This document shows positions 1 through 55,178 of a stretch of DNA of 55,178 nt, piece by piece. The position numbers and the translations under genes are program-made. Origin of the DNA: Dehalococcoidales bacterium (GTDB lineage Bacteria > Chloroflexota > Dehalococcoidia > Dehalococcoidales > UBA2162); NCBI GenBank assembly GCA_016932435.1, contig JAFGCW010000090.1, positions 1-55,178 on the forward strand, written 5' to 3'. Numbering within the stretch: position 1 is the first letter of the stretch; every line of letters begins with the position of its first letter. Below the pieces are notes generated by a model that did not search any database, was not told the origin of the DNA, and worked only from the letters and a program-made list of their open reading frames with translations.

Positions 1-70
1 CATGACCGGAACGGTGGCTCCGCAGGACTGGAACACTGGCTCACCCCCCACCGGAACTGCGGCTCCGCCG
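1..70. repeat. Tandem repeat of about 22 bp at the window edge
   Basis: Three imperfect copies of a GC-rich unit beginning GGAAC and containing GGCTC follow each other at about 3-26, 27-49 and 50-71 (unit lengths 22-23). The block is far richer in GC than the adjoining AT-rich sequence and lies inside the reading frame of the truncated gene at 1-350. The window ends inside it, so the total copy number is unknown. Confidence 0.6.
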
Positions 71-350
71 CACCGGAATATCCATTATCATCTATAACAA
101 TAGTTATATCCTTTACGGATGACTCTGGACCATATAATAAGTCGGATTTAGATTCGATTTCATTTTTTAATGGTCCATATCTTTGATATTGCGTTATTTG
201 CGCATGATAGGTGTTTCCCGGTTCCCAATCACCAAAATAATATCTAGTATCAGGAGTCTTATTCTGATTCGCGTGTGCGATTCCCATAGTAGAGAGACTC
301 GCAATTAGTAGTATCAAAGATGTAACAATCATTACCAATTTCTTTTTCAT
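1..350 (-). CDS. Secreted protein of unknown function, truncated by window edge
   Basis: An open frame starts at ATG 350 and stays open to base 1, so the 3' end is missing. The first 27 or so residues form a classical signal peptide: MKKK, then a hydrophobic stretch (LVMIVTSLILLIASLS) and an AHA cleavage site. The mature part is polar (NQNKTPDTRYYFGDWEPG). From about residue 95 the composition changes abruptly to GAAEPQFRWG-type residues where the frame enters the 22-bp tandem repeat. The start is supported by an AAGGAG ribosome site. I do not recognise the family. The OmpR-type regulator on the same strand just upstream and the TTAAGAA repeats in the gap suggest it is a regulated target; that is inference. 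Confidence 0.55.
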   Translation of the reverse strand, partial: MKKKLVMIVTSLILLIASLSTMGIAHANQNKTPDTRYYFGDWEPGNTYHAQITQYQRYGPLKNEIESKSDLLYGPESSVKDITIVIDDNGYSGAAEPQFRWGVSQCSSPAEPPFRS

Positions 351-377
351 TCCATATTCTCCTTTTTACTATATTAT

Positions 378-395
378 TCAATTGTGCTGTTTCAT
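378..395 (-). other. Five-codon mini-ORF with strong ribosome binding site
   Basis: Reading the minus strand, AGGAGG (404-409) is followed 8 nt later by ATG at 395, then AAA CAG CAC AAT and a stop TGA. It encodes only MKQHN and lies 28 nt upstream of the secreted-protein start at 350. The Shine-Dalgarno match is as good as those of real genes here. It could be a leader peptide, a remnant of a longer gene, or chance. Confidence 0.3.
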
Positions 396-457
396 AGGCA
401 CTACCTCCTCTGTTTTTTCACAATAAATTTCATCAGTGAGGTATGCTACCATGAAAA

Positions 458-495
458 TTCTTAAAAAGTTCTTAAAATTCGGAGTAAATTCTTAA
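458..495 (-). promoter_or_regulatory. TTAAGAA direct repeats, likely response-regulator site
   Basis: On the minus strand TTAAGAA occurs at 495-489, 475-469 and 464-458, and a degraded copy lies at 484-478. The copies fall on an 11-bp register (458/469 and 478/489), which is the spacing at which OmpR/PhoB-family winged-helix proteins bind tandem half-sites. The block sits between the regulator gene (556-1248) and the secreted-protein gene (ending at 350), so the latter is the likely target. Confidence 0.45.
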
Positions 496-555
496 ATTTT
501 TCTTTGAATTTCGGGCGGTTGTGTGAAAATCGAGGCTGGTCGCGAAAAAAGCTGA

Positions 556-1248
556 TCATGTATGTTTGAACACGTAACCCACTTTCGGAACGTTTATGAT
601 GTAGTGCGGCTTGCGGGGGTCCGACTCTATTTTTTGACGGAGATAACTGATATTCACATGCAGGTACTGTCGCTCTTCCTGGTATTCAGGTCCCCATATC
701 CTGCGCAGGAGGTGATTGTAGCTTAAGGTCTTCCCGGCATTGACCGTCAGTTCACGAAGGAGTTCATATTCCAGACGACTCAGCCTGACTTCCTTACCCT
801 TCACCGTTATCAGTCTCCTGTGATAGTCGATACGCAAGTCGTCGGAAGCGAAGTCGGCCATTTCGGGACGGAGTTCTTCGGAGCCAACCTTTCGGCGCAG
901 CGCTTTTACCTGGGCGAGTAATTCGTCCGCGTTGATCGGCATTTCTATGCAGATATTCGCGCCCGAATCCAGATATTCGATTTTTCTTTTTAACAGGTCT
1001 TCTCTGCCAATGACCATTACCGGTAGTTTCAGCGACCTGGAGATAAATTTGCACAGCCCGGACAGGTCATCTTCATCCATCGATGAATCCAGTATCACCA
1101 CGTCTGAAACTCTTTCCGACAGGACATCCAGCGCTTCGTCACGATCAGGTATGGTCTGAATAGTAATATTCTCTTTCTCAAGCGCCTTTTGGCACATCAA
1201 CGCAATGTCCGGGTCACGTGAAACGAGAATAATCCTGTTACTGTACAT
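556..1248 (-). CDS. OmpR/PhoB-family response regulator with degenerate receiver
   Basis: The protein has an N-terminal CheY-like receiver (about residues 3-120) and a C-terminal winged helix (about 135-228) ending in the typical YIINVPKVGYVF. It should bind DNA tandem repeats and control transcription. I chose ATG 1248 over an upstream in-frame start at 1272 because AGGAGG sits just before it. The acidic pocket (SRDPD) and a phospho-acceptor Asp (VVILDSS) are present, but the conserved Thr/Ser position reads GRED and the invariant Lys of the KP motif is replaced by Met (IEMPIN). The receiver may therefore not be switched by ordinary phosphorylation. No partner kinase is adjacent; orphan kinases lie near 42-46 kb. 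The family is certain, the stimulus unknown. Confidence 0.9.
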   Translation of the reverse strand: MYSNRIILVSRDPDIALMCQKALEKENITIQTIPDRDEALDVLSERVSDVVILDSSMDEDDLSGLCKFISRSLKLPVMVIGREDLLKRKIEYLDSGANICIEMPINADELLAQVKALRRKVGSEELRPEMADFASDDLRIDYHRRLITVKGKEVRLSRLEYELLRELTVNAGKTLSYNHLLRRIWGPEYQEERQYLHVNISYLRQKIESDPRKPHYIINVPKVGYVFKHT

Positions 1249-1306
1249 GTCCGCGCCTCCTCTATCAGGCACTTTTCTTACGGTGGTTGCAGGTCATCTT
1301 TCGATA

Positions 1307-1398
1307 TATTCATCCTCCGGCGGATTTTTTCTTAGTCGGGTTCATCCTTCGACGGGTTTCTAATGTTATGTTCATCCTTCGACAAGCTCAGGATGAAC
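1307..1398. repeat. Decayed REP-like repeats with one palindrome
   Basis: TTCATCCT(T/C)CG occurs at about 1307, 1341 and 1371. The last copy is a complete palindromic element at 1370-1398 with arms GTTCATCCT and AGGATGAAC around an 11-nt centre. It resembles the short palindromic elements scattered in many bacterial genomes. The rest of 1249-1780 shows no gene; an open frame from 1660 has no ribosome site and overlaps the RNA element downstream. Confidence 0.6.
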
Positions 1399-1703
1399 GG
1401 TGATTTAAGGCTCAAAGCCTGCTCCGTACTTGATACGAGGATAAGTGGTTTTTAAGGTTCAGAGGAGTGGTTTATAAAATATTCACCAATGAGTTTTATA
1501 GCACTGATGATTATGAACAGGTACGAATAACATGTCAATACTCTTTCAGTGAATAATAATGGTACTAAAGGGGAGGTCTGTACAAGTAGTATTCCTTAAC
1601 AATAAAGTACTTCTCATTTTCAGAAAGTCTCGATTTATCATTCATATGGGATTTTCGAAATGGAAGAAATGAGACTGAGAGAGGTTATAAAATCCTCCTT
1701 AAT

Positions 1704-1722
1704 CCCCCTTTTTCAAAGGGGG
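1704..1722. repeat. Perfect GC hairpin, possibly part of a dispersed repeat
   Basis: CCCCCTTT at 1704-1711 pairs perfectly with AAAGGGGG at 1715-1722 around a 3-nt loop. Flanking sequence (TCCTCCTTAAT before it) resembles the dispersed hairpin repeats found elsewhere in the window. It could equally be a weak terminator, but no gene ends just before it. Confidence 0.4.
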
Positions 1723-1780
1723 AAACTACGTATTCAGATGTTACTTAAGATATTGCGAACGCTGAACAGAATCCCTGTAT

Positions 1781-1809
1781 TTGACACTTCCCCATCGATA
1801 CTATACAAT
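1781..1809 (+). promoter_or_regulatory. Sigma70-type promoter of the structured RNA
   Basis: A consensus -35 box TTGACA (1781-1786) and a TACAAT -10 box (1804-1809) are separated by exactly 17 bp. Transcription would start near 1816, at the first base-paired segment of the RNA candidate that follows. Confidence 0.65.
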
Positions 1810-1815
1810 CAAAAT

Positions 1816-2008
1816 AACCTGATAAAGGCATATATCAACCGGAGGTTATCAGTGCCGAACTGGAAAGGTAAGACCGGTCATACGATAGGGACATTTCACA
1901 TGATGATGCCCTGGGCCTGGCGTGCCGCCAGTTCGGGGACCATGTAAACTCCAGTCCCGAACAGACAGAAAGCCAGGCCTGGAAGCGTGTTGTTTCCGGG
2001 CTTTTTTT
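1816..2008 (+). ncRNA. Structured RNA of about 190 nt upstream of the sulfur cassette
   Basis: The segment lies between a consensus promoter and a T7-tailed terminator and is full of perfect stems: ATAACCT 1814-1820 with 1843-1849; CCGAACTGG 1855-1863 with CCAGTTCGG 1928-1936; AGGGACAT 1887-1894 with ATGCCCT 1906-1912; GTTCGGGGAC 1931-1940 with GTCCCGAAC 1954-1962; GGCCTGGC 1914-1921 with GCCAGGCC 1972-1979. The 1931-1936 strand is shared by two exclusive stems, and 1977-1979 is shared by a stem and the terminator, as in a switching leader. It precedes a homocysteine-synthesis gene. I do not find the SAM-I, cobalamin, TPP or T-box core motifs. It is either a riboswitch/attenuator or an independent small RNA, since a second promoter-like sequence follows it. 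Confidence 0.5.
1977..2008 (+). terminator. Intrinsic terminator of the structured RNA
   Basis: GCCTGGAA (1977-1984) pairs with TTCCGGGC (1994-2001) with one G-U pair, around a 9-nt loop, and is followed directly by seven T residues. Its 5' arm overlaps the 3' arm of an upstream stem by three bases, which would allow regulated termination. Confidence 0.65.
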
Positions 2009-2021
2009 ATGCGAAAATCCA

Positions 2022-2050
2022 TTGACACTTCGAATACCGGACGCTACTAT
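2022..2050 (+). promoter_or_regulatory. Possible second promoter directly before the DUF39 gene
   Basis: TTGACA (2022-2027) and TACTAT (2045-2050) are 17 bp apart, just after the terminator. A start near 2057 would put +1 inside the GGAGG ribosome site of the next gene, giving an almost leaderless message. This is unusual, so the match may be chance. If real, the structured RNA is a separate transcript rather than a leader. Confidence 0.35.
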
Positions 2051-2065
2051 CAAACGGAGGTAAAA

Positions 2066-3283
2066 ATGGCGAAAACCATTGAAGAGATAAACGAGAAAAT
2101 AAAAACAGGTAAAGCGGTGGTGTTCACCGCCGAGGAAATAATTGATTACGCAAAGGAAAACGGGATAAAGAAATCGGCCCGTGACGTGGATGTGGTCACC
2201 ACCGGTACGTTCGGCGCGATGTGCTCGTCCAGCGCCTACCTTAATATCGGGCATTCGAGCCCCCGGATAAAACTCGGCGGCGGCAGGACCTACCTGAACG
2301 ATGTCCCCGCCTATACCGGAGTAGCGGCGGTCGACCTTATTATCGGCGCTACCGCCATGCCGGACGACGACCCGCGAAACAGGATTCACCCCGGCGAATT
2401 CAATTACGGCGGAGGACATGTCATCGAAGAACTGGTGGCGGGTAACGATATCAGGCTTTCGGCAACCGCCTACGGTACCGACTGCTATCCGCGCCGAAAG
2501 CTGGAGACCTGGATAAATATCAAAGACCTGAACGAAGCGGTCCTCTACAACCTGAGGAATGCCTACCAGAATTACAATGTCGCGGTGAACCTGTCCGATA
2601 AAACGATATATACCTACATGGGGATGTTGAAACCGAACCTCGGCAACGCAAATTACAGCACAGCCGGTCGGTTGTCTCCCCTGTTTAATGATCCTTATTA
2701 CAAGACGATAGGTATCGGCACGAGGATATTCCTCGGCGGCGGAACGGGCTATGTCGCCTGGCAGGGCACCCAGCACAATCCTGCGGTATCGCGTAATGAA
2801 AAAGGCATACCGAAAGGCGGCGCCGGAACCCTGGCACTGATCGGTGACCTAAAAGAAATGAGTCCGAGGTGGCTGGTGGGTACGAGTATGCTGGGATACG
2901 GGCCAACCCTCAGTGTCGGTGTCGGTATTCCTATACCTATACTTTCGGAAGAAATATTGGAGTATACAACTGTGGATGACGGTGATATAGTCGCCACCGT
3001 AATAGACTACTCATCGGCATATCCCCAGCGCAAACCCGATACCGTGGCAGAGGTAACCTACGGCGAATTAAGGAGCGGTCACGTGAGAATCCGGAATAAA
3101 AAGATTCCTACTGCATCGCTGTCCAGCTACCCCCGCGCTTTGGAGGTCGCCACCATACTCAAAGAATGGATACAGAAGAGCGAGTTCCTCCTGACATCGC
3201 CGGTAGCGCCGCTGCCGGGAGCGGATTCGGGACTTGATTTCAAACCACTCAACGAACGTCCTGTCGAGGAAGAAAATCGATAA
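2066..3283 (+). CDS. Homocysteine biosynthesis protein (HcyBio/DUF39, COG1900)
   Basis: The 405-residue protein matches the HcyBio/DUF39 family in length and in its glycine-rich core (GTFGAMCSSSA, FLGGGTGYVAWQGTQH, and a C-terminal SYPRALEVATILKEWI). In methanogens this family, with a NIL-domain ferredoxin, forms homocysteine from aspartate semialdehyde using a sulfur donor, replacing the usual acyl-homoserine route. A cysteine in GTFGAMCSS near residue 52 is a candidate for persulfide chemistry. ATG 2066 is chosen because GGAGG lies 5 nt before it and MAKTIEEINEKI is a typical family start. It leads the sulfur cassette; a perfect 13-bp stem-loop separates it from the ferredoxin gene. Family assignment is firm; the exact sulfur donor in bacteria is not settled. 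Confidence 0.88.
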   Translation: MAKTIEEINEKIKTGKAVVFTAEEIIDYAKENGIKKSARDVDVVTTGTFGAMCSSSAYLNIGHSSPRIKLGGGRTYLNDVPAYTGVAAVDLIIGATAMPDDDPRNRIHPGEFNYGGGHVIEELVAGNDIRLSATAYGTDCYPRRKLETWINIKDLNEAVLYNLRNAYQNYNVAVNLSDKTIYTYMGMLKPNLGNANYSTAGRLSPLFNDPYYKTIGIGTRIFLGGGTGYVAWQGTQHNPAVSRNEKGIPKGGAGTLALIGDLKEMSPRWLVGTSMLGYGPTLSVGVGIPIPILSEEILEYTTVDDGDIVATVIDYSSAYPQRKPDTVAEVTYGELRSGHVRIRNKKIPTASLSSYPRALEVATILKEWIQKSEFLLTSPVAPLPGADSGLDFKPLNERPVEEENR

Positions 3284-3290
3284 CCTTATC

Positions 3291-3323
3291 CCCGGGTTGA
3301 GTTATATTGTAACTCAACCCGGG
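3291..3323 (+). other. Perfect intercistronic stem-loop without T tract
   Basis: CCCGGGTTGAGTT (3291-3303) pairs perfectly with 3311-3323 over 13 bp around a 7-nt loop, between the DUF39 and ferredoxin genes. No T run follows on either strand, so it is more likely an mRNA processing or stability element, or a partial terminator that adjusts relative expression, than a full terminator. Confidence 0.6.
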
Positions 3324-3349
3324 CCTGGTAACCTGAAAGGGGTAGAAAA

Positions 3350-3760
3350 ATGGCAGCATCGAAACGAATAGTACTGCGGTTCCCGCGGCGGCTGGTGGAC
3401 AGGCCCATTGTCAGCCGCCTTGTACGGGACTATAACCTTGATTTTAATATTCTAAAGGCCTCGGTAACACCGGAGGAAGAAGGGCTCCTGATTCTTGAAA
3501 TGACAGGCAAACAGGATGACTATGACAAGGGTATCGAGTACCTGACGAAGGCGGGAGTAAAGATTCAGTCGCTGAGCCAGGACGTTACCAGGAACGAAGA
3601 AAGGTGCACTCACTGTGGCTCCTGCATTACCGTCTGCCCCGCCGGGGCGTTCGAACTGGAGAAGTCGACTCGAAAAGTATTATTCCTCGATAAAAAATGT
3701 ATCGCTTGCGGGATATGCATCAAGACCTGCCCTCCGCGAGCAATGGAACTGCATTTCTAG
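3350..3760 (+). CDS. NIL domain plus 2x[4Fe-4S] ferredoxin
   Basis: Residues 1-78 form a NIL domain (the small domain also seen at the C-terminus of the methionine transporter ATPase MetN). Residues 83-136 form a two-cluster ferredoxin with the motifs CTHCGSCITVC and CIACGICIKTC. Such fusions accompany DUF39 and are thought to deliver electrons for reductive sulfur insertion into homocysteine. The ribosome site is AAGGGG, 9 nt before ATG. The gene lies 66 bp after DUF39, separated only by the stem-loop, and 17 bp before the GNAT gene, so co-transcription is likely. The role is by homology to the methanogen pair; the sequence itself shows only the two domains. Confidence 0.88.
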   Translation: MAASKRIVLRFPRRLVDRPIVSRLVRDYNLDFNILKASVTPEEEGLLILEMTGKQDDYDKGIEYLTKAGVKIQSLSQDVTRNEERCTHCGSCITVCPAGAFELEKSTRKVLFLDKKCIACGICIKTCPPRAMELHF

Positions 3761-3777
3761 GCTGTATTGGAGTGGTT

Positions 3778-4314
3778 ATGCTTGAAACCGAACGTCTCAT
3801 AGTCCGACCGTTCCGCGAGGACGATTATTTAGCTCTTTTTGAATACCTTTCGATAGTAGAAACATACCGGTTCGAACCGGGCGACCCGATATCGCTGGAA
3901 GAAGCGAAAGAAATTGCACTGAAAAGATCAGATAGTGTGAACTGGTGGGCAGTCACCTTAAAGAATGATACCAAGTATAAACTTATCGGGCACATATCGC
4001 TTTTCCAGTCTGAACCGGAGGTTTTCAAGACATGGGAGATCGGTTATATATTCAACCCGGCTTTCCAGAACAAAGGTTACGCAACAGAAGCAGCCGGTGC
4101 TGTTATCAGATTCGTCTTTGAGAAACTGAACGCCCACAGAATAATCGCTCATTGCAGTCCAGAAAACATCCCATCGTGGAAGGTCCTTGAAAAATGCGGA
4201 ATGATTCGGGAAGGCCTGCAAAGGAAAAATGCGTTCTTTAAAACCGATGATAAGGGTAATCCACTATGGTTCGATTCATTTGATTACGCAATACTGGCTG
4301 ATGATGAAAGATGA
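3778..4314 (+). CDS. GNAT-family N-acetyltransferase (RimJ/RimL type)
   Basis: This 178-residue protein starts with the RimJ/RimL-type N-terminus (LETERLIVRPFREDDY) and carries the acetyl-CoA binding region WEIGYIFNPAFQNKGYATEA followed by NIPSWKVLEKCGM. Relatives acetylate ribosomal-protein N-termini or small amines. The frame extends upstream, but ATG 3778 is chosen because the earlier part overlaps the ferredoxin gene. Its stop overlaps the next start in an ATGA, so it is translationally coupled to the UPF0280 gene. Why an acetyltransferase sits inside a sulfur cassette is unknown. It may modify a pathway intermediate or simply have been inserted. Confidence 0.82.
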   Translation: MLETERLIVRPFREDDYLALFEYLSIVETYRFEPGDPISLEEAKEIALKRSDSVNWWAVTLKNDTKYKLIGHISLFQSEPEVFKTWEIGYIFNPAFQNKGYATEAAGAVIRFVFEKLNAHRIIAHCSPENIPSWKVLEKCGMIREGLQRKNAFFKTDDKGNPLWFDSFDYAILADDER

Positions 4315-5048
4315 ACAATTATTTGTATGAACCGAGAACCTATCGTAACCGGATCCATGATACGGACCTGGTGTCGTTCGGTGTAACTATCAAAGAGACC
4401 GACTTATATATACGCGCCCGGAAAAACCTGAGGAGTAAAGCGGAAAGGCTGGCAGAGAAATACCGCAGGATACTGGAGAGATATATAGAACGGTATCCTG
4501 ACTTCCTGACAACCCTTGAGCCATTTTCCCCCGGTGATAACGCGCCGATGATCGTGAAGGAGATGGTGGAAGCTGCCGTCGCGGCAGGTGTCGGACCGAT
4601 GGCTGCGGTAGCCGGGGCTATCGCCGAATGCGTCGGCAGAGAATTGCTTGAATACTCACCTGAAGTAATCGTGGAAAACGGTGGTGATATCTTTATGAAA
4701 AGTCTATCCCAAAGAACAGTCAGCATATACGCCGGTAAATCCCCTCTCAGTAATAAAATCGCGCTGGAGATAGCACCCGAAGATACGGCGGTCGGGATAT
4801 GTACCTCTTCAGGTACCGTCGGTCATTCACTGAGTTTCGGAAAAGCTGACGCGGTTGTCATCGTGTCTCCCTCTACTTCCCTTGCCGACGCAGTCGCTAC
4901 CGCCACCGGGAACCTGGTAAAAACCGAAGAAGATATTCAGATCGGACTGGACTTTTCGGAAAAAATCCCCGGTGTAAAAGGCGCATTGATAATCATTAAT
5001 GATAAAATGGGTGTACATGGGGACCTGAAACTCAGCCGGACGGACTGA
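4311..5048 (+). CDS. UPF0280 family protein (COG2122, ApbE-like fold)
   Basis: The 245-residue protein matches UPF0280 over its length: YEPRTYRN at the N-terminus, GPMAAVAGAIAECVGRELL near 100-118, VENGGDIFM near 125, and a C-terminal SLSFGKADAVVIVSPSTSLADAVATATGN. The fold resembles the flavin transferase ApbE. In methanogens COG2122 proteins co-occur with DUF39 and NIL-ferredoxin genes and have been tied genetically to sulfur assimilation into homocysteine. Here it starts inside the stop of the GNAT gene (ATGA) and ends 26 bp before the E1-like gene. The biochemical activity of the family is not known, so the pathway link rests on gene context. Confidence 0.85.
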   Translation: MNNYLYEPRTYRNRIHDTDLVSFGVTIKETDLYIRARKNLRSKAERLAEKYRRILERYIERYPDFLTTLEPFSPGDNAPMIVKEMVEAAVAAGVGPMAAVAGAIAECVGRELLEYSPEVIVENGGDIFMKSLSQRTVSIYAGKSPLSNKIALEIAPEDTAVGICTSSGTVGHSLSFGKADAVVIVSPSTSLADAVATATGNLVKTEEDIQIGLDFSEKIPGVKGALIIINDKMGVHGDLKLSRTD

Positions 5049-5074
5049 TACCTGTCCGGAAAGGGGTGCTCGGA

Positions 5075-5824
5075 ATGCTGAACAATAACGAACTGGAACG
5101 ATATGACCGCCAGATTATAATGAGGGGTTTCGGCGAAGAAGGCCAGGAAAAGCTCAAGCAGGCAAAGGCATTTATCGCCGGCTGCGGAGGATTGGGATCG
5201 CCTATCGCGATATACCTTGCCGAAGCCGGTATCGGTACGCTCAGGATTGTCGACCAGGATACGGTTGATACCAGCAACCTGAACCGGCAGATTCTTCACT
5301 GGGACGCCGACGTTAAAAAAGCGAAAGTTGAATCGGCAAACGCCAAACTCAGTAACATGAACTCAAATATTACGATAGAAGCTCTTAGGGAAACCATTGA
5401 CGAAAATAATGTATACCAATTGACCGAGGACTGCGATTTTATTATGGACGCCATGGACAACCTGGAGACGCGTTTTCTGCTCAACCAGGCGGCGATAAAG
5501 CACAATATACCGTATTTCCACGGAGCGGTACACGGTCTCGAAGGCAGGATATTGACGATAATTCCCGGTGAAACCGCCTGCATCAGGTGTATTTACCGGG
5601 GAGACATTCCCAGGGAAAAATTTCCCGTCCTTGGTGTAACCCCGGGAGTAGTAGGCTGCCTCCAGGCAACTGAAGCCATCAAGTATCTTACCGGGATAGG
5701 CAAGCTGTTGACCGACCGGCTTCTGGTGTATGACGGTCTCGGAATGAAATTTATGGAACTATCGGTTAAAAGGGATCCGGAATGCCCTCACTGTGGGCAC
5801 CTTCCGTTCAAACAGGAAGAATGA
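5075..5824 (+). CDS. HesA/MoeB/ThiF-family adenylyltransferase (E1-like)
   Basis: This E1-like enzyme activates the C-terminal glycine of a ubiquitin-like sulfur carrier as an acyl-adenylate. It shows RYDRQIIMRGFG at the start, the nucleotide loop GCGGLGSP near residue 35, the SNLNRQI segment near 68, the DAMDN magnesium site near 130, two CxxC zinc pairs (CIRC near 170 and CPHC near 240), and VGCLQATEAIKYLTG. ATG 5075 is preferred over GTG 5066 because AAGGGG lies 8 nt before it. Its stop overlaps the start of the sulfur-carrier gene in an ATGA. That coupling points to thiocarboxylate formation on the carrier. Thiamin or molybdopterin service is possible, but no such genes are adjacent. Confidence 0.9.
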   Translation: MLNNNELERYDRQIIMRGFGEEGQEKLKQAKAFIAGCGGLGSPIAIYLAEAGIGTLRIVDQDTVDTSNLNRQILHWDADVKKAKVESANAKLSNMNSNITIEALRETIDENNVYQLTEDCDFIMDAMDNLETRFLLNQAAIKHNIPYFHGAVHGLEGRILTIIPGETACIRCIYRGDIPREKFPVLGVTPGVVGCLQATEAIKYLTGIGKLLTDRLLVYDGLGMKFMELSVKRDPECPHCGHLPFKQEE

Positions 5825-6105
5825 GCGTTAAGATTGTAATACCTCCCGGTCTGCGGGTTTTTACCAATGATACAGGTGAAATCAAGGTTACCGGTAATAC
5901 GGTGGGTGAATGTCTGGAAAACCTGGCAGCACTGTTCCCGATGATCGGGAAGACCCTATTTTTCCAGAAAGGTGAACTATTCAATTTCGGACATCATAAA
6001 ATATCGATATACCTTAACGGTGAAGATGCCTATCCGGATGAACTGGTCAAACCGGTAAAAGACGGCGACACAATACATATCCTGTACTCGATCAGCGGCG
6101 GCTGA
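5821..6105 (+). CDS. MoaD/ThiS-family ubiquitin-like sulfur carrier protein
   Basis: The 94-residue beta-grasp protein ends in the diagnostic diglycine (YSISGG), which an E1-like partner converts to a thiocarboxylate that donates sulfur. ATG 5821 overlaps the E1 gene stop, giving a pair with fixed stoichiometry. In Wolinella a ThiS-like protein (HcyS) serves as sulfur donor for homocysteine. The neighbours here suggest a similar role, but with DUF39 and NIL-ferredoxin as the acceptor machinery. It is slightly longer than ThiS (66 residues) and close to MoaD/CysO size. The family is clear from the C-terminus and E1 coupling; the acceptor is inferred. Confidence 0.88.
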   Translation: MSVKIVIPPGLRVFTNDTGEIKVTGNTVGECLENLAALFPMIGKTLFFQKGELFNFGHHKISIYLNGEDAYPDELVKPVKDGDTIHILYSISGG

Positions 6106-6202
6106 AAGAACACTACATTGTGTAAGATATTACCTGGAATGTAAAAAGGATAAGAGGAGCTGTACCCTCTTTAAAATATACCAGACTTAGTAAGGAGAAT
6201 TG

Positions 6203-7330
6203 ATGAACTTCAACCTGACCGAAGGGCAACTGGCAATACAAAAACTGGCGAAAGATTTCTCCGACCGAGAAATAGAACCGGCAGCCGAAAAACTTGATAA
6301 AGAGGGAACACTCCCGGACAACCTGATAAAGAAATTCGCCGGACTGGGATTCCTGGGTATGACTGTACCGAAACAATACGGCGGTACCGATTCAGGCAAC
6401 CTTGACTGCATACTGGTTATCGAGCAGCTTGCCTGTTCCGGGACAGGCGCCTGGTGGCTCGTTGGATTCAATAACAGCATTCCTCTGTCGATCGCCAGGT
6501 ACGGCTCCGAGGAAATAAAGAGTAACTACCTGGAACCATTCTGTAACGGCACAGCTTATGCCAGCATCCAGTTTACCGAGGATGGTACCGGTTCCGATGC
6601 ATCCGCCCTCACCACAACAGCGATACCGGATGGGAACAGCTATATCATTAACGGCATGAAGCGTTTCAGCACCTTCGGCGCCAGGCCGGGATATTCGGTC
6701 ACCTATGCGAAAGACGATGAAGGTAACTGCACTGCTTTTATTACAGAAAAACTGGCAGAGGGATACACAGCTCCGAAGATATGGGAACTGATGGGCAGCG
6801 GGGGAATAGAAGCCGCCGATGTGTATTACGACAATTATCGGGTACCTGTCGACAACCTGCTGGGGAAAAAAGGCAAGGGATATGATATCCTGCTCTACTG
6901 GATAGCCACGGAAAAAATAGAGCAGTGCGCCGCGTCAGTCGGAATCGCGCAGGCAGCCATCGATGAAGCGGTAAATTACGTGAAGACGAGGATGAGTCGG
7001 GGCAAGCCGGTTTCAGCCATGCAGGGCATCAGGTGGGAACTAGCCGAAATGCAGGCCAAACTTGAAGCCTGCCGCTGGCTTACCTATAAAACAGCCTACG
7101 CCGAAGACATGGATGAACCGGACTGGCAGACACAGGCAGCGTCAGCCAAGCTATTCGTAGTCCCGACGGCAATGGAGATTGTCGAAACAGCCAGGCGATT
7201 ACACGGAGCTTATGGCTACAGCAAAGAAACCAAGGTTGAAAGACTGGCACGAGCCATCACCGGTTTCCCCTCGATCGCCGTCAGCCTAGAAATAAATAAG
7301 TCTATCGTCGGCAGCTCGATGGTCAGGTAG
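6203..7330 (+). CDS. Acyl-CoA dehydrogenase family flavoprotein
   Basis: The 375-residue protein has the standard layout: N-terminal helices, the flavin-binding middle domain (IQFTEDGTGSDASAL, FSTFGARPGYSVTY) and a C-terminal helical bundle with RRLHGAYGYSKETKVERL. It would oxidise an acyl-CoA to the enoyl-CoA. AAGGAG lies 7 nt before ATG 6203. The usual base Glu in the motif YEGT is absent; that segment reads TGFPSIAVSLE. A Glu in TEKIEQ near residue 235 occupies the alternative position used by isovaleryl-CoA dehydrogenase, so activity on a branched substrate is possible. No electron-transfer flavoprotein is nearby. It sits about 100 bp after the sulfur carrier and may or may not share its transcript. 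Confidence 0.88.
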   Translation: MNFNLTEGQLAIQKLAKDFSDREIEPAAEKLDKEGTLPDNLIKKFAGLGFLGMTVPKQYGGTDSGNLDCILVIEQLACSGTGAWWLVGFNNSIPLSIARYGSEEIKSNYLEPFCNGTAYASIQFTEDGTGSDASALTTTAIPDGNSYIINGMKRFSTFGARPGYSVTYAKDDEGNCTAFITEKLAEGYTAPKIWELMGSGGIEAADVYYDNYRVPVDNLLGKKGKGYDILLYWIATEKIEQCAASVGIAQAAIDEAVNYVKTRMSRGKPVSAMQGIRWELAEMQAKLEACRWLTYKTAYAEDMDEPDWQTQAASAKLFVVPTAMEIVETARRLHGAYGYSKETKVERLARAITGFPSIAVSLEINKSIVGSSMVR

Positions 7331-7359
7331 GATTCTCTCTAGCATACTGCTATCCATTT

Positions 7360-7418
7360 GTCATTCCAGCGTAGGCTGGAATCCAGGAAACTCTGGATAC
7401 CGACTTTCGTCGGTATGG
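7360..7418. repeat. Dispersed palindromic repeat (GTCATTCC type)
   Basis: TGTCATTCCAGC and GCTGGAATCCAGG form an inverted pair at about 7359-7389, followed by a second hairpin ACCGAC/GTCGGT at about 7399-7416. The same element type recurs at 54762-54795. Such elements are intergenic and common in bacterial genomes; no function is evident. The gap 7331-7825 holds this element, two dispersed hairpin repeats (7439-7499 and 7615-7673) and no gene. Confidence 0.65.
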
Positions 7419-7438
7419 ATTAATATATTATTTCTTTA

Positions 7439-7499
7439 CCCTCTCCGTATATTACGAGTTATCTCCCTATCCAAATGGAAAGAGGATGGTTCGAAAATA
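7439..7499 (-). repeat. Dispersed hairpin repeat, copy E (reverse orientation)
   Basis: Read on the minus strand the element runs TTTTCGAACC, then CCTCTTTCCATTTGGA, then ACTCGTAA and GGAGAGGG. This matches the pattern of the copies at 7615, 20645, 38997 and 54961. The pyrimidine-rich left half pairs with the purine-rich right half to form a hairpin. Confidence 0.6.
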
Positions 7500-7614
7500 C
7501 CATTATTTCTTAAGCATACTAATCTCTGTTAATCTCAACCAATACCTCTGAATACAACTCCTCTTAATGAATCGTACTTGTACTAAAAAAATTATCGTCG
7601 TAGTAGAACATGAT

Positions 7615-7673
7615 ATTTTCGAAAGTCCCTTCTCCTTAAAAAGGAAAAGGGACTATTCGTAACAGGGATGAGG
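7615..7673 (+). repeat. Dispersed hairpin repeat, copy A
   Basis: The element runs TTTTCGAAAG, then a hairpin AGTCCCTTCTCCTT with AAGGAAAAGGGACT, then ATTCGTAACAGGGATGAGG. The TTCGTAAC and GATGAGG-type tail is shared with the other copies in the window. Confidence 0.65.
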
Positions 7674-7825
7674 TTATAAAAGAGAAAAGAAGATATAATT
7701 TTTCGAGATTGCCACGTCTCGGCTGTTGACACTGTCCGTCGCGGCGGACACAATGACATACTTCTGATGTTATGGAAAAAAGGAGAGAGGAAAAGAAAAA
7801 AGAACAAATCACCAGAGAGAGAAAG

Positions 7826-9001
7826 TTATTTATCGTTATTCTCTCTCGACTTCAGCCATTTTTCCTTCTGGCTTATCCTCACCTGTTCGTTGGTTGTTTG
7901 ATAACCTGAAAGAAATTCTTGTTTATAAGAATCGAAGGTGCTTTCATTAATGCTTGCTTGAATCTTCCTCATCAGGTTGTTGATAAACGTCAGGTTATGC
8001 AGCGTCGCCAGTCGGTAGGCAAGCAGTTCTTTCGTGTTGAAAAGATGGTGTAGATAGGACGCCGAAAGAGTCCGGCAGCAGTAGCAGTCGCACTCCGGGT
8101 CTACCGGCTCTTCCATCCGAGTAAAACGGGCATTCGATATATTGACTCTTCCCTTCGAAGTAAACAGAGAGCCGTTCCTGGCTACACGGGTCGGCAGAAC
8201 GCAGTCGAACATGTCTATTCCGCGTGATACACTCTCGAAAAGGTCCTCGGGAGAACCAACTCCCATCAGATAGCGGGGTTTATCTTCCGGCAGGTACGGT
8301 ATGGTTGCATCGAGTACCTCACCGGTTACTTCCTTCGGTTCGCCTACACTCAGACCGCCAATTGCATATCCTGGAAAATCAAGTGATGTCAGATACTCGG
8401 ACGACTCATGTCGCAGTTCCGGAAATACACCCCCCTGGACAATCCCAAACAATACCTGATCGACACGACTATGAGAATCCAGGCATCTCTTGGCCCAGAG
8501 ATGAGTCCTGTTCATTGATAATCTTGTCTTATCATAATTCTCATCATGAGCCGGACATTCGTCAAGTACCATCGCGATATCTGAACCGAGTGCTTCCTGG
8601 TACTGTATCGCCAGTTCGGGTGTCAGAAGGTGCTCGCTGCCGTCTATATGCGAACGGAACACCACTCCTTCGTCAGTTAATTTACGCAGCCGCGAAAGAC
8701 TGAATACCTGGTATCCTCCGCTGTCGGTCAGAATTCCTCTATCCCAGTCCATATATTTATGCAGTCCACCCAGACTCTCTATCGTCTCGATCCCCGGCCT
8801 GAGATACAGGTGATAGGTATTGGACAGGATGATATCGAAGCCGATTTCCCTTATTTCGTCGGAGGTTAGTGTCTTGACGGTGGCCTGGCTGGCTACCGGC
8901 ATAAAAACGGGAGTCTGAATCTTCCTTCCCCTGATAAAGAGTTCGCCCGTTCGGGCCTTATCTACTATATTTTTTAGAGTAAAACCGAAAGATTCATTCA
9001 C
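7826..9001 (-). CDS. tgt: Queuine/preQ1 tRNA-guanine transglycosylase
   Basis: The enzyme exchanges guanine 34 in tRNAs with GUN anticodons for preQ1, the first tRNA step of queuosine formation. At 391 residues it is full length for bacterial TGT. Visible motifs are SNTYHLYLRPG near 60, the nucleophile region LTDSGGYQVFSL near 90, GGLSVGEP near 218, ILPTRVARNG near 267 and the zinc site CDCYCC with a downstream LHNL histidine near 335. The C-terminus is slightly extended and ends in charged residues. It lies 12 bp from the HPP gene on the same strand and ends the housekeeping run that starts at holA. No other queuosine gene is in the window. Confidence 0.96.
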   Translation of the reverse strand: MNESFGFTLKNIVDKARTGELFIRGRKIQTPVFMPVASQATVKTLTSDEIREIGFDIILSNTYHLYLRPGIETIESLGGLHKYMDWDRGILTDSGGYQVFSLSRLRKLTDEGVVFRSHIDGSEHLLTPELAIQYQEALGSDIAMVLDECPAHDENYDKTRLSMNRTHLWAKRCLDSHSRVDQVLFGIVQGGVFPELRHESSEYLTSLDFPGYAIGGLSVGEPKEVTGEVLDATIPYLPEDKPRYLMGVGSPEDLFESVSRGIDMFDCVLPTRVARNGSLFTSKGRVNISNARFTRMEEPVDPECDCYCCRTLSASYLHHLFNTKELLAYRLATLHNLTFINNLMRKIQASINESTFDSYKQEFLSGYQTTNEQVRISQKEKWLKSRENNDK

Positions 9002-9013
9002 CGGCTACTCCCG

Positions 9014-9526
9014 TTACGTACTAAGATTATTGAGGTATTTTTTCAATAAGAAGCCAATGATAGCAAGACTTACGGCAAATGCCACTATGAAAATGATAGT
9101 CTGCCAGGTCCACTCGTGAGTGACTATACCGAGAGCAGTACCCGCAGCAGGTGGATGTTCGAAGTTAAAGATTGTCATAAGGAAGATCGATAATCCGACA
9201 GCAAAAGCAGCGGGAAGCCAGTGTATAATCTCATTGGAGTTAAAGAACGTCTCAACCGGACCGCTATAACAGCTGTAATATAGTAAAAGACCGCAGATTA
9301 TCCCGGTAACATGCCCTCCGATAAGACGCCGTGGTTCTGCGGCTACCGTTTTCGGCATGGCAAAGACGATAAAACTGCTGGCTCCGAGAGCGGCGACGAT
9401 AGCAGCGTGAGTAATAGTCTCGACGAAGTAAAGGATTACCGCAACGGCTATTACTGCCAGCAGGCTTTGCAATATATAGTGTTTCGGTTTTTTCAGGAAG
9501 GTCCTGTCTACCAGGTGTATATTCAT
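9014..9526 (-). CDS. HPP-family integral membrane protein
   Basis: The 170-residue protein has four hydrophobic segments (about 20-38, 68-85, 100-118 and 140-160) and the family signature HPPAAGTALG near residue 125, with ALGASSFIVFAMP near residue 48. HPP proteins are four-helix membrane proteins; some cyanobacterial members transport nitrite, but most are uncharacterised. It is one gene of a tightly spaced minus-strand run, 12 bp before tgt and 42 bp after ruvX. The context does not indicate a substrate. Confidence 0.85.
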   Translation of the reverse strand: MNIHLVDRTFLKKPKHYILQSLLAVIAVAVILYFVETITHAAIVAALGASSFIVFAMPKTVAAEPRRLIGGHVTGIICGLLLYYSCYSGPVETFFNSNEIIHWLPAAFAVGLSIFLMTIFNFEHPPAAGTALGIVTHEWTWQTIIFIVAFAVSLAIIGFLLKKYLNNLST

Positions 9527-9568
9527 TCCGGCCCCAATCGCGGCTCAATTGCCTTGAGTCATGCTAAA

Positions 9569-9994
9569 TTATTCGTTCGAGCTTTTCCTTTGTTCATCAA
9601 GGTATCCCTGCAGGATGAAGGCAGCGGCAATTGCATCATCTTTTTCTTTCTCACGCTTCTTCTTTTTACGTGTAAGCCGCATTGATTGCCGTGCTTCGAA
9701 TGTCGTCAGACTCTCATCCCGGTGTATTACAGGTACTCCAGTCTTTTCCACCAGGGCGTCCGTAAATAGTTTTACCTTTTCAGCCTGGTGACCGATTGCG
9801 CCATCCATCGTCAGCGGAAGACCGGCAACAATAACTCCTGCTTCATTCTGATTTACAAGAGTGACAACAGCCTCTATATCCTGCTGCAGGTTTATACGCT
9901 CGATAATAGTCAAAGGACTGGCAATGACTCCACCCTGGTCACTTAATGCAACCCCTATCCTTTTATCGCCTATATCCAGTCCCAGGATACGCGT
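9569..9994 (-). CDS. ruvX: RuvX/YqgF Holliday junction resolvase-like nuclease, probable ACG start
   Basis: The RNase-H-fold protein carries RILGLDIGDKRIGVALSD at its N-terminus, with the first catalytic Asp in LDIG, then PLTMDGAIG near 68 and HRDESLTTFEA near 105. It is implicated in pre-16S rRNA processing. The first ATG in frame (9913) would remove the catalytic segment. Upstream in frame there is no ATG, GTG or TTG before the protein's natural start, but ACG at 9994 lies 7 nt after AAGGGG and gives 141 residues, the usual family length. The gene therefore seems to use ACG, or the assembly has a T-to-C error. Its start is just after the alaS stop at 9999. Confidence 0.85.
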   Translation of the reverse strand, partial: TRILGLDIGDKRIGVALSDQGGVIASPLTIIERINLQQDIEAVVTLVNQNEAGVIVAGLPLTMDGAIGHQAEKVKLFTDALVEKTGVPVIHRDESLTTFEARQSMRLTRKKKKREKEKDDAIAAAFILQGYLDEQRKSSNE

Positions 9995-9998
9995 AAGA

Positions 9999-12623
9999 CT
10001 ACCCCTTGCTGTTACCTGTATTCTTGATGATCTCGGTAACCAGCGTTATTGCATCGTCAAGCTTTTCTTTCTGCTTTCCGCCTGCCTGCGCAAGATCCGG
10101 CTTCCCACCACCACCACCGCCTGTTACCTGCGCCACCTGCTTGACTATACTGCCCGCATTGTAACCCAGCGCCACTAAATCGGGAGTTACCGCCGCTATA
10201 AATACCGGCCTATCATCATAAACGCTGCCAAGTACGATAATGACGCTTTTCAGCTTCTCCCGAAGAATATCACCCATCTCTCTTAATACTTCTATGCGAG
10301 AGGATTTTACTTTTGCCGCGATCACGTTCACACCATTTACTGCTAGGACATTTCCCGCCAGAGATTCCGCTGTTCTTCCGGCAAGTTCACTCTCCAGAGC
10401 ATTCGCCCGACGGGTTTCGTTTTTCAAATCATCCAGAAGACTTCTTGTTTTCTCGACCGCTTCATCAGTCTCCGTTTCAAGATATTTTGCAATAATCTCC
10501 AGGTTTTTGATTCTCCGGTTTATATACTCTTCGGCGCCCCTACCGGTTACGGCTTCTATTCTCCGCAACCCCGAACCGATACTGCTCTCACTCGTTATCC
10601 GGAAATAACCTATTTCTCCCGTACTGGACACATGCGTACCGCCGCATAATTCCATGCTGATCGGAGGTTTCCCTACCCTTAACACTCGCACAACGTCACT
10701 ATATTTTTCATCGAAGATAGCGATCGCTCCTTCCGCGATTGCCTGTGTGTAAGGAATCTCCTCGTCATACACCGGTAAATTCGCCCGGATTCCTTCATTT
10801 ACCACCCGTTGGACTTCCGCGATCTCTTCCGGGGTCATCGCGGTAAGGTGAGAGAAATCGAACCTGAAATGGTCCGGCGCTACCAGCGAGCCCCTCTGCT
10901 GAACATATTCTCCGAGAACAGAACGTAATGCCGCCTGCAATAAATGTGTCGCCGTGTGATTACGCGCAATATCGAGTCTGCGTTCAGTATCTACTTCGGC
11001 TTCCACCTCATCGCCGACAGAAAAACTTCCTTCGATAACTTTACCGCGGTGCATAATAATTCCCGGAGGAATCCGCACCGTATCTGAGACGACAAATGTC
11101 CCCGTCCGGCTCCTTATCTCACCGGTATCGCCTAACTGACCACCCATTTCTCCGTAAAAAGGAGTATCCGCCAGGATTATCCCGGCTTCCTGCCCTTCCT
11201 GTATCGCATCCGTGGAATCATTTTCGGCCAGCATAGCCAGGACTGCGCTTTTCTGAACAAGTGCAGTATAACCGGTAAATATAGTATCCTTTATGTCAAG
11301 TTTATCGATTATCCCGTCTTTCTGTGACATATCGAATTTCTGAGCCGCTCTGCCTTTTTCGCGTTGTTTCCCCATCTCTCTGTCGAAGCCTTCTATATCC
11401 ACCTTGATACCTAGTCCGGCTGCTACCTCAATCGTCAGTTCCACAGGAAAACCGTATGTATCATACAGCCTGAAGACATCTTTACCTGAAATTTCTTTAG
11501 TCTTGTCACTGATAATGCTTTCTATGAGTTCAAGCCCGGTGTTTAGGGTCTCACTGAACTTTTCTTCTTCGAGTCTGATTACTTTCGTGATAAAGTCCTG
11601 ACGCTGTTTCAGCTCGGAATATATATGCCCCATCCTGTCGATAATCACTCCTGCTGTCTCAGACAGGAAAGGTTTATCCATTCCCAGTCTCAATCCATAA
11701 AGTGCCGCTCTGCGCAGCAGGCGTCGCAACACGTATCCTCTCCCCTCGTTGCTTGGCATCACACCGTCGGCAATCAGGAAGGTAATTCCCCGGCTGTGCT
11801 CCGATACGACCCTGATGGCATTATCGTTTTCTTCATTGCTGCCGTATTTTTTTCCGGTCAGTTCGGAAACTTTCTCGATAATAGGTGTGTAGAGGTCTGT
11901 TTCGTATATCGAGTCCACGCCCTGTTTAATCAAGGTGGCTCTCTCCAGGCCCATTCCCGTATCGACACTGGGAGCGGGAAGCAGCGCCCTCGAACCGTCC
12001 GGTGCCTGGTTGTACTGCATGAATACCAGGGTGCATATTTCTAAAAATCTTTCGCAGTCGCAATTCGGTTTGCAGTCAGGTTTTCCGCAGCCGTATTCCT
12101 CGCCCCGGTCGAAAAATACCTCGTTATCGGGTCCGCAGGGCCCCGAATCGCCAGCTGGCCCCCAGAAGTTCTCTTCTTCATCAAACCGGTGTATTTTCGT
12201 GTCGGATAGACCGACTGCACGCCAGCAGTCAAATGATTCATCGTCATCCAGATAGACCGTCGCCCATATCCTGTCGTGCGGAATCTTCAAAATATCCGTT
12301 ATGAACTCGTATGTCCATTCGATGGTCTCTTTCTTGAAATAATCGCCGACGCTGAAATTTCCCAGCATCTCGAAAAATGTAAGGTGAGACGTATCCCCGA
12401 CCTCATCGATATCTGTGGTACGGAAGCTCTTCTGGCAGGAAGTTAACCGCTTGTTGGGAGGGTTTTCTTCACCAAGAAAATACGGCTTCATCTGTACCAT
12501 ACCCGCCGTTGTGAGAAGAAGCGTTGGATCTCTGTGTGGAATCAGTGAGGAACTGGAAACTCTGCTGTGATTCTTATTCTCGTAGAATTGTAAAAAAGCT
12601 TCACGTATCTCGTCACTTGTCAC
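9999..12623 (-). CDS. alaS: Alanyl-tRNA synthetase
   Basis: The enzyme charges tRNA-Ala. It has the class II core (HSRVSSSSLIPHRDPTLLLTTAGMVQMKPYF near the N-terminus), the editing-domain zinc motif HTATH near residue 560 with CGGTH near 665, and the C-terminal DHHA1 region with GGGGGGKPDLAQAGG. The frame can start at TTG 12653, but GTG 12623 is preferred because GGAAG precedes it and VTSDEIREAF matches the family start; the result is 874 residues, a normal length. It is followed at once by ruvX and preceded 98 bp upstream by the ROK kinase. No T-box motif is seen upstream. Confidence 0.96.
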   Translation of the reverse strand: MTSDEIREAFLQFYENKNHSRVSSSSLIPHRDPTLLLTTAGMVQMKPYFLGEENPPNKRLTSCQKSFRTTDIDEVGDTSHLTFFEMLGNFSVGDYFKKETIEWTYEFITDILKIPHDRIWATVYLDDDESFDCWRAVGLSDTKIHRFDEEENFWGPAGDSGPCGPDNEVFFDRGEEYGCGKPDCKPNCDCERFLEICTLVFMQYNQAPDGSRALLPAPSVDTGMGLERATLIKQGVDSIYETDLYTPIIEKVSELTGKKYGSNEENDNAIRVVSEHSRGITFLIADGVMPSNEGRGYVLRRLLRRAALYGLRLGMDKPFLSETAGVIIDRMGHIYSELKQRQDFITKVIRLEEEKFSETLNTGLELIESIISDKTKEISGKDVFRLYDTYGFPVELTIEVAAGLGIKVDIEGFDREMGKQREKGRAAQKFDMSQKDGIIDKLDIKDTIFTGYTALVQKSAVLAMLAENDSTDAIQEGQEAGIILADTPFYGEMGGQLGDTGEIRSRTGTFVVSDTVRIPPGIIMHRGKVIEGSFSVGDEVEAEVDTERRLDIARNHTATHLLQAALRSVLGEYVQQRGSLVAPDHFRFDFSHLTAMTPEEIAEVQRVVNEGIRANLPVYDEEIPYTQAIAEGAIAIFDEKYSDVVRVLRVGKPPISMELCGGTHVSSTGEIGYFRITSESSIGSGLRRIEAVTGRGAEEYINRRIKNLEIIAKYLETETDEAVEKTRSLLDDLKNETRRANALESELAGRTAESLAGNVLAVNGVNVIAAKVKSSRIEVLREMGDILREKLKSVIIVLGSVYDDRPVFIAAVTPDLVALGYNAGSIVKQVAQVTGGGGGGKPDLAQAGGKQKEKLDDAITLVTEIIKNTGNSKG

Positions 12624-12751
12624 TTGAATTCTTCCGTCCTCGCCTGTAAACAATTTGAAACTGCCGCAGGATAGTCCCGAAATGGAACAAGTATCAGCAG
12701 TTTCAGCTACATAAGATTGTAGTTTATGTACAGCTGGCTGTCAATGAAATG

Positions 12752-13720
12752 CTATGTCTGATCGAGTGCATAGGCAGCAGCGCCTAACAGACCGGCATCT
12801 TCACCAAGACGGGCTCGCACTATTTTCAGCTTCTTAACCATCAGGGGAAAGGTCTTGTCTTTCACCATTCGTCTTACCGGATCGAGAAGAAGATTACCCA
12901 TTCGGGCAACGGAACCACCGATAATTATCATCTCGGGATTGATCAGGGTAACCATGTTGATAATTCCCAGTCCCAGATAATACGATGCACCGGCGATAAC
13001 ACCCGATGCGAGAGAATCGCCCTTCTTCGCAGCTTCATGTACTCTTTCGGCAGTAATATTCTCGATCGCACCGTTCATCATATCGACCAGTATGGATTTC
13101 TCGCCGTCAGCAATACGTCTTTTTGCTTCGCGACCAATCGCGGTACCGGATGCCAGAGTCTCCAGGCAGCCGTTCTTTCCGCATCCACACTCAGAGCCAT
13201 CGTCTTTGATAACCATATGTCCTATCTCGAACGCACTGCCGGAAGAGCCTAAAAACAATTTTCCGTCAAGTATCAGCCCGCCGCCAATACCGGTACCGAG
13301 AGTAATAAGCGCAATATTGTTAAGTCCTTTCCCAGCTCCGTATCTATATTCTCCAAGAGCAGCCGCATCCACTTCGTTTAAGACATAAACGGGCACATCA
13401 TATCTATCATTAATTTTATCTCTTAATGCCAGGTTCTCCCACCCCGGCAGGTTGGGAGCTTTATCGACTATCCCATTCCTCGTATCTATAATCCCGGCGA
13501 TACCAAGACTCATTGCATCGAGTTGTGAAAATAAAATGTTATTTTTTTCCAGGAGATAATCTATGCTGGAATATAACCTGTCGATCACGTCTTCGGGTCC
13601 GTCTTGAGCCAGAGTAGGTTGACGATGTCTGTCGATTATTTTCCCTTCCGGTGAAACGAGTGCGACGACCATCTTCGTGCCGCCAAGGTCTGCGGTTAAA
13701 ACTGGATGGGAGTTTGTCAT
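12752..13720 (-). CDS. ROK-family sugar kinase (glucokinase-like)
   Basis: The 322-residue protein begins with the phosphate loop DLGGTKM and contains GTGIGGGLILDGKLFLG near 142, the zinc motif CGCGKNGCLE near 178 and NPEMIIIGGSVA near 265. These are all features of ROK kinases. The ExGH segment (FEIGHMVI) carries the zinc-ligand histidine. Glucokinase is the commonest activity, but N-acetylmannosamine or other sugar kinases share these motifs. Neighbours (pdxA, alaS) are housekeeping genes and do not narrow the substrate. Confidence 0.88.
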   Translation of the reverse strand: MTNSHPVLTADLGGTKMVVALVSPEGKIIDRHRQPTLAQDGPEDVIDRLYSSIDYLLEKNNILFSQLDAMSLGIAGIIDTRNGIVDKAPNLPGWENLALRDKINDRYDVPVYVLNEVDAAALGEYRYGAGKGLNNIALITLGTGIGGGLILDGKLFLGSSGSAFEIGHMVIKDDGSECGCGKNGCLETLASGTAIGREAKRRIADGEKSILVDMMNGAIENITAERVHEAAKKGDSLASGVIAGASYYLGLGIINMVTLINPEMIIIGGSVARMGNLLLDPVRRMVKDKTFPLMVKKLKIVRARLGEDAGLLGAAAYALDQT

Positions 13721-13737
13721 CTCTCTGAACTTTCCTC

Positions 13738-14718
13738 TTAACTCAGTTCGACCGCGGTACTGATAGCTTCTATCATACTCCGGTGATCGGCAATTCCTTT
13801 TCCGGCGATATCGAACGCGGTTCCATGATCGACCGAAGTTCTCACAAAAGGCAGTCCGAGTGTTACTGCTACACTTTTTTCAAAGCCATGGACCTTTACC
13901 GCGATATGTCCCTGGTCATGGTACATCGCCAGTACTACGTCGAACTCACCGGATATAGCCCGGTTGAATATCGAATCGGCAGGAAACGGACCGCTAGCGT
14001 TAATACCCAGTTCTTTCGCATCATTTACAGCCGGAAGAATCTCGGTCTCTTCCTGGGTGCCGAAAAGTCCTCCGTCACTGCCGTGAGGGTTAAGGGCAGC
14101 AACGCCTATTTTCGGATTTCCCAGGTTCCACTTCAGGAAAGAATCTCGGATTAGTTTCAGCTTGGCAAGTATCAGATTCCTTTTTACCAGGTCACAGGCT
14201 TCTTTTAGTGAATAGTGGTCACTCAGGTGTACCACCCTGAGTGTTCCGGTCATCAGCATAGCGGCATATTCGGTCGTTCCGGTTATCCTAGTAAGATATT
14301 TCATATGACCGGTATCGGAATATCCCGCTTTGGCTACCGATTCCTTGTTTATCGGGGCAGTTGCCATAGCTGCGGCTTCGCCGCTGCCCGTAATTTCTGC
14401 GGCTTTGCTGATATATTCCATTGCCGCCCTGCCGCAATCAGCCGATACCTTCCCCGGTATAATGTCACTACTAAGATTTTGAAGATCGAGGATATCGATT
14501 ACTCCATACCGGCCTTCAACAGCATCGACGGATTTAACAGGATGAAGAGACAGGAAACTGCCCAATGATGTAATGGTTTTATCTATGACACTACTGTCAC
14601 CGATTAATAAAGGTGAACAGATTTCATATACCTTTGGTTCTCCCATGGCCTTTACGATAACTTCAGGACCGATCCCCGCAGCATCACCCATCGTTAGAGC
14701 GATAATTTTCTTCTCCAC
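13738..14718 (-). CDS. pdxA: 4-hydroxythreonine-4-phosphate dehydrogenase
   Basis: PdxA oxidises 4-phosphohydroxythreonine in the DXP-dependent route to pyridoxal phosphate. The 326-residue protein shows TMGDAAGIGPEV at the start, TGHMKYLTRITG near 138 with a metal-ligand His, ALNPHGSDGGLFG near 208 and MYHDQGHIAVK near 265 with two further metal ligands. It lies 17 bp after the ROK start and 8 bp from holA, in the same run. PdxA2-type enzymes that act on other hydroxy-acid phosphates look similar, and no pdxJ is present here, so the physiological role is slightly uncertain. Confidence 0.93.
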   Translation of the reverse strand: MEKKIIALTMGDAAGIGPEVIVKAMGEPKVYEICSPLLIGDSSVIDKTITSLGSFLSLHPVKSVDAVEGRYGVIDILDLQNLSSDIIPGKVSADCGRAAMEYISKAAEITGSGEAAAMATAPINKESVAKAGYSDTGHMKYLTRITGTTEYAAMLMTGTLRVVHLSDHYSLKEACDLVKRNLILAKLKLIRDSFLKWNLGNPKIGVAALNPHGSDGGLFGTQEETEILPAVNDAKELGINASGPFPADSIFNRAISGEFDVVLAMYHDQGHIAVKVHGFEKSVAVTLGLPFVRTSVDHGTAFDIAGKGIADHRSMIEAISTAVELS

Positions 14719-14726
14719 GTCTATAC

Positions 14727-15815
14727 CTAAACCCTCTGTTTACTTCGGGCAGGACTATTACCGGATTGCCGGCATAACTCCACCACCAGAATATTCAAAG
14801 CCAGTTCGGGATCCATTTTCCCTGTTTTTATCGAGATATCCGTATCGAGTAGTCTCCTGTAAACATCTTTCAGTCTGGATAGTGAATACCGGCTTGCCTG
14901 TTCGAGTGTTTTCCTGAGAATCCATTCGGAACTCATCCCCAGTTTCCCCTGCATTTCCCGGTTCGTTGATCTCCGCCGGCTGAGTTCTTTCACCCTGACA
15001 ATTAACTGGACCTGCCTTGCTATCATGAAAAGCAGGTAGACCGGGGCAACGCCGCTTCTGAAAAGATGTTCCAGCATTTTCTCGGCCTGTTCCGCTTTGA
15101 ACTCAAGAATGGCATCTACCATATTGAACACTGTCGCCTGCTGGTTATACCCGACGACAGCCTGAACATCAGCTTCTTCAATCTTACGACCATCGGTATA
15201 CAGGAGCAGTTTTTCAATTTCACTTGCCATGATCCAAAGGTTACTCCCGACAAGCCTTGCCAGCAAGTGCACCGCCTGTAGTGAAATCTCACCGCCTTCC
15301 TCCTTAACTCTCCTCTGCACCCATTCACGGAGTTTCGCATCTCTTGGCAGTGCAAAACTCCTGGTCGTAGCTTTACCGGCAAGTGCTTTAAAAATAGGAT
15401 TATCACCTGCAATGACACCTTCGATAAGAACAAGAATCGTGGTTTCCGGGATACCTCCGGCCAGGTAGCCGGCAAAAACTGCGGCTTCTTCCTGTTTTTT
15501 GCTTTTTTTTGTGGTCTTCGTTTGTCGTTTCGTTCTCGTTCCGGACTCGAATCGTCCCAGGAGTCCTTCGACAATCACCAGCCGTTGCCCGGTCATAAAG
15601 GGGATGGTCTCGCAGACGGTCTTCAGTTCGTCGTAGGTTAACTGCTGTCCATCCAGTGTTGTCGTGCTCATTGCCAGTGAATCTTCATCACCCAGTTCCT
15701 TCTTTATGGTATCGAGGGTTTGAGCAATAGAATAATCATCCTGTCCCGATAATACGTATATCAATATATATTCCTCTGATTCCCTGAGCACAATTTTACC
15801 ATAATGCTCTGACAA
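14727..15815 (-). CDS. holA: DNA polymerase III delta subunit
   Basis: The 362-residue protein matches HolA in its N-terminal clamp-interaction region (YVLSGQDDYSIAQTLDTIKKEL), the SMPFMTGQRLVIVEG-like segment (TIPFMTGQRLVIVEGLLGRFE) and the C-terminal helical collar domain (EMQGKLGMSSEWILRKTLEQASRYS). It opens the sliding clamp in the clamp loader. The N-terminus is about 18 residues longer than typical, and a later start is possible, but no better ATG with a ribosome site is visible. It is the first gene of the minus-strand run ending with tgt. Confidence 0.9.
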   Translation of the reverse strand: MSEHYGKIVLRESEEYILIYVLSGQDDYSIAQTLDTIKKELGDEDSLAMSTTTLDGQQLTYDELKTVCETIPFMTGQRLVIVEGLLGRFESGTRTKRQTKTTKKSKKQEEAAVFAGYLAGGIPETTILVLIEGVIAGDNPIFKALAGKATTRSFALPRDAKLREWVQRRVKEEGGEISLQAVHLLARLVGSNLWIMASEIEKLLLYTDGRKIEEADVQAVVGYNQQATVFNMVDAILEFKAEQAEKMLEHLFRSGVAPVYLLFMIARQVQLIVRVKELSRRRSTNREMQGKLGMSSEWILRKTLEQASRYSLSRLKDVYRRLLDTDISIKTGKMDPELALNILVVELCRQSGNSPARSKQRV

Positions 15816-15880
15816 GTAGTAACAATCTTTTTCGGTCCTGTGATCGGGGATTGGGACGTATAATAAATTGGTTATTCAAA

Positions 15881-15900
15881 TATAATACTCTTAAGAGTAT
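15881..15900 (+). promoter_or_regulatory. Operator palindrome overlapping a -10 box
   Basis: ATACTCTTAAGAGTAT at 15885-15900 is a perfect 16-bp palindrome, and a consensus TATAAT at 15881-15886 overlaps its left edge. It lies 70 bp before the ribbon-helix-helix gene, so the regulator probably binds here and represses itself. The -35 region is weak. Confidence 0.6.
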
Positions 15901-15970
15901 ACTTTCTCGATTGTGCATATTATATAGATTTTTTGATGTTTTTATGTTTATCATCAATATGAGGTGGGAT

Positions 15971-16213
15971 ATGAGTCAGGTTAAAGATGGTTTCAAGAGA
16001 ACAACAATCAGTTTGCGTAATGAAGAATATGAAGCATTGCGTTTCATAGCATTTAAACGAAAAATATCGATTGCGGCAGTAGTACGTGAACTGATATATG
16101 AACGCCTTGAAGAAGAACAAGATATCAGAGACGGAATGAAAGCGCTGGCCGAAGAATCCGATACTATGGACTGGGACACATTTAAGAAGGATTATCTTGA
16201 TATACAGGATTGA
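15971..16213 (+). CDS. Ribbon-helix-helix DNA-binding protein (antitoxin-like)
   Basis: The 80-residue protein has a ribbon-helix-helix fold: a beta strand KRTTISLRNEEYEAL (about 8-22), then two helices with RKISIAAVVRELIYERL. A short acidic tail ending in WDTFKKDYLDIQD resembles antitoxin C-termini that neutralise a partner. GAGGTGG just before ATG 15971 supports this start over the longer frame from 15851. No toxin gene is adjacent on either side: holA diverges upstream and about 370 bp of repeat-bearing sequence follow. It is either an orphan antitoxin or a stand-alone autoregulator. Confidence 0.8.
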   Translation: MSQVKDGFKRTTISLRNEEYEALRFIAFKRKISIAAVVRELIYERLEEEQDIRDGMKALAEESDTMDWDTFKKDYLDIQD

Positions 16214-16284
16214 GATACTCTCTTTTCAATCATTCCGCCGGATAGGCTGTGTCATAATTCCGGTGTGTGAACCAGTAATCCATC

Positions 16285-16365
16285 ATAATACGATAAGGTG
16301 TCATCCTGAATCCCGATATTTATCCGGATTTCTCGATTCAAGCCCATTCCAGGGATGAAGGATCT
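16285..16365. repeat. REP-like element with GTCATCCTGA and GGATGAAGGATCTCC ends
   Basis: The gap 16214-16587 contains no gene. It holds an element bounded by TGTCATCCTGAATCCCGA and GGATGAAGGATCTCC, the ends of a palindromic element common in bacterial genomes, and a second, more decayed piece (GGAGATACGTTCG, CGGACTCCTTAGTATGACA) at about 16430-16505. Confidence 0.5.
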
Positions 16366-16587
16366 CCTTTATTTGTACAGACAATTTTACAGCAAACTTA
16401 AATGATCAAGGGTATTTAAGTATCAGCAAGGAGATACGTTCGTCGTCCTTGTCTTGATAGCTGAATATTTTACCATGTACCTTCGGACTCCTTAGTATGA
16501 CATGCAGTCTACTTATTTTGACACAGTCTCGGAAGCCGAAATCCAGTAGCCCTTCTTAAAAAAATATCTTCTTCCCGAGGTCAAATC

Positions 16588-18153
16588 CTACGCCGGTATA
16601 ATACCATGCTTTTTAACCGGTCTGCTTTCCTGTTTGTCGAGTAGCATTTCAAGACTCCGGATAAGTCTTGGCCGTGTTGTCGCCGGATCGATTACGTCAT
16701 CGATATGCAGGTGTTCGGCGGCACGGTATGGAATAGCATCTTTTTCCCGATACTCCTGCACTTTTTCTTCCAGCAGTTTATCAGGGTCATCAGCCTGTTC
16801 AAGCTCTCTCCTGTAGATGACAGGAGCCGCTGCTTCCGGGCCCATAACCGCAAGCTCGGTGCTGGGCCATGAATACTCGAAATCAGCGCCCAGTTCCCGG
16901 CAACACATTCCTATGTATGAACCACCGATAGCCTTCCTGATTGTCAGGGTAAGTTTCGGAACGGTGGCCTCCGAATAGGCGTAAAGCAATTTCGCTCCGT
17001 GCCTGATTATCCCACCCCACTCCTGGTCGGTCCCGGGAAGATAACCCGGTACATCCACCAAGGTTACCAGTGGGATATTAAACGCATCGCAGAACCTGAC
17101 AAAACGTGACGCCTTGTCGCTTGCGTCGATATCAAGTACTCCGGCCTTCGACATCGGCTGGTTGGCAATAATCCCGACCGAGTATCCGTTCAGCCGCGAA
17201 AAGCAGGTGATAATATTGGTTGCGAACATAGGGAATAACTCGAAATAATTCAGCCCATCATCTCTCTGGTCGAAGACACTCCGGATTATCTTGTGCATAT
17301 CATAGGGTCGATTCGACGCACCAGGGACAATATCGAATAATGAATCATCTATCCGATCGGGTTTATCTCCCCAGTCGACTCGTGGCGGTGTTTCCCTGTT
17401 ATTCGCGGGAAGGTAGCTGATAAGCTCCTTAATATTCTGAAAACACTCTCCTTCGCTTTCCTCCGTTCGCGAAGCAACTCCTGCTTTCTTCTGAGCGGCT
17501 ACGGCTCCACCGAGTTCATCGTCCGTTATCTCCTGACCCATTACCGACTTAACAACTCTCGGACCGGTAATATAGGCATAGCTGATTCCTTTTACCATAA
17601 AGATAAAATCCATCAGCGCCGGCGAGTAAACCGCTCCACCGGCATTAGGCCCAAGAATGGCGCATATCTGTGGAATCACCCCGGATGCCATGGTATTCCG
17701 GTAGAAAATTTTGCCGAATCCGGCAAGTGCATCCACCCCGTCCTGTATCCTGGCACCCCCGGAATCATTCAGACCGATCACCGGGCAGCCACTTTTTAAA
17801 GCGGCGTCCAGTATGTCGGCAATCTTCTGGGCATGCACTTCGGCAAGAGTACCTCCACTGCTGGTAAAGTCCTGCGAGTAAATGTATACTTTTCTTCCGT
17901 TTACCTTCCCGTACCCGGTGATTACTCCATCAGCGGCGATATCGGTAACCGCACCCCTGCTTTTCGCGAACATACCCGATTCCTGGAAAGTCCCTTTATC
18001 CAGCAGGCGGTCTACCCGCTCTCTGGCATTCAGTTTACCTTTCTTTTTCTGTGTCTCTATCCGGTCTGGTCCGCCCATCCCGAGTATCTTATTCCGGCGT
18101 TGTTTGAGATCTTCAAGCTGTTTTTTCTTTACGTCGGTATTATCTGTCATCAC
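16588..18153 (-). CDS. Acyl-CoA carboxylase / methylmalonyl-CoA decarboxylase carboxyltransferase subunit
   Basis: The 521-residue protein has the two crotonase-like halves of a biotin-dependent carboxyltransferase. The N-half carries SQDFTSSGGTLAEVHAQKI and GLNDSGGARIQDGVDALAG; the C-half carries NQPMSKAGVLDIDASDKASRF, VDVPGYLPGTDQEWGGIIRHGAKLLYA and a late GPEAAAPVIYRREL. It moves the carboxyl group between biotin and propionyl-, methylmalonyl- or acetyl-CoA. The biotin-carrier and other subunits are not in the window, so propionyl-CoA carboxylase beta and sodium-pumping MmdA cannot be told apart. It is followed upstream by a small cysteine-containing gene that may be co-transcribed (24 bp gap). 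Confidence 0.92.
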   Translation of the reverse strand: MMTDNTDVKKKQLEDLKQRRNKILGMGGPDRIETQKKKGKLNARERVDRLLDKGTFQESGMFAKSRGAVTDIAADGVITGYGKVNGRKVYIYSQDFTSSGGTLAEVHAQKIADILDAALKSGCPVIGLNDSGGARIQDGVDALAGFGKIFYRNTMASGVIPQICAILGPNAGGAVYSPALMDFIFMVKGISYAYITGPRVVKSVMGQEITDDELGGAVAAQKKAGVASRTEESEGECFQNIKELISYLPANNRETPPRVDWGDKPDRIDDSLFDIVPGASNRPYDMHKIIRSVFDQRDDGLNYFELFPMFATNIITCFSRLNGYSVGIIANQPMSKAGVLDIDASDKASRFVRFCDAFNIPLVTLVDVPGYLPGTDQEWGGIIRHGAKLLYAYSEATVPKLTLTIRKAIGGSYIGMCCRELGADFEYSWPSTELAVMGPEAAAPVIYRRELEQADDPDKLLEEKVQEYREKDAIPYRAAEHLHIDDVIDPATTRPRLIRSLEMLLDKQESRPVKKHGIIPA

Positions 18154-18177
18154 CCTCCACCAGTTACTTCGTATTTT

Positions 18178-18486
18178 TTATTCCTGTTCTTCGCTGGACC
18201 AGTTCTGCATCATCTGCTTGACCTTCTGGGCAAGCTTCGGATTCGATCGTAACCGGTCGATAAACACCGGGCAGGCTTCCACCAGCGAATTCTGTGCCGC
18301 GGAAGCCATGCTTGAAAGAAGGTTTTCCATCCCTAAATTATTCTGCGTTGTAGCCATTCCCGGAGTAGACTCCATCTGGCGGCGAATATCTTCCGTCGTA
18401 AATCGCATCGGTACCACACATGATTTATACCAGGGACATTCCTTGCACTGGACTATCCCGTAAGCTTCATCAAAAGCGTCTCCCAT
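18178..18486 (-). CDS. Small cysteine-containing protein of unknown function
   Basis: The 102-residue soluble protein has a strong AAGGAG ribosome site. I do not recognise a family. Near its N-terminus it carries QCKECPWYKSCVVP, whose three cysteines (C-x2-C-x5-C) plus a later Cys in EACPVFIDRL could bind zinc or an iron-sulfur cluster. The remainder is Gln/Met-rich and predicted helical, ending in acidic residues. It sits 24 bp upstream of the carboxyltransferase gene and 36 bp downstream of tlpA, so it belongs to this cluster. A role linked to the carboxyltransferase is possible but not shown. Confidence 0.65.
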   Translation of the reverse strand: MGDAFDEAYGIVQCKECPWYKSCVVPMRFTTEDIRRQMESTPGMATTQNNLGMENLLSSMASAAQNSLVEACPVFIDRLRSNPKLAQKVKQMMQNWSSEEQE

Positions 18487-18522
18487 ATATTTTTCTCCTT
18501 ATCAATCAGGTTAATCTGTTCT

Positions 18523-19059
18523 TTATTGAAACAACTGCTTCACGTAGTCCTCGACACTTTCCCGGTCAGGAAATGCGCCGACCACCTTGTTCTGAATTAT
18601 ACCATCCTCGTCGATAAAGTAGGTAGTCGGTATCCCGGATACCCCGTATCTCCGTGACACGGTCTTGGCGCTGTCCAGCAGCACAGGCATGGTAAATCCA
18701 AAATAGTCTAGAAATGAAACCACATCGGTTGAACTTTCTCCAATATTGACAGCAAAGAACGTTAAATCATCATCTTTCCATTCTTCATAAACTTCCTCAA
18801 GGTGCGGCATCTCGTTTCGGCAGGGACCACACCATGTAGCCCAGAAGTTAAGGAGAACGGGAGCACCTTTGTAATCACTGAGTTTATGGACACCTTCATC
18901 AAGGTCGTACAGTTCGAAATCCGGTGCTTTACTTCCAATTGATAGATCGGACGTATTCTCTCCAGCACAACCTGCGGAAACGATTAAGGTTGAAAGCAAT
19001 ATGAGTACCGGTACTGCTTTAAACAGACCGGCTTGGTACAGTGTCTTTATAATACTCAC
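18523..19059 (-). CDS. TlpA/ResA-like thiol-disulfide oxidoreductase lipoprotein
   Basis: The 178-residue protein has an N-terminal membrane segment ending in a lipobox-like SAGC near residue 31, so it is probably anchored outside the membrane. A thioredoxin fold follows, with FWATWCGPCRNEMPHLEEVY carrying the CGPC redox site near 76, and the cis-Pro loop SGIPTTYFID near 146. It reduces exported disulfides or helps cytochrome c maturation. Its start is adjacent to the ccdA gene stop, with no gap, so CcdA probably supplies its electrons. No cytochrome c gene is nearby. Confidence 0.92.
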   Translation of the reverse strand: MSIIKTLYQAGLFKAVPVLILLSTLIVSAGCAGENTSDLSIGSKAPDFELYDLDEGVHKLSDYKGAPVLLNFWATWCGPCRNEMPHLEEVYEEWKDDDLTFFAVNIGESSTDVVSFLDYFGFTMPVLLDSAKTVSRRYGVSGIPTTYFIDEDGIIQNKVVGAFPDRESVEDYVKQLFQ

Positions 19060-19767
19060 CTAAAAACCTCCCAGAAACCAGTTCATATTGTCGGTTAATA
19101 CTAGAATGCCTACCGTGATAAGCATCAAGCCGGCTACAATATATATCCATTTTGAATACCGGTTAATTTTTCTCAATAGTGGGTTGATAAAATCGAACGC
19201 GGCGCCGAGTACCAGGAAAGGCAAACCGAGTCCAAGAGAATATATAGCCAGCAGATACGTACCGCGCGCCACCGTTCCCGAACTTCCCGCCAGTGATAAT
19301 ATCCCGGTTATCTGCCAGCCCAGGCAGGGAGTCCAGGCCAAACAGAAAATCGCCCCTGTCAGAAAAGATCTCAGGTAGCCTGTTGTAGATCCAAGCGATG
19401 GTGTCAGTCGCCTTTCATAATTCAGCCATGGCACCTTTAACGCGACCAGCATAAGAAGTCCGAACACGATAAGAATAATACCTACGGCTTTCTGTATCGT
19501 ATAGGTATAGGCGATAAGAGCCGAACCTATCAGACCGGCTCCGGCGCCCCATAGACTGAAGATAGCGGAAAATCCAATAACAAAACTTAAAGAATGCAGA
19601 AATATCGGAAGCCGCTTTTTTTTATTCCCTTCGTCAAGTATGCCAGGCCCGGCAAGACTGGCAAGATATACTGGCGCGAGAGGCAGTACGCACGGAGACA
19701 GGAAGCTCGCCAGCCCCGCAACGAAAGCAATACCAGTCGCACCCCACAATGAAGCTTCCTCTATCAT
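19060..19767 (-). CDS. ccdA: CcdA-type thiol-disulfide transporter membrane protein
   Basis: The 235-residue protein has six hydrophobic segments and the two redox regions of the CcdA/DsbD family: FLSPCVLPLAPVYLASLAG near residue 24 and FCLAWTPCLGWQITGIL near 140. The two cysteines carry electrons from cytoplasmic thioredoxin across the membrane to an outside partner. That partner is probably the TlpA-like lipoprotein encoded immediately downstream. Length and topology are normal for the family. Confidence 0.92.
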   Translation of the reverse strand: MIEEASLWGATGIAFVAGLASFLSPCVLPLAPVYLASLAGPGILDEGNKKKRLPIFLHSLSFVIGFSAIFSLWGAGAGLIGSALIAYTYTIQKAVGIILIVFGLLMLVALKVPWLNYERRLTPSLGSTTGYLRSFLTGAIFCLAWTPCLGWQITGILSLAGSSGTVARGTYLLAIYSLGLGLPFLVLGAAFDFINPLLRKINRYSKWIYIVAGLMLITVGILVLTDNMNWFLGGF

Positions 19768-19872
19768 CAGGAAAATCTCCTCGGTATATAATAACTCTTA
19801 AGGACACAGATATTAAAGGATAAAAGTCACCAATACTGCCCTTCTACCGACAAATAATATATCTACCATCTA

Positions 19873-20484
19873 TTATAAACCATACTCCTCGGCCATCTTG
19901 ACTGCTTTATCCAGATCCGTCTGGTAATTTATATTAAAGAAAGAGATATGCTCGGGATCGATTCTCCTGCTTTCCTCCTCTTCCAGGTATCTGACATTCA
20001 TCTCATCGAGAAAAGCATGGATACTCAGTTTTTTCGCGGCCAGTCGTGCATCGATTCGTGATAAACAATTCTTCGAGTAAACCGCATGCAGGGGTTCGAT
20101 CATCTTATTCGCTAACCGTGGGACTACCGCATCATAATCCGCCAATAATTCAACCATGTGTTTTATAAGTTCGGTATTTAAAAAAGGCATATCACAAGCA
20201 GCAAGGATGTTTACATCCGATGTTGATGCCGTCAGACCGGTATAGATACCTCCGAGAGGTCCCATCTCCGGGTAAATATCTGCGACAATATCAGCATTAA
20301 GATTCAGTTGGATATCGAACTGCTCCCACGATGTAACAACAACTATTTGACTTGAAATGGGTTCGAGTCGCTCGAATACTCGGTCGATGATAGTTTTACC
20401 TCTGATCACTTCAAAAGCCTTGTTACGCCCGAGACGAAGGTTTTTCCCTCCGGCAAGTATTATGGATGTAACATCCTTGGGCAT
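19873..20484 (-). CDS. mobA: Molybdenum cofactor guanylyltransferase
   Basis: The 203-residue protein begins with the nucleotidyltransferase signature SIILAGGKNLRLGRNKAFEVI and contains MGPLGGIYTGL near 76, a DMPFLN metal-binding motif near 97 and PLHAVYSKNC near 130. It joins GMP to molybdopterin to form the bis-MGD cofactor needed by formate dehydrogenase and related enzymes. That activity would feed formate into the Wood-Ljungdahl operon next door, although no molybdoenzyme is in the window. The gene stands alone, separated from ccdA by about 105 bp. Confidence 0.9.
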   Translation of the reverse strand: MPKDVTSIILAGGKNLRLGRNKAFEVIRGKTIIDRVFERLEPISSQIVVVTSWEQFDIQLNLNADIVADIYPEMGPLGGIYTGLTASTSDVNILAACDMPFLNTELIKHMVELLADYDAVVPRLANKMIEPLHAVYSKNCLSRIDARLAAKKLSIHAFLDEMNVRYLEEEESRRIDPEHISFFNINYQTDLDKAVKMAEEYGL

Positions 20485-20644
20485 AATGAAACAACTCTCT
20501 CCAGTTTAGTTATACACTCATTTGATTTTACATGATTTCGGCAAAATCAGACTAATCTAAGTTACCAGGTGAAGTACTGAGTTTCGTCCACTATAGTGAA
20601 CCATTTTGGTATATAGAGCGACAACGGTTGATCCTGTATAATCC

Positions 20645-20705
20645 AATTTCGAATCCTCCTCTTTCCATTTGGAGGTGGGGTGATTCGAAACCGGGAAAGA
20701 GGAAA
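20645..20705 (+). repeat. Dispersed hairpin repeat, copy C
   Basis: TTTCGAATCC, then a hairpin CCTCCTCTTTCC/ATTTGGAGGTGGGG, then GATTCGAAACCGGGAAAGAGG. It matches the other copies in arrangement. It lies in the 20485-20774 gap, where I see no gene. Confidence 0.6.
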
Positions 20706-20774
20706 AAATAATTAACTCATTACTCATAAGAAATCTTAAGGATGAAGGTGGTAAAGCACACCTAAAAAAACATT

Positions 20775-21437
20775 TTATTTTTGATACAGCTTACCTACCA
20801 GGTTCCAGGTAATAACTTCAGATAAAACGGTTACGTCTTCAGTGGTAAGATAATCCTGGATATTGGCATCGTACATCACGCTGCCTTCAGGCAGAAACTC
20901 CTCATCGCCTTTCCAGAAAACGATTGTCACCGGTACACGGTTGAAAGCAGGGATGACTATGGAAGAGTCACCTAACTCAGATGGTACTCCCCCAAAATCT
21001 TTTCCGACATCCAGTAGCCTGGCAGGATTATCCCCAAAGTTCTTCACCAGAGGTTGAATAGTCCTCTTGGAGAATGTTCGAAAATAAACCGGGCCTTCCG
21101 GTAACTCTCTGAAAGTGATGTACTTACCCGACAGCGGTGTTCCTTTTGCCTGCGCCAGGTAATGCAGAATGAGCACTTTTTCTCTAAAGGGAATCTCGTT
21201 CTTATCGTTCTCTTTAAGTACCTCCATTTCCGGAAGTACTACTGTGTATTCCTCGCACAGGTAGAGAACCTTGATATTTTTCTTACCATCTTTCTCACTG
21301 TACTTGCTGTCACTGTTGTCGCAGTGCCGTTCGAGATACTCAATTTTCAGCAGTTTTTCACGTACCAGTGTATACGCTTGCTCAAGTGAATACTCGTAAT
21401 TCTTGTTGTCCGGCACATCGATCCGTCTGTTATCCAT
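20775..21437 (-). CDS. DUF3786 domain protein
   Basis: The 220-residue protein matches DUF3786 in its body: EKVLILHYLAQAKGTPLSGKYITFRELPEG near 105-135, followed by a RLLDVGKDFGG segment and a C-terminal LPEGSVMYDANIQDYLTTEDVTVLSEVI. The function is unknown; members are common in anaerobes that carry corrinoid iron-sulfur proteins, often next to their genes. Here it follows the end of the Wood-Ljungdahl operon by about 150 bp, beyond a hairpin terminator, so it may have its own transcript. No metal site is evident. Confidence 0.82.
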   Translation of the reverse strand: MDNRRIDVPDNKNYEYSLEQAYTLVREKLLKIEYLERHCDNSDSKYSEKDGKKNIKVLYLCEEYTVVLPEMEVLKENDKNEIPFREKVLILHYLAQAKGTPLSGKYITFRELPEGPVYFRTFSKRTIQPLVKNFGDNPARLLDVGKDFGGVPSELGDSSIVIPAFNRVPVTIVFWKGDEEFLPEGSVMYDANIQDYLTTEDVTVLSEVITWNLVGKLYQK

Positions 21438-21516
21438 ACATCCAATCCCTAAATCAAATCAGTACTATTGTAATATGTTTGTTTTTCTATAATAAAGTCG
21501 CGGCATGAAAACAGCA

Positions 21517-21548
21517 ACCCTCCGGGACTTAAATTCGGAGGGTTTTTA
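21517..21548 (-). terminator. Terminator hairpin at the end of the Wood-Ljungdahl operon
   Basis: ACCCTCCG (21517-21524) and CGGAGGGT (21536-21543) form an 8-bp stem, 38 bp beyond the metF stop. A T run follows on the plus strand and a weaker T-rich stretch on the minus strand, so it may act in both directions. Confidence 0.6.
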
Positions 21549-21586
21549 TATTGTAACTTTAATTGTGACTAAACATGAGTATACTA

Positions 21587-22462
21587 TTATAGTCCGGCAG
21601 CTTCGATTATTTGAGGAACCCTTTTCTCCCAGCCGATAGCCATAATATGGACGCCCTGGCATATACCCCGGAGGCCATTGATTATCTCAGCCGTTATCTG
21701 TATACCGGTTTCCGCCTTCTTCTCGGCATCGGACATCCTTTTAATCAAATGGTCCGGCACAAAAACACCCGCAACACTCTTGTTCATAAACCTTGCCATA
21801 CCTACCGATTTCAGGGGAATCACACCAGCCAGGACAGGCACTTTATATCCTTCGATTCTCTTCATGAAACTGGCAAAGGCATCTACGTCATATATCGCCT
21901 GAGTCTGGATAAATTTAGCTCCGGCGGCAATCTTTTTCTCAAGCTTCATAATTTGCAGTTCAAGGGCAGCCGGTGTATCAGCTCCTGGATTTACGACGGC
22001 TCCCGGGAAGAAATTTGTTTTTCCCTGGAGTTCGTTTCCCACCATATCATATCCTTTGTTAAGCTGTTCTATTACCCATAATAACTGTACCGAATCCAGG
22101 TCATATACAGGCTTTGCCTGAGGATGATCGCCGAAAGTCGGAAAATCACCGGTTAGTGCCAGAACATTTTCTATACCGAGAGCGCTGGCGCTCAGCAAGT
22201 CCGACTGCAGGGCTATCCGGTTTCTGTCCCGGCAGGTCACCTGGAATATAGGGTCAAGCCCTTTTTCCTTTATCAGGTAACTTGTAGCTAGCGAACCTAG
22301 TCTCATCACTGCGCTTTGCTGATCGGTAACATTAGCCGCATGGACCTTGCCTTTCAGTAATTCCGCATTCTCAAGTATTTCCGTGGTATCGGTACCCTTG
22401 AGTGGCCCTACCTCACAGCTTATTACAAATTCCCCTCTCTCGAGGGCTGTTCGCAAGCTCAT
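21587..22462 (-). CDS. metF: Methylenetetrahydrofolate reductase
   Basis: MetF reduces 5,10-methylene-THF to methyl-THF, the last folate step of the methyl branch. The 291-residue TIM-barrel flavoprotein starts FVISCEVGPLKGTDTTEILE, with the catalytic Glu in SCEVGP. It contains ANVTDQQSAVMRLGSLA near 40, the flavin-site LTGDFPTFGDHP near 108 and QTQAIYDVDAF near 186. It lies downstream of metV by 77 bp; in acetogens MetF and MetV form a complex that takes electrons from partners not encoded here. It is the last gene of the operon before the terminator. Confidence 0.95.
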   Translation of the reverse strand: MSLRTALERGEFVISCEVGPLKGTDTTEILENAELLKGKVHAANVTDQQSAVMRLGSLATSYLIKEKGLDPIFQVTCRDRNRIALQSDLLSASALGIENVLALTGDFPTFGDHPQAKPVYDLDSVQLLWVIEQLNKGYDMVGNELQGKTNFFPGAVVNPGADTPAALELQIMKLEKKIAAGAKFIQTQAIYDVDAFASFMKRIEGYKVPVLAGVIPLKSVGMARFMNKSVAGVFVPDHLIKRMSDAEKKAETGIQITAEIINGLRGICQGVHIMAIGWEKRVPQIIEAAGL

Positions 22463-22539
22463 TCTGTGTATTCTCCTTTCAAAATCTACATGCCAATCAT
22501 TTCCTGGAAGAATATCCGGGAAACAATTATAGTATGGAA

Positions 22540-23046
22540 TTATTTCTTATATTCTATGTATGCATTTTTAGAAAAATGGTCTCGTCCAAGGCTGAAGTTC
22601 AACCATGAAGCTGTCTGCCACAATTGCCAATCCTGAGGAAGCACTATATGCGGCTTTATCTTACTAAGATCGCCGCTGTATCTTTCGCAAGCCCTGACCC
22701 ATACACATTTTCTCTCTTCCGGATATACCTCACACCAGTCGTTCATACTTCCGCCACACGGGCCATTTCTCTGGTTTTTCGGACATTGTGACATTGGGCA
22801 ATGATATCCCACATCGTATAAAGCACAGTCCCCACAGTTCAAGCAGTCGAAAAGCGGTTCTTTCGCCATTTTTTCAAGAAAATGCCATCCGTGTTTTAAT
22901 CTGCGTTTTTTATCGATAAAACGCATTATAGGTCTGAGAGCCTTGACAAGGATATTCTCCTCGAACATGATTACATGGACCAGAATATAAATATTGTATG
23001 CTATCCTTGGCCCCAGTTTGCGACATTCTTTTACATTCTCCGCCAT
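22540..23046 (-). CDS. metV: MetV-like zinc/iron-sulfur partner of MetF
   Basis: The protein (168 residues from ATG 23046) matches the methylene-THF reductase C-terminal family found as MetV in acetogens. It is cysteine-rich from about 93 onward: DCLNCGDCALYD, YHCPMSQCPKNQRNGPCGGS and WCEVYPEERKC. These probably bind zinc and iron-sulfur clusters that pass electrons to MetF. The frame extends nine codons upstream, but MAENVKE with a nearby AGAGAA is preferred. Its position between acsE and metF is the arrangement seen in Wood-Ljungdahl operons. Confidence 0.88.
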   Translation of the reverse strand: MAENVKECRKLGPRIAYNIYILVHVIMFEENILVKALRPIMRFIDKKRRLKHGWHFLEKMAKEPLFDCLNCGDCALYDVGYHCPMSQCPKNQRNGPCGGSMNDWCEVYPEERKCVWVRACERYSGDLSKIKPHIVLPQDWQLWQTASWLNFSLGRDHFSKNAYIEYKK

Positions 23047-23150
23047 TATTTCTCTGCTTGCTCCTTTGCACACGTACTCAAGCTTACCCGCCGGACTTTA
23101 TAACCCCGGCGGGTAATTATCTGTCGGCTAATTATCTGAAAATACCGGTA

Positions 23151-24029
23151 TTAGATTTCAAGCCATGAATGCGAATAGAGGGATTCTCCCTTTAGAACTC
23201 TTACCGTCTTCGCATACTGCATTTCTTTTTCATTGATTGACGAGAGATCCTCTATCTCACCGTCCATCGCTTTATATATAATCTCGACGATTTCAGGCAT
23301 CTGACCTCTGGCTATTTTCACAAGTTCTTCATCGAATACGTCGACGATAGCTGAATACAGGCCGTACCTACCCAGCATCACCATGTAAGTACGATTCAGA
23401 ATACCTCTTAAATCTGCCGGAGTACCATTTGAAACGTTTGACAGACCGACTATCGATTTGCATCCAGGAGCAACATCGGCCAGCATTGCCATGAATTCAA
23501 CGCATGCTTTCACCTGATTGATTTCAACCGATATAGGACTGGCAATCGGATCGATCCAGATTCTTTCCGGTTCTGTACCAAGTTCACTCGCTCGGTAAAC
23601 AATGTCCACGGCGTGCATACATCGTTCATTAGCATCGCGGGGCATTCCGTCGACGCCCCACAATAATCCTATCATGTCAGCGTTATACTTTGAAACCAAA
23701 GGTAATTCCGACTCCAGTCTGTCCGGTTGTAATGAAATAGAATTAATCAGTGCAGGTTTATTACATGCCTTTAGCCCTGCTTCCATCGCAACAGGATTGG
23801 TAGTATCCAGTGATAGCGGGAGATCGGTTACTTCTTGCACGGTGTTGACGACCCACTCCATCATTTCATCGCCGTTTTTCCTTGCGGGACCGATGTTTAT
23901 ATCCAGATAATCGGCACCATGCGAAACCTGAGCTTTCGCTATCTCCTGGACGGGTCCGGCATTCCGTTCGCGTATTGCCGGACCTATCGTCTGCGACATT
24001 ATATTTAGACTTTCTGCAACAAGGATCAT
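23151..24029 (-). CDS. acsE: Methyl-THF:corrinoid iron-sulfur protein methyltransferase
   Basis: AcsE transfers the methyl group from methyl-THF to the cobalt of the corrinoid iron-sulfur protein. The 292-residue protein is a pterin-binding TIM barrel with GADYLDINIGPARKNG near residue 33, LPLSLDTTNPVAMEAGLK near 69, NSISLQPDR near 95 and IVGLSNVSNGTP near 192, whose Asn is the proton-relay residue in characterised enzymes. It follows acsC by 12 bp in the same operon. Length is typical (about 260-290). Confidence 0.95.
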   Translation of the reverse strand: MILVAESLNIMSQTIGPAIRERNAGPVQEIAKAQVSHGADYLDINIGPARKNGDEMMEWVVNTVQEVTDLPLSLDTTNPVAMEAGLKACNKPALINSISLQPDRLESELPLVSKYNADMIGLLWGVDGMPRDANERCMHAVDIVYRASELGTEPERIWIDPIASPISVEINQVKACVEFMAMLADVAPGCKSIVGLSNVSNGTPADLRGILNRTYMVMLGRYGLYSAIVDVFDEELVKIARGQMPEIVEIIYKAMDGEIEDLSSINEKEMQYAKTVRVLKGESLYSHSWLEI

Positions 24030-24041
24030 ATTTTTATCCTC

Positions 24042-25388
24042 CTAAGGCGTCCATGCTTTTAGATATGCGGTTATATGGGCCCCTTCCCGGGGTCCGACCA
24101 GAACCTCCCAGCCAGGTAGTTCCTCTTCCAGTCCGCCACTCTCCGCTGCAGCATAACCGGGTATTATCAGCTTCCGGTGCTTTACCTTGTCTGCAATGCC
24201 ACTCTTCTTGACAAATGGACCTATGGCATCTGCAACGAATTTACCCGCCGCCCAGGCGGTCATAACTGAAAGTCCTTCAGTATCCATAACGAGCAGATAG
24301 CTTGGCACCTTGCTGCTCTCGATTTCACCCGATACTATGAAGTAGGTAAGTGAGAAATTAGTGGTGAGGAGGACAGGGGATTGATCGGTAACATTCCCAA
24401 TCTCATATATCCCTTCCGTGGTAGCCAGCGGCCGTTGCGGGTCTGTATACACATTCATTCTTTCCACCAGCAGAGGGAAAAGACTTTCTCCCTGGAAGTC
24501 CGAGAGCACAATGATACCGGCATATTTGGCTATCAACATTCCAGCTATCACAGCCTCTTTCATCGGATCATCCGTCATCTCGGCAGGAATGGCTATCGTA
24601 GGATAACCGAGCGGCTTATATTTATTGACCAGCGCCGCTCCTCTTATAATTAACTCATCCTGGAATGCCTGCTTGACCGTCCTCACTCCGGAATCTATCA
24701 CGAGATCGTTAAATCCGGCGGCAGCCGCTTTTTCGGCTAGTTCGGCAGCCTCATCCAGATTAGCGCCCTTCACGGCTAATGGGCAGGAATTATCCTTTGC
24801 CAGGGCAATCACCTGGTCCAGGTTGCCACCTGTCGCCGCGTAAATAAGCGGTTTCTTATCGGCGCAGGCCTTAACGCCAGCGGCAAGAACATCAGCACTG
24901 TCACTCATCAGTATAAGAGCGGCATCGCTGCCCTGCAGAACCTTACCAATAACAGCTTCAAACCCGGCTGCATCTCCTGATTCGTCTTTTATCGCAACAA
25001 GTTCAGCACGAAGGTGAAGGCCAACTCTCTCATACTGAAGTTCCTTAAATTTCTTCAACCTGGCGTCTATTTCGGCGTCATCCATCCCTGTTTTTATCAT
25101 GATCGCTATTCCGGGAGGATTCTCGAACCTTTTTTCGTGGCGGAACATCACGGTCTCTCCGCCTACTTTTACGGCGTTATCACCTACGCCGATGGTGACC
25201 GGCCTGATAGGAGGAGCCGATGCTTCTGAAAGTGATTCTTTAGCCTCGTCAGAAACGTATGGGCAGGCTGAGAGTTCGGCTTTGCCTGCAGCTAAAGCCA
25301 TTGCAAAGGCAAGACAGGTCGGCACTCCACATTCTTTACAGTTAGTCTTAGGTAATAGTTTGAAGATTTCAATTCCGGTAAGTGCCAT
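24042..25388 (-). CDS. acsC: Corrinoid iron-sulfur protein large (gamma) subunit
   Basis: AcsC carries the corrinoid that moves the methyl group from AcsE to acetyl-CoA synthase. The N-terminal iron-sulfur domain has C-x2-C-x4-C in TNCKECGVPTCLAF near residue 18 and a fourth Cys in SACPYV. A TIM-barrel middle and a C-terminal corrinoid domain (SVMTAWAAGKFVADAIGPF, IIPGYAAAESGGLEEELPGWEVLVGPREG) follow. ATG 25388 is chosen, with AAGGAG 8 nt upstream; the frame also opens from TTG 25451, but that would run through the stem-loop at 25422-25449. It pairs with acsD. Length (448 residues) is normal. Confidence 0.96.
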   Translation of the reverse strand: MALTGIEIFKLLPKTNCKECGVPTCLAFAMALAAGKAELSACPYVSDEAKESLSEASAPPIRPVTIGVGDNAVKVGGETVMFRHEKRFENPPGIAIMIKTGMDDAEIDARLKKFKELQYERVGLHLRAELVAIKDESGDAAGFEAVIGKVLQGSDAALILMSDSADVLAAGVKACADKKPLIYAATGGNLDQVIALAKDNSCPLAVKGANLDEAAELAEKAAAAGFNDLVIDSGVRTVKQAFQDELIIRGAALVNKYKPLGYPTIAIPAEMTDDPMKEAVIAGMLIAKYAGIIVLSDFQGESLFPLLVERMNVYTDPQRPLATTEGIYEIGNVTDQSPVLLTTNFSLTYFIVSGEIESSKVPSYLLVMDTEGLSVMTAWAAGKFVADAIGPFVKKSGIADKVKHRKLIIPGYAAAESGGLEEELPGWEVLVGPREGAHITAYLKAWTP

Positions 25389-25421
25389 AAATCTTACTCC
25401 TTCCCAGGTATATTCACGTCT

Positions 25422-25449
25422 GGAGGTGTTCGCATAATCAAACACCTCC
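25422..25449 (-). other. Perfect stem-loop between acsB and acsC
   Basis: GGAGGTGTT (minus strand 25449-25441) pairs with AACACCTCC (25430-25422) around a 10-nt loop. No T run follows, so it is probably an RNA processing or stability element that sets AcsB relative to AcsC levels, like the stem-loop at 3291-3323. Confidence 0.55.
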
Positions 25450-25463
25450 AAGTATATTTTTCG

Positions 25464-27671
25464 TTAACCCAGCATTGACTCCATTGTAAGAGCCGGATGA
25501 CCTTTCTCTTCCAGGAAAGGAAGAATTTCCTCTTCGGTGACTCCAACCGTTTCATCGGCAATCATATCAAGGAAATTGGACACACCCATTTCTTCACCCC
25601 TTGCATTTATACGATCACCGATCTCCTCTTTCAGAGCCTGGGGCATCCATACCATTCTTAAAAGACCACCGTCACCGCTGATGAATTTCCTCTGGGTTGT
25701 ATTATATTTACCGTGTCCCACGAAGCCCGGAGTACTCAGACCGCCGCCGATAGTACCGGCAAGTGTGGTAAACTTCATTCCGCAGGGTGTTTCACCGGTA
25801 TATTCTCGGCTGACCGTCATTACTCCGTTACAGAGCGGCAGTACCGCTGCGATACATTCACAGCATCCGCAGGTAGTCATCGGATCATTCATTATGCTGT
25901 AGAAGTTATAGTGGTCGATCTTACCGCGTGAAGCCTGGTAAATAAATTCGTTTACGCCTTTCCACTGTCCCATTACCGGATCGATAACTTCACCTTTTTC
26001 AACCGGCTGGTTTGGCCCGGTGGGATTAATTTCATATGATGCTTTACAGTCCATCCAGTTGTAGGAACCACAAAGTCCCGTCCTTTCAGGGCTGATTGTA
26101 CATACATGACTCGGAGCGAATGACTGGCATAATGTGCAGGAATAATAGGTATCTACCGTTTCATCAGTCATACCCTCGATCCTGGCATCCCGTGTATTAT
26201 ACACATCACGCGCGGTCTCTACTATCTTTTTCACCTCGTCTTCACCAGTGTATATTTTTACCTGGATCTTATCGAATATCCTGCCGAAGTCCTGGTGAAG
26301 TTTGGCATGGAGAATAGTACCGATGTGAGAGAGGTCGAAGCCTTTCTCGATAGCCTGCTTGGCAATACGTATCCAAGCGATATCACGCTGACCGATATGC
26401 ATTACACCCTGGGCATAGTTAAGCAGATGGTGAATCTGTCTTTCGAGAATCGGTTCGTAATCTTCCTGCATCTCTCTGCCGGCTACTTCGACACATATAG
26501 CCATCGGAAGCTTGGAGCCGGGTTCAATATCTCCTATATCCTTACCGATTACCTCGACGTGGCCATCTTCTACTTCATCCATGGCCTTGCTGGTGACCCA
26601 TTCCACCATCTGGGTCCTGCCCCCACCGCATTCCAGGTAAATGTCCTCACCCCGGACTCTTTCACCCTCAAAGGCAGCTCCGAACGCTACTGGTATCGGA
26701 ACATCGGCTACGGCAACTTTAAGACCCCTGACTTCAACTGCTTTCGCGACGAGTTCATCGTGGGGAATATTAGAGACAACATGCTCGTATGTACATATTC
26801 CGGTCGGCAATATTTCCGGTATAGGTGTATCCGCAATTACCGGGAATCCATAATTTATTGCTCCGGCAGCATTTGCATACCACTCATCGGTCACATAACC
26901 CAGAGGTAGAGCAAACGCAAAAACTCGGTCTTTGTTGTATATAAGTATCTTCCTGTAATCGCCCGGTTCGATACCTCCGAATGACATCGCAGCACGGGTA
27001 GCAAAACCAGCGGCAAACACTACGGCGCTGACATCGGGTCCGAAGGATACCAGCCTTGTCGGCCATCCTATCTGTACGCCGGCTTCCACCAACTGTTCCG
27101 AGAATCTCACTCCGTTGTATTCTCCACCCATAAACACGTAAAGGTTTTTCTGCTGCAGTTCTTCGGCAATCTGTTTTGCTATCTCGCTGCTAGGTGCAGC
27201 TCCTAGAATAGCCGCAAATCCCGGCGCCGTGCCGTCGACGAACTCGATACCTCTCTTCCTGAGAATAATATCGTCGGCAGCGCCAAGCCAGATATTATCA
27301 TCGGTGATATCTTCTGTCTTGGTGTAGAAATTCGGTTCCTCCAGATAGCGAATCGCCTCCGCCAGCTCCTCGGCGAACAATGTCGCCATTCCCGCGTCCA
27401 GGGTCGGACCAAGATAAGGGAGCGGGTGTATTTCTCTTACCGGCGGCGGCAGAATCGCCTTGCACTTGTTCAGGACCTGTTCCATGTCGCCAAGTTTTTC
27501 TACCGGAATACCCAGCATTCCATAGATTACTGGTAAGTAATATGCAGTATTGGGGAAACCGACCGGCTCATTCGCCCCGTATTTCTCCATTGTTTGCTTC
27601 CATTTTTCATCAGCTTCACTCACTATTTTATGAGCTCCCCTGATTGCTGCTGAGGCTATTATTTTAGACAT
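25464..27671 (-). CDS. acsB: Acetyl-CoA synthase (CODH/ACS beta subunit)
   Basis: AcsB joins a methyl group, CO and CoA to make acetyl-CoA at its nickel-iron A-cluster. At 735 residues it is the full bacterial form, including the N-terminal domain that binds CO dehydrogenase and is lacking in archaeal homologues. A-cluster ligands are visible in CTLCQSFAPSHVC near 515-527 and TGLCGSYNWMDCKA just after; the CGCCEC motif near residue 610 holds the Cys-Gly-Cys that binds the distal nickel. The C-terminus ends in a typical EEEILPFLEEKGHPAL. It follows acsA by 39 bp. Confidence 0.97.
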   Translation of the reverse strand: MSKIIASAAIRGAHKIVSEADEKWKQTMEKYGANEPVGFPNTAYYLPVIYGMLGIPVEKLGDMEQVLNKCKAILPPPVREIHPLPYLGPTLDAGMATLFAEELAEAIRYLEEPNFYTKTEDITDDNIWLGAADDIILRKRGIEFVDGTAPGFAAILGAAPSSEIAKQIAEELQQKNLYVFMGGEYNGVRFSEQLVEAGVQIGWPTRLVSFGPDVSAVVFAAGFATRAAMSFGGIEPGDYRKILIYNKDRVFAFALPLGYVTDEWYANAAGAINYGFPVIADTPIPEILPTGICTYEHVVSNIPHDELVAKAVEVRGLKVAVADVPIPVAFGAAFEGERVRGEDIYLECGGGRTQMVEWVTSKAMDEVEDGHVEVIGKDIGDIEPGSKLPMAICVEVAGREMQEDYEPILERQIHHLLNYAQGVMHIGQRDIAWIRIAKQAIEKGFDLSHIGTILHAKLHQDFGRIFDKIQVKIYTGEDEVKKIVETARDVYNTRDARIEGMTDETVDTYYSCTLCQSFAPSHVCTISPERTGLCGSYNWMDCKASYEINPTGPNQPVEKGEVIDPVMGQWKGVNEFIYQASRGKIDHYNFYSIMNDPMTTCGCCECIAAVLPLCNGVMTVSREYTGETPCGMKFTTLAGTIGGGLSTPGFVGHGKYNTTQRKFISGDGGLLRMVWMPQALKEEIGDRINARGEEMGVSNFLDMIADETVGVTEEEILPFLEEKGHPALTMESMLG

Positions 27672-27710
27672 ACCTTAGCCCTCCTGTAATTTCAATATCT
27701 TTCATGACAC

Positions 27711-29678
27711 TTACACCTTATCCAGTTCACGGCGCATTTCCATGTCATAAAGTACTCTTTCCCTGGCTTTATCGATTCCCAGAGCAGCACGCTTTTTATC
27801 AATGTGCGCAATCATCATTTGAGCCGCTTTAACCGGGTCGGGTTCAAAGTCCCACATTCCTCCGTAAAGCTCTTCCATATCTTTGAACAGGAAGTCTGTC
27901 ACTTCTTTACTACCGGAGGTCGGCCAGGTTACACCAAACACCGTGTAAACACCCGAAGCTACAAAATATTGACCGATAGATATAGCTTTTTCGCTCATCC
28001 ACTCAGGAGCTGCGCCGGCTACCGGTAATTCACTGATATCATCACCCAGTCCGCCATCCTTTACCATGGCGGTCGCTGCTATAAGAATCCGGCTGTTATC
28101 CACGCATGAACCCATGTGAATTACAGGGGGAAGACCCACTGTCTCGCATACCTCGGCAAGTCCTTCACCGGCATATTCTCTTGCCGCTTCAGGAACCATT
28201 AATCCGGCTTCTGCACAGGCTATTGCATTGCAGCCTGTAGTGATGACGAGAACATCATTCTTAATAAGTTCCTTTACCATCTCTATATGCCCTTCGTTGT
28301 GCTTGGTCCGGGCATTATTACAGCCTACGACACCGGCAACTCCCCTGATTCTACCATTAATAATATTATCGTTAAGCGGCCGGTACGAAGCCCTGAACAT
28401 ACCTCCGAGCTGGTAATTTATAGTCTCATGACTGAATCCGGCTATCTGTTCCGTCTTATTGTCAGGTATATGAATGTTTCCTTTACGGTTCGGATAGTTA
28501 TCAATCGCTGCTTTCACGATTGCGCGTGCCGATGTTAGAGCATCGTGTTCGTTAAATTCGATATGTTCTGCTCCCGGTATCTTCGCTTTTGGAGAAGTGG
28601 TAATTATCTTTGTATGGTAGCACTCGGCTACGGTGGCGATTGACTGGAAGATACACTGAACGTCGACTACCATCGCATCGACTGCGCCGGTTACTATAGC
28701 CAGTTCCTGCTGGAGGAAGTTACCGGCTATCCCGACACCATGCCGCATCAAGATTTCATTGGCGGTGCAGCACATACCTGATAGATTGATACCGTTCGCG
28801 CCTTTTGATTTCGCAAGTTCCAGCATTTCCGGTTCCTGTGCAACCGAAACGATCATTTCCGACAACAGTGGTTCATGACCATGAATGATAACGTTAACCT
28901 CGTCCTCTTTCAGAACACCAAGGTTTGCTGTACCGAGTACAGGTGACGGAGTGCCGAAAAGTATATCCTGGAGTTCGGTGGCAATCATACTTCCACCCCA
29001 TCCATCAGCAATAGATGCTCGTACTCCCTGTTTAAGCAGGTTTTCATAATCCTGGTCAACACCGATATGAGTACGGTGCATAATTTCAACAATCTCTCTA
29101 TCAATACCTCTCGGCATTACGCCCTGTTTTCTCCAGATTTCCTGGCGTTTCAAAGGAGCTTTGTTGGTTGTAATGATTTCGCCTTCCTGCTTGCCAAATT
29201 CTTCGAGGGCAATTCTGCCGATGTCTTCGGCAATCTCATTATTGGTACGTTCACCAATTTCTACGCCCCAGTCCAGGGCTACCTGGAGTAGTTTCTGTTC
29301 GTCTTTAATTTCATATCCTGGAGCTTCACCTCTCGCAACCGCGATAAACAACTCGGCTACACCGCGTCCATGATCGGAATGTGCAGCTGCTCCTCCGGCC
29401 ACCATCCGGATGAAATTACGAGCCGCGATTGTTTCAGCGGTAGCTCCGCAAATACCTCGTCTTTTCTGTTTTTCTTCAGGGGTCTCTTCTTTACCTTTAG
29501 CCAGGGGGACACGACACGGACCCATACCACAATGCTTGCAGCAACTGCCGACCGCACCTATCGGGCACGGTTTCATTGCATCAGCTCTATCAAATGCGGT
29601 ATTGACTCCATCCGCGGCCGCCTTCTCTAATAGTTCAAGAGTTCCCTTATCAATACTTTTTGCATCATTTTCTGCCAT
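27711..29678 (-). CDS. acsA: Carbon monoxide dehydrogenase catalytic (alpha) subunit
   Basis: The enzyme interconverts CO2 and CO at a Ni-Fe C-cluster and supplies CO to AcsB. The N-terminus carries the cysteines of the D and B clusters (PCPIGAVGSCCKHCGMGPCR and RRGICGA). C-cluster ligands lie in a histidine motif (IHGHEPLLSE), NLSGMCCTANE, AGVVGCNNARTKHN, ITTGCNAIACAEAG and HMGSCVDNSRI. ATG 29678 with GGAGG upstream is preferred over a longer frame from 29723 that would overlap acsD. The predicted 655 residues match bacterial AcsA/CooS. Confidence 0.97.
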   Translation of the reverse strand: MAENDAKSIDKGTLELLEKAAADGVNTAFDRADAMKPCPIGAVGSCCKHCGMGPCRVPLAKGKEETPEEKQKRRGICGATAETIAARNFIRMVAGGAAAHSDHGRGVAELFIAVARGEAPGYEIKDEQKLLQVALDWGVEIGERTNNEIAEDIGRIALEEFGKQEGEIITTNKAPLKRQEIWRKQGVMPRGIDREIVEIMHRTHIGVDQDYENLLKQGVRASIADGWGGSMIATELQDILFGTPSPVLGTANLGVLKEDEVNVIIHGHEPLLSEMIVSVAQEPEMLELAKSKGANGINLSGMCCTANEILMRHGVGIAGNFLQQELAIVTGAVDAMVVDVQCIFQSIATVAECYHTKIITTSPKAKIPGAEHIEFNEHDALTSARAIVKAAIDNYPNRKGNIHIPDNKTEQIAGFSHETINYQLGGMFRASYRPLNDNIINGRIRGVAGVVGCNNARTKHNEGHIEMVKELIKNDVLVITTGCNAIACAEAGLMVPEAAREYAGEGLAEVCETVGLPPVIHMGSCVDNSRILIAATAMVKDGGLGDDISELPVAGAAPEWMSEKAISIGQYFVASGVYTVFGVTWPTSGSKEVTDFLFKDMEELYGGMWDFEPDPVKAAQMMIAHIDKKRAALGIDKARERVLYDMEMRRELDKV

Positions 29679-29700
29679 ATAACACCAACCTCCCAATATT

Positions 29701-30648
29701 CTATGAAGCCGATAAATCGGCAATCATTTCGTTTACTAGTTTTATTGCTTCCGGATGTCTCATGATAAGGACATCGGCTCCTGCCAGTAACAACGCAGTC
29801 GCTGATATCGCTTCCATCAGTATCCCCCTCTTCCCGGCATCACCGAGAGTTGGATCTTCAGACTCCGGCTGTTTTGCCTCTTTTGTTTTCCACACCTCTT
29901 TGGAAATGTTACAGATTATAGGGAATTGTAGTTTATCATCTTGCTGGGTCAGCCCTGCCATTCTCATTCTTTCCATTACGGAATAGCAGTACTCGATACC
30001 ATAACCGATACCACTCACAGTCGGGTCGACGATAATAGAGGTGTCAGGTACTCCCAGATTACCCAAGAGTATGTTTAATTGTTTCGCAAGATTAATATCA
30101 ATCGGACTGGAGGAAATCACAGTATGATTATAAGCGAGTGCTGCTGCACCAATCCGTTTATAATCTCCTTCCTCCACAGGACCCATAATTAGACGCTTAT
30201 CCTGTACCAGTTCCGCCGCCTGCCTTAATACTTCGGTATCCTTATCATGATCGGCCGTACCCCATACAATCAAAGGTACATCGATAGCATCCGATACCTG
30301 TTTAATCATTGCCGCGGCTTCTTCGGGAGCACGATCCATTCCATTAGGATCTGTGCTTATCATCTGGAGGGCTATCATCTCGGCACCATAGTCGTCGATA
30401 CATTTCTTTGCCCAGGCAACGGGATCATCGGTAACACCGGCGAACGGTTCCCGAGCTGCCTCCGCCCAGTCATCCGGTGGACAGTCCCAGACTTCCATCG
30501 CTATTCTGGGTAGATTGGGCATCTCACCTTCGTAAAGGTAAAATGGATAGGAAGTCTCACCTCCCACGGTGATAGCCTTACCACCCTTTCCCAGAGTCAC
30601 CGGTTTAATTTTTCCGCTATACGAGGTTTTAGGAATCTCTACTGCCAT
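29701..30648 (-). CDS. acsD: Corrinoid iron-sulfur protein small (delta) subunit
   Basis: AcsD forms a heterodimer with AcsC and helps hold the corrinoid. The 315-residue TIM-barrel protein has the signature PFYLYEGEMPNLPRIAMEVWDCPPDDW near 36-62, MIALQMISTDPNG near 96 and DPTVSGIGYGIEYCYSVMERMRMAG near 205-230. It lies 22 bp before acsA and 50 bp after the 72-aa ORF. The separation of acsD from acsC by acsA and acsB is a rearrangement compared with Moorella, where acsC and acsD are adjacent. Confidence 0.95.
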   Translation of the reverse strand: MAVEIPKTSYSGKIKPVTLGKGGKAITVGGETSYPFYLYEGEMPNLPRIAMEVWDCPPDDWAEAAREPFAGVTDDPVAWAKKCIDDYGAEMIALQMISTDPNGMDRAPEEAAAMIKQVSDAIDVPLIVWGTADHDKDTEVLRQAAELVQDKRLIMGPVEEGDYKRIGAAALAYNHTVISSSPIDINLAKQLNILLGNLGVPDTSIIVDPTVSGIGYGIEYCYSVMERMRMAGLTQQDDKLQFPIICNISKEVWKTKEAKQPESEDPTLGDAGKRGILMEAISATALLLAGADVLIMRHPEAIKLVNEMIADLSAS

Positions 30649-30698
30649 ATTTACCTCCCTTAAAGGAACTGCTTTATTACGAAGTTAACGGGGAGTTA

Positions 30699-30917
30699 TT
30701 ACGCCGGGTTTTTTCTTTTCTCACTCCCGTACCATTCATCACTGTACCAGTATCTTTCGCCGGTCTTCAGGTATTTCAGCTTATCTGCCCTGGACTCCAG
30801 TTTCTGTCTCCAGTATCCGAGTTCGACACTTTCCGGCATTCCCTCTTCGAATGTTTCACCCAGAAGCTCCACTTCATCTCTTCCGGGAGCCTTCACTTTC
30901 GTGACTTTGTAGTCCAT
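30699..30917 (-). CDS. 72-residue protein of unknown function inside the Wood-Ljungdahl operon
   Basis: The ORF has an excellent ribosome site (AAGGAGG, 8 nt before ATG) and is packed between folD (16 bp) and acsD (50 bp), so it is very likely expressed. The protein is hydrophilic and charged, with no cysteines, signal peptide or membrane segment. It contains GRDEVELLGETFEEGMPESVELGYWRQK and an aromatic ERYWYSDEWYGSEKR tail. I do not recognise the family. An assembly factor or small regulatory subunit of the CODH/ACS complex is a reasonable guess from position only. Confidence 0.7.
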   Translation of the reverse strand: MDYKVTKVKAPGRDEVELLGETFEEGMPESVELGYWRQKLESRADKLKYLKTGERYWYSDEWYGSEKRKNPA

Positions 30918-30933
30918 AAGAGTTCCCTCCTTT

Positions 30934-31821
30934 CTATTGTATTCCGGCAGCTAATTTTGCCGCTCTTACGGTGTTCATCATAAGCATAGTAATAGTCATC
31001 GGCCCTACACCACCAGGGACCGGTGTAATTTTACTTGCCTTTTCTTTTACTGTTTCAAAGTCCACATCACCGGCAAGAATTCTCTTACCTTCCGCCGTTT
31101 TACCGATCTCATTAACACCGACATCGATTACCACTGCTCCTTCCTTGACCATATCGGCAGTGATGTAATTTGCTACGCCGGCGGCTACTATGAGAATATC
31201 GGCGCGTTTTGTATGGAAAGCCATATCCTTTGTCCTGGTATGGACAACGGTAACCGTTGCGTTCGCTCCGGGAGCTTTCTGCAACAGTATATTCGCTATA
31301 GGTTTGCCAACGATGTTACTTCTGCCTACCACGACCACTTCAGCCCCTTCGATCTGAGTCCCCGAACGCATTAACAACTGCTGTATACCTGCCGGTGTGC
31401 ACGGAAGATAATTGGGTTCGCCTATCATCAGCTTACCTACATTTACCGGGTGAAAACCATCGACATCTTTATCAGGATCGATTGCATAGAGTACCTCGTC
31501 CTCATTCAGGTGTTTCGGTAGCGGCAGCTGCACTAGGATACCGTTTATCTTGGGGTCTTTATTGAGTTTGTCTATCAGAGCCATAAGCTCTTCCTGAGTC
31601 GTTTCCTCAGGAAGGTCGTACCTCTCCGAATAGATGCCCAATTCCTGGGATGTCTTTTCTTTTGCGCCTACATATACCTGAGAGGCAGGATCAGCTCCCA
31701 CCAGCACGGTGACCAGACCGGGTACCACGTTATGTTTCTCTTTTAATTCAGCTATCTCCTGCTTCAGTTCTTCCCTTATTTCCTTGGCTACCTGAGCCCC
31801 TTTGATTAATTCTGCTGTCAT
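30934..31821 (-). CDS. folD: Bifunctional methylene-THF dehydrogenase/methenyl-THF cyclohydrolase
   Basis: FolD carries out the two middle steps of the methyl branch (methenyl formation and reduction to methylene-THF). The 295-residue protein has the Tyr/Lys active site in SQVYVGAKEKTSQELGI near 48, VQLPLPKHLNEDEVL near 99, DVDGFHPVN near 122, the dinucleotide loop VVGRSNIVGKP near 164 and the C-terminal TPVPGGVGPMTITMLMMNT. It sits between a CooC-type ATPase (20 bp) and the 72-aa ORF (16 bp), as part of the operon. Confidence 0.97.
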   Translation of the reverse strand: MTAELIKGAQVAKEIREELKQEIAELKEKHNVVPGLVTVLVGADPASQVYVGAKEKTSQELGIYSERYDLPEETTQEELMALIDKLNKDPKINGILVQLPLPKHLNEDEVLYAIDPDKDVDGFHPVNVGKLMIGEPNYLPCTPAGIQQLLMRSGTQIEGAEVVVVGRSNIVGKPIANILLQKAPGANATVTVVHTRTKDMAFHTKRADILIVAAGVANYITADMVKEGAVVIDVGVNEIGKTAEGKRILAGDVDFETVKEKASKITPVPGGVGPMTITMLMMNTVRAAKLAAGIQ

Positions 31822-31841
31822 GCGTATCCTCCTCCTGTTTA

Positions 31842-32615
31842 CTAGACTCCAACCTTACCGGCAGAGAGAATTTCATCCATTAAATTATTGATAGCCGTTA
31901 CTGCTTTCGAATCGTCCGGCAATTCGACCAGTGGTCTGCCTTCAAGGTCGAACTGGTAAATATCCTCGTCTCTGGGGATAACCACCGGAGATTCGATTCC
32001 AATCAACTCGAGTTCTTCTTTCACTCGTGGAGCCAGTTCATCCTGGACTGAATTGATTATTACGACTTGCCTGCCGACTACCAGCTTAAGTTCGGATACA
32101 AGGTCCATAATACGGGCAATGGTACGTACGCCTTTTACGGAGTGATCGGATACTATAAATAAAACATCGATGTTCTGAGTGGTCCTCCGACTCAGGTGTT
32201 CCATACCTGCTTCGTTATCCATCACGACATAGGCGTAATTCCCTGAGAGATCATCAGCGAATTTTCTCAATAAAGCGTTTGGATAACAGTAACACTCGGG
32301 TCCTTCACCTCTTCCCATTGTGATAAGATCCAGCCCCTTACTTTCTGTGATTGCTCCGTTCATTTTAATATCAAGGTACGCTTCCTTGGTCATTCCAGGC
32401 GGAATATTAATCTTCTCGCCATTGAACGAAGCAATAATTGAACCAATAGTTATGTCAACACCGAGACCGAGGCTATCCGCCAGGTTCGCGTTCGGATCGG
32501 CATCGATCGCCAAGATCGGCCCCGGCCCCTTTTTCTGCAGATAGCGAATTATAAGACTCGATAACGATGTCTTACCAGTGCCGCCTTTACCGGCGACAGC
32601 GATTGAAAAACTCAA
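31842..32615 (-). CDS. cooC: CooC-type nickel-insertion ATPase, copy 1
   Basis: CooC-family ATPases load nickel into CO dehydrogenase or acetyl-CoA synthase. The 257-residue protein has the deviant Walker A GKGGTGKTS near residue 8, IDADPNANLADSLGLG near 38, the metal-binding CxC in GPECYCYPN near 106 and DNEAGMEHLSRRT near 131. A second, different CooC-type gene lies two positions upstream (34496-35284), so one may serve AcsA and the other AcsB. Which of them corresponds to the acetogen protein AcsF cannot be decided by eye. Confidence 0.9.
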   Translation of the reverse strand: MSFSIAVAGKGGTGKTSLSSLIIRYLQKKGPGPILAIDADPNANLADSLGLGVDITIGSIIASFNGEKINIPPGMTKEAYLDIKMNGAITESKGLDLITMGRGEGPECYCYPNALLRKFADDLSGNYAYVVMDNEAGMEHLSRRTTQNIDVLFIVSDHSVKGVRTIARIMDLVSELKLVVGRQVVIINSVQDELAPRVKEELELIGIESPVVIPRDEDIYQFDLEGRPLVELPDDSKAVTAINNLMDEILSAGKVGV

Positions 32616-32655
32616 TCAACATTCCTCCGATTTCTAAATAAAGTAGATACCCTTG

Positions 32656-34419
32656 CTAGAATAAGCCCTGTACTTTTCCAGTCTTCACATCGACGTCTAC
32701 TCTTCTCAGAGCAGGATCCGAACTGGTTCCCGGCATAAGTGTAATGGTGCCGGCCATCGGGCAAAGGAACTTGGCTCCCGAGTAGATAAGAACATCACGT
32801 ACCGGCAATGTCCATCCCTTAGGGACACCCTTGAGAGCCGGGTCATGTGACAGACTCAGGTGAGTCTTGACCATCATCGTGGCATACTCATCGTATTTCG
32901 GGTCTTCCTCGAATTTCTTGGCTTTTGCTTCAGCTTCAACGGTCCATGATACTCCATTGGCACCGTATACTTCCTTGGCTATCTTGTCTACTCTCTCACG
33001 TAGTTTCATTTCATTCGGATACAGGAAGTTGAATTCATTCTCTTCTTCACAGGCTTCCTTGACCACATCGGCTAGTTCCAGCGCGCCGTCACCACCTTGC
33101 TCCCAGTGTTTGGACACGGCACAACGGGCACCGGCAGCTTCAGCGGCTTTACGGATAACAGCGTGCTCAGCATCGGTATCGGTGTAGAAGGCGTTGATAC
33201 AAACGACCGGATTAATCCCGGACTTGCGGATGACTTTGATAAGGTGCAGCATATTTTCCAGACCTGCTTCCACTAGTCCCACATTCTCTTTGGTATATTC
33301 TTCAGGGAGTTTTAATCCGGCTACTACTCTGGGTCCACCGCCGTGCATCTTCAGGGCGCGAACAGTGGTAGTCAACACCGAAACATGAGGTTTAAGTCCG
33401 CTGTAGCGGCACTTAACGTTCCAGAATTTCTCGAAGCCGATATCTGCGGCAAATCCGCTTTCTGTTACGTGGTAGTCGAACATCTTCAAACCAATACGGT
33501 CAGCGATAATGGATGACTGACCGACTGCTATATTTGCAAAAGGTCCGGCATGAACCAGGCAGGGGTTGTACTCAGCAGTGCACATCAGGGTAGGATTAAC
33601 GGCATTGCGCATCCATGCTGTCATCGCTCCGCCTACTTCGAGGTCGCCGGTGGTTACCGGATTTCCTTTTTTATCATAAGCTACGGTGATATTATCCATT
33701 CTTTCGCGAAGGTCAGCAAGGTCGTTGACGATAGAGAGCATGGCCATCAACTCTGAGCCGACAGCGATGCCGAAGCTAGACTCCATAGTGTAGCCATTCA
33801 TGCGGCCACCCAGCCCGATAATAATATTACGGAGACTCTGAGCGCAGAAATCCATAATCCAGCCCATCTCTACCCTGGTCGGATCTACGTCGAGACGACG
33901 CATCCTGGTCAGTTTCTGCAATCTCTCATCGTCGTAATTCCGTTCATGCTGCATCCTCGCGGTAAGTGCAACCATCGCGAGGTTATGCGCGTTCATAATA
34001 TCATTGATATCGCCGGTAAGTCCCAGTGAGTACTCTGTCATGGGAATCAGCAGAGAATTACCACCGCCGGCGGCGGTTCCTTTAATATTCATGGTAGGAC
34101 CGCCTGAGGGCTGCCTGAGGGCGCCACCCACGTTCAAGCCACGCTTACCCAAGCCTTCCATCAGACCACAGGAGGTCGTACTTTTCCCTTCGCCCAAAGG
34201 CGTCGGAGTGATAGCGGTTACTTCAATATACTTGCCATCAGGTCTGTCCTTAAGACGATCGATTAACTTTAAGAAGTCCAGTTTTGCGATTCTTCCGTAA
34301 GGAAGCAGCTCATCTTTTTCCAGTCCAAGCCGAACTCGCCATTCATCCGGTGTAGGCATATTTTCTTCAGCCGCTTCAGAAATTTCCCAGTCCTTCATTT
34401 TTACAGCATCGTAAGCCAT
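32656..34419 (-). CDS. fhs: Formate-tetrahydrofolate ligase
   Basis: The enzyme activates formate with ATP to 10-formyl-THF, the entry point of the methyl branch. The 587-residue protein has the phosphate loop [13 protein letters not shown] near residue 70, [20 protein letters not shown] near 101, [19 protein letters not shown] near 137 and a late PVCINAF followed by DTDAEHA. It is somewhat longer than the usual 555 residues because of an N-terminal extension ([17 protein letters not shown]). It is the second gene of the operon, after the first CooC-type ATPase. Confidence 0.97.
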
Positions 34420-34495
34420 AAAACCTCCCTAAATTTATATTATTTAACTCCCTATCCCGGGTATTATAAAGAGGCAGCTATAACGCCTCCGTATT

Positions 34496-35284
34496 TTATA
34501 CCTTTTCCATTGTTTTCTCAGTATCAGCAAGCAGTTTAGCGTAAATCTCTAATACTGAATTCCTGACCTGTTCGCTCGACTCCAGCGGTGACAAATTAGC
34601 ATGATCAGCGTCGATCACTGCCTGGTCATACGGTATAAATCCCAGAAAATTTAAATCGGGTAGGTTAGATACCAGAAATTCCCTGTCCGATTCATTTCTT
34701 ACTTTATTGCCTACAACAGCAAGGTGTCCCAGCCCGATCTCGGATGCAAGTCCCTTGATACTGTTCGCAGTCTCAATACTTCGCCTGCCGGGTTCCACCA
34801 CGATAATCAGCATATCGACTGCCCTTGCGGTCCCTCTCCCAAGATGTTCAATCCCGGCTTCCATATCCATTATTACTACTTCATTTCTAGCCAGAAGCAA
34901 GTGAGACATCAGGGTCTGGAGTAACGCACTTTCCGGGCAGTAGCATCCGGCGCCGCCCCTTTTTACCCTGCCCATCAGCATCAGCCTGATGCCATCCATC
35001 TTCATGGCATACTTTTCCGGAATATCATCGACTTTCGGATTCAGTTTAAAATAAGGAGCTGACTGGCCGGGTCGCGCCCCGGTTCTTTCTTCGATAAGAT
35101 CTGCCATTTCGGAGATTGGCGTAATTTTTTCCGGGTCAGGAAAACCCAGAGTTGCCGCCAGGTTGGCATCGGGATCAGCATCGATAGCAATAACTGAATA
35201 TCCGGACTGAGCGAATATTTTCGCTAGAAGAGAAGCTAATAAGGTTTTGCCTACTCCACCTTTTCCGCTTATGGCAATCTTCAT
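34496..35284 (-). CDS. CooC-type nickel-insertion ATPase, copy 2
   Basis: The 262-residue protein is the first gene of the operon. It shows Walker A GKGGVGKTL near residue 7, IDADPDANLAATLGFP near 37, a CxC motif in GAGCYCPES near 115 and DMEAGIEHLGRGTARAVDML near 142. It is clearly related to, but distinct from, the copy at 31842-32615 (for example SIETANSIKGLASEIGL against VRTIARIMDLVSELKL). It probably matures CO dehydrogenase or acetyl-CoA synthase. Its start lies about 85 bp after a well-formed promoter. Confidence 0.9.
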   Translation of the reverse strand: MKIAISGKGGVGKTLLASLLAKIFAQSGYSVIAIDADPDANLAATLGFPDPEKITPISEMADLIEERTGARPGQSAPYFKLNPKVDDIPEKYAMKMDGIRLMLMGRVKRGGAGCYCPESALLQTLMSHLLLARNEVVIMDMEAGIEHLGRGTARAVDMLIIVVEPGRRSIETANSIKGLASEIGLGHLAVVGNKVRNESDREFLVSNLPDLNFLGFIPYDQAVIDADHANLSPLESSEQVRNSVLEIYAKLLADTEKTMEKV

Positions 35285-35305
35285 TTACTACCTGTCAGAC
35301 ATAAT

Positions 35306-35340
35306 AAAAGCTGAGGTAAAAACGGATATTAAACTCAGCC
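35306..35340 (-). other. Leader hairpin before the Wood-Ljungdahl operon
   Basis: Minus strand: GGCTGAG at 35340-35334 pairs with CTCAGC around 35314-35309, and TTTTATT follows. The shape is that of a weak terminator or attenuator placed between the promoter and the first gene, which could let part of the transcription stop early. The stem is short (6 bp), so confidence is low. Confidence 0.35.
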
Positions 35341-35368
35341 TGAAACATGACCTCTGCGCACCGTCAAC

Positions 35369-35397
35369 AGTATATCTTACAGTTAAGGAGAAGTCAA
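35369..35397 (-). promoter_or_regulatory. Promoter of the Wood-Ljungdahl operon
   Basis: Minus strand: TTGACT (35397-35392) and TATACT (35374-35369) are separated by exactly 17 bp, about 85 bp before the first gene. A second match, TTGACA (35550-35545) with TTAAAC (35527-35522) at 17 bp, lies farther upstream and would give a leader of about 230 nt. The gap 35285-35605 holds these signals and no gene. Confidence 0.6.
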
Positions 35398-35605
35398 ATA
35401 AATCGGTAATAATTCCCAATTATTTTTCTCCGTTTTTTATCGGTATCACCGCTTTTTATATATAGTATATGTCACTTGACTCGCGGATGTTGCTTATTAT
35501 GACCGATATTAAAGCTCCTATGTTTAACATGTTCAAAAACATACTGTCAACTGATTGATAATAATGACTATGAAAACAGGCGTGAAATCATACTATTTCT
35601 GCTGG

Positions 35606-36829
35606 TTAATTACTTTTACTGATAAATATCCTGGATTTCGGAGGTAAGTTTCCGCTGATGAAGGTTCCCGGACCAATTCTGGAATTGCTGCCTATAACGG
35701 TCCCAACGTTAATGGATGAATTAATACCTGTTTCCACTCCATCGCCCATAATTACTCCCAGCTTACGCCTCCCCGTATCCGTTCCCTCGATAGTCACCTC
35801 TTTATTATTCAATTTAAGATTCGCAATTTTTGTTCCCGCTCCTAGATTACAATCTTCACCGATAACGCTGTCCCCGACATAACTTAAATGAGGGACTTTA
35901 CTTCCGTTCATTATTATAGAGTTCTTGATCTCCACTGCAGCGCCAACATGGCATCCATTACCTATCGCTGTACTTGGCCTGATATAACAGTTCGGGCCAA
36001 TCGCGCAATCTTCTCCGATGATAACCGGACCGGAAATATAGGAACCCGATCTTATCACACTGCCCTTCCCTACACTTACAGTACCTTTGAGAACCGCGTT
36101 CTCTTCCACCTCGCCTTGAATATCGGAGTTAATATCAGCCAGTAGATTTTCATTTGCCGTTAACAGGTCCCACGGGTAGCTGGTGTCCATCCATCGATCA
36201 AGTTCTCGATAAGCTACCTTTATATTATTGTCAGCGAGCCACTGTATAGAATCGGTCAGCTCGTATTCATCCCTTTGTGACAGCGGTGTCCGGGCAATCG
36301 CTTTGAATATATCCCTGGTGAAAAGATAGAGAGCGGCATTAGCCAGGTTTGAAGGAGGGTTCTCGATTTTCTCGTGTATATGTTTTATGAAACCACCCTC
36401 AACTTCCACCGTACCCAGTCCCTTTGGATTATCGACCTTATACAGACTCATGGTAGTGCCGGGGCACTCAGCAATAGCTTTGATATCTTTGGAATCGATA
36501 ATAATATCGCCGTTTGCAACCAGGAACCTGTCTTCGACAATTTTTTCGACGGTTCGAACGGCATCAGCAGTACCTGCCTGTTCAACCTGAGTCACATACT
36601 GTATGTTCACTCCCCATTTTTCACCGGAGCCAAAATACTCTCTTACCTTCTCTTCATGATATCCTGTTACAAAGGCAAATTCCTTAACCCCTGCCTGTTT
36701 CATTTGAACCAGCAGGTGCTCCAGGATCGGTTTAATGGCGACAGGCAGCATTACCTTAGGCTTGTTATAGGTAAGCGGTCGCATCCGTTTCCCTTCACCT
36801 GCGGCTATTATCACTGCCTTAATTGCCAT
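35606..36829 (-). CDS. Bifunctional sugar-1-phosphate nucleotidylyltransferase/acetyltransferase (GlmU-like)
   Basis: Residues 1-230 form a nucleotidyltransferase (AVIIAAGEGKRMRPLTYNKPKVMLPVAIKPI, NGDIIIDSKD). Residues 245-400 form a left-handed beta helix of hexapeptide repeats (IIGEDCAIGPNCYIRPSTAIGNGCHVGAAVEIKNS). The overall form resembles the archaeal-type GlmU or glucose-1-phosphate thymidylyltransferase fusions that make UDP-GlcNAc or similar sugar nucleotides. It stands alone and divergent to yebC. Substrate identity cannot be fixed from sequence. Confidence 0.88.
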   Translation of the reverse strand: MAIKAVIIAAGEGKRMRPLTYNKPKVMLPVAIKPILEHLLVQMKQAGVKEFAFVTGYHEEKVREYFGSGEKWGVNIQYVTQVEQAGTADAVRTVEKIVEDRFLVANGDIIIDSKDIKAIAECPGTTMSLYKVDNPKGLGTVEVEGGFIKHIHEKIENPPSNLANAALYLFTRDIFKAIARTPLSQRDEYELTDSIQWLADNNIKVAYRELDRWMDTSYPWDLLTANENLLADINSDIQGEVEENAVLKGTVSVGKGSVIRSGSYISGPVIIGEDCAIGPNCYIRPSTAIGNGCHVGAAVEIKNSIIMNGSKVPHLSYVGDSVIGEDCNLGAGTKIANLKLNNKEVTIEGTDTGRRKLGVIMGDGVETGINSSINVGTVIGSNSRIGPGTFISGNLPPKSRIFISKSN

Positions 36830-36985
36830 TCTCTCTTCCTCCGTTTGAAGTGATTTTAGTCATAATCAGCTACTAAGTCAATTAAGAAATATATTACCAT
36901 ATCATGGCCTAACACTCTTTACCCTTAAACCTATAAATGATAGAATTAACAATCAAGTTAACTGTCTGGCTGAGGAGTTTTAGCT

Positions 36986-37735
36986 ATGTCAGGACATTCG
37001 AAATGGGCGTCAATCAAACACCAGAAAGGAGTTGCCGACGCACGGAGAGGGCAGCTCTTTACAAAACTTACCCGTGAAATTATTGTCGCGGTAAGGCAGG
37101 GTGGATCAGACCCGGATATGAACTTCCGACTGCGTTTAGCCGTCCAGAAAGCTCGGGATGCTAACATGCCCCTGGACAACATCGAACGCGCCATCAAGCG
37201 GGGTGCCGGTGAGACAGACGGGGCTGCTCTTATTGAGATGGTCCTGGAAGGATATGGTCCCAGCGGCGCCGCTATACTGGTACAGGCACTCAGCGATAAC
37301 AAGAACCGTACTGTCCAGGAAGTGCGCAATCTGTTTACCCGTAATGGCGGCAACCTTGGAGAAAGCGGTTGCGTAGCCTGGCTATTCGAGTCCAAGGGAC
37401 TTATCGCGGTAAGAGCAGGTGATAGCGACCCCGAGGAACTGGCTCTCCAGGCAATAGACTCCGGAGCAGAAGATGTAAATATAGAAGGCGGCTACATAGA
37501 AATTTATACAACTCCTGAAGATTTTATGACCGTGAGACAAAAACTTGAAGAGGTTGGAATCACTATAGATTCCTCCGAGGTTTCGATGATTCCACAAACT
37601 AGCCTCGATCTTGAAGAAAAACCTGCTCTTCAGAATCTAAGATTGCTGAACAAGCTGGAGGAACTTGATGACGTCCAGCTCGTAGTAAGTAATGTGAATT
37701 TCACCGACGACATCCTAGAAAAGTACGAATCGTAA
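36986..37735 (+). CDS. YebC/PmpR-family protein (TACO1-like)
   Basis: The 249-residue protein has the family start MSGHSKWASIKHQKGVADARRGQLFTKL, then NMPLDNIERAIKRGAGE near 58, EGYGPSGAAILVQALSDNKNRT near 90 and GGNLGESGCVAWLFE near 117. Members are described as transcription regulators and, more recently, as translation factors that relieve ribosome stalling. It is the first gene of a yebC-ruvC-ruvA cluster, a widely conserved order. The ribosome site GAGGAG precedes ATG 36986. Confidence 0.95.
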   Translation: MSGHSKWASIKHQKGVADARRGQLFTKLTREIIVAVRQGGSDPDMNFRLRLAVQKARDANMPLDNIERAIKRGAGETDGAALIEMVLEGYGPSGAAILVQALSDNKNRTVQEVRNLFTRNGGNLGESGCVAWLFESKGLIAVRAGDSDPEELALQAIDSGAEDVNIEGGYIEIYTTPEDFMTVRQKLEEVGITIDSSEVSMIPQTSLDLEEKPALQNLRLLNKLEELDDVQLVVSNVNFTDDILEKYES

Positions 37736-37761
37736 CACGTTCATCAGTATAAAAGAAAATT

Positions 37762-38253
37762 ATGAGAATATTAGGTATTGATCCCGGAACCATCGCAATG
37801 GGATACGGTATCATCGAAACCAGCGATGGTGAACCGGAATTTATCGACTGTGGTGTAATAAAACCACCGGCACGCTCCTCCATAGGGGAACGTTTGAGTT
37901 TCCTGTATAAAAACCTGATGGAAATAATTACCGCTTCCCGCCCGGATGTTATTGCGATAGAAGAACCGTTCGTCGCCAAGAACGCCAGGACAGCCCTTGC
38001 CATCGGTCGTGCCCAGGCAGTTGCCATCCTTTCAGCCGCCAACTGTGACATACCTTCCTTTGAATATACACCGGCCCAGATTAAGCAGCGAGTTACTACC
38101 TATGGTGCCAGTTCCAAGGAGCAGGTGCAGGAAATGGTAAGACTCCAGCTTGGACTCGACTATGTACCCGAACCGAACGATGCCGCCGACGCACTGGCAG
38201 TAGCTTTGTGTCACATGGGTGAAGCCCATGTAAATAACCTGCTGCGGCAGTGA
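37762..38253 (+). CDS. ruvC: Crossover junction endodeoxyribonuclease RuvC
   Basis: RuvC cuts Holliday junctions in the RuvABC resolvasome. The 163-residue RNase-H-fold protein has GIDPGTIAMGYGII with the first catalytic Asp, IAIEEPFVAKNARTALAIGRAQA with the catalytic Glu near 67, and the C-terminal NDAADALAVALCH with the remaining acidic residues. It lies 26 bp after yebC and 13 bp before ruvA. Length is normal. Confidence 0.96.
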   Translation: MRILGIDPGTIAMGYGIIETSDGEPEFIDCGVIKPPARSSIGERLSFLYKNLMEIITASRPDVIAIEEPFVAKNARTALAIGRAQAVAILSAANCDIPSFEYTPAQIKQRVTTYGASSKEQVQEMVRLQLGLDYVPEPNDAADALAVALCHMGEAHVNNLLRQ

Positions 38254-38266
38254 TTGAGAGATTGAG

Positions 38267-38845
38267 ATGATAGCAAGCCTTCACGGTAAACTTGAATCGA
38301 TAAGCACCGATTCCGCGATAGTCAATGTCAACGGAATCGGCTTCCTTGTCCATATGCCCACGTCGACTATTACCACTCTTGGCCGTGTCGGGCAGGAAGC
38401 CCATCTCCAGACCAGTCTGGTCGTGAGAGAGGACAGTATGACCCTCTATGGATTCGCTACCGACGGCGAACTCGAATTATTCCAGGTGCTGACCGGAGTT
38501 TCCGGTCTTGGCCCGAAACTCGCCCTTGCCATGCTTTCTACGATGAGTGTCGAACAGGTCAGCACAGCGATAGCTACAGAAAATATCAATCTGTTGACCG
38601 CTATTCCCGGTATTGGCAAGAAAATGGCAAACAGGCTGGTACTTGAGCTTAAGGATAAAATCAGCACCGGACTGATCTCCGTCCCGGCAGCCCAGCTTGC
38701 CGAAGAAAACGCCGAGGTTGTCGCTGCCCTTACTTCACTAGGATATTCGATAGCCGAAGCCAGTCGGGCTGTAGCCACACTTCCGGAATCCGATATATCA
38801 CTTGAAGAAAAAATCAAACTCGCCCTCCAGTACTTCACCAGCTGA
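38267..38845 (+). CDS. ruvA: Holliday junction branch migration protein RuvA
   Basis: RuvA binds the four-way junction and loads the RuvB motor. The 192-residue protein has an N-terminal OB fold (MIASLHGKLESISTDSAIVNVNGIGFLVHMP), two helix-hairpin-helix motifs (VSGLGPKLALAMLS near 83 and IPGIGKKMANRLVLEL near 115) and a C-terminal RuvB-binding domain (AALTSLGYSIAEASRAV). ruvB usually follows but is not in the next gene or elsewhere in the window. Confidence 0.96.
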   Translation: MIASLHGKLESISTDSAIVNVNGIGFLVHMPTSTITTLGRVGQEAHLQTSLVVREDSMTLYGFATDGELELFQVLTGVSGLGPKLALAMLSTMSVEQVSTAIATENINLLTAIPGIGKKMANRLVLELKDKISTGLISVPAAQLAEENAEVVAALTSLGYSIAEASRAVATLPESDISLEEKIKLALQYFTS

Positions 38846-38996
38846 TGTAGTGTTCAGGTAGTTACAAGGAATCCCGAATAGTGAATACTGAGAACACTCG
38901 ACGATAATCGATCCTCACCTCCTTCCCCCACCCATTACCGATAAGTGTAATTGTCGTTGAACTTATCCGAAACGACTCTTGGTCACAATCAATGTA

Positions 38997-39097
38997 ATTT
39001 TCGATAATCCCCTTTCCATTTGAGGAGGGAAGTATTCGTAACAGGCTGCAAGTCCGCCGCAGTTCACCTGAGGTGAACGAATGAGGAGGTGAGGTAA
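38997..39097 (+). repeat. Dispersed hairpin repeat, copy B, with an extra palindrome
   Basis: TTTTCGATAA, CCCCTTTCCATTTGAGGAGGG, then TATTCGTAACAGG match the other copies. The tail is interrupted by a segment containing GTTCACCT-G-AGGTGAAC (39062-39078) before the GAGGAGGTGAGG end, as if a second element had inserted. The surrounding gap 38846-39225 has no gene. Confidence 0.6.
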
Positions 39098-39225
39098 AAA
39101 AGTATATTAGGTTAAACGAAGGTAATACAAAACTATTGTATCTAAGAAACAACTCATGTAACATTATATAAATCTGATTTATACACTCATTTCATAATAA
39201 AAACAGTCTTGGAGGATATGTACCT

Positions 39226-40491
39226 ATGTTCAAAGATCCTGATATCGGTAAACCGGCGGAACAGCTCCGCAAAGAAAGATATGAAAGAATCCACACCGCC
39301 TGGACCTTAGGAGTTCCCGACAGGGTACCGGTAAACTGCCCGATGGGCTATTTCCCCGGCCGTTACGCCGGCATACCCTTCGCTGCAGCTTACAATGACT
39401 TCGATGCATGGTATGCAGCCTGCGAAAAAACTCTCCAGGACTTCCATCCGGATTCCTTCGGAGCCACCAACTACCAGTGTGGTGAAGCCCAGGCAATGCT
39501 CGAACTGAAAACTATGAAATTACCTGGTTTCGGTGTCAATCCTTACCACGGTCACCAGTCTATAGAGATCGACGGTTTGAAGGCCGATGAATTCGACCTG
39601 TATATGAAAGATCCTTCTGATTACATGCTGCGTATTCAGCTTCCCCGTATAAGTGAAAAACTTCAAGGCCTTAGGAATATTCCACCTCTTTACCAAATCT
39701 TTAGTGGTCCCGGTGCTGCTCAAGGACTGGCTATGGTTCTCTCCGATCCTGAAGTAGAGGAAGCCCTGGACCTGCTCAGGGAATCAGGCCGAAAAACGAG
39801 ACAAGAAAGGGATAAACAGGTGAAATTCCAGAAACTGATGGAAAGCTATGGTTACTACTCCACCCCTATGGTAGGCGCTCTCCCTCCGTTCGATATTGTC
39901 TCTCATTCACTTTCCGGTATGCGTAACACTATGCTGGCTATGTTCCGCCAGCCTGATAAGCTCATTAAACTCTGCGAATTTATACTCAGTGAGCAGCTTG
40001 CAAAAACACCATTGATTCCGGATGAAAATGGCGATATAAGGATTTTTATGACCAATACACGCGGTATCGATGAATTCCTTTCGAAGGAGCAGTTCGACAG
40101 ATTCTACTGGCCAACCTGTAAAAAGCTGATAACTACCCTCTGCGAAAGGGGTGCTATGCCTAACTTTTTCATCGAAGGTCATTTCGACAGCCGTATTGAG
40201 TACCTGCTGGAACTTCCGAAAGGTAAATTTACTGCCGGTTTCGAAGCCTCTGACATAATTCGAGCTAAGGAAATCCTTAAGGATCACTGCTGCATATCGG
40301 GTAATGTTCCCGTCTCCCTGCTCCAGGTAGGCACCGAAGATGATGTGATTGCCTACTGCAAAAATCTTATCGATAATGTCGGGAAAGACGGTGGATTCAT
40401 CCTCTCGCCAAGCACGTCCGTGGAAGAAGTGAATCCCCGGAATCTCAAGGCCATGATCGAATTCACAAAGGAATATGGAGTATACGGATAA
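39226..40491 (+). CDS. Uroporphyrinogen decarboxylase (URO-D) family protein, possible corrinoid methyltransferase
   Basis: The 421-residue protein shares the URO-D/MtaA fold: GVPDRVPVNCPMGYFPGRY near 30, PPFDIVSHSLSGMRN near 210, FYWPTCKKLITTL near 288 and the family GNVPVSLLQVGTEDDVIAYCKNLID near 365. Most such proteins in anaerobes are methyltransferases acting between methylated substrates, corrinoid proteins and pterin or thiol acceptors. Possible zinc ligands are a His in FIEGHFDSR and Cys in DHCCISGN. True heme synthesis is less likely given the divergent N-terminus and length. No corrinoid protein gene is adjacent; the arrestin-fold gene follows after 25 bp. Confidence 0.8.
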   Translation: MFKDPDIGKPAEQLRKERYERIHTAWTLGVPDRVPVNCPMGYFPGRYAGIPFAAAYNDFDAWYAACEKTLQDFHPDSFGATNYQCGEAQAMLELKTMKLPGFGVNPYHGHQSIEIDGLKADEFDLYMKDPSDYMLRIQLPRISEKLQGLRNIPPLYQIFSGPGAAQGLAMVLSDPEVEEALDLLRESGRKTRQERDKQVKFQKLMESYGYYSTPMVGALPPFDIVSHSLSGMRNTMLAMFRQPDKLIKLCEFILSEQLAKTPLIPDENGDIRIFMTNTRGIDEFLSKEQFDRFYWPTCKKLITTLCERGAMPNFFIEGHFDSRIEYLLELPKGKFTAGFEASDIIRAKEILKDHCCISGNVPVSLLQVGTEDDVIAYCKNLIDNVGKDGGFILSPSTSVEEVNPRNLKAMIEFTKEYGVYG

Positions 40492-40516
40492 TCGACTATA
40501 AAGGGAGATTATAATT

Positions 40517-40996
40517 ATGTTTGGTAAAGGAAAAATCAAAGTTGCACTTGACCGTTCACGCTTCGAACCTGGCGACCTGATTAAAGGGAGGATCACTATA
40601 GATCTAAAAAAACCTGTCCAGGCAAGAGGAATCAGTATTTCCATGATCGGACAAGAGCGTTCAACGAGTACATCGGTAGGGATGGGAAAGGGAGTATCCA
40701 GCTCATCCAGCCAGCGAAAGATATATGATTTCAAACAGGAGTTGGATGGTGAAAAGGAATATCTCTCAGGTCAGGAATATGATTTTGAGATTAAAATCCC
40801 TGATGATATTCTCAATCTTACACCACAAATGCCTGAACTACCGAGTGTTGCAGGTGGCGCCCTGAAACTGGTTGAGACGGCAGCGACACTTACCGGAAGA
40901 GCGAGAAGAGTCCGAATAAAATGGTACCTGCAGGCTAAACTTGATGTACCCGGCGGTACGGATATCAGAAAAAAAACCGATATCATAATTGGATAA
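40517..40996 (+). CDS. Arrestin-fold/SpoOM-like protein
   Basis: The 159-residue protein looks like the N-terminal beta-sandwich of arrestin-like and SpoOM-like proteins: KIKVALDRSRFEPGDLIKGRITIDLKKPVQARGISISMIGQE, then YDFEIKIPDDI and a final RRVRIKWYLQAKLDVPGGTDI. Such proteins act as scaffolds; bacterial members are poorly known. Only one of the two usual sandwich domains is present. It lies 25 bp after the URO-D gene and has a GGGAG ribosome site, so the two are likely co-transcribed. Confidence 0.65.
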   Translation: MFGKGKIKVALDRSRFEPGDLIKGRITIDLKKPVQARGISISMIGQERSTSTSVGMGKGVSSSSSQRKIYDFKQELDGEKEYLSGQEYDFEIKIPDDILNLTPQMPELPSVAGGALKLVETAATLTGRARRVRIKWYLQAKLDVPGGTDIRKKTDIIIG

Positions 40997-41023
40997 ATAT
41001 TACTCGGGTAATTACACTGAATA

Positions 41024-41941
41024 CTATTTTAATAAATCTTCCAGAGACTGCCATTCGACCCTGAGTCCATTATCCTGCATTGCCGGTATATAGGTAGACA
41101 CAGATATATCACTTAATGAATTATCTCTAATAATAATATTTAATGACTGACCTTCAGCAGGAATAAAATGTGACCATGCTTCCAGGTCACTTATCTCATT
41201 AGAAGATAAATCTATCCAGATGAGATTATTGAGGTTAGTAAGAGGTGAAATATCAGTAATTTGATTTTCTGCAGCATCAAGACGCGTCAGATTGACCATT
41301 GTTTCAAGCCCGGAAAGACTACTTATGGAGTTCCATCTCAAACTAAGTTCCTTCAAGTTAACAAGGGATGATAGTGACGAAATGTCTTCTATCTGGTTCA
41401 TTGAAAGAGAAAGTCCGGTCATCCCAGTCATTCCTGCCAAAGGTGATATATCAGAAACCTGATTATCCAATAGATAGAATTTTGTGATGCTGGTACATCC
41501 GGCAAGTGGAGATATATCAGAAACCGGATTACCCATCAAGCTCAGTGTATCGAGTTCTGTCATAAAGGACAGGGGGCTGATGTCATGTATATCGTTATTT
41601 GATAAGTACAGTTCTCTCATATTAATCATTCCGTCGAGAGCAGATATATCCGTAATCTTATTCTCACTTAAGTCCAGATAAGTGAGATTATGACAATATT
41701 CGAGACCAGTGAGGTCTCGGATAAACCACCCGTTAAAATCCAGGCGAATCAGGTTCGTTAAGCTATCTCGTTGTACAGAACCTTCCGGCTGGTTAATAGC
41801 TTCCCGGATCAGACGTTCTAACGCGCTGTCATTAAAGACAACGGTATTTCTATCACTCGTGTCGGTGGAACTATAACCTGGTATGAATATGGGCAGTAAG
41901 AAAGCAATCATCATTATCGCGGATAAATATTTAAATTTCAT
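41024..41941 (-). CDS. Secreted leucine-rich-repeat protein (internalin-like)
   Basis: The N-terminus is a signal peptide (MKFKYLSAIMMIAFLLPIFIPGYS). About nine leucine-rich repeats of 21-22 residues follow from about residue 75, with the pattern LTYLDLSENKITDISALDGM and repeated DISPL segments, as in internalins. Such repeats bind other proteins. A short C-terminal region lacks any visible anchor or sorting signal. ATG 41941 is taken as start because the frame's earlier ATGs would put a hydrophilic extension before the signal peptide. It stands alone between unrelated genes. Confidence 0.85.
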   Translation of the reverse strand: MKFKYLSAIMMIAFLLPIFIPGYSSTDTSDRNTVVFNDSALERLIREAINQPEGSVQRDSLTNLIRLDFNGWFIRDLTGLEYCHNLTYLDLSENKITDISALDGMINMRELYLSNNDIHDISPLSFMTELDTLSLMGNPVSDISPLAGCTSITKFYLLDNQVSDISPLAGMTGMTGLSLSMNQIEDISSLSSLVNLKELSLRWNSISSLSGLETMVNLTRLDAAENQITDISPLTNLNNLIWIDLSSNEISDLEAWSHFIPAEGQSLNIIIRDNSLSDISVSTYIPAMQDNGLRVEWQSLEDLLK

Positions 41942-42268
41942 GTTTTCAGCCATCCATGTTGCAGAATGTCTTAAATAGATATCAAATATACAACACGCAT
42001 GATATTTATTCAATGACGAAAGAGAAATACACTGTCAACGTATAGCGTCTTAGGAGCTCATTTTAAGCAACATCAGATTAGAAAACCTTAATATTTCTAT
42101 ATTCTGTTATCACGGTAAAAGGAGTGTTGGATTGAAAGTAATAACAAAGATTGTTCGTTGATAGTTATAGAAAAAATGGTGTAGCATGAAAGTCCTGAAT
42201 TAATGATCTTTGATTAGTGACTGATATGCTGAAGAAAAGAGGGGGACAAGAGTCAGGTAATAGTATTA

Positions 42269-44062
42269 TTACTCACTCACTACAGGGATGGTAAAACTGA
42301 AGGTGCTGCCTTCTTCCAATTCACTTTCAACCCATATCCTGCCACCATGTAATTCTATTATCTTTTTCGATAGCGTCAATCCTAATCCCAGCCCTTCATA
42401 TTTTTCAACAACGCCTTTCGCCCTGTAATATGGTTCAAATATGTGAGGGAGGTCATCCTCACTGATTCCCTGTCCGTTATCACGCACCGTTACCTTGAAA
42501 CACTCATCTTGTAGAATAGCGGAAACCAGAATTTCACCACCGGTTTCACTTGCTTTGACAGCATTCGTAAGTAGATTTTGTATTACCTGTCTTATTCGTT
42601 TCTCATCCGCATTAATACAAGGTAGTTCAGAGTCAATTTCCGTACGAAGTATCAAATCCTGGCTGGAAATATTCGTCTCCATATCTTTGATAACTTCCGA
42701 TACCACAGTAGAAGGATTAATCTCGCATGATTCTATACTCAATGTACCAACTTCAGCTCTCGTTAAGTCAAGTAATTCGCTTATTCGGTTGTTAAGTTCA
42801 AGAGTACTCCTGTTTATACTACTAATTGCCCTGTCATATGGAGGTTGAGGATTACTTTCTAATAGAAGTTCAGCCATACCTACTACAGAAGTTAACGGCG
42901 TTTTCAGTTCATGCACTAGTACCCGTGAGAATTCAATCCTTTTTTCAATTTCCTCTTCCAGTTCTTGTCGTAATGTCTTCTCTCCTTCATATAACAGAGT
43001 CATTTGTTGGTTTAAACCTACTATCTCGGAAATGTCATGCCCTAAAAAGATAAACGATGTTATACTTTCGCTAATGTCTTTAATTGATGTAACTTCAATG
43101 TACAGGGTCGTGGTCTGTTCACCTGTATCTATTGTTGTCTCAAAATGGTAACTTTCTTTTCCGAAGTTAGTATCGAGATACCTGGATAGATCCGGTAAAA
43201 GTTGGGCGAGGGGCATTCCGTAGCTCTGTTGGAGAGTGTGGTCTGTTATCGATTGTGCTGCCGGATTCATATCGATTATATTCGTGTTTTCATCAGTAAC
43301 TATCAACACTTCCCGCAGGTTTTTAACGATGCTGTCACGCGCAATCGGTAGTATATCCCTCATTCGCACCTGGGAAAGATTCGCCAATACCACTAAACTG
43401 CCTATTCCCAATACCCACGCTGTGCTGGATATGTTTAACTGCAAACGAGATGCCACATCCAGGGCATCCAGTAACGCTAGAGTTATTACAAAAATTGCAG
43501 CAATTATCATAACTTTTGTCTGTGTTTTATATATATTTTGTACTCTGGAGAAACGCTGGAAGAGCAACCCACCACCAACCACCCCTAAGCAATATGCGTA
43601 AGACATGTATATCCACGCTCCCGTATGTTTTGTGGACATTAATGCTGCGAATAAGTTTGTGTCATCGAGTGAAACAGACGACCAGACAAAGTGGTGGATA
43701 TCATTTGTGAACGTTAAAATGAATATACTCAAGCAACCGGTAATTAGTAACGATATTATACTGATTCTGAGCCATTTCTGTAGTCCAAGATAGAGTAAAA
43801 CAAATATTATCCATGCTGTGGCCAGGGTGATTGAAAGACTGAACTGGATATTACTAAATATGCTTTTTATTAGTAGTGAGTCACTGCTTATCTCAGCCGC
43901 ATGTGCTGACATCCAAATGGCAGCCGTAGCTACAACGACGCTAGCCCAAAACGTTATATCACGTTTCATTGTCGATTTCTTTATAAAATAAACAACACCG
44001 ACTAATAGCAGACCCGCCATTACATATTCAATTAATACAAGGGTTGACCATTGCCAGTTCAT
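42269..44062 (-). CDS. Seven-helix membrane sensor histidine kinase
   Basis: The 597-residue protein has seven hydrophobic helices in residues 1-225 (7TM-sensor type), a PAS domain at about 245-345, a short coiled coil, the phospho-acceptor helix with RVLVHELKTPLTSVVG near 390, and a catalytic ATPase domain with NLLTNAVKAS, DNGQGISEDDLPHIFEPYY and GLGLGLTLSKKIIELHGGRIW. It senses an unknown signal, perhaps a membrane-soluble ligand. No response regulator is adjacent. The kinase at 44712-46034 is a divergent, broken paralogue with nearly the same HisKA segment. Confidence 0.92.
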   Translation of the reverse strand: MNWQWSTLVLIEYVMAGLLLVGVVYFIKKSTMKRDITFWASVVVATAAIWMSAHAAEISSDSLLIKSIFSNIQFSLSITLATAWIIFVLLYLGLQKWLRISIISLLITGCLSIFILTFTNDIHHFVWSSVSLDDTNLFAALMSTKHTGAWIYMSYAYCLGVVGGGLLFQRFSRVQNIYKTQTKVMIIAAIFVITLALLDALDVASRLQLNISSTAWVLGIGSLVVLANLSQVRMRDILPIARDSIVKNLREVLIVTDENTNIIDMNPAAQSITDHTLQQSYGMPLAQLLPDLSRYLDTNFGKESYHFETTIDTGEQTTTLYIEVTSIKDISESITSFIFLGHDISEIVGLNQQMTLLYEGEKTLRQELEEEIEKRIEFSRVLVHELKTPLTSVVGMAELLLESNPQPPYDRAISSINRSTLELNNRISELLDLTRAEVGTLSIESCEINPSTVVSEVIKDMETNISSQDLILRTEIDSELPCINADEKRIRQVIQNLLTNAVKASETGGEILVSAILQDECFKVTVRDNGQGISEDDLPHIFEPYYRAKGVVEKYEGLGLGLTLSKKIIELHGGRIWVESELEEGSTFSFTIPVVSE

Positions 44063-44711
44063 ATCATCTCCGGGACAATAAAGAAAAAAGCATATCTAAT
44101 GAGACATGTACCTAATACAAATACCTGTAATTCTGATCGATGAAAAATGATAATCACCAAACTGTAAGAAATCTTCGAAATAAAAATCTAAGCAGCCTGA
44201 ATCACATTTTAGTCACCCGCACCCTCTGGATACTTAAGCCTCCACGTGATGATTCATGGTCTTTTTACATACATTCAGATATATCAAACATATCAAACTA
44301 GAATAAACTCCTGTATAAAGAACATAAATATCATGTAAATATTTCATTAATTTTTCATAATGAATTTGGATAAATTAAAATAGAATTATGAAATTTGCTT
44401 AACGTAAACAGCATATTTTCGACTGACTTTACATCGATTGTCTTTCTAGTCCACTAAACAGCCTGGTTTTTACTATATAACCGGCGACAATATCAGCTTT
44501 CTTCTCAATATTGCAGCTAATCGGCACCGGATAGCCAGGCGTAATGTAAACCATCTCAAAAGTAGTCAGTGTGAAATTTCCTATAGATAGTGGAAGAGTA
44601 AAGATCTTAAAACTAAAAATTGACAATAACAAAAAAGAACAACTCGACTAACAACAAAATTCACGGATTCAGTTTGTTAAGGATGAGAAATTGTCTTTTA
44701 GGATGTGCTGA

Positions 44712-46034
44712 ATGAATGATGAAGAAAAAACAAAGGAACAACTGATAGTTGATTTGGTGGAACTGCGCCGACGTATTGCCGAACTGGATCTATCGAAAGC
44801 AGAACGTAATCCAATCAAAGAAAACTATAGTCAAAGCGAGAAAGAAAAAACGTTGATTCTGGATAGCATCGATGATCTAGTAGCCTATCCTAACACCGAT
44901 ATGACAGTCTTGTGGGTTAATAAAGCTGCCGCTGAATCGGTAGGAAGCTCAACTTCTGGATAATGCCAGTGACGGTATCTGCCTATTTAACCTTAATGGC
45001 GAATACGTATACGTTAATGAGATGTATTGTAAATCTCATGGTTATATGAAAGAAGAGCTAATAGGAAAGAATATACCCCAGATGTATACTGCTGCTACAG
45101 AGGAATGGTTTGACAGGCTGGAGAGAGAACTGCAACAGAAAAATATGGTGGTTTTTGAATCAACTCATTATCACAAAGATGGCACACCAATCGAACTGGA
45201 AGTTCACTCCACCGAAATAGAGGTAGGGGATACGAAATATAATCTAAGCATTGAAAGAGATGTTACTGAGCGCAAACAGGCTGAAAAAATATCCTTGAAC
45301 TTTACCGGAAAGAAACCACTTTGAGGAAAGAACTTGAAACGGAAATAGAGAAGAGAATAGAGTTTACGCGAGCTCTTGTGCACGAACTGAAAACACCGAT
45401 CACTCCGGTGCTGGCGGCTGTAGAACTGCTGATGGAAGAAATGGACGACAAGCGCCTTATGAGACTGGTAGAAAGCATTAATCGCAGCGCAAACAATCTC
45501 AACCTGAGAATCGACGAGCTTCTTGACCTCGCCAGGGGTGAAACAGATATGCTACAGATAGACATGGAGATTGTCGATACGCTGGCGCTGTTGAATGATG
45601 TCGGCTACGAAATGATTCCCTTAGCGCTTCGGAACAAGCAGGTTCTGAACTTCGAACTGCCGGAATTATTGCCAAGTATCGAAGCGGACAGAGGTCGATT
45701 ACGTCAGATAATAATGAATCTCCTGAACAACGCCTTCAAATTCACTCCCCAGGGAGGAACCGTAACTCTGAGGGCAAGTAGCGACAGCGAACACATCCAT
45801 ATTGAAGTTGAGGATACCGGACCCGGTATAAACCAGGAAGACCTTGAAAGGTTATTCGAACCATATTTCAGGCGTGCTACCGACCGGGAGAGATTAAGCG
45901 GACTCGGACTGGGACTTGCTCTGGCCAAGAATTTCGTCGAATTACATAAAGGCAGGATCTGGGTGGAGAGTGAAGAAGGAGAAGGTTCAACATTTCATTT
46001 TGAATTACCGATAAAAATCCAAGAAGAAGACTGA
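44712..46034 (+). pseudogene. Broken PAS sensor histidine kinase (two frame breaks)
   Basis: Three consecutive open pieces together make one soluble kinase. 44712-44963 holds a coiled coil and the first half of a PAS domain (DDLVAYPNTDMTVLWVNKAAAESVG). 44945-45324, another frame, holds a complete PAS domain (LLDNASDGICLFN to NLSIERDVTERKQAE). 45291-46034, the first frame again, holds ILELYRKETTLRKELETEIEKR, the acceptor helix ALVHELKTPITPVL and a full ATPase domain. At about 44943 half a PAS domain is missing and the frame changes; at the A6 run near 45284-45289 one lost A would explain the second shift. Either may be an assembly error, but the first break also lacks sequence. Confidence 0.75.
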
Positions 46035-46114
46035 GAAATCGTACCTCGTTGACTTAGAATATTTTATTTAAGCGGTAACTGATATCATTATACTTGAATA
46101 TAAGGTAAAGAGAA

Positions 46115-46138
46115 AAACAGCCTATAAAAAGGCTGTTT
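46115..46138 (-). terminator. Terminator of the 46160-46405 gene
   Basis: AAACAGCC (46115-46122) and GGCTGTTT (46131-46138) form an 8-bp stem. Read on the minus strand it is followed by a T-rich stretch, and it lies about 20 bp beyond the stop of the small gene. The broken kinase ends about 80 bp away on the other strand, so it may serve both. Confidence 0.6.
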
Positions 46139-46159
46139 GAGTACCGACAAGCTATTTAC

Positions 46160-46405
46160 TTATAAATATTCACGGAGTATTTTTTCGGCTTCCAGCAAGA
46201 TACTCGATTGTTGTGAGTCCGATTCACTTGTAGATTTAGTTATTATTTCTTCACCCGGCTTGCTTCCGTCTTCCCAGGTTCCTTTGAGTCCTAACTTGTA
46301 CCCATCATTAACTCCTAAGAGATAGGTATTCGTTACTATATCGTTTAAGGACTCCTGCAACTTTAACAAAGCGTCACTCAGGTTCTTCTCATAATTCATA
46401 TTCAT
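46160..46405 (-). CDS. Small hypothetical protein
   Basis: The 81-residue protein is soluble and mainly helical (SDALLKLQESLNDIVTNTYLLGVNDGYKLGLK, then a Ser-rich linker and a final ILLEAEKILREYL). No family is recognised. An AAAGG ribosome site 8 nt before an ATG and the terminator beyond its stop support it as a real gene. The neighbouring gap 46406-46787 shows nothing else. Confidence 0.5.
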   Translation of the reverse strand: MNMNYEKNLSDALLKLQESLNDIVTNTYLLGVNDGYKLGLKGTWEDGSKPGEEIITKSTSESDSQQSSILLEAEKILREYL

Positions 46406-46787
46406 ATCATCAAACCTTTACTATATTTATGGTACATTGATGTACTGCTATCGTTACCTCTCTCTGCCGTTGCCAGTGTACCAATTTCATTTTCATGATA
46501 TATCCGTTCAATACATGCGGGTAACGTTCACAAGGATGATTTTCTTTTCATGCATTCGGACTATAAACTACAAAAAAAAGCGTTTAGTGATCGATTAATG
46601 AAATGATTGAGATCCGGGGAAAATACCTGATATATGTGTAAACTCCAGACAACATCAAATAGTTATACAAAAGGAAAACTAAGACTATGAAGTTCGTTCA
46701 ACGGAGACAAAATAGCTCGAAACAGTAATCCGAATTCATGGCAAATCCGTGTCTGATACGTTGACTGAATATACCTGGTTGTCTCTG

Positions 46788-47234
46788 CTAAATTGCGTCT
46801 GGACCTTCGGTCAATTCCAGTGGTATTCCATCAGGATCCTTGATGAAGAACCGGTAGAAACCCCGCGCGCCCTTGACCGGCTCATTTATAAACTCGACCC
46901 CACGCTCTTTCAGGAAAGTAGCCGCTGCCCAGATATCCTTCACTCTCAAAGCTATATGCTTGACACCGATTTTCTTAAGATCGTTAACCAGTATTCCGCC
47001 ATTATCCGCAAGAGGTACGGCATCTATAAACTGGAACATCTCTATAGTAAAATCCGCTTTCTTCAGGAGAGCGATCCTGCCGTTTCCATCCGGTATATCG
47101 AAGATCCTTTCACAGGTGAAACCGAGTATTTCCGTGTAGAAAGGGATACTGACATTTAGATTGGAAACACTTATCGCTGTATGATCGAGTCTAAACTCAA
47201 CAGGTTCGGCAGGTTTATCAAAACCATAGGACAT
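46788..47234 (-). CDS. VOC-family (glyoxalase/dioxygenase-like) protein
   Basis: The 148-residue protein has two beta-alpha-beta-beta-beta modules: DHTAISVSNLNVSIPFYTEILGF near 10-32 and GVKHIALRVKDIWAAATFLKERGVEF near 88-113, ending FFIKDPDGIPLELTE. Metal ligands would be His in DHTA, Glu in TIEMFQF, His in KHIA and Glu in PLELTE, all present. Possible activities include methylmalonyl-CoA epimerase-like, glyoxalase or dioxygenase functions; the sequence alone cannot decide. It stands alone. Confidence 0.85.
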   Translation of the reverse strand: MSYGFDKPAEPVEFRLDHTAISVSNLNVSIPFYTEILGFTCERIFDIPDGNGRIALLKKADFTIEMFQFIDAVPLADNGGILVNDLKKIGVKHIALRVKDIWAAATFLKERGVEFINEPVKGARGFYRFFIKDPDGIPLELTEGPDAI

Positions 47235-47377
47235 TATAGAACTCCTATTAAATACTTTTTATATGTCAAACTGTAATCAAAGGTGATTCAAGTCTATAGT
47301 GACCGTATCGGCAAGTCAAACCACACGGACTATCACGCTACGGAGTCTAAAAATAATACACATAATAGCAAAAAGGA

Positions 47378-47406
47378 TTGACAATATTTTCAACAAGGTG
47401 AATAAT
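47378..47406 (+). promoter_or_regulatory. Promoter of mscL
   Basis: TTGACA (47378-47383) and AATAAT (47401-47406) are separated by 17 bp, about 30 bp before the mscL start, with GAGGTGGGG as ribosome site between. Confidence 0.5.
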
Positions 47407-47434
47407 ATATCCACTTTATTATCGAGGTGGGGAT

Positions 47435-47899
47435 ATGCTTAAGGATTTCAAGACTTTTATCACTCGCGGGAATGTTGTTGATCTGGCTGTCGGTATCGTT
47501 ATCGGTGTAGCGTTCGGGGCAATCGTCAGTTCATTTGTCAAAGATATCATAATGCCTCCGATAGGGCTCGCATTAGGTGATGCGGATTTCACTAACCTGT
47601 TCGTGGTATTGAAAGAAGGAACAGTAGCAGGACCTTATGCTTCTCTGGCTGCGGCTCAGGAAGCCGGTGCGATCTCGATAAACTACGGTGTATTCATCAA
47701 TACCATAATCAATTTTCTTATCCTTGCCGCTGTTGTCTTTTTCTTTATCGTCCGACCAATAGCAAAAATGCATGAACGACAGAAAGCGAAGGAGGAAGCC
47801 CCGGCACCCAATACAATAGAGTGCCCTTATTGCTTCACCAGTATATCTATTAACGCTACCCGGTGTCCTAATTGCACCTCTCAATTAACACCGCAATAA
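47435..47899 (+). CDS. mscL: Large-conductance mechanosensitive channel with C-terminal zinc ribbon
   Basis: Residues 1-128 form MscL: the N-terminal amphipathic segment MLKDFKTFITRGNVVDLAVGIVIGVAFGAIVSSFVKDIIMPP, a periplasmic loop and the second helix NYGVFINTIINFLILAAVVFFFIVRPI. The channel opens under membrane tension and releases solutes on osmotic downshock. Residues 130-150 add a small zinc ribbon (ECPYCFTSISINATRCPNC), in place of the usual C-terminal helical bundle, which is not typical of the family. The start has a GAGGTGG ribosome site and its own promoter. Confidence 0.94.
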   Translation: MLKDFKTFITRGNVVDLAVGIVIGVAFGAIVSSFVKDIIMPPIGLALGDADFTNLFVVLKEGTVAGPYASLAAAQEAGAISINYGVFINTIINFLILAAVVFFFIVRPIAKMHERQKAKEEAPAPNTIECPYCFTSISINATRCPNCTSQLTPQ

Positions 47900-47944
47900 G
47901 TTGAATACTGAGATTTGATAATACAATCTCTCACCAGATAACAA

Positions 47945-47977
47945 TCAACAGGCTGCTGTGAATTAGGAGCCTGTTGA
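47945..47977. terminator. Stem-loop between convergent mscL and HAD genes
   Basis: TCAACAGGCT (47945-47954) pairs perfectly with AGCCTGTTGA (47968-47977) around a 13-nt loop. It lies between the stops of two converging genes and may terminate both, though T tracts are poor. Confidence 0.5.
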
Positions 47978-47992
47978 TGCGGATGGTAAGTT

Positions 47993-48676
47993 TTACTCAA
48001 GGTTATTTAATAAGGTTTCCATTTCCCTGATCGAATTGATTGCATATCCATCCCAGTCCTCCGGATTACTAAAGGAAGAATTCAGTGTCCTGTCCTGGAT
48101 CAGTACTCCCGTCATACCGGCTTGCCTGGCTCCTCTCAGGTACTCCACGCTGTCATCGACGAATAAACATTCTCCGGGACTAATTCTCATTTTATCTGCA
48201 GCTAAAAGGTAAATATCGATATCCGGTTTCTTCATGCCGACCGAACAGGAGAATACCGGATCTTTGATTAGTGATGACAGCGGTGAATCGTTCCAAAGCA
48301 ATGAAACCTCATCGGAGCAGTTACTGATCAGTCCGATGTCATATCCTCTTTCACGCAGGTCTGAGAGAGTGGTGAGTGTAGAAGCCGGAGGTTCCAGCTT
48401 GAGCCTGACATGATCGGTAAATACCTCCAGGCATTTTCCGGATAGTTCCTCTTTCATTTCTATACCAATTTTACGACAAACCAGACTCAGGCAATCAGCA
48501 TTGTTTATCCTTCCCGTCATATGGTCATCAGAATTCTCCAGCCAGAGATTTATGAACTCGTCCTGTTCTACCGAAAGGATATCCGTGATCTCAACCAGCA
48601 TCTCCCTGTATTCGGATGAAAGTACGTTTTTAACCAGCGTACCGAACAGGTCGAAAATGATAACTTTGTATTTCAT
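47993..48676 (-). CDS. HAD-family hydrolase
   Basis: The 227-residue protein has the HAD motifs: FDLFGTLV near residue 8 with the nucleophile Asp, ISNCSDEVSLL near 117, a conserved Lys in GMKKPDIDIYLLAAD near 148 and FVDDSVEYLRGARQAG near 173. A cap domain lies between the first two. Such enzymes dephosphorylate small metabolites; the substrate is unknown. It converges with mscL and is otherwise isolated. Confidence 0.88.
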   Translation of the reverse strand: MKYKVIIFDLFGTLVKNVLSSEYREMLVEITDILSVEQDEFINLWLENSDDHMTGRINNADCLSLVCRKIGIEMKEELSGKCLEVFTDHVRLKLEPPASTLTTLSDLRERGYDIGLISNCSDEVSLLWNDSPLSSLIKDPVFSCSVGMKKPDIDIYLLAADKMRISPGECLFVDDSVEYLRGARQAGMTGVLIQDRTLNSSFSNPEDWDGYAINSIREMETLLNNLE

Positions 48677-48841
48677 ATCGATACTTGTATCTTAGTATAA
48701 AAGAAATGAAGCTACAAATAACGTCACACTCTAATTTGCCCATTCTCTAAAAATATACTTTAATAATACCCCTAAGCCTTTGTATTTATAACCGAACGTG
48801 GTAAAATCCTAGTATCCAAAAAATATTGAAGGGAGTTTTGC

Positions 48842-49234
48842 ATGCAGGAAGTCTACGAATTCTTAAAGAAAGCCGGAGTCTATTACCTGGCAACCGTGGA
48901 GGGAGATCAGCCGAGGGTGCGTCCTTTCGGGACCTATCACATTTTCGAGGACAAGCTCTATATACAGACAGGCAAAGTAAAAGACGTCTCGAAACAAATG
49001 GGAGCAAATCCCAAGGTTGAGATTTGTGCTATGAGTGAAGGCTCCTGGATTCGCATCCAGGCTAATGCTATTGAAGATGACCGCATCGAAGCAAAGACGA
49101 GTATGCTTGACGCTTATCCTAACCTGAAAGACAGGTACTCCGCTGATGATGATAATTGTCAGGTACTGTATCTAAAGGATGCTGTCGCCACCATCTCCTC
49201 TTTTACCGGCGAACCGAAAGTGATCAAGTTCTAA
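48842..49234 (+). CDS. Pyridoxamine 5'-phosphate oxidase-like FMN-binding protein
   Basis: The 130-residue split-barrel protein matches the short PNPOx-like family: EVYEFLKKAGVYYLATVEGDQPRVRPFGTYHIFEDKLYIQTGKVKDVSKQM with the FMN-contacting RVRPF. A VEICAMSEGSWIRIQA segment follows. Members are flavin- or heme-linked reductases of unknown substrate. A GGGAG ribosome site precedes ATG 48842, and a strong terminator follows. Confidence 0.85.
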   Translation: MQEVYEFLKKAGVYYLATVEGDQPRVRPFGTYHIFEDKLYIQTGKVKDVSKQMGANPKVEICAMSEGSWIRIQANAIEDDRIEAKTSMLDAYPNLKDRYSADDDNCQVLYLKDAVATISSFTGEPKVIKF

Positions 49235-49258
49235 ACAGATCCTAGAAATATAAACGAT

Positions 49259-49290
49259 AAGTCCGGCTGAGTACACAGCCGGACTTTTTT
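49259..49290 (+). terminator. Intrinsic terminator after the PNPOx-like gene
   Basis: AAGTCCGGCT (49259-49268) pairs with AGCCGGACTT (49277-49286) around GAGTACAC, and six T residues follow. It also lies just beyond the stop of the converging PIG-L gene, which it may serve from the other side. Confidence 0.8.
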
Positions 49291-50151
49291 CTAGTCCAGT
49301 CCCTCGAACAGGTTCTTTTCTTTTCTCCGCCCATGCGGTGGGTAAGCCTTCATAAAATATTCTCTCGGGCCCTGCAATCTGCTGAATAGATCAATAACCT
49401 GGAATAAAAACGGGCGAGTCCTTCCGTCACTCTGGCTGGCATGACAGGCAACGGCCTGGTTTCGAATCTCGACATACTTCTTATCAAGTTTTACAACGGC
49501 GTGGATCGGGTAAGAGATGTTGGTAATCTCTGTAAGGTCCACATCTTTGTTCCTGCCGAAATGGTGCGGGTCCTGTCCGAACAGCGGCATCAGCTTTATC
49601 AGCACTCTCATCAGTCTTCGCGGATGCAGCAGGAAATACAGCTTCGCCGGCTGGAATGGCTGTCCAGCATCCGGATACTGCTCGGGATCCCCAGCTGCAT
49701 GAAAAGCTTTGACAACTCCATAATGCGTGGCCAGGTGATCGGGATGTCCGTATCCTCCCCCTTCATCGTGGGTGATAACTACGTCGGGCTTGATCTGGCG
49801 GAGGTACTTCACTACCCGACCGGCTATTTCATCAACAGGTGCCGCCGCCATTGCTTCGGGATGCTTATTGTCCGGCGCCCCCTGCATCCCCGAGTCACGG
49901 TAACCGAGATAATAAAAATCGGTCAGCCCAAGTATTTTTGAAGCTTTAGTAAGTTCGTCCACCCTTAATTCTGCGATAGACTCATACCCCTCCAGGAATT
50001 TCGGGGCAACAGTTCCCAGTTCTCCACCGGTGGAACAAACGTAGTAGACCTGTGCGCCGCGATCAGCGTACTGTGCCAGCGTGGCTCCCATTCCGAAGCT
50101 TTCATCGTCCGGATGAGCGCCGAAGTATACAAGTTTCCTTTGTTTTTCCAT
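49291..50151 (-). CDS. PIG-L/LmbE-family zinc deacetylase
   Basis: The 286-residue protein has the zinc motif HPDDESFGMGATL near residue 13 and a downstream His motif THDEGGGYGHPDHLATH near 137. The family removes N-acetyl groups from GlcNAc-type substrates, including steps in mycothiol and bacillithiol synthesis; no other low-molecular-weight thiol genes are present, so the substrate is unknown. It is followed on the same strand by the DinB-family gene, about 130 bp upstream. Confidence 0.9.
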   Translation of the reverse strand: MEKQRKLVYFGAHPDDESFGMGATLAQYADRGAQVYYVCSTGGELGTVAPKFLEGYESIAELRVDELTKASKILGLTDFYYLGYRDSGMQGAPDNKHPEAMAAAPVDEIAGRVVKYLRQIKPDVVITHDEGGGYGHPDHLATHYGVVKAFHAAGDPEQYPDAGQPFQPAKLYFLLHPRRLMRVLIKLMPLFGQDPHHFGRNKDVDLTEITNISYPIHAVVKLDKKYVEIRNQAVACHASQSDGRTRPFLFQVIDLFSRLQGPREYFMKAYPPHGRRKEKNLFEGLD

Positions 50152-50218
50152 ACAACTCTCTTCTGTTATGTCAAATTAATAACTATATCGATATATATAT
50201 CAATGCCATGAACATTGT

Positions 50219-50250
50219 TTATCCCGTGAGTTTGTTAACTCACGGGATAA
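50219..50250 (-). terminator. Terminator downstream of the DinB gene
   Basis: TTATCCCGTGAG and CTCACGGGATAA form a perfect 12-bp stem around TTTGTTAA, about 30 bp beyond the DinB-family stop. T content after the stem is modest. Confidence 0.6.
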
Positions 50251-50279
50251 CTCTCTGTATCAGGAATACGAAATAATTC

Positions 50280-50792
50280 CTAGCCGTCAAGGCCACGCTG
50301 CAGACCGCGAATATACGACATCTCACCCAGGTGTCCGGCGGCATGACTTACGGTAAGTGAAAGCAGGAATGCCTTCGGCATATCCCCGAAAAGCTGCATC
50401 GATATTATCTCATCGAAATCATCCACCGAAATAGAATCTATATAAGCCTTCGTCTCATTTCTCACAGCTTCGCCGTAGGCTAACAGGTCATCGAGTTTCG
50501 GTACCGGGAACGCGTTCACCTGTTCGGCGGTATAATGAGCACCGTCTTCATCCTTCGGCATATTCAGTTTCTCATACCATTTGCCGGATTCCCAGATCGA
50601 CTGCTTTTCCTGCAGCCGCTCCTGTATAAAGGAATCTTCTGATTTGAAGACATGAAACAGGATAAGACCGATCGAGTTAGCGCCATATGTCGGTCGCCAT
50701 GCCAGTTCTTCCTGTTTAAGTCCGTCGGTTACCCTGCCGAGATTTCTGTTCAGGCCGTCAAGACCCATCTTTAAAAATGCTTTTGCGTCCAC
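50280..50792 (-). CDS. DinB-family protein (four-helix metal-binding fold)
   Basis: The 170-residue protein has three candidate metal-binding histidines in the DinB arrangement: LILFHVFKSEDSF near 48 and LTVSHAAGHLGEMSYI near 147-160, with WRPTYGANSIG near 33. The family includes thiol-dependent transferases and proteins induced by DNA damage; function here is unknown. It begins with a good start at 50792 and ends before a perfect 12-bp stem-loop. Confidence 0.85.
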   Translation of the reverse strand: MDAKAFLKMGLDGLNRNLGRVTDGLKQEELAWRPTYGANSIGLILFHVFKSEDSFIQERLQEKQSIWESGKWYEKLNMPKDEDGAHYTAEQVNAFPVPKLDDLLAYGEAVRNETKAYIDSISVDDFDEIISMQLFGDMPKAFLLSLTVSHAAGHLGEMSYIRGLQRGLDG

Positions 50793-50922
50793 TTATTCCT
50801 CCGCTGGATTTATTTATTATAAAAATGATTATAATACTCTCATTATAATAAGAAATGAGTCATACTACAATTCGGACTGCATTCAAAGGATAACTCGGTC
50901 ATACACACATTATCGATACGGA

Positions 50923-52101
50923 TTAAGGTTCCGGATCAATCAGTGATTCAAGGATACTTATATCACCGGTCATTTCGAACGCGCCCTCCGGTTCATATGG
51001 TTCCATACCGTAAATAACACTGTTACTTTCTCCCGGAACACTCCATCGTAGTATGACCCATCGTGCGTTGAACGCGTCCTCACCCGGAGGGGTGATTTCG
51101 ATCGGTGATGCGTAAACAGCCACCAGGGCATAACCTGTCTCAACACCGAAAGGCGGAGCGAAATAGTTTTTCAGCAGTCCGTCTGTTTCCATCGGTTCTC
51201 CGAGGGTGCCCAGGAGAATCAGAATTCTAGTAGCTACCGCTTCATAATTCGGTGGTGCTATTCCATATGCCGTATATGTCCCTCCAGGTTTAATGAAACT
51301 GTATCCTGACGGGCCTTTTGTCCATACTTTCTGTTCGGCATACTCTGTCCTTAATTCCAGCATACTGTCAATACTGACCACCGGAGGCAGATATCCCACT
51401 AATGATATCGGTTCTATTCCCCAGTTCCAACTGCTTACAAGCCCCAGTATTATCCCATTTCCATCAGTTACTATATCAGCCTGACTGATATTCCCTCGGT
51501 TTTTTGGGGACATCTCGTTATTGTATTTGATCTGAAAAGACAGAGGAACTTCACTTATTCCTGCTGTAACCGTGACTCCTGCTTTACTAAATTCCACCTT
51601 ATCGAATACCGGCTTCTTCCCTTCTTCCGTCTCTTCGTAATCCTTTATCGAGAACGACCAGCCGTAAACGAGAACCTTGTCGTCCTGTTTAATATTCAAT
51701 GCACTGCCGGTCTTTGCTACGGGTAACGGGCCACCCGATATTGTAAGCAGGGTAGCTCCCGTCCTGAAATCCACCCTCTGTATGGCAGCTTCATACTTTT
51801 CACGCGAGTCGTAAACAACGTATACATTATCCGGTAGAGGACTCATGTGATAATCCATGATTGTCAACGCTTCCGTTCCATCAACGATAATAATACCGGT
51901 CCCCTCCGGATAGCCATCTACCCATACCTGTACGGATGTATCCCGCAAATCCTTTGTCATGGATGGCATACAGGACATTGCCCCGAGCGCTGCTAAAACA
52001 ACTGCCAGTAGTGTAAGTGAAATACTCACAACACCTTTCATCGATACTGATCTACGGAAACGGTTTTGGAGCTTAATATATGTGTTTCTCAGGTAGTTCA
52101 T
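50923..52101 (-). CDS. Membrane-anchored trypsin-like fold protein, apparently inactive
   Basis: An N-terminal hydrophobic segment (VSISLTLLAVVLAALGAMSCMPS, near residues 25-47) anchors the protein. The next 220 residues follow the layout of DegP-like serine proteases: EGTGIIIVDGTEALTIMDYHM for the His strand, FRTGATLLTISG where TDLAVLKI normally is, and VTDGNGIILGLVSS where the GNSGGPL Ser loop would end. The catalytic Asp and Ser are not seen, so the fold may be used for binding. The C-terminal 150 residues are unassigned. Start is uncertain; ATG 52101 is used. Confidence 0.55.
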   Translation of the reverse strand: MNYLRNTYIKLQNRFRRSVSMKGVVSISLTLLAVVLAALGAMSCMPSMTKDLRDTSVQVWVDGYPEGTGIIIVDGTEALTIMDYHMSPLPDNVYVVYDSREKYEAAIQRVDFRTGATLLTISGGPLPVAKTGSALNIKQDDKVLVYGWSFSIKDYEETEEGKKPVFDKVEFSKAGVTVTAGISEVPLSFQIKYNNEMSPKNRGNISQADIVTDGNGIILGLVSSWNWGIEPISLVGYLPPVVSIDSMLELRTEYAEQKVWTKGPSGYSFIKPGGTYTAYGIAPPNYEAVATRILILLGTLGEPMETDGLLKNYFAPPFGVETGYALVAVYASPIEITPPGEDAFNARWVILRWSVPGESNSVIYGMEPYEPEGAFEMTGDISILESLIDPEP

Positions 52102-52279
52102 ACTCGATATTGTATAATCTATAAAAGACGATTTCAAGATCTAAAAATTTCCAACACTGATACCCTCTCTTTCCCTCAATCCTCTATTATTGTAAGATTG
52201 TGTAAATCTTGTCTTAATTACACTAGTTAGGATTTAGAGTTTAGAAATTAGTATTTAATGTAATGGTGAGGTAGAAATC

Positions 52280-52768
52280 ATGGAAATAGCTCTCTATGTA
52301 ATCATATTTATTCTGCTGGTACTGGTAGTCTTCCTCGTGATGCGGCCTCGAAAGATAGAGATGCCGGATATAGCGGAACTAGAAGCCAAGCTCAGGTACG
52401 CTCTGGCATCGGCCGATTCCGTGAAGGAAATCCACGATCTGCTGGAAGATATGCCGCGCGACGTCCTGACATCTATCACCCGCAGCCAGGGGACCCGTTC
52501 CGGCAAGCTGAACGAACTCCTCGCAACCCTGGAACTCACCAAGTACGACCGACTTTTCTACCTCGGCGATCCTATCGACTTCGTTGGCATCAGGTACGAC
52601 GAGGGGATCGACTTCATCGAGGTCAAGACCGGCCGCGCCCGTTTCACCGAGGATGAACTCAAGCTGAAAGACCTCATCGAGTGCAAGATGGTCAACTACC
52701 TCCCGCTCTCCGTCAAACGCATCAACTTCGCCGAAGAGATAAATACCGATAACATCGAGATAGAGTAA
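52280..52768 (+). CDS. Membrane-anchored Holliday-junction-resolvase-like protein
   Basis: A single N-terminal membrane helix (MEIALYVIIFILLVLVVFLVM) is followed by a linker and the Endonuc_Holl domain at about 95-150, with the nuclease-like residues GDPIDFVGIRYDEGIDFIEVKTG (Asp, Glu and Lys of the restriction-nuclease fold). From about 52430 the gene uses many more C-ending codons than its neighbours. It ends two bases before the methyltransferase gene, so the two are coupled. Whether it acts on DNA or on an unknown substrate at the membrane is not known. Confidence 0.8.
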   Translation: MEIALYVIIFILLVLVVFLVMRPRKIEMPDIAELEAKLRYALASADSVKEIHDLLEDMPRDVLTSITRSQGTRSGKLNELLATLELTKYDRLFYLGDPIDFVGIRYDEGIDFIEVKTGRARFTEDELKLKDLIECKMVNYLPLSVKRINFAEEINTDNIEIE

Positions 52769-52770
52769 TA

Positions 52771-53415
52771 ATGTCAGGTAATTTTAACTCCTTCGACCGG
52801 TGGGCTCTCACCTATGATAAAGACATGGAGATGGCAAATGATTCCAATGACTGGATGTTCGGCGGTTATTACGGTGTTCTAAACAAGGTTGTTGAGTATT
52901 GTGAGCTTGAAAAATATGAAAATCCACTGATGCTTGACATCGGCGCCGGGACCGGCAACCTTTCGGTAAAATTTCTCGATATAGGGCTGATGGTAAAGGC
53001 TATCGATCCATCTAAGAAAATGAGGGAAATCTGCCAAAGCAAGTACCCGGACCTGAAAGTACTGCGAGGTGATTTCCTGGATATCCCGCTTCCTCCGGAG
53101 AGTATTGACATCATCGTCTCATCCTACGCCTTTCACCACCTGACACCTGACGAAAAAGAAATTTCTATCTCCCTGATGGAAAAACTCCTCAAACCGAAAG
53201 GCCGAATTGTCATCGCCGATCTTATGTTCAAAAACACTATAGAAGAAGAACGTATAAATCTCGCTTTATTTAATTCTGTACTGGGCGACACGATCGATGA
53301 AGATGAATATCCCGCTATTTTCGAAGATATAGGACAAGTTTTCCAAAAGAAAAGTTTTGATTTCAACGGCGAACAGCTTACGGATTCAGTCTGGATTCTC
53401 TGTGGCCGTCTCTAA
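52771..53415 (+). CDS. Class I SAM-dependent methyltransferase (YrrT-like)
   Basis: The 214-residue protein has the SAM-binding motif LMLDIGAGTGNLSVKF near residue 50, the acidic ribose contact in VKAIDPSKKM near 72, LRGDFLDIPLPPESIDIIVSSYAFHHL near 96-121 and a KPKGRIVIADLMF segment. The start FNSFDRWALTYDKDMEM is like Bacillus YrrT, which is linked to methionine recycling. The substrate is unknown. It lies directly after the resolvase-like gene. Confidence 0.88.
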   Translation: MSGNFNSFDRWALTYDKDMEMANDSNDWMFGGYYGVLNKVVEYCELEKYENPLMLDIGAGTGNLSVKFLDIGLMVKAIDPSKKMREICQSKYPDLKVLRGDFLDIPLPPESIDIIVSSYAFHHLTPDEKEISISLMEKLLKPKGRIVIADLMFKNTIEEERINLALFNSVLGDTIDEDEYPAIFEDIGQVFQKKSFDFNGEQLTDSVWILCGRL

Positions 53416-53429
53416 TCATTATCAGACTC

Positions 53430-53879
53430 TCATGCATCTGTTGGAATTGGTTTTAGCCCCATCCACTCGACATGAATAATTTCGCGGGTATCCGGATTGA
53501 TGATAACGTCGAGTCTCACGCGTGACGGTTCGCCGAAATAGAAAGTGACATCTGCGTATAATTCACCGTTCTTTCCCAGGTTCTGAACCTGATTCTCATC
53601 CAACTCGCCTTCATCGGTTATGTGGATCTCTCTTGGAATGTACTCCCTCTCGGGTTTCTGCCAGGTTATCTCAGCCCAACCGAACAATACTCTATAGGTA
53701 TGATGTCTTTCCAGCGCCCGTTTTGCCTCCTCGGTATCCAACGCAATTTCAACCAGCCTGTCTTTTTCTTCTTCAGTCAGCTTCCTGAATTCCTTCATAC
53801 CTTGAGGATGACCGTTACAACCGGAAACATATACAAGCAGCCCGCATAGTAAGCTTATACTTAAAAGCCTGAGTATCAT
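53430..53879 (-). CDS. Lipoprotein of unknown function
   Basis: The 149-residue protein starts with a lipoprotein signal peptide (MILRLLSISLLCGLLVYVSGC), with Cys 21 as the lipidation site. The mature part is charged and helical (EFRKLTEEEKDRLVEIALDTEEAKRALE), then beta-rich (ADVTFYFGEPSRVRLDVIINPDTREIIHVEWMG), resembling small periplasmic binding or PepSY-like domains. No family is assigned. The gene start overlaps the rluB stop in an ATGA arrangement, so it is co-expressed with it. Confidence 0.7.
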   Translation of the reverse strand: MILRLLSISLLCGLLVYVSGCNGHPQGMKEFRKLTEEEKDRLVEIALDTEEAKRALERHHTYRVLFGWAEITWQKPEREYIPREIHITDEGELDENQVQNLGKNGELYADVTFYFGEPSRVRLDVIINPDTREIIHVEWMGLKPIPTDA

Positions 53880-54604
53880 TTTAGGTCAAATAATTTCCTC
53901 ATCTCTTCTACCGGAATCTCTCTTACTTTACCCTCTTTTAACTCACCGAGTGTAAGTTTACCGATTCGTATTCTCTGCAGGCTAAAAACTCTACATCCCA
54001 GCGACTCGAACATCCGGCGTACCTGCCGCTTTCTGCCTTCATGGATAATAACGGAGTAAGTATGCTCCAGGTCAGCCCCAATTTTCGAAACCTTCGCCGG
54101 AGCTGTTTTCCCGTCCTCCAGTACTATCCCCTTCTCCAGCCTGTTTTTCTCATCCGGTGTTATTTCCCGGTCCAGTGTTACCAGGTATTCCTTGTCATGC
54201 TTGTACCGCGGATGCGTCATCCGATTCGTCAGTTCTCCATCATTCGTCATCAGCAGCAGGCCAGTACTGTCCTTGTCCAGCCTGCCTGCAGGATATAACC
54301 TCAGGTGCCTGTACTTTTCAGGAATAAAATCGATCGTTGTCTTCCTGCCGCGGTCGTCACTCACCGTAGACAGCACGTCCGGCGGCTTGTTCAGTACAAG
54401 GTATACATGTTTTTCCTTCGTCAGCTTTATCTCAACGCCATCGACCACTATACGATCTTTCCAACTATGCACCGTCTGGCGCAGGTTTTCCGCAACCTTG
54501 CCGTTTACTGTCACCCTGCCCTCCATTATCGCGGCGGCAACCTTCCTCCTCGATCCCGCACCAGCTCCTGTAAGTATTCTTAGTAAATCCTCTTTTTCAC
54601 TCAT
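53876..54604 (-). CDS. rluB: Ribosomal large-subunit pseudouridine synthase (RsuA/RluB family)
   Basis: The 242-residue protein has an N-terminal S4 RNA-binding domain (GAGSRRKVAAAIMEGRVTVNGKVA) and the RsuA/RluB catalytic motif AGRLDKDSTGLLLMTNDGEL near residue 100 with the catalytic Asp. IHEGRKRQVRRMFESLGCRVFSLQRIRIGKL near 195 follows. It modifies a uridine in 23S or 16S rRNA; RluB, RluE, RluF and RsuA cannot be separated by eye. Its stop overlaps the start of the small lipoprotein gene. Confidence 0.9.
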   Translation of the reverse strand: MSEKEDLLRILTGAGAGSRRKVAAAIMEGRVTVNGKVAENLRQTVHSWKDRIVVDGVEIKLTKEKHVYLVLNKPPDVLSTVSDDRGRKTTIDFIPEKYRHLRLYPAGRLDKDSTGLLLMTNDGELTNRMTHPRYKHDKEYLVTLDREITPDEKNRLEKGIVLEDGKTAPAKVSKIGADLEHTYSVIIHEGRKRQVRRMFESLGCRVFSLQRIRIGKLTLGELKEGKVREIPVEEMRKLFDLK

Positions 54605-54761
54605 AACCCGATTATATACGAAATATCAGTTTATTAGTATTACCTTACTCCTTTCTACCTGTATCCTGGCTTTCATCTCGTACTTGATACATGTTCCAGC
54701 ACATGCCCATAGAAGACGAATCCTTTCGATTGCACCTTAAAGTGTATTTATTCATAAATTT

Positions 54762-54795
54762 CCTGGATTCCCGCGTTCGCGGGAATGACAAAAAG
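54762..54795. repeat. Dispersed palindromic repeat (second GTCATTCC copy)
   Basis: CCTGGATTCCCGCG and CGCGGGAATGACA form an inverted pair, the same element type as at 7360-7418 in the opposite orientation. The gap from 54605 to the window end holds this repeat, copy D of the hairpin repeat and a terminator-like stem; no complete gene is seen. Confidence 0.65.
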
Positions 54796-54960
54796 GAATA
54801 CGGAATGAGAAGTAGATGAAATCATTATGAAAAATACTCGGTCAGCATATAAAGGAAAAATTTGTATTAATCTCCTGATCCTTTTCCTTCCCCCGCCCTT
54901 TAATCACTCAAGTAACCTTCCCAAGCCGGTTATAAATTAATTCTAAATCACTACCAATCC

Positions 54961-55020
54961 TATTTTCGAACCACCTCCTTTCCTTTTGGAGAGGAGGTAA
55001 GTTCGTAACCGGAGGAGAGG
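54961..55020 (+). repeat. Dispersed hairpin repeat, copy D
   Basis: TTTTCGAACC, a hairpin ACCTCCTTTCC/TTTTGGAGAGGAGGT, then GTTCGTAACCGGAGGAGAGG. It is one of the best matches to the shared pattern. Confidence 0.65.
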
Positions 55021-55100
55021 ATTAAAATAAAAAAAGAATATTTACTTATTCGCAAATACTCTCGAAATATAAAAAGTAATGCCCAATGAGAAAATGAAAA

Positions 55101-55145
55101 ACCGGCAGCGCCTTTCTTGTATCTCTTTCTTCAGGCGCTGCCGGT
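55101..55145 (-). terminator. Strong stem-loop near the right edge
   Basis: ACCGGCAGCGCCT (55101-55113) pairs perfectly with AGGCGCTGCCGGT (55133-55145). On the minus strand it is followed by TTTTCATTTTC, so it looks like a terminator for a minus-strand gene lying mostly beyond the window. An open minus-strand frame also runs from the edge across it. Confidence 0.6.
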
Positions 55146-55178
55146 ATCTCTTCCGCTACCGGACATTTACCTTCTCCC

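Follow-up and report, generated by a model that had tools for sequence, protein, structure and literature searches.

Organization of the DUF39 upstream region

The window (the whole stretch of 55,178 nucleotides analysed, contig JAFGCW010000090.1 of the Dehalococcoidales bacterium assembly GCA_016932435.1) carries on its forward strand a HcyBio/DUF39 homocysteine biosynthesis gene, which is followed in order by an NIL/ferredoxin gene, a GNAT gene and PRK04334. The last of these (4311..5048) has no Pfam match and is presumably COG2122. DUF39, NIL/ferredoxin and COG2122 proteins are named together as a homocysteine route in the portion of PMC5764234 available to us. After the cluster, at 5066-6102, lie ThiF/MoeB-like and ThiS-like genes, which may serve the pathway as a sulfur carrier pair. 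The region 5' of DUF39 contains the following features.

1781..1809, + strand: promoter P1, TTGACA-17-TACAAT, score 11/12 in the promoter scan
1841..1845, + strand: Shine-Dalgarno sequence GGAGG of the leader ORF, from reading the sequence
1852..1947, + strand: putative leader peptide ORF, GTG start, 31 codons and TAA: VPNWKGKTGHTIGTFHMMMPWAWRAASSGTM
1855..1863, + strand: arm A (CCGAACTGG) of the protector helix, partner arm E; 94.4% of cells paired (16 sequences)
1876..1893, + strand: arms B' and B, partner 1907-1917, thus masking part of the antiterminator arm
1900..1908, + strand: three adjacent Met codons (ATG ATG ATG), of which the first and third are invariant (16 sequences)
1912..1920, + strand: arm D (TGGGCCTGG, codons W-A-W), 5' arm of the antiterminator, partner arm G
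1928..1940, + strand: arm E (CCAGTTCGGGGAC), partner A or F
1942..1944, + strand: last Met codon, invariant (ATG 16/16)
1954..1962, + strand: arm F (GTCCCGAAC), partner E
1973..1986, + strand: arm G, 5' arm of the terminator, alternative partner D (terminator scan, pairing counts)
1991..2008, + strand: arm H and T7 tract (T7 at 2002-2008), intrinsic terminator; G:H 100% of cells paired (16 sequences)
2022..2050, + strand: promoter-like P2, TTGACA-17-TACTAT, 3' of the terminator, scan score 10/12
2066..3283, + strand: HcyBio/DUF39 homocysteine biosynthesis gene (PF01837, 509.9 bits)
3350..3760, + strand: NIL/ferredoxin gene of the same pathway (PF09383 and Fer4 models)
4311..5048, + strand: PRK04334 gene, third gene of the pathway (NF003323, 310.8 bits over the cut-off of 271)

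A first-pass annotation had described this region as a competing, switch-like structure that has a promoter and a terminator to itself and precedes methionine-linked HcyBio/DUF39 genes, and this description holds. P1 and the T7-tailed terminator, which the scan places at 1975-2003 and which spans about 1973-2008 including the seven T, are found both in the sequence and in the scans; terminator-like sites as such are equally frequent in shuffles (2 found, shuffle mean 2.1). The pairings that it named, 1855-1863 with 1928-1936 and 1931-1940 with 1954-1962, are present in the letters, and the arm at 1972-1979, whose partner is 1913-1920, does overlap the terminator arm. It overlooked that 1852-1947 is an open reading frame. 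An Rfam match to atoC at 1648-1729, 5' of the element (20.2 bits against a cut-off of 50), was judged to be chance.

The leader in related genomes

A DUF39 protein scan of genome contigs gave 395 confirmed stretches, of which the best 80, mostly from Dehalococcoidia, were kept. In the upstream regions read, the same leader was seen 5' of DUF39 in L001, L003, L006, L010 and L026. A core pattern allowing up to three mismatches matched 5/393 genomes of the class, 4/11 of the family and 13/156 of the order (three overlapping sets, those of G003, the Dehalococcoidales genome of L006); each matching genome has a single occurrence, and the reversed pattern, used as a control, gave no match. The covariance model R1, built on 13 sequences, matched 20/156 order genomes at E<=0.01, some of them weakly, 6/80 DUF39 loci, where some contigs are short, and 6/393 genomes in a class-wide search, all already in the order search; the match at L005 is partial and lies at a contig start. 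When the matches were read individually, 16 Met-type elements remained in 15/156 order genomes, in addition to the window. Alignment A2 comprises 16 sequences including the window; L084/L001, N in part, was excluded from alignments and pair counts. A weak R1 match at 49140-49290 of the window (E 0.49), which covers the last part of a coding stretch together with the terminator there, was dropped, as were weak R1/R2 matches that by eye were rRNA-like, coding or a bare terminator (L111, L112, L118, L125, L126, L127, L129 and L132); the weak matches were assessed without L128, L131 and L134.

Methionine genes lie downstream in all 17 Met-type elements read. Translated starts identified DUF39 in 13 of them, including the window and L084. 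The others precede metG, the methionyl-tRNA synthetase gene (L093; TIGR00398, 420.7 bits over 336.35), metY, encoding O-acetylhomoserine sulfhydrylase (L114 and L107; TIGR01326, 646.8 and 647.5 over 495.1), and metX (L109; PRK00175, 490 over 331).

A P1-like TTGACA site scoring 9 to 12 of 12 lies 5' of the leader in 14/16 sequences, window included; in L107 and L109 the top promoter-like site scores just 7/12. By eye, purine-rich sites precede the leader start in the relatives. P2-like TTGACA-17 sites occur in 11/12 DUF39 copies examined, a sample without L084, at 15 to 24 nt 5' of the start codon, the exception being L091. Similar sites stand 48 and 49 nt 5' of metX (L109) and of one metY (L107), and at metG (L093) and the other metY (L114) the top P2-like site reaches 7 and 8 of 12. 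With P2 kept in so many DUF39 copies, part of DUF39 expression therefore probably escapes the attenuator, and control by the leader is probably partial. The first-pass annotation had seen this second promoter and left open from it an independent small RNA; the promoter stands, and DUF39 may be partly independent of the leader. P2, conserved as TTGACA-17-TANNAT, adjoins the DUF39 start so closely that an untranslated leader would be very short, and P2-like sites were also seen by eye 5' of DUF39 in relatives without the attenuator, for example L020.

In distant phyla another short ORF was noticed within about 260 nt 5' of DUF39 (L067, L069, L074, L075, L076 and L080, with variants in L065 and L018). 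It has a strong Shine-Dalgarno sequence, mostly GGTGGTG, starts with MLWIM (ATGTTATGGATCATG) or a variant and is often followed by a hairpin of the GCCCC/GGGGC type. No Rfam match was found in 13 such or neighbouring loci; a pattern search hit 5/7 of these genomes, and the few further matches with three mismatches look like chance. This ORF is possibly another methionine leader or arrest peptide.

A short frame with conserved Met codons

The leader frame is open in 13/13 sequences tested, against 0/13 and 3/13 for the other two frames. The aligned start codon is GTG in 12/16, TTG in 3/16 and TCG in 1/16; the TCG belongs to L109, which has no GTG, TTG or ATG there. The three places of the Met cluster, window included, are ATG in 16/16, 12/16 and 16/16, the middle codon being Val, Ile or Lys in the remaining 4/16, and the last ATG is present in 16/16. 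Copies of the leader have in common (V or L)PN or something close to it, M-x-M, one W that never varies and the last M, and 15 or 16 codons separate the start from the Met cluster (13 sequences). Met is the most frequent residue (52/405 in 13 sequences), as against a mean Met fraction of 0.01 in the leaders of other specificity described below. Silent changes, counted over non-independent sequence pairs, are not in excess in the leader frame (325 silent and 1582 not, compared with 345/1483 and 269/1666 in the other frames). Therefore the peptide as such shows no sign of selection, and a functional peptide gained no support from this test; what is conserved is the frame, the Met codons and the pairing, and the putative ORF looks translated.

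Competing helices and their conservation

The fold energy of the element is modest (z -1.93; 11/200 shuffles are equally stable), and it is conservation, rather than stability, that provides the real evidence for structure. The terminator state is composed of A with E, B'B with CD' and G with H, 29 pairs in all. Over 13 sequences including the window, 92.8% of its cells are paired, where shuffles give 89.7% and slid controls 24.1 to 61.3%, and 17 cells change on both sides against 5.9 in shuffles. With 16 sequences, paired cells (90.1% vs 85.0%), two-sided cells (30 vs 11.2) and covariation score (0.308 vs 0.204) all exceed the shuffles, with 0/500 shuffles reaching any of the three values and slid controls far below; the number of pairs with two-sided change is 10 vs 6.8 (9/500 shuffles), and pair types are not more numerous than the shuffles provide (294/500). 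Among the individual helices of the 16 sequences, A:E has two pairs changed on both sides and G:H has five; the B' and B helices have 82.8% and 71.9% of their cells paired, B:C at 71.9% being the weakest.

The codons after the Met cluster are complementary to the 5' arm of the terminator, which gives competing antiterminator and terminator folds. In the antiterminator D:G, 95.7% of cells are paired and two pairs have two-sided changes (13 sequences); its covariation is modest, the score being reached by 16/500 shuffles and the two-sided cells by 80/500. The duplex energy of E:F is -15.3 compared with -8.8 for shuffled letters, and is not significantly better than that with permuted partners (-14.8; 144/2000 reach it). 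Judged from these alignments, the terminator and A:E show covariation, D:G complementarity with some covariation, and E:F complementarity only.

Folding was predicted with usual values for the ribosome footprint, which also define the stall geometry. When the whole element was folded at equilibrium with the ribosome masked, the cruder of two tests, the states did not separate, the mean terminator probability being 0.93 for free RNA, 0.94 for a stalled ribosome and 0.88 for one at the stop codon. For the RNA downstream of a ribosome on the first Met codon, with H absent, D:G has a mean probability of 0.90 over 16 sequences (range 0.57 to 1.00). In untranslated, free RNA the value is 0.76 as long as H is still missing and drops to 0.27 when H has emerged. 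Because free RNA in these predictions forms D:G before H and loses it after H, switching has to depend on kinetics and on a ribosome that separates the RNA on either side of it, as assumed in the model.

Sister leaders with other codons

Weaker matches of the models turned out to be leaders of other specificity. Over the cut-off of the gene assignment were WWW before trpS (L108), YY..YYY before tyrS (L144), Leu codons before leuS (L123) and Arg codons before argJ (L147 and L190). Below it were VVVVV and VVVV before valS fragments, the gene being cut by the locus (L121 and L133), HHHAHH and similar runs before hisS-like genes, for which hisS and hisZ score alike (L113, L120, L178 and L185), VLIVVVALL and a like run before ilvD fragments (L145 and L180), and Arg codons before ornithine carbamoyltransferase (L117). 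The Leu, Arg and ornithine carbamoyltransferase cases are weak when taken individually. Over 19 leaders, which were chosen for an amino-acid downstream gene and in several of which the start codon was set by eye, the mean cognate codon fraction is 0.180 compared with 0.074 after permutation, a value reached by 0/20,000 permutations; with one leader per gene (12 leaders) it is again 0/20,000.

The R3 model, built from 24 sequences for the antiterminator core that the leaders share, matched 52/156 genomes at E<=0.05, and 10/393 genomes of the class at E<=1e-4. By our own count of the list, 49 matches in 24 genomes have E<1e-6: 16 are of Met type, 13 precede other amino acid genes, one is a His-type leader at a contig end and 19 precede genes without an amino acid match. 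Of these 49, 23 had been used to build R3 and 26 had not, 10 of the latter being close Met-type kin; among matches above E 1e-6, the reading covered L189-L192 and L206. New R3 matches such as L178, L180 and L185 are independent support. Across specificities, covariation of D:G is only moderate as far as 24 mixed sequences tell: 73.7% of cells are paired, where shuffles give 71.9% (33/500 as high) and slid controls 17.8 to 45.8%.

By eye, the 19 copies without an amino-acid gene precede transporters, acetyltransferases, methyltransferases, ABC-F proteins and unknowns. Such calls for core copies were ABC-F for L188 and L189, MFS-like for L110, L116, L130, L135 and L182, acetyltransferase-like for L181, L183, L196 and L205, and methyltransferase-like for L115, L146 and L187. 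NCBIfam supported ABC-F for L188, below its cut-offs, and gave no match at E<=1e-55 for the one MFS-like gene compared. These copies may answer to ribosome inhibition or to general ribosome trouble.

Taken together, it seems fairly likely to us that Dehalococcoidales have one homologous family of leader attenuators with a shared antiterminator core (about GGGCYTGGYGTGYCT), copied before many genes with the stall codons exchanged (Met, Trp, Val, Tyr, His, Leu, Ile/Val/Leu and Arg), which exists beside T-boxes and includes Met attenuation of the DUF39 homocysteine pathway. The best reading of the element in the window is as one member of this codon-swapped family.

What the element might be sensing

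The first-pass annotation had proposed a ligand sensor, and competing stems with a terminator do precede a methionine gene, as a riboswitch for SAM, methionine, homocysteine or a corrinoid would have it. However, Rfam gives 0 matches at gathering scores, and E<=10 yields just two weak ones, sub-threshold atoC, which lies outside the element, and ST7-AS2_1, a lncRNA family; neither places a ligand riboswitch on the element. The invariant positions outside the helices are in large part the Met codons and the start region, and in relatives the same core stands, its codons swapped, before genes for Trp, Val, Tyr, His, Ile/Leu/Val and Arg. A riboswitch is on these grounds highly improbable, and a ribosome translating the Met codons is most likely the sensor instead. 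Scarcely more favour goes to a stable small RNA or small peptide acting in trans, with DUF39 expressed from P2. Such a product would suit the P1-terminator unit of about 190 nt and the P2 sites of the DUF39 copies, and has a precedent in peTrpL, the trans-acting leader peptide of Sinorhizobium meliloti, according to the part of PMC7298713 available; but it offers no reason for the codon-gene match, the silent changes are not in excess, and the leader is the evident route to metG (L093) and one metY (L114), with their P2-like scores of 7 and 8 of 12. We regard it as very unlikely, although the product may also act in trans in addition to attenuation.

The peptide of the window also contains three Trp, and the second W of W-A-W is TGG in 16/16 sequences, as would be expected if the leader sensed tryptophan or if the nascent chain were a specific arrest peptide. 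The first TGG, however, is an Arg or Gly codon in 9/16, the invariant TGG falls within arm D, and A-W is also present in leaders with other specificities; the downstream genes are methionine genes, and the peptide is unconserved as a protein. This explanation is the one to which we give the least credence.

A model for methionine attenuation

The sequences show those features of an attenuator that sequence analysis can address, namely a short ORF with a ribosome binding site, a cluster of conserved cognate codons, an intrinsic terminator, a mutually exclusive antiterminator and matching downstream genes, together with the codon-gene match of the sister leaders. Very probably the element attenuates transcription by means of a ribosome on the leader peptide ORF, with charged Met-tRNA as the signal sensed. 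Translation, stalling, folding order and read-through would, we infer, proceed as follows. Transcription would start from P1, and a ribosome would load on the 31-codon leader. With plentiful Met-tRNA it would reach the stop codon, occlude arm E and part D from G; G:H would then form the terminator, and RNA polymerase would halt 5' of DUF39. With scarce Met-tRNA the ribosome would stall with the first Met codon in the A site and its leading edge just short of arm D, and D:G could form, with E:F inside, in place of the terminator. Read-through into the DUF39, NIL/ferredoxin and COG2122-type genes would provide homocysteine for methionine, and P2 would supply expression that bypasses the switch. 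As a counterpoint, methionine starvation lowers initiator Met-tRNA too and could hinder translation of the leader.

Relation to known systems

The classical trp, his and ilv attenuators consist of a leader ORF with cognate codons and of protector, antiterminator and terminator hairpins. The element in the window has the same leader ORF with cognate codons and the same three hairpins, but differs in that its antiterminator arm lies inside the leader ORF, directly after the stall codons, and in that its core is common to several specificities. A T-box reads uncharged tRNA directly, without an ORF, whereas the element has an ORF, and the T-box model RF00230 is not among the Rfam matches of the window at gathering scores or at E<=10. 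T-boxes coexist with the leader in 17/17 chosen leader-bearing genomes at E<=0.001, 16 of them over the cut-off.

For methionine, the MetL leader peptide before metBA of Campylobacter jejuni has been proposed as a Met leader, with 20 residues and three Met codons, and is reported from C. jejuni, C. coli and C. doylei only (PMC3847290, in part); excerpts of PMC11955535 give a Ribo-seq signal at the MetL start site and point to MMYQMR, upstream of a methionine transport gene, as a possible second Met-rich leader. As described in these portions, MetL is likewise a short reading frame containing Met codons, carried by an RNA that ends early and lies ahead of methionine genes, and the same mechanism was proposed; compared by description, the elements of the window type differ in that they precede DUF39, metX, metY and metG in Chloroflexota and share their core with leaders of other specificity. 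In bacilli, hisS and hisZ are preceded by His leader peptides (PMC2965389, in part); there too a synthetase-type gene outside the Proteobacteria and Actinobacteria is under leader-peptide control, in another phylum and for another amino acid, again by description. According to the same portion of that 2010 paper, all leader peptide systems known before its bacilli case came from Proteobacteria or Actinobacteria, and in the accessible part of PMC1262725 the authors saw no RNA structures conserved upstream of the methionine operons of Actinobacteria. In the sections of PMC9413887 and PMC4833913 at hand, Chloroflexi appear only in a reference title or as a group with few genomes, and in the mainly open-licence literature, represented in part, we found no report of leader peptide attenuation in Chloroflexota.

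Control of methionine genes by a leader peptide is little documented, MetL of Campylobacter being the case found. With the element described here, the DUF39 homocysteine route gains a plausible regulator. The wider family would constitute a natural series, in which one RNA core carries different codons, and would allow direct tests of codon-specific stalling and of how attenuators evolve.
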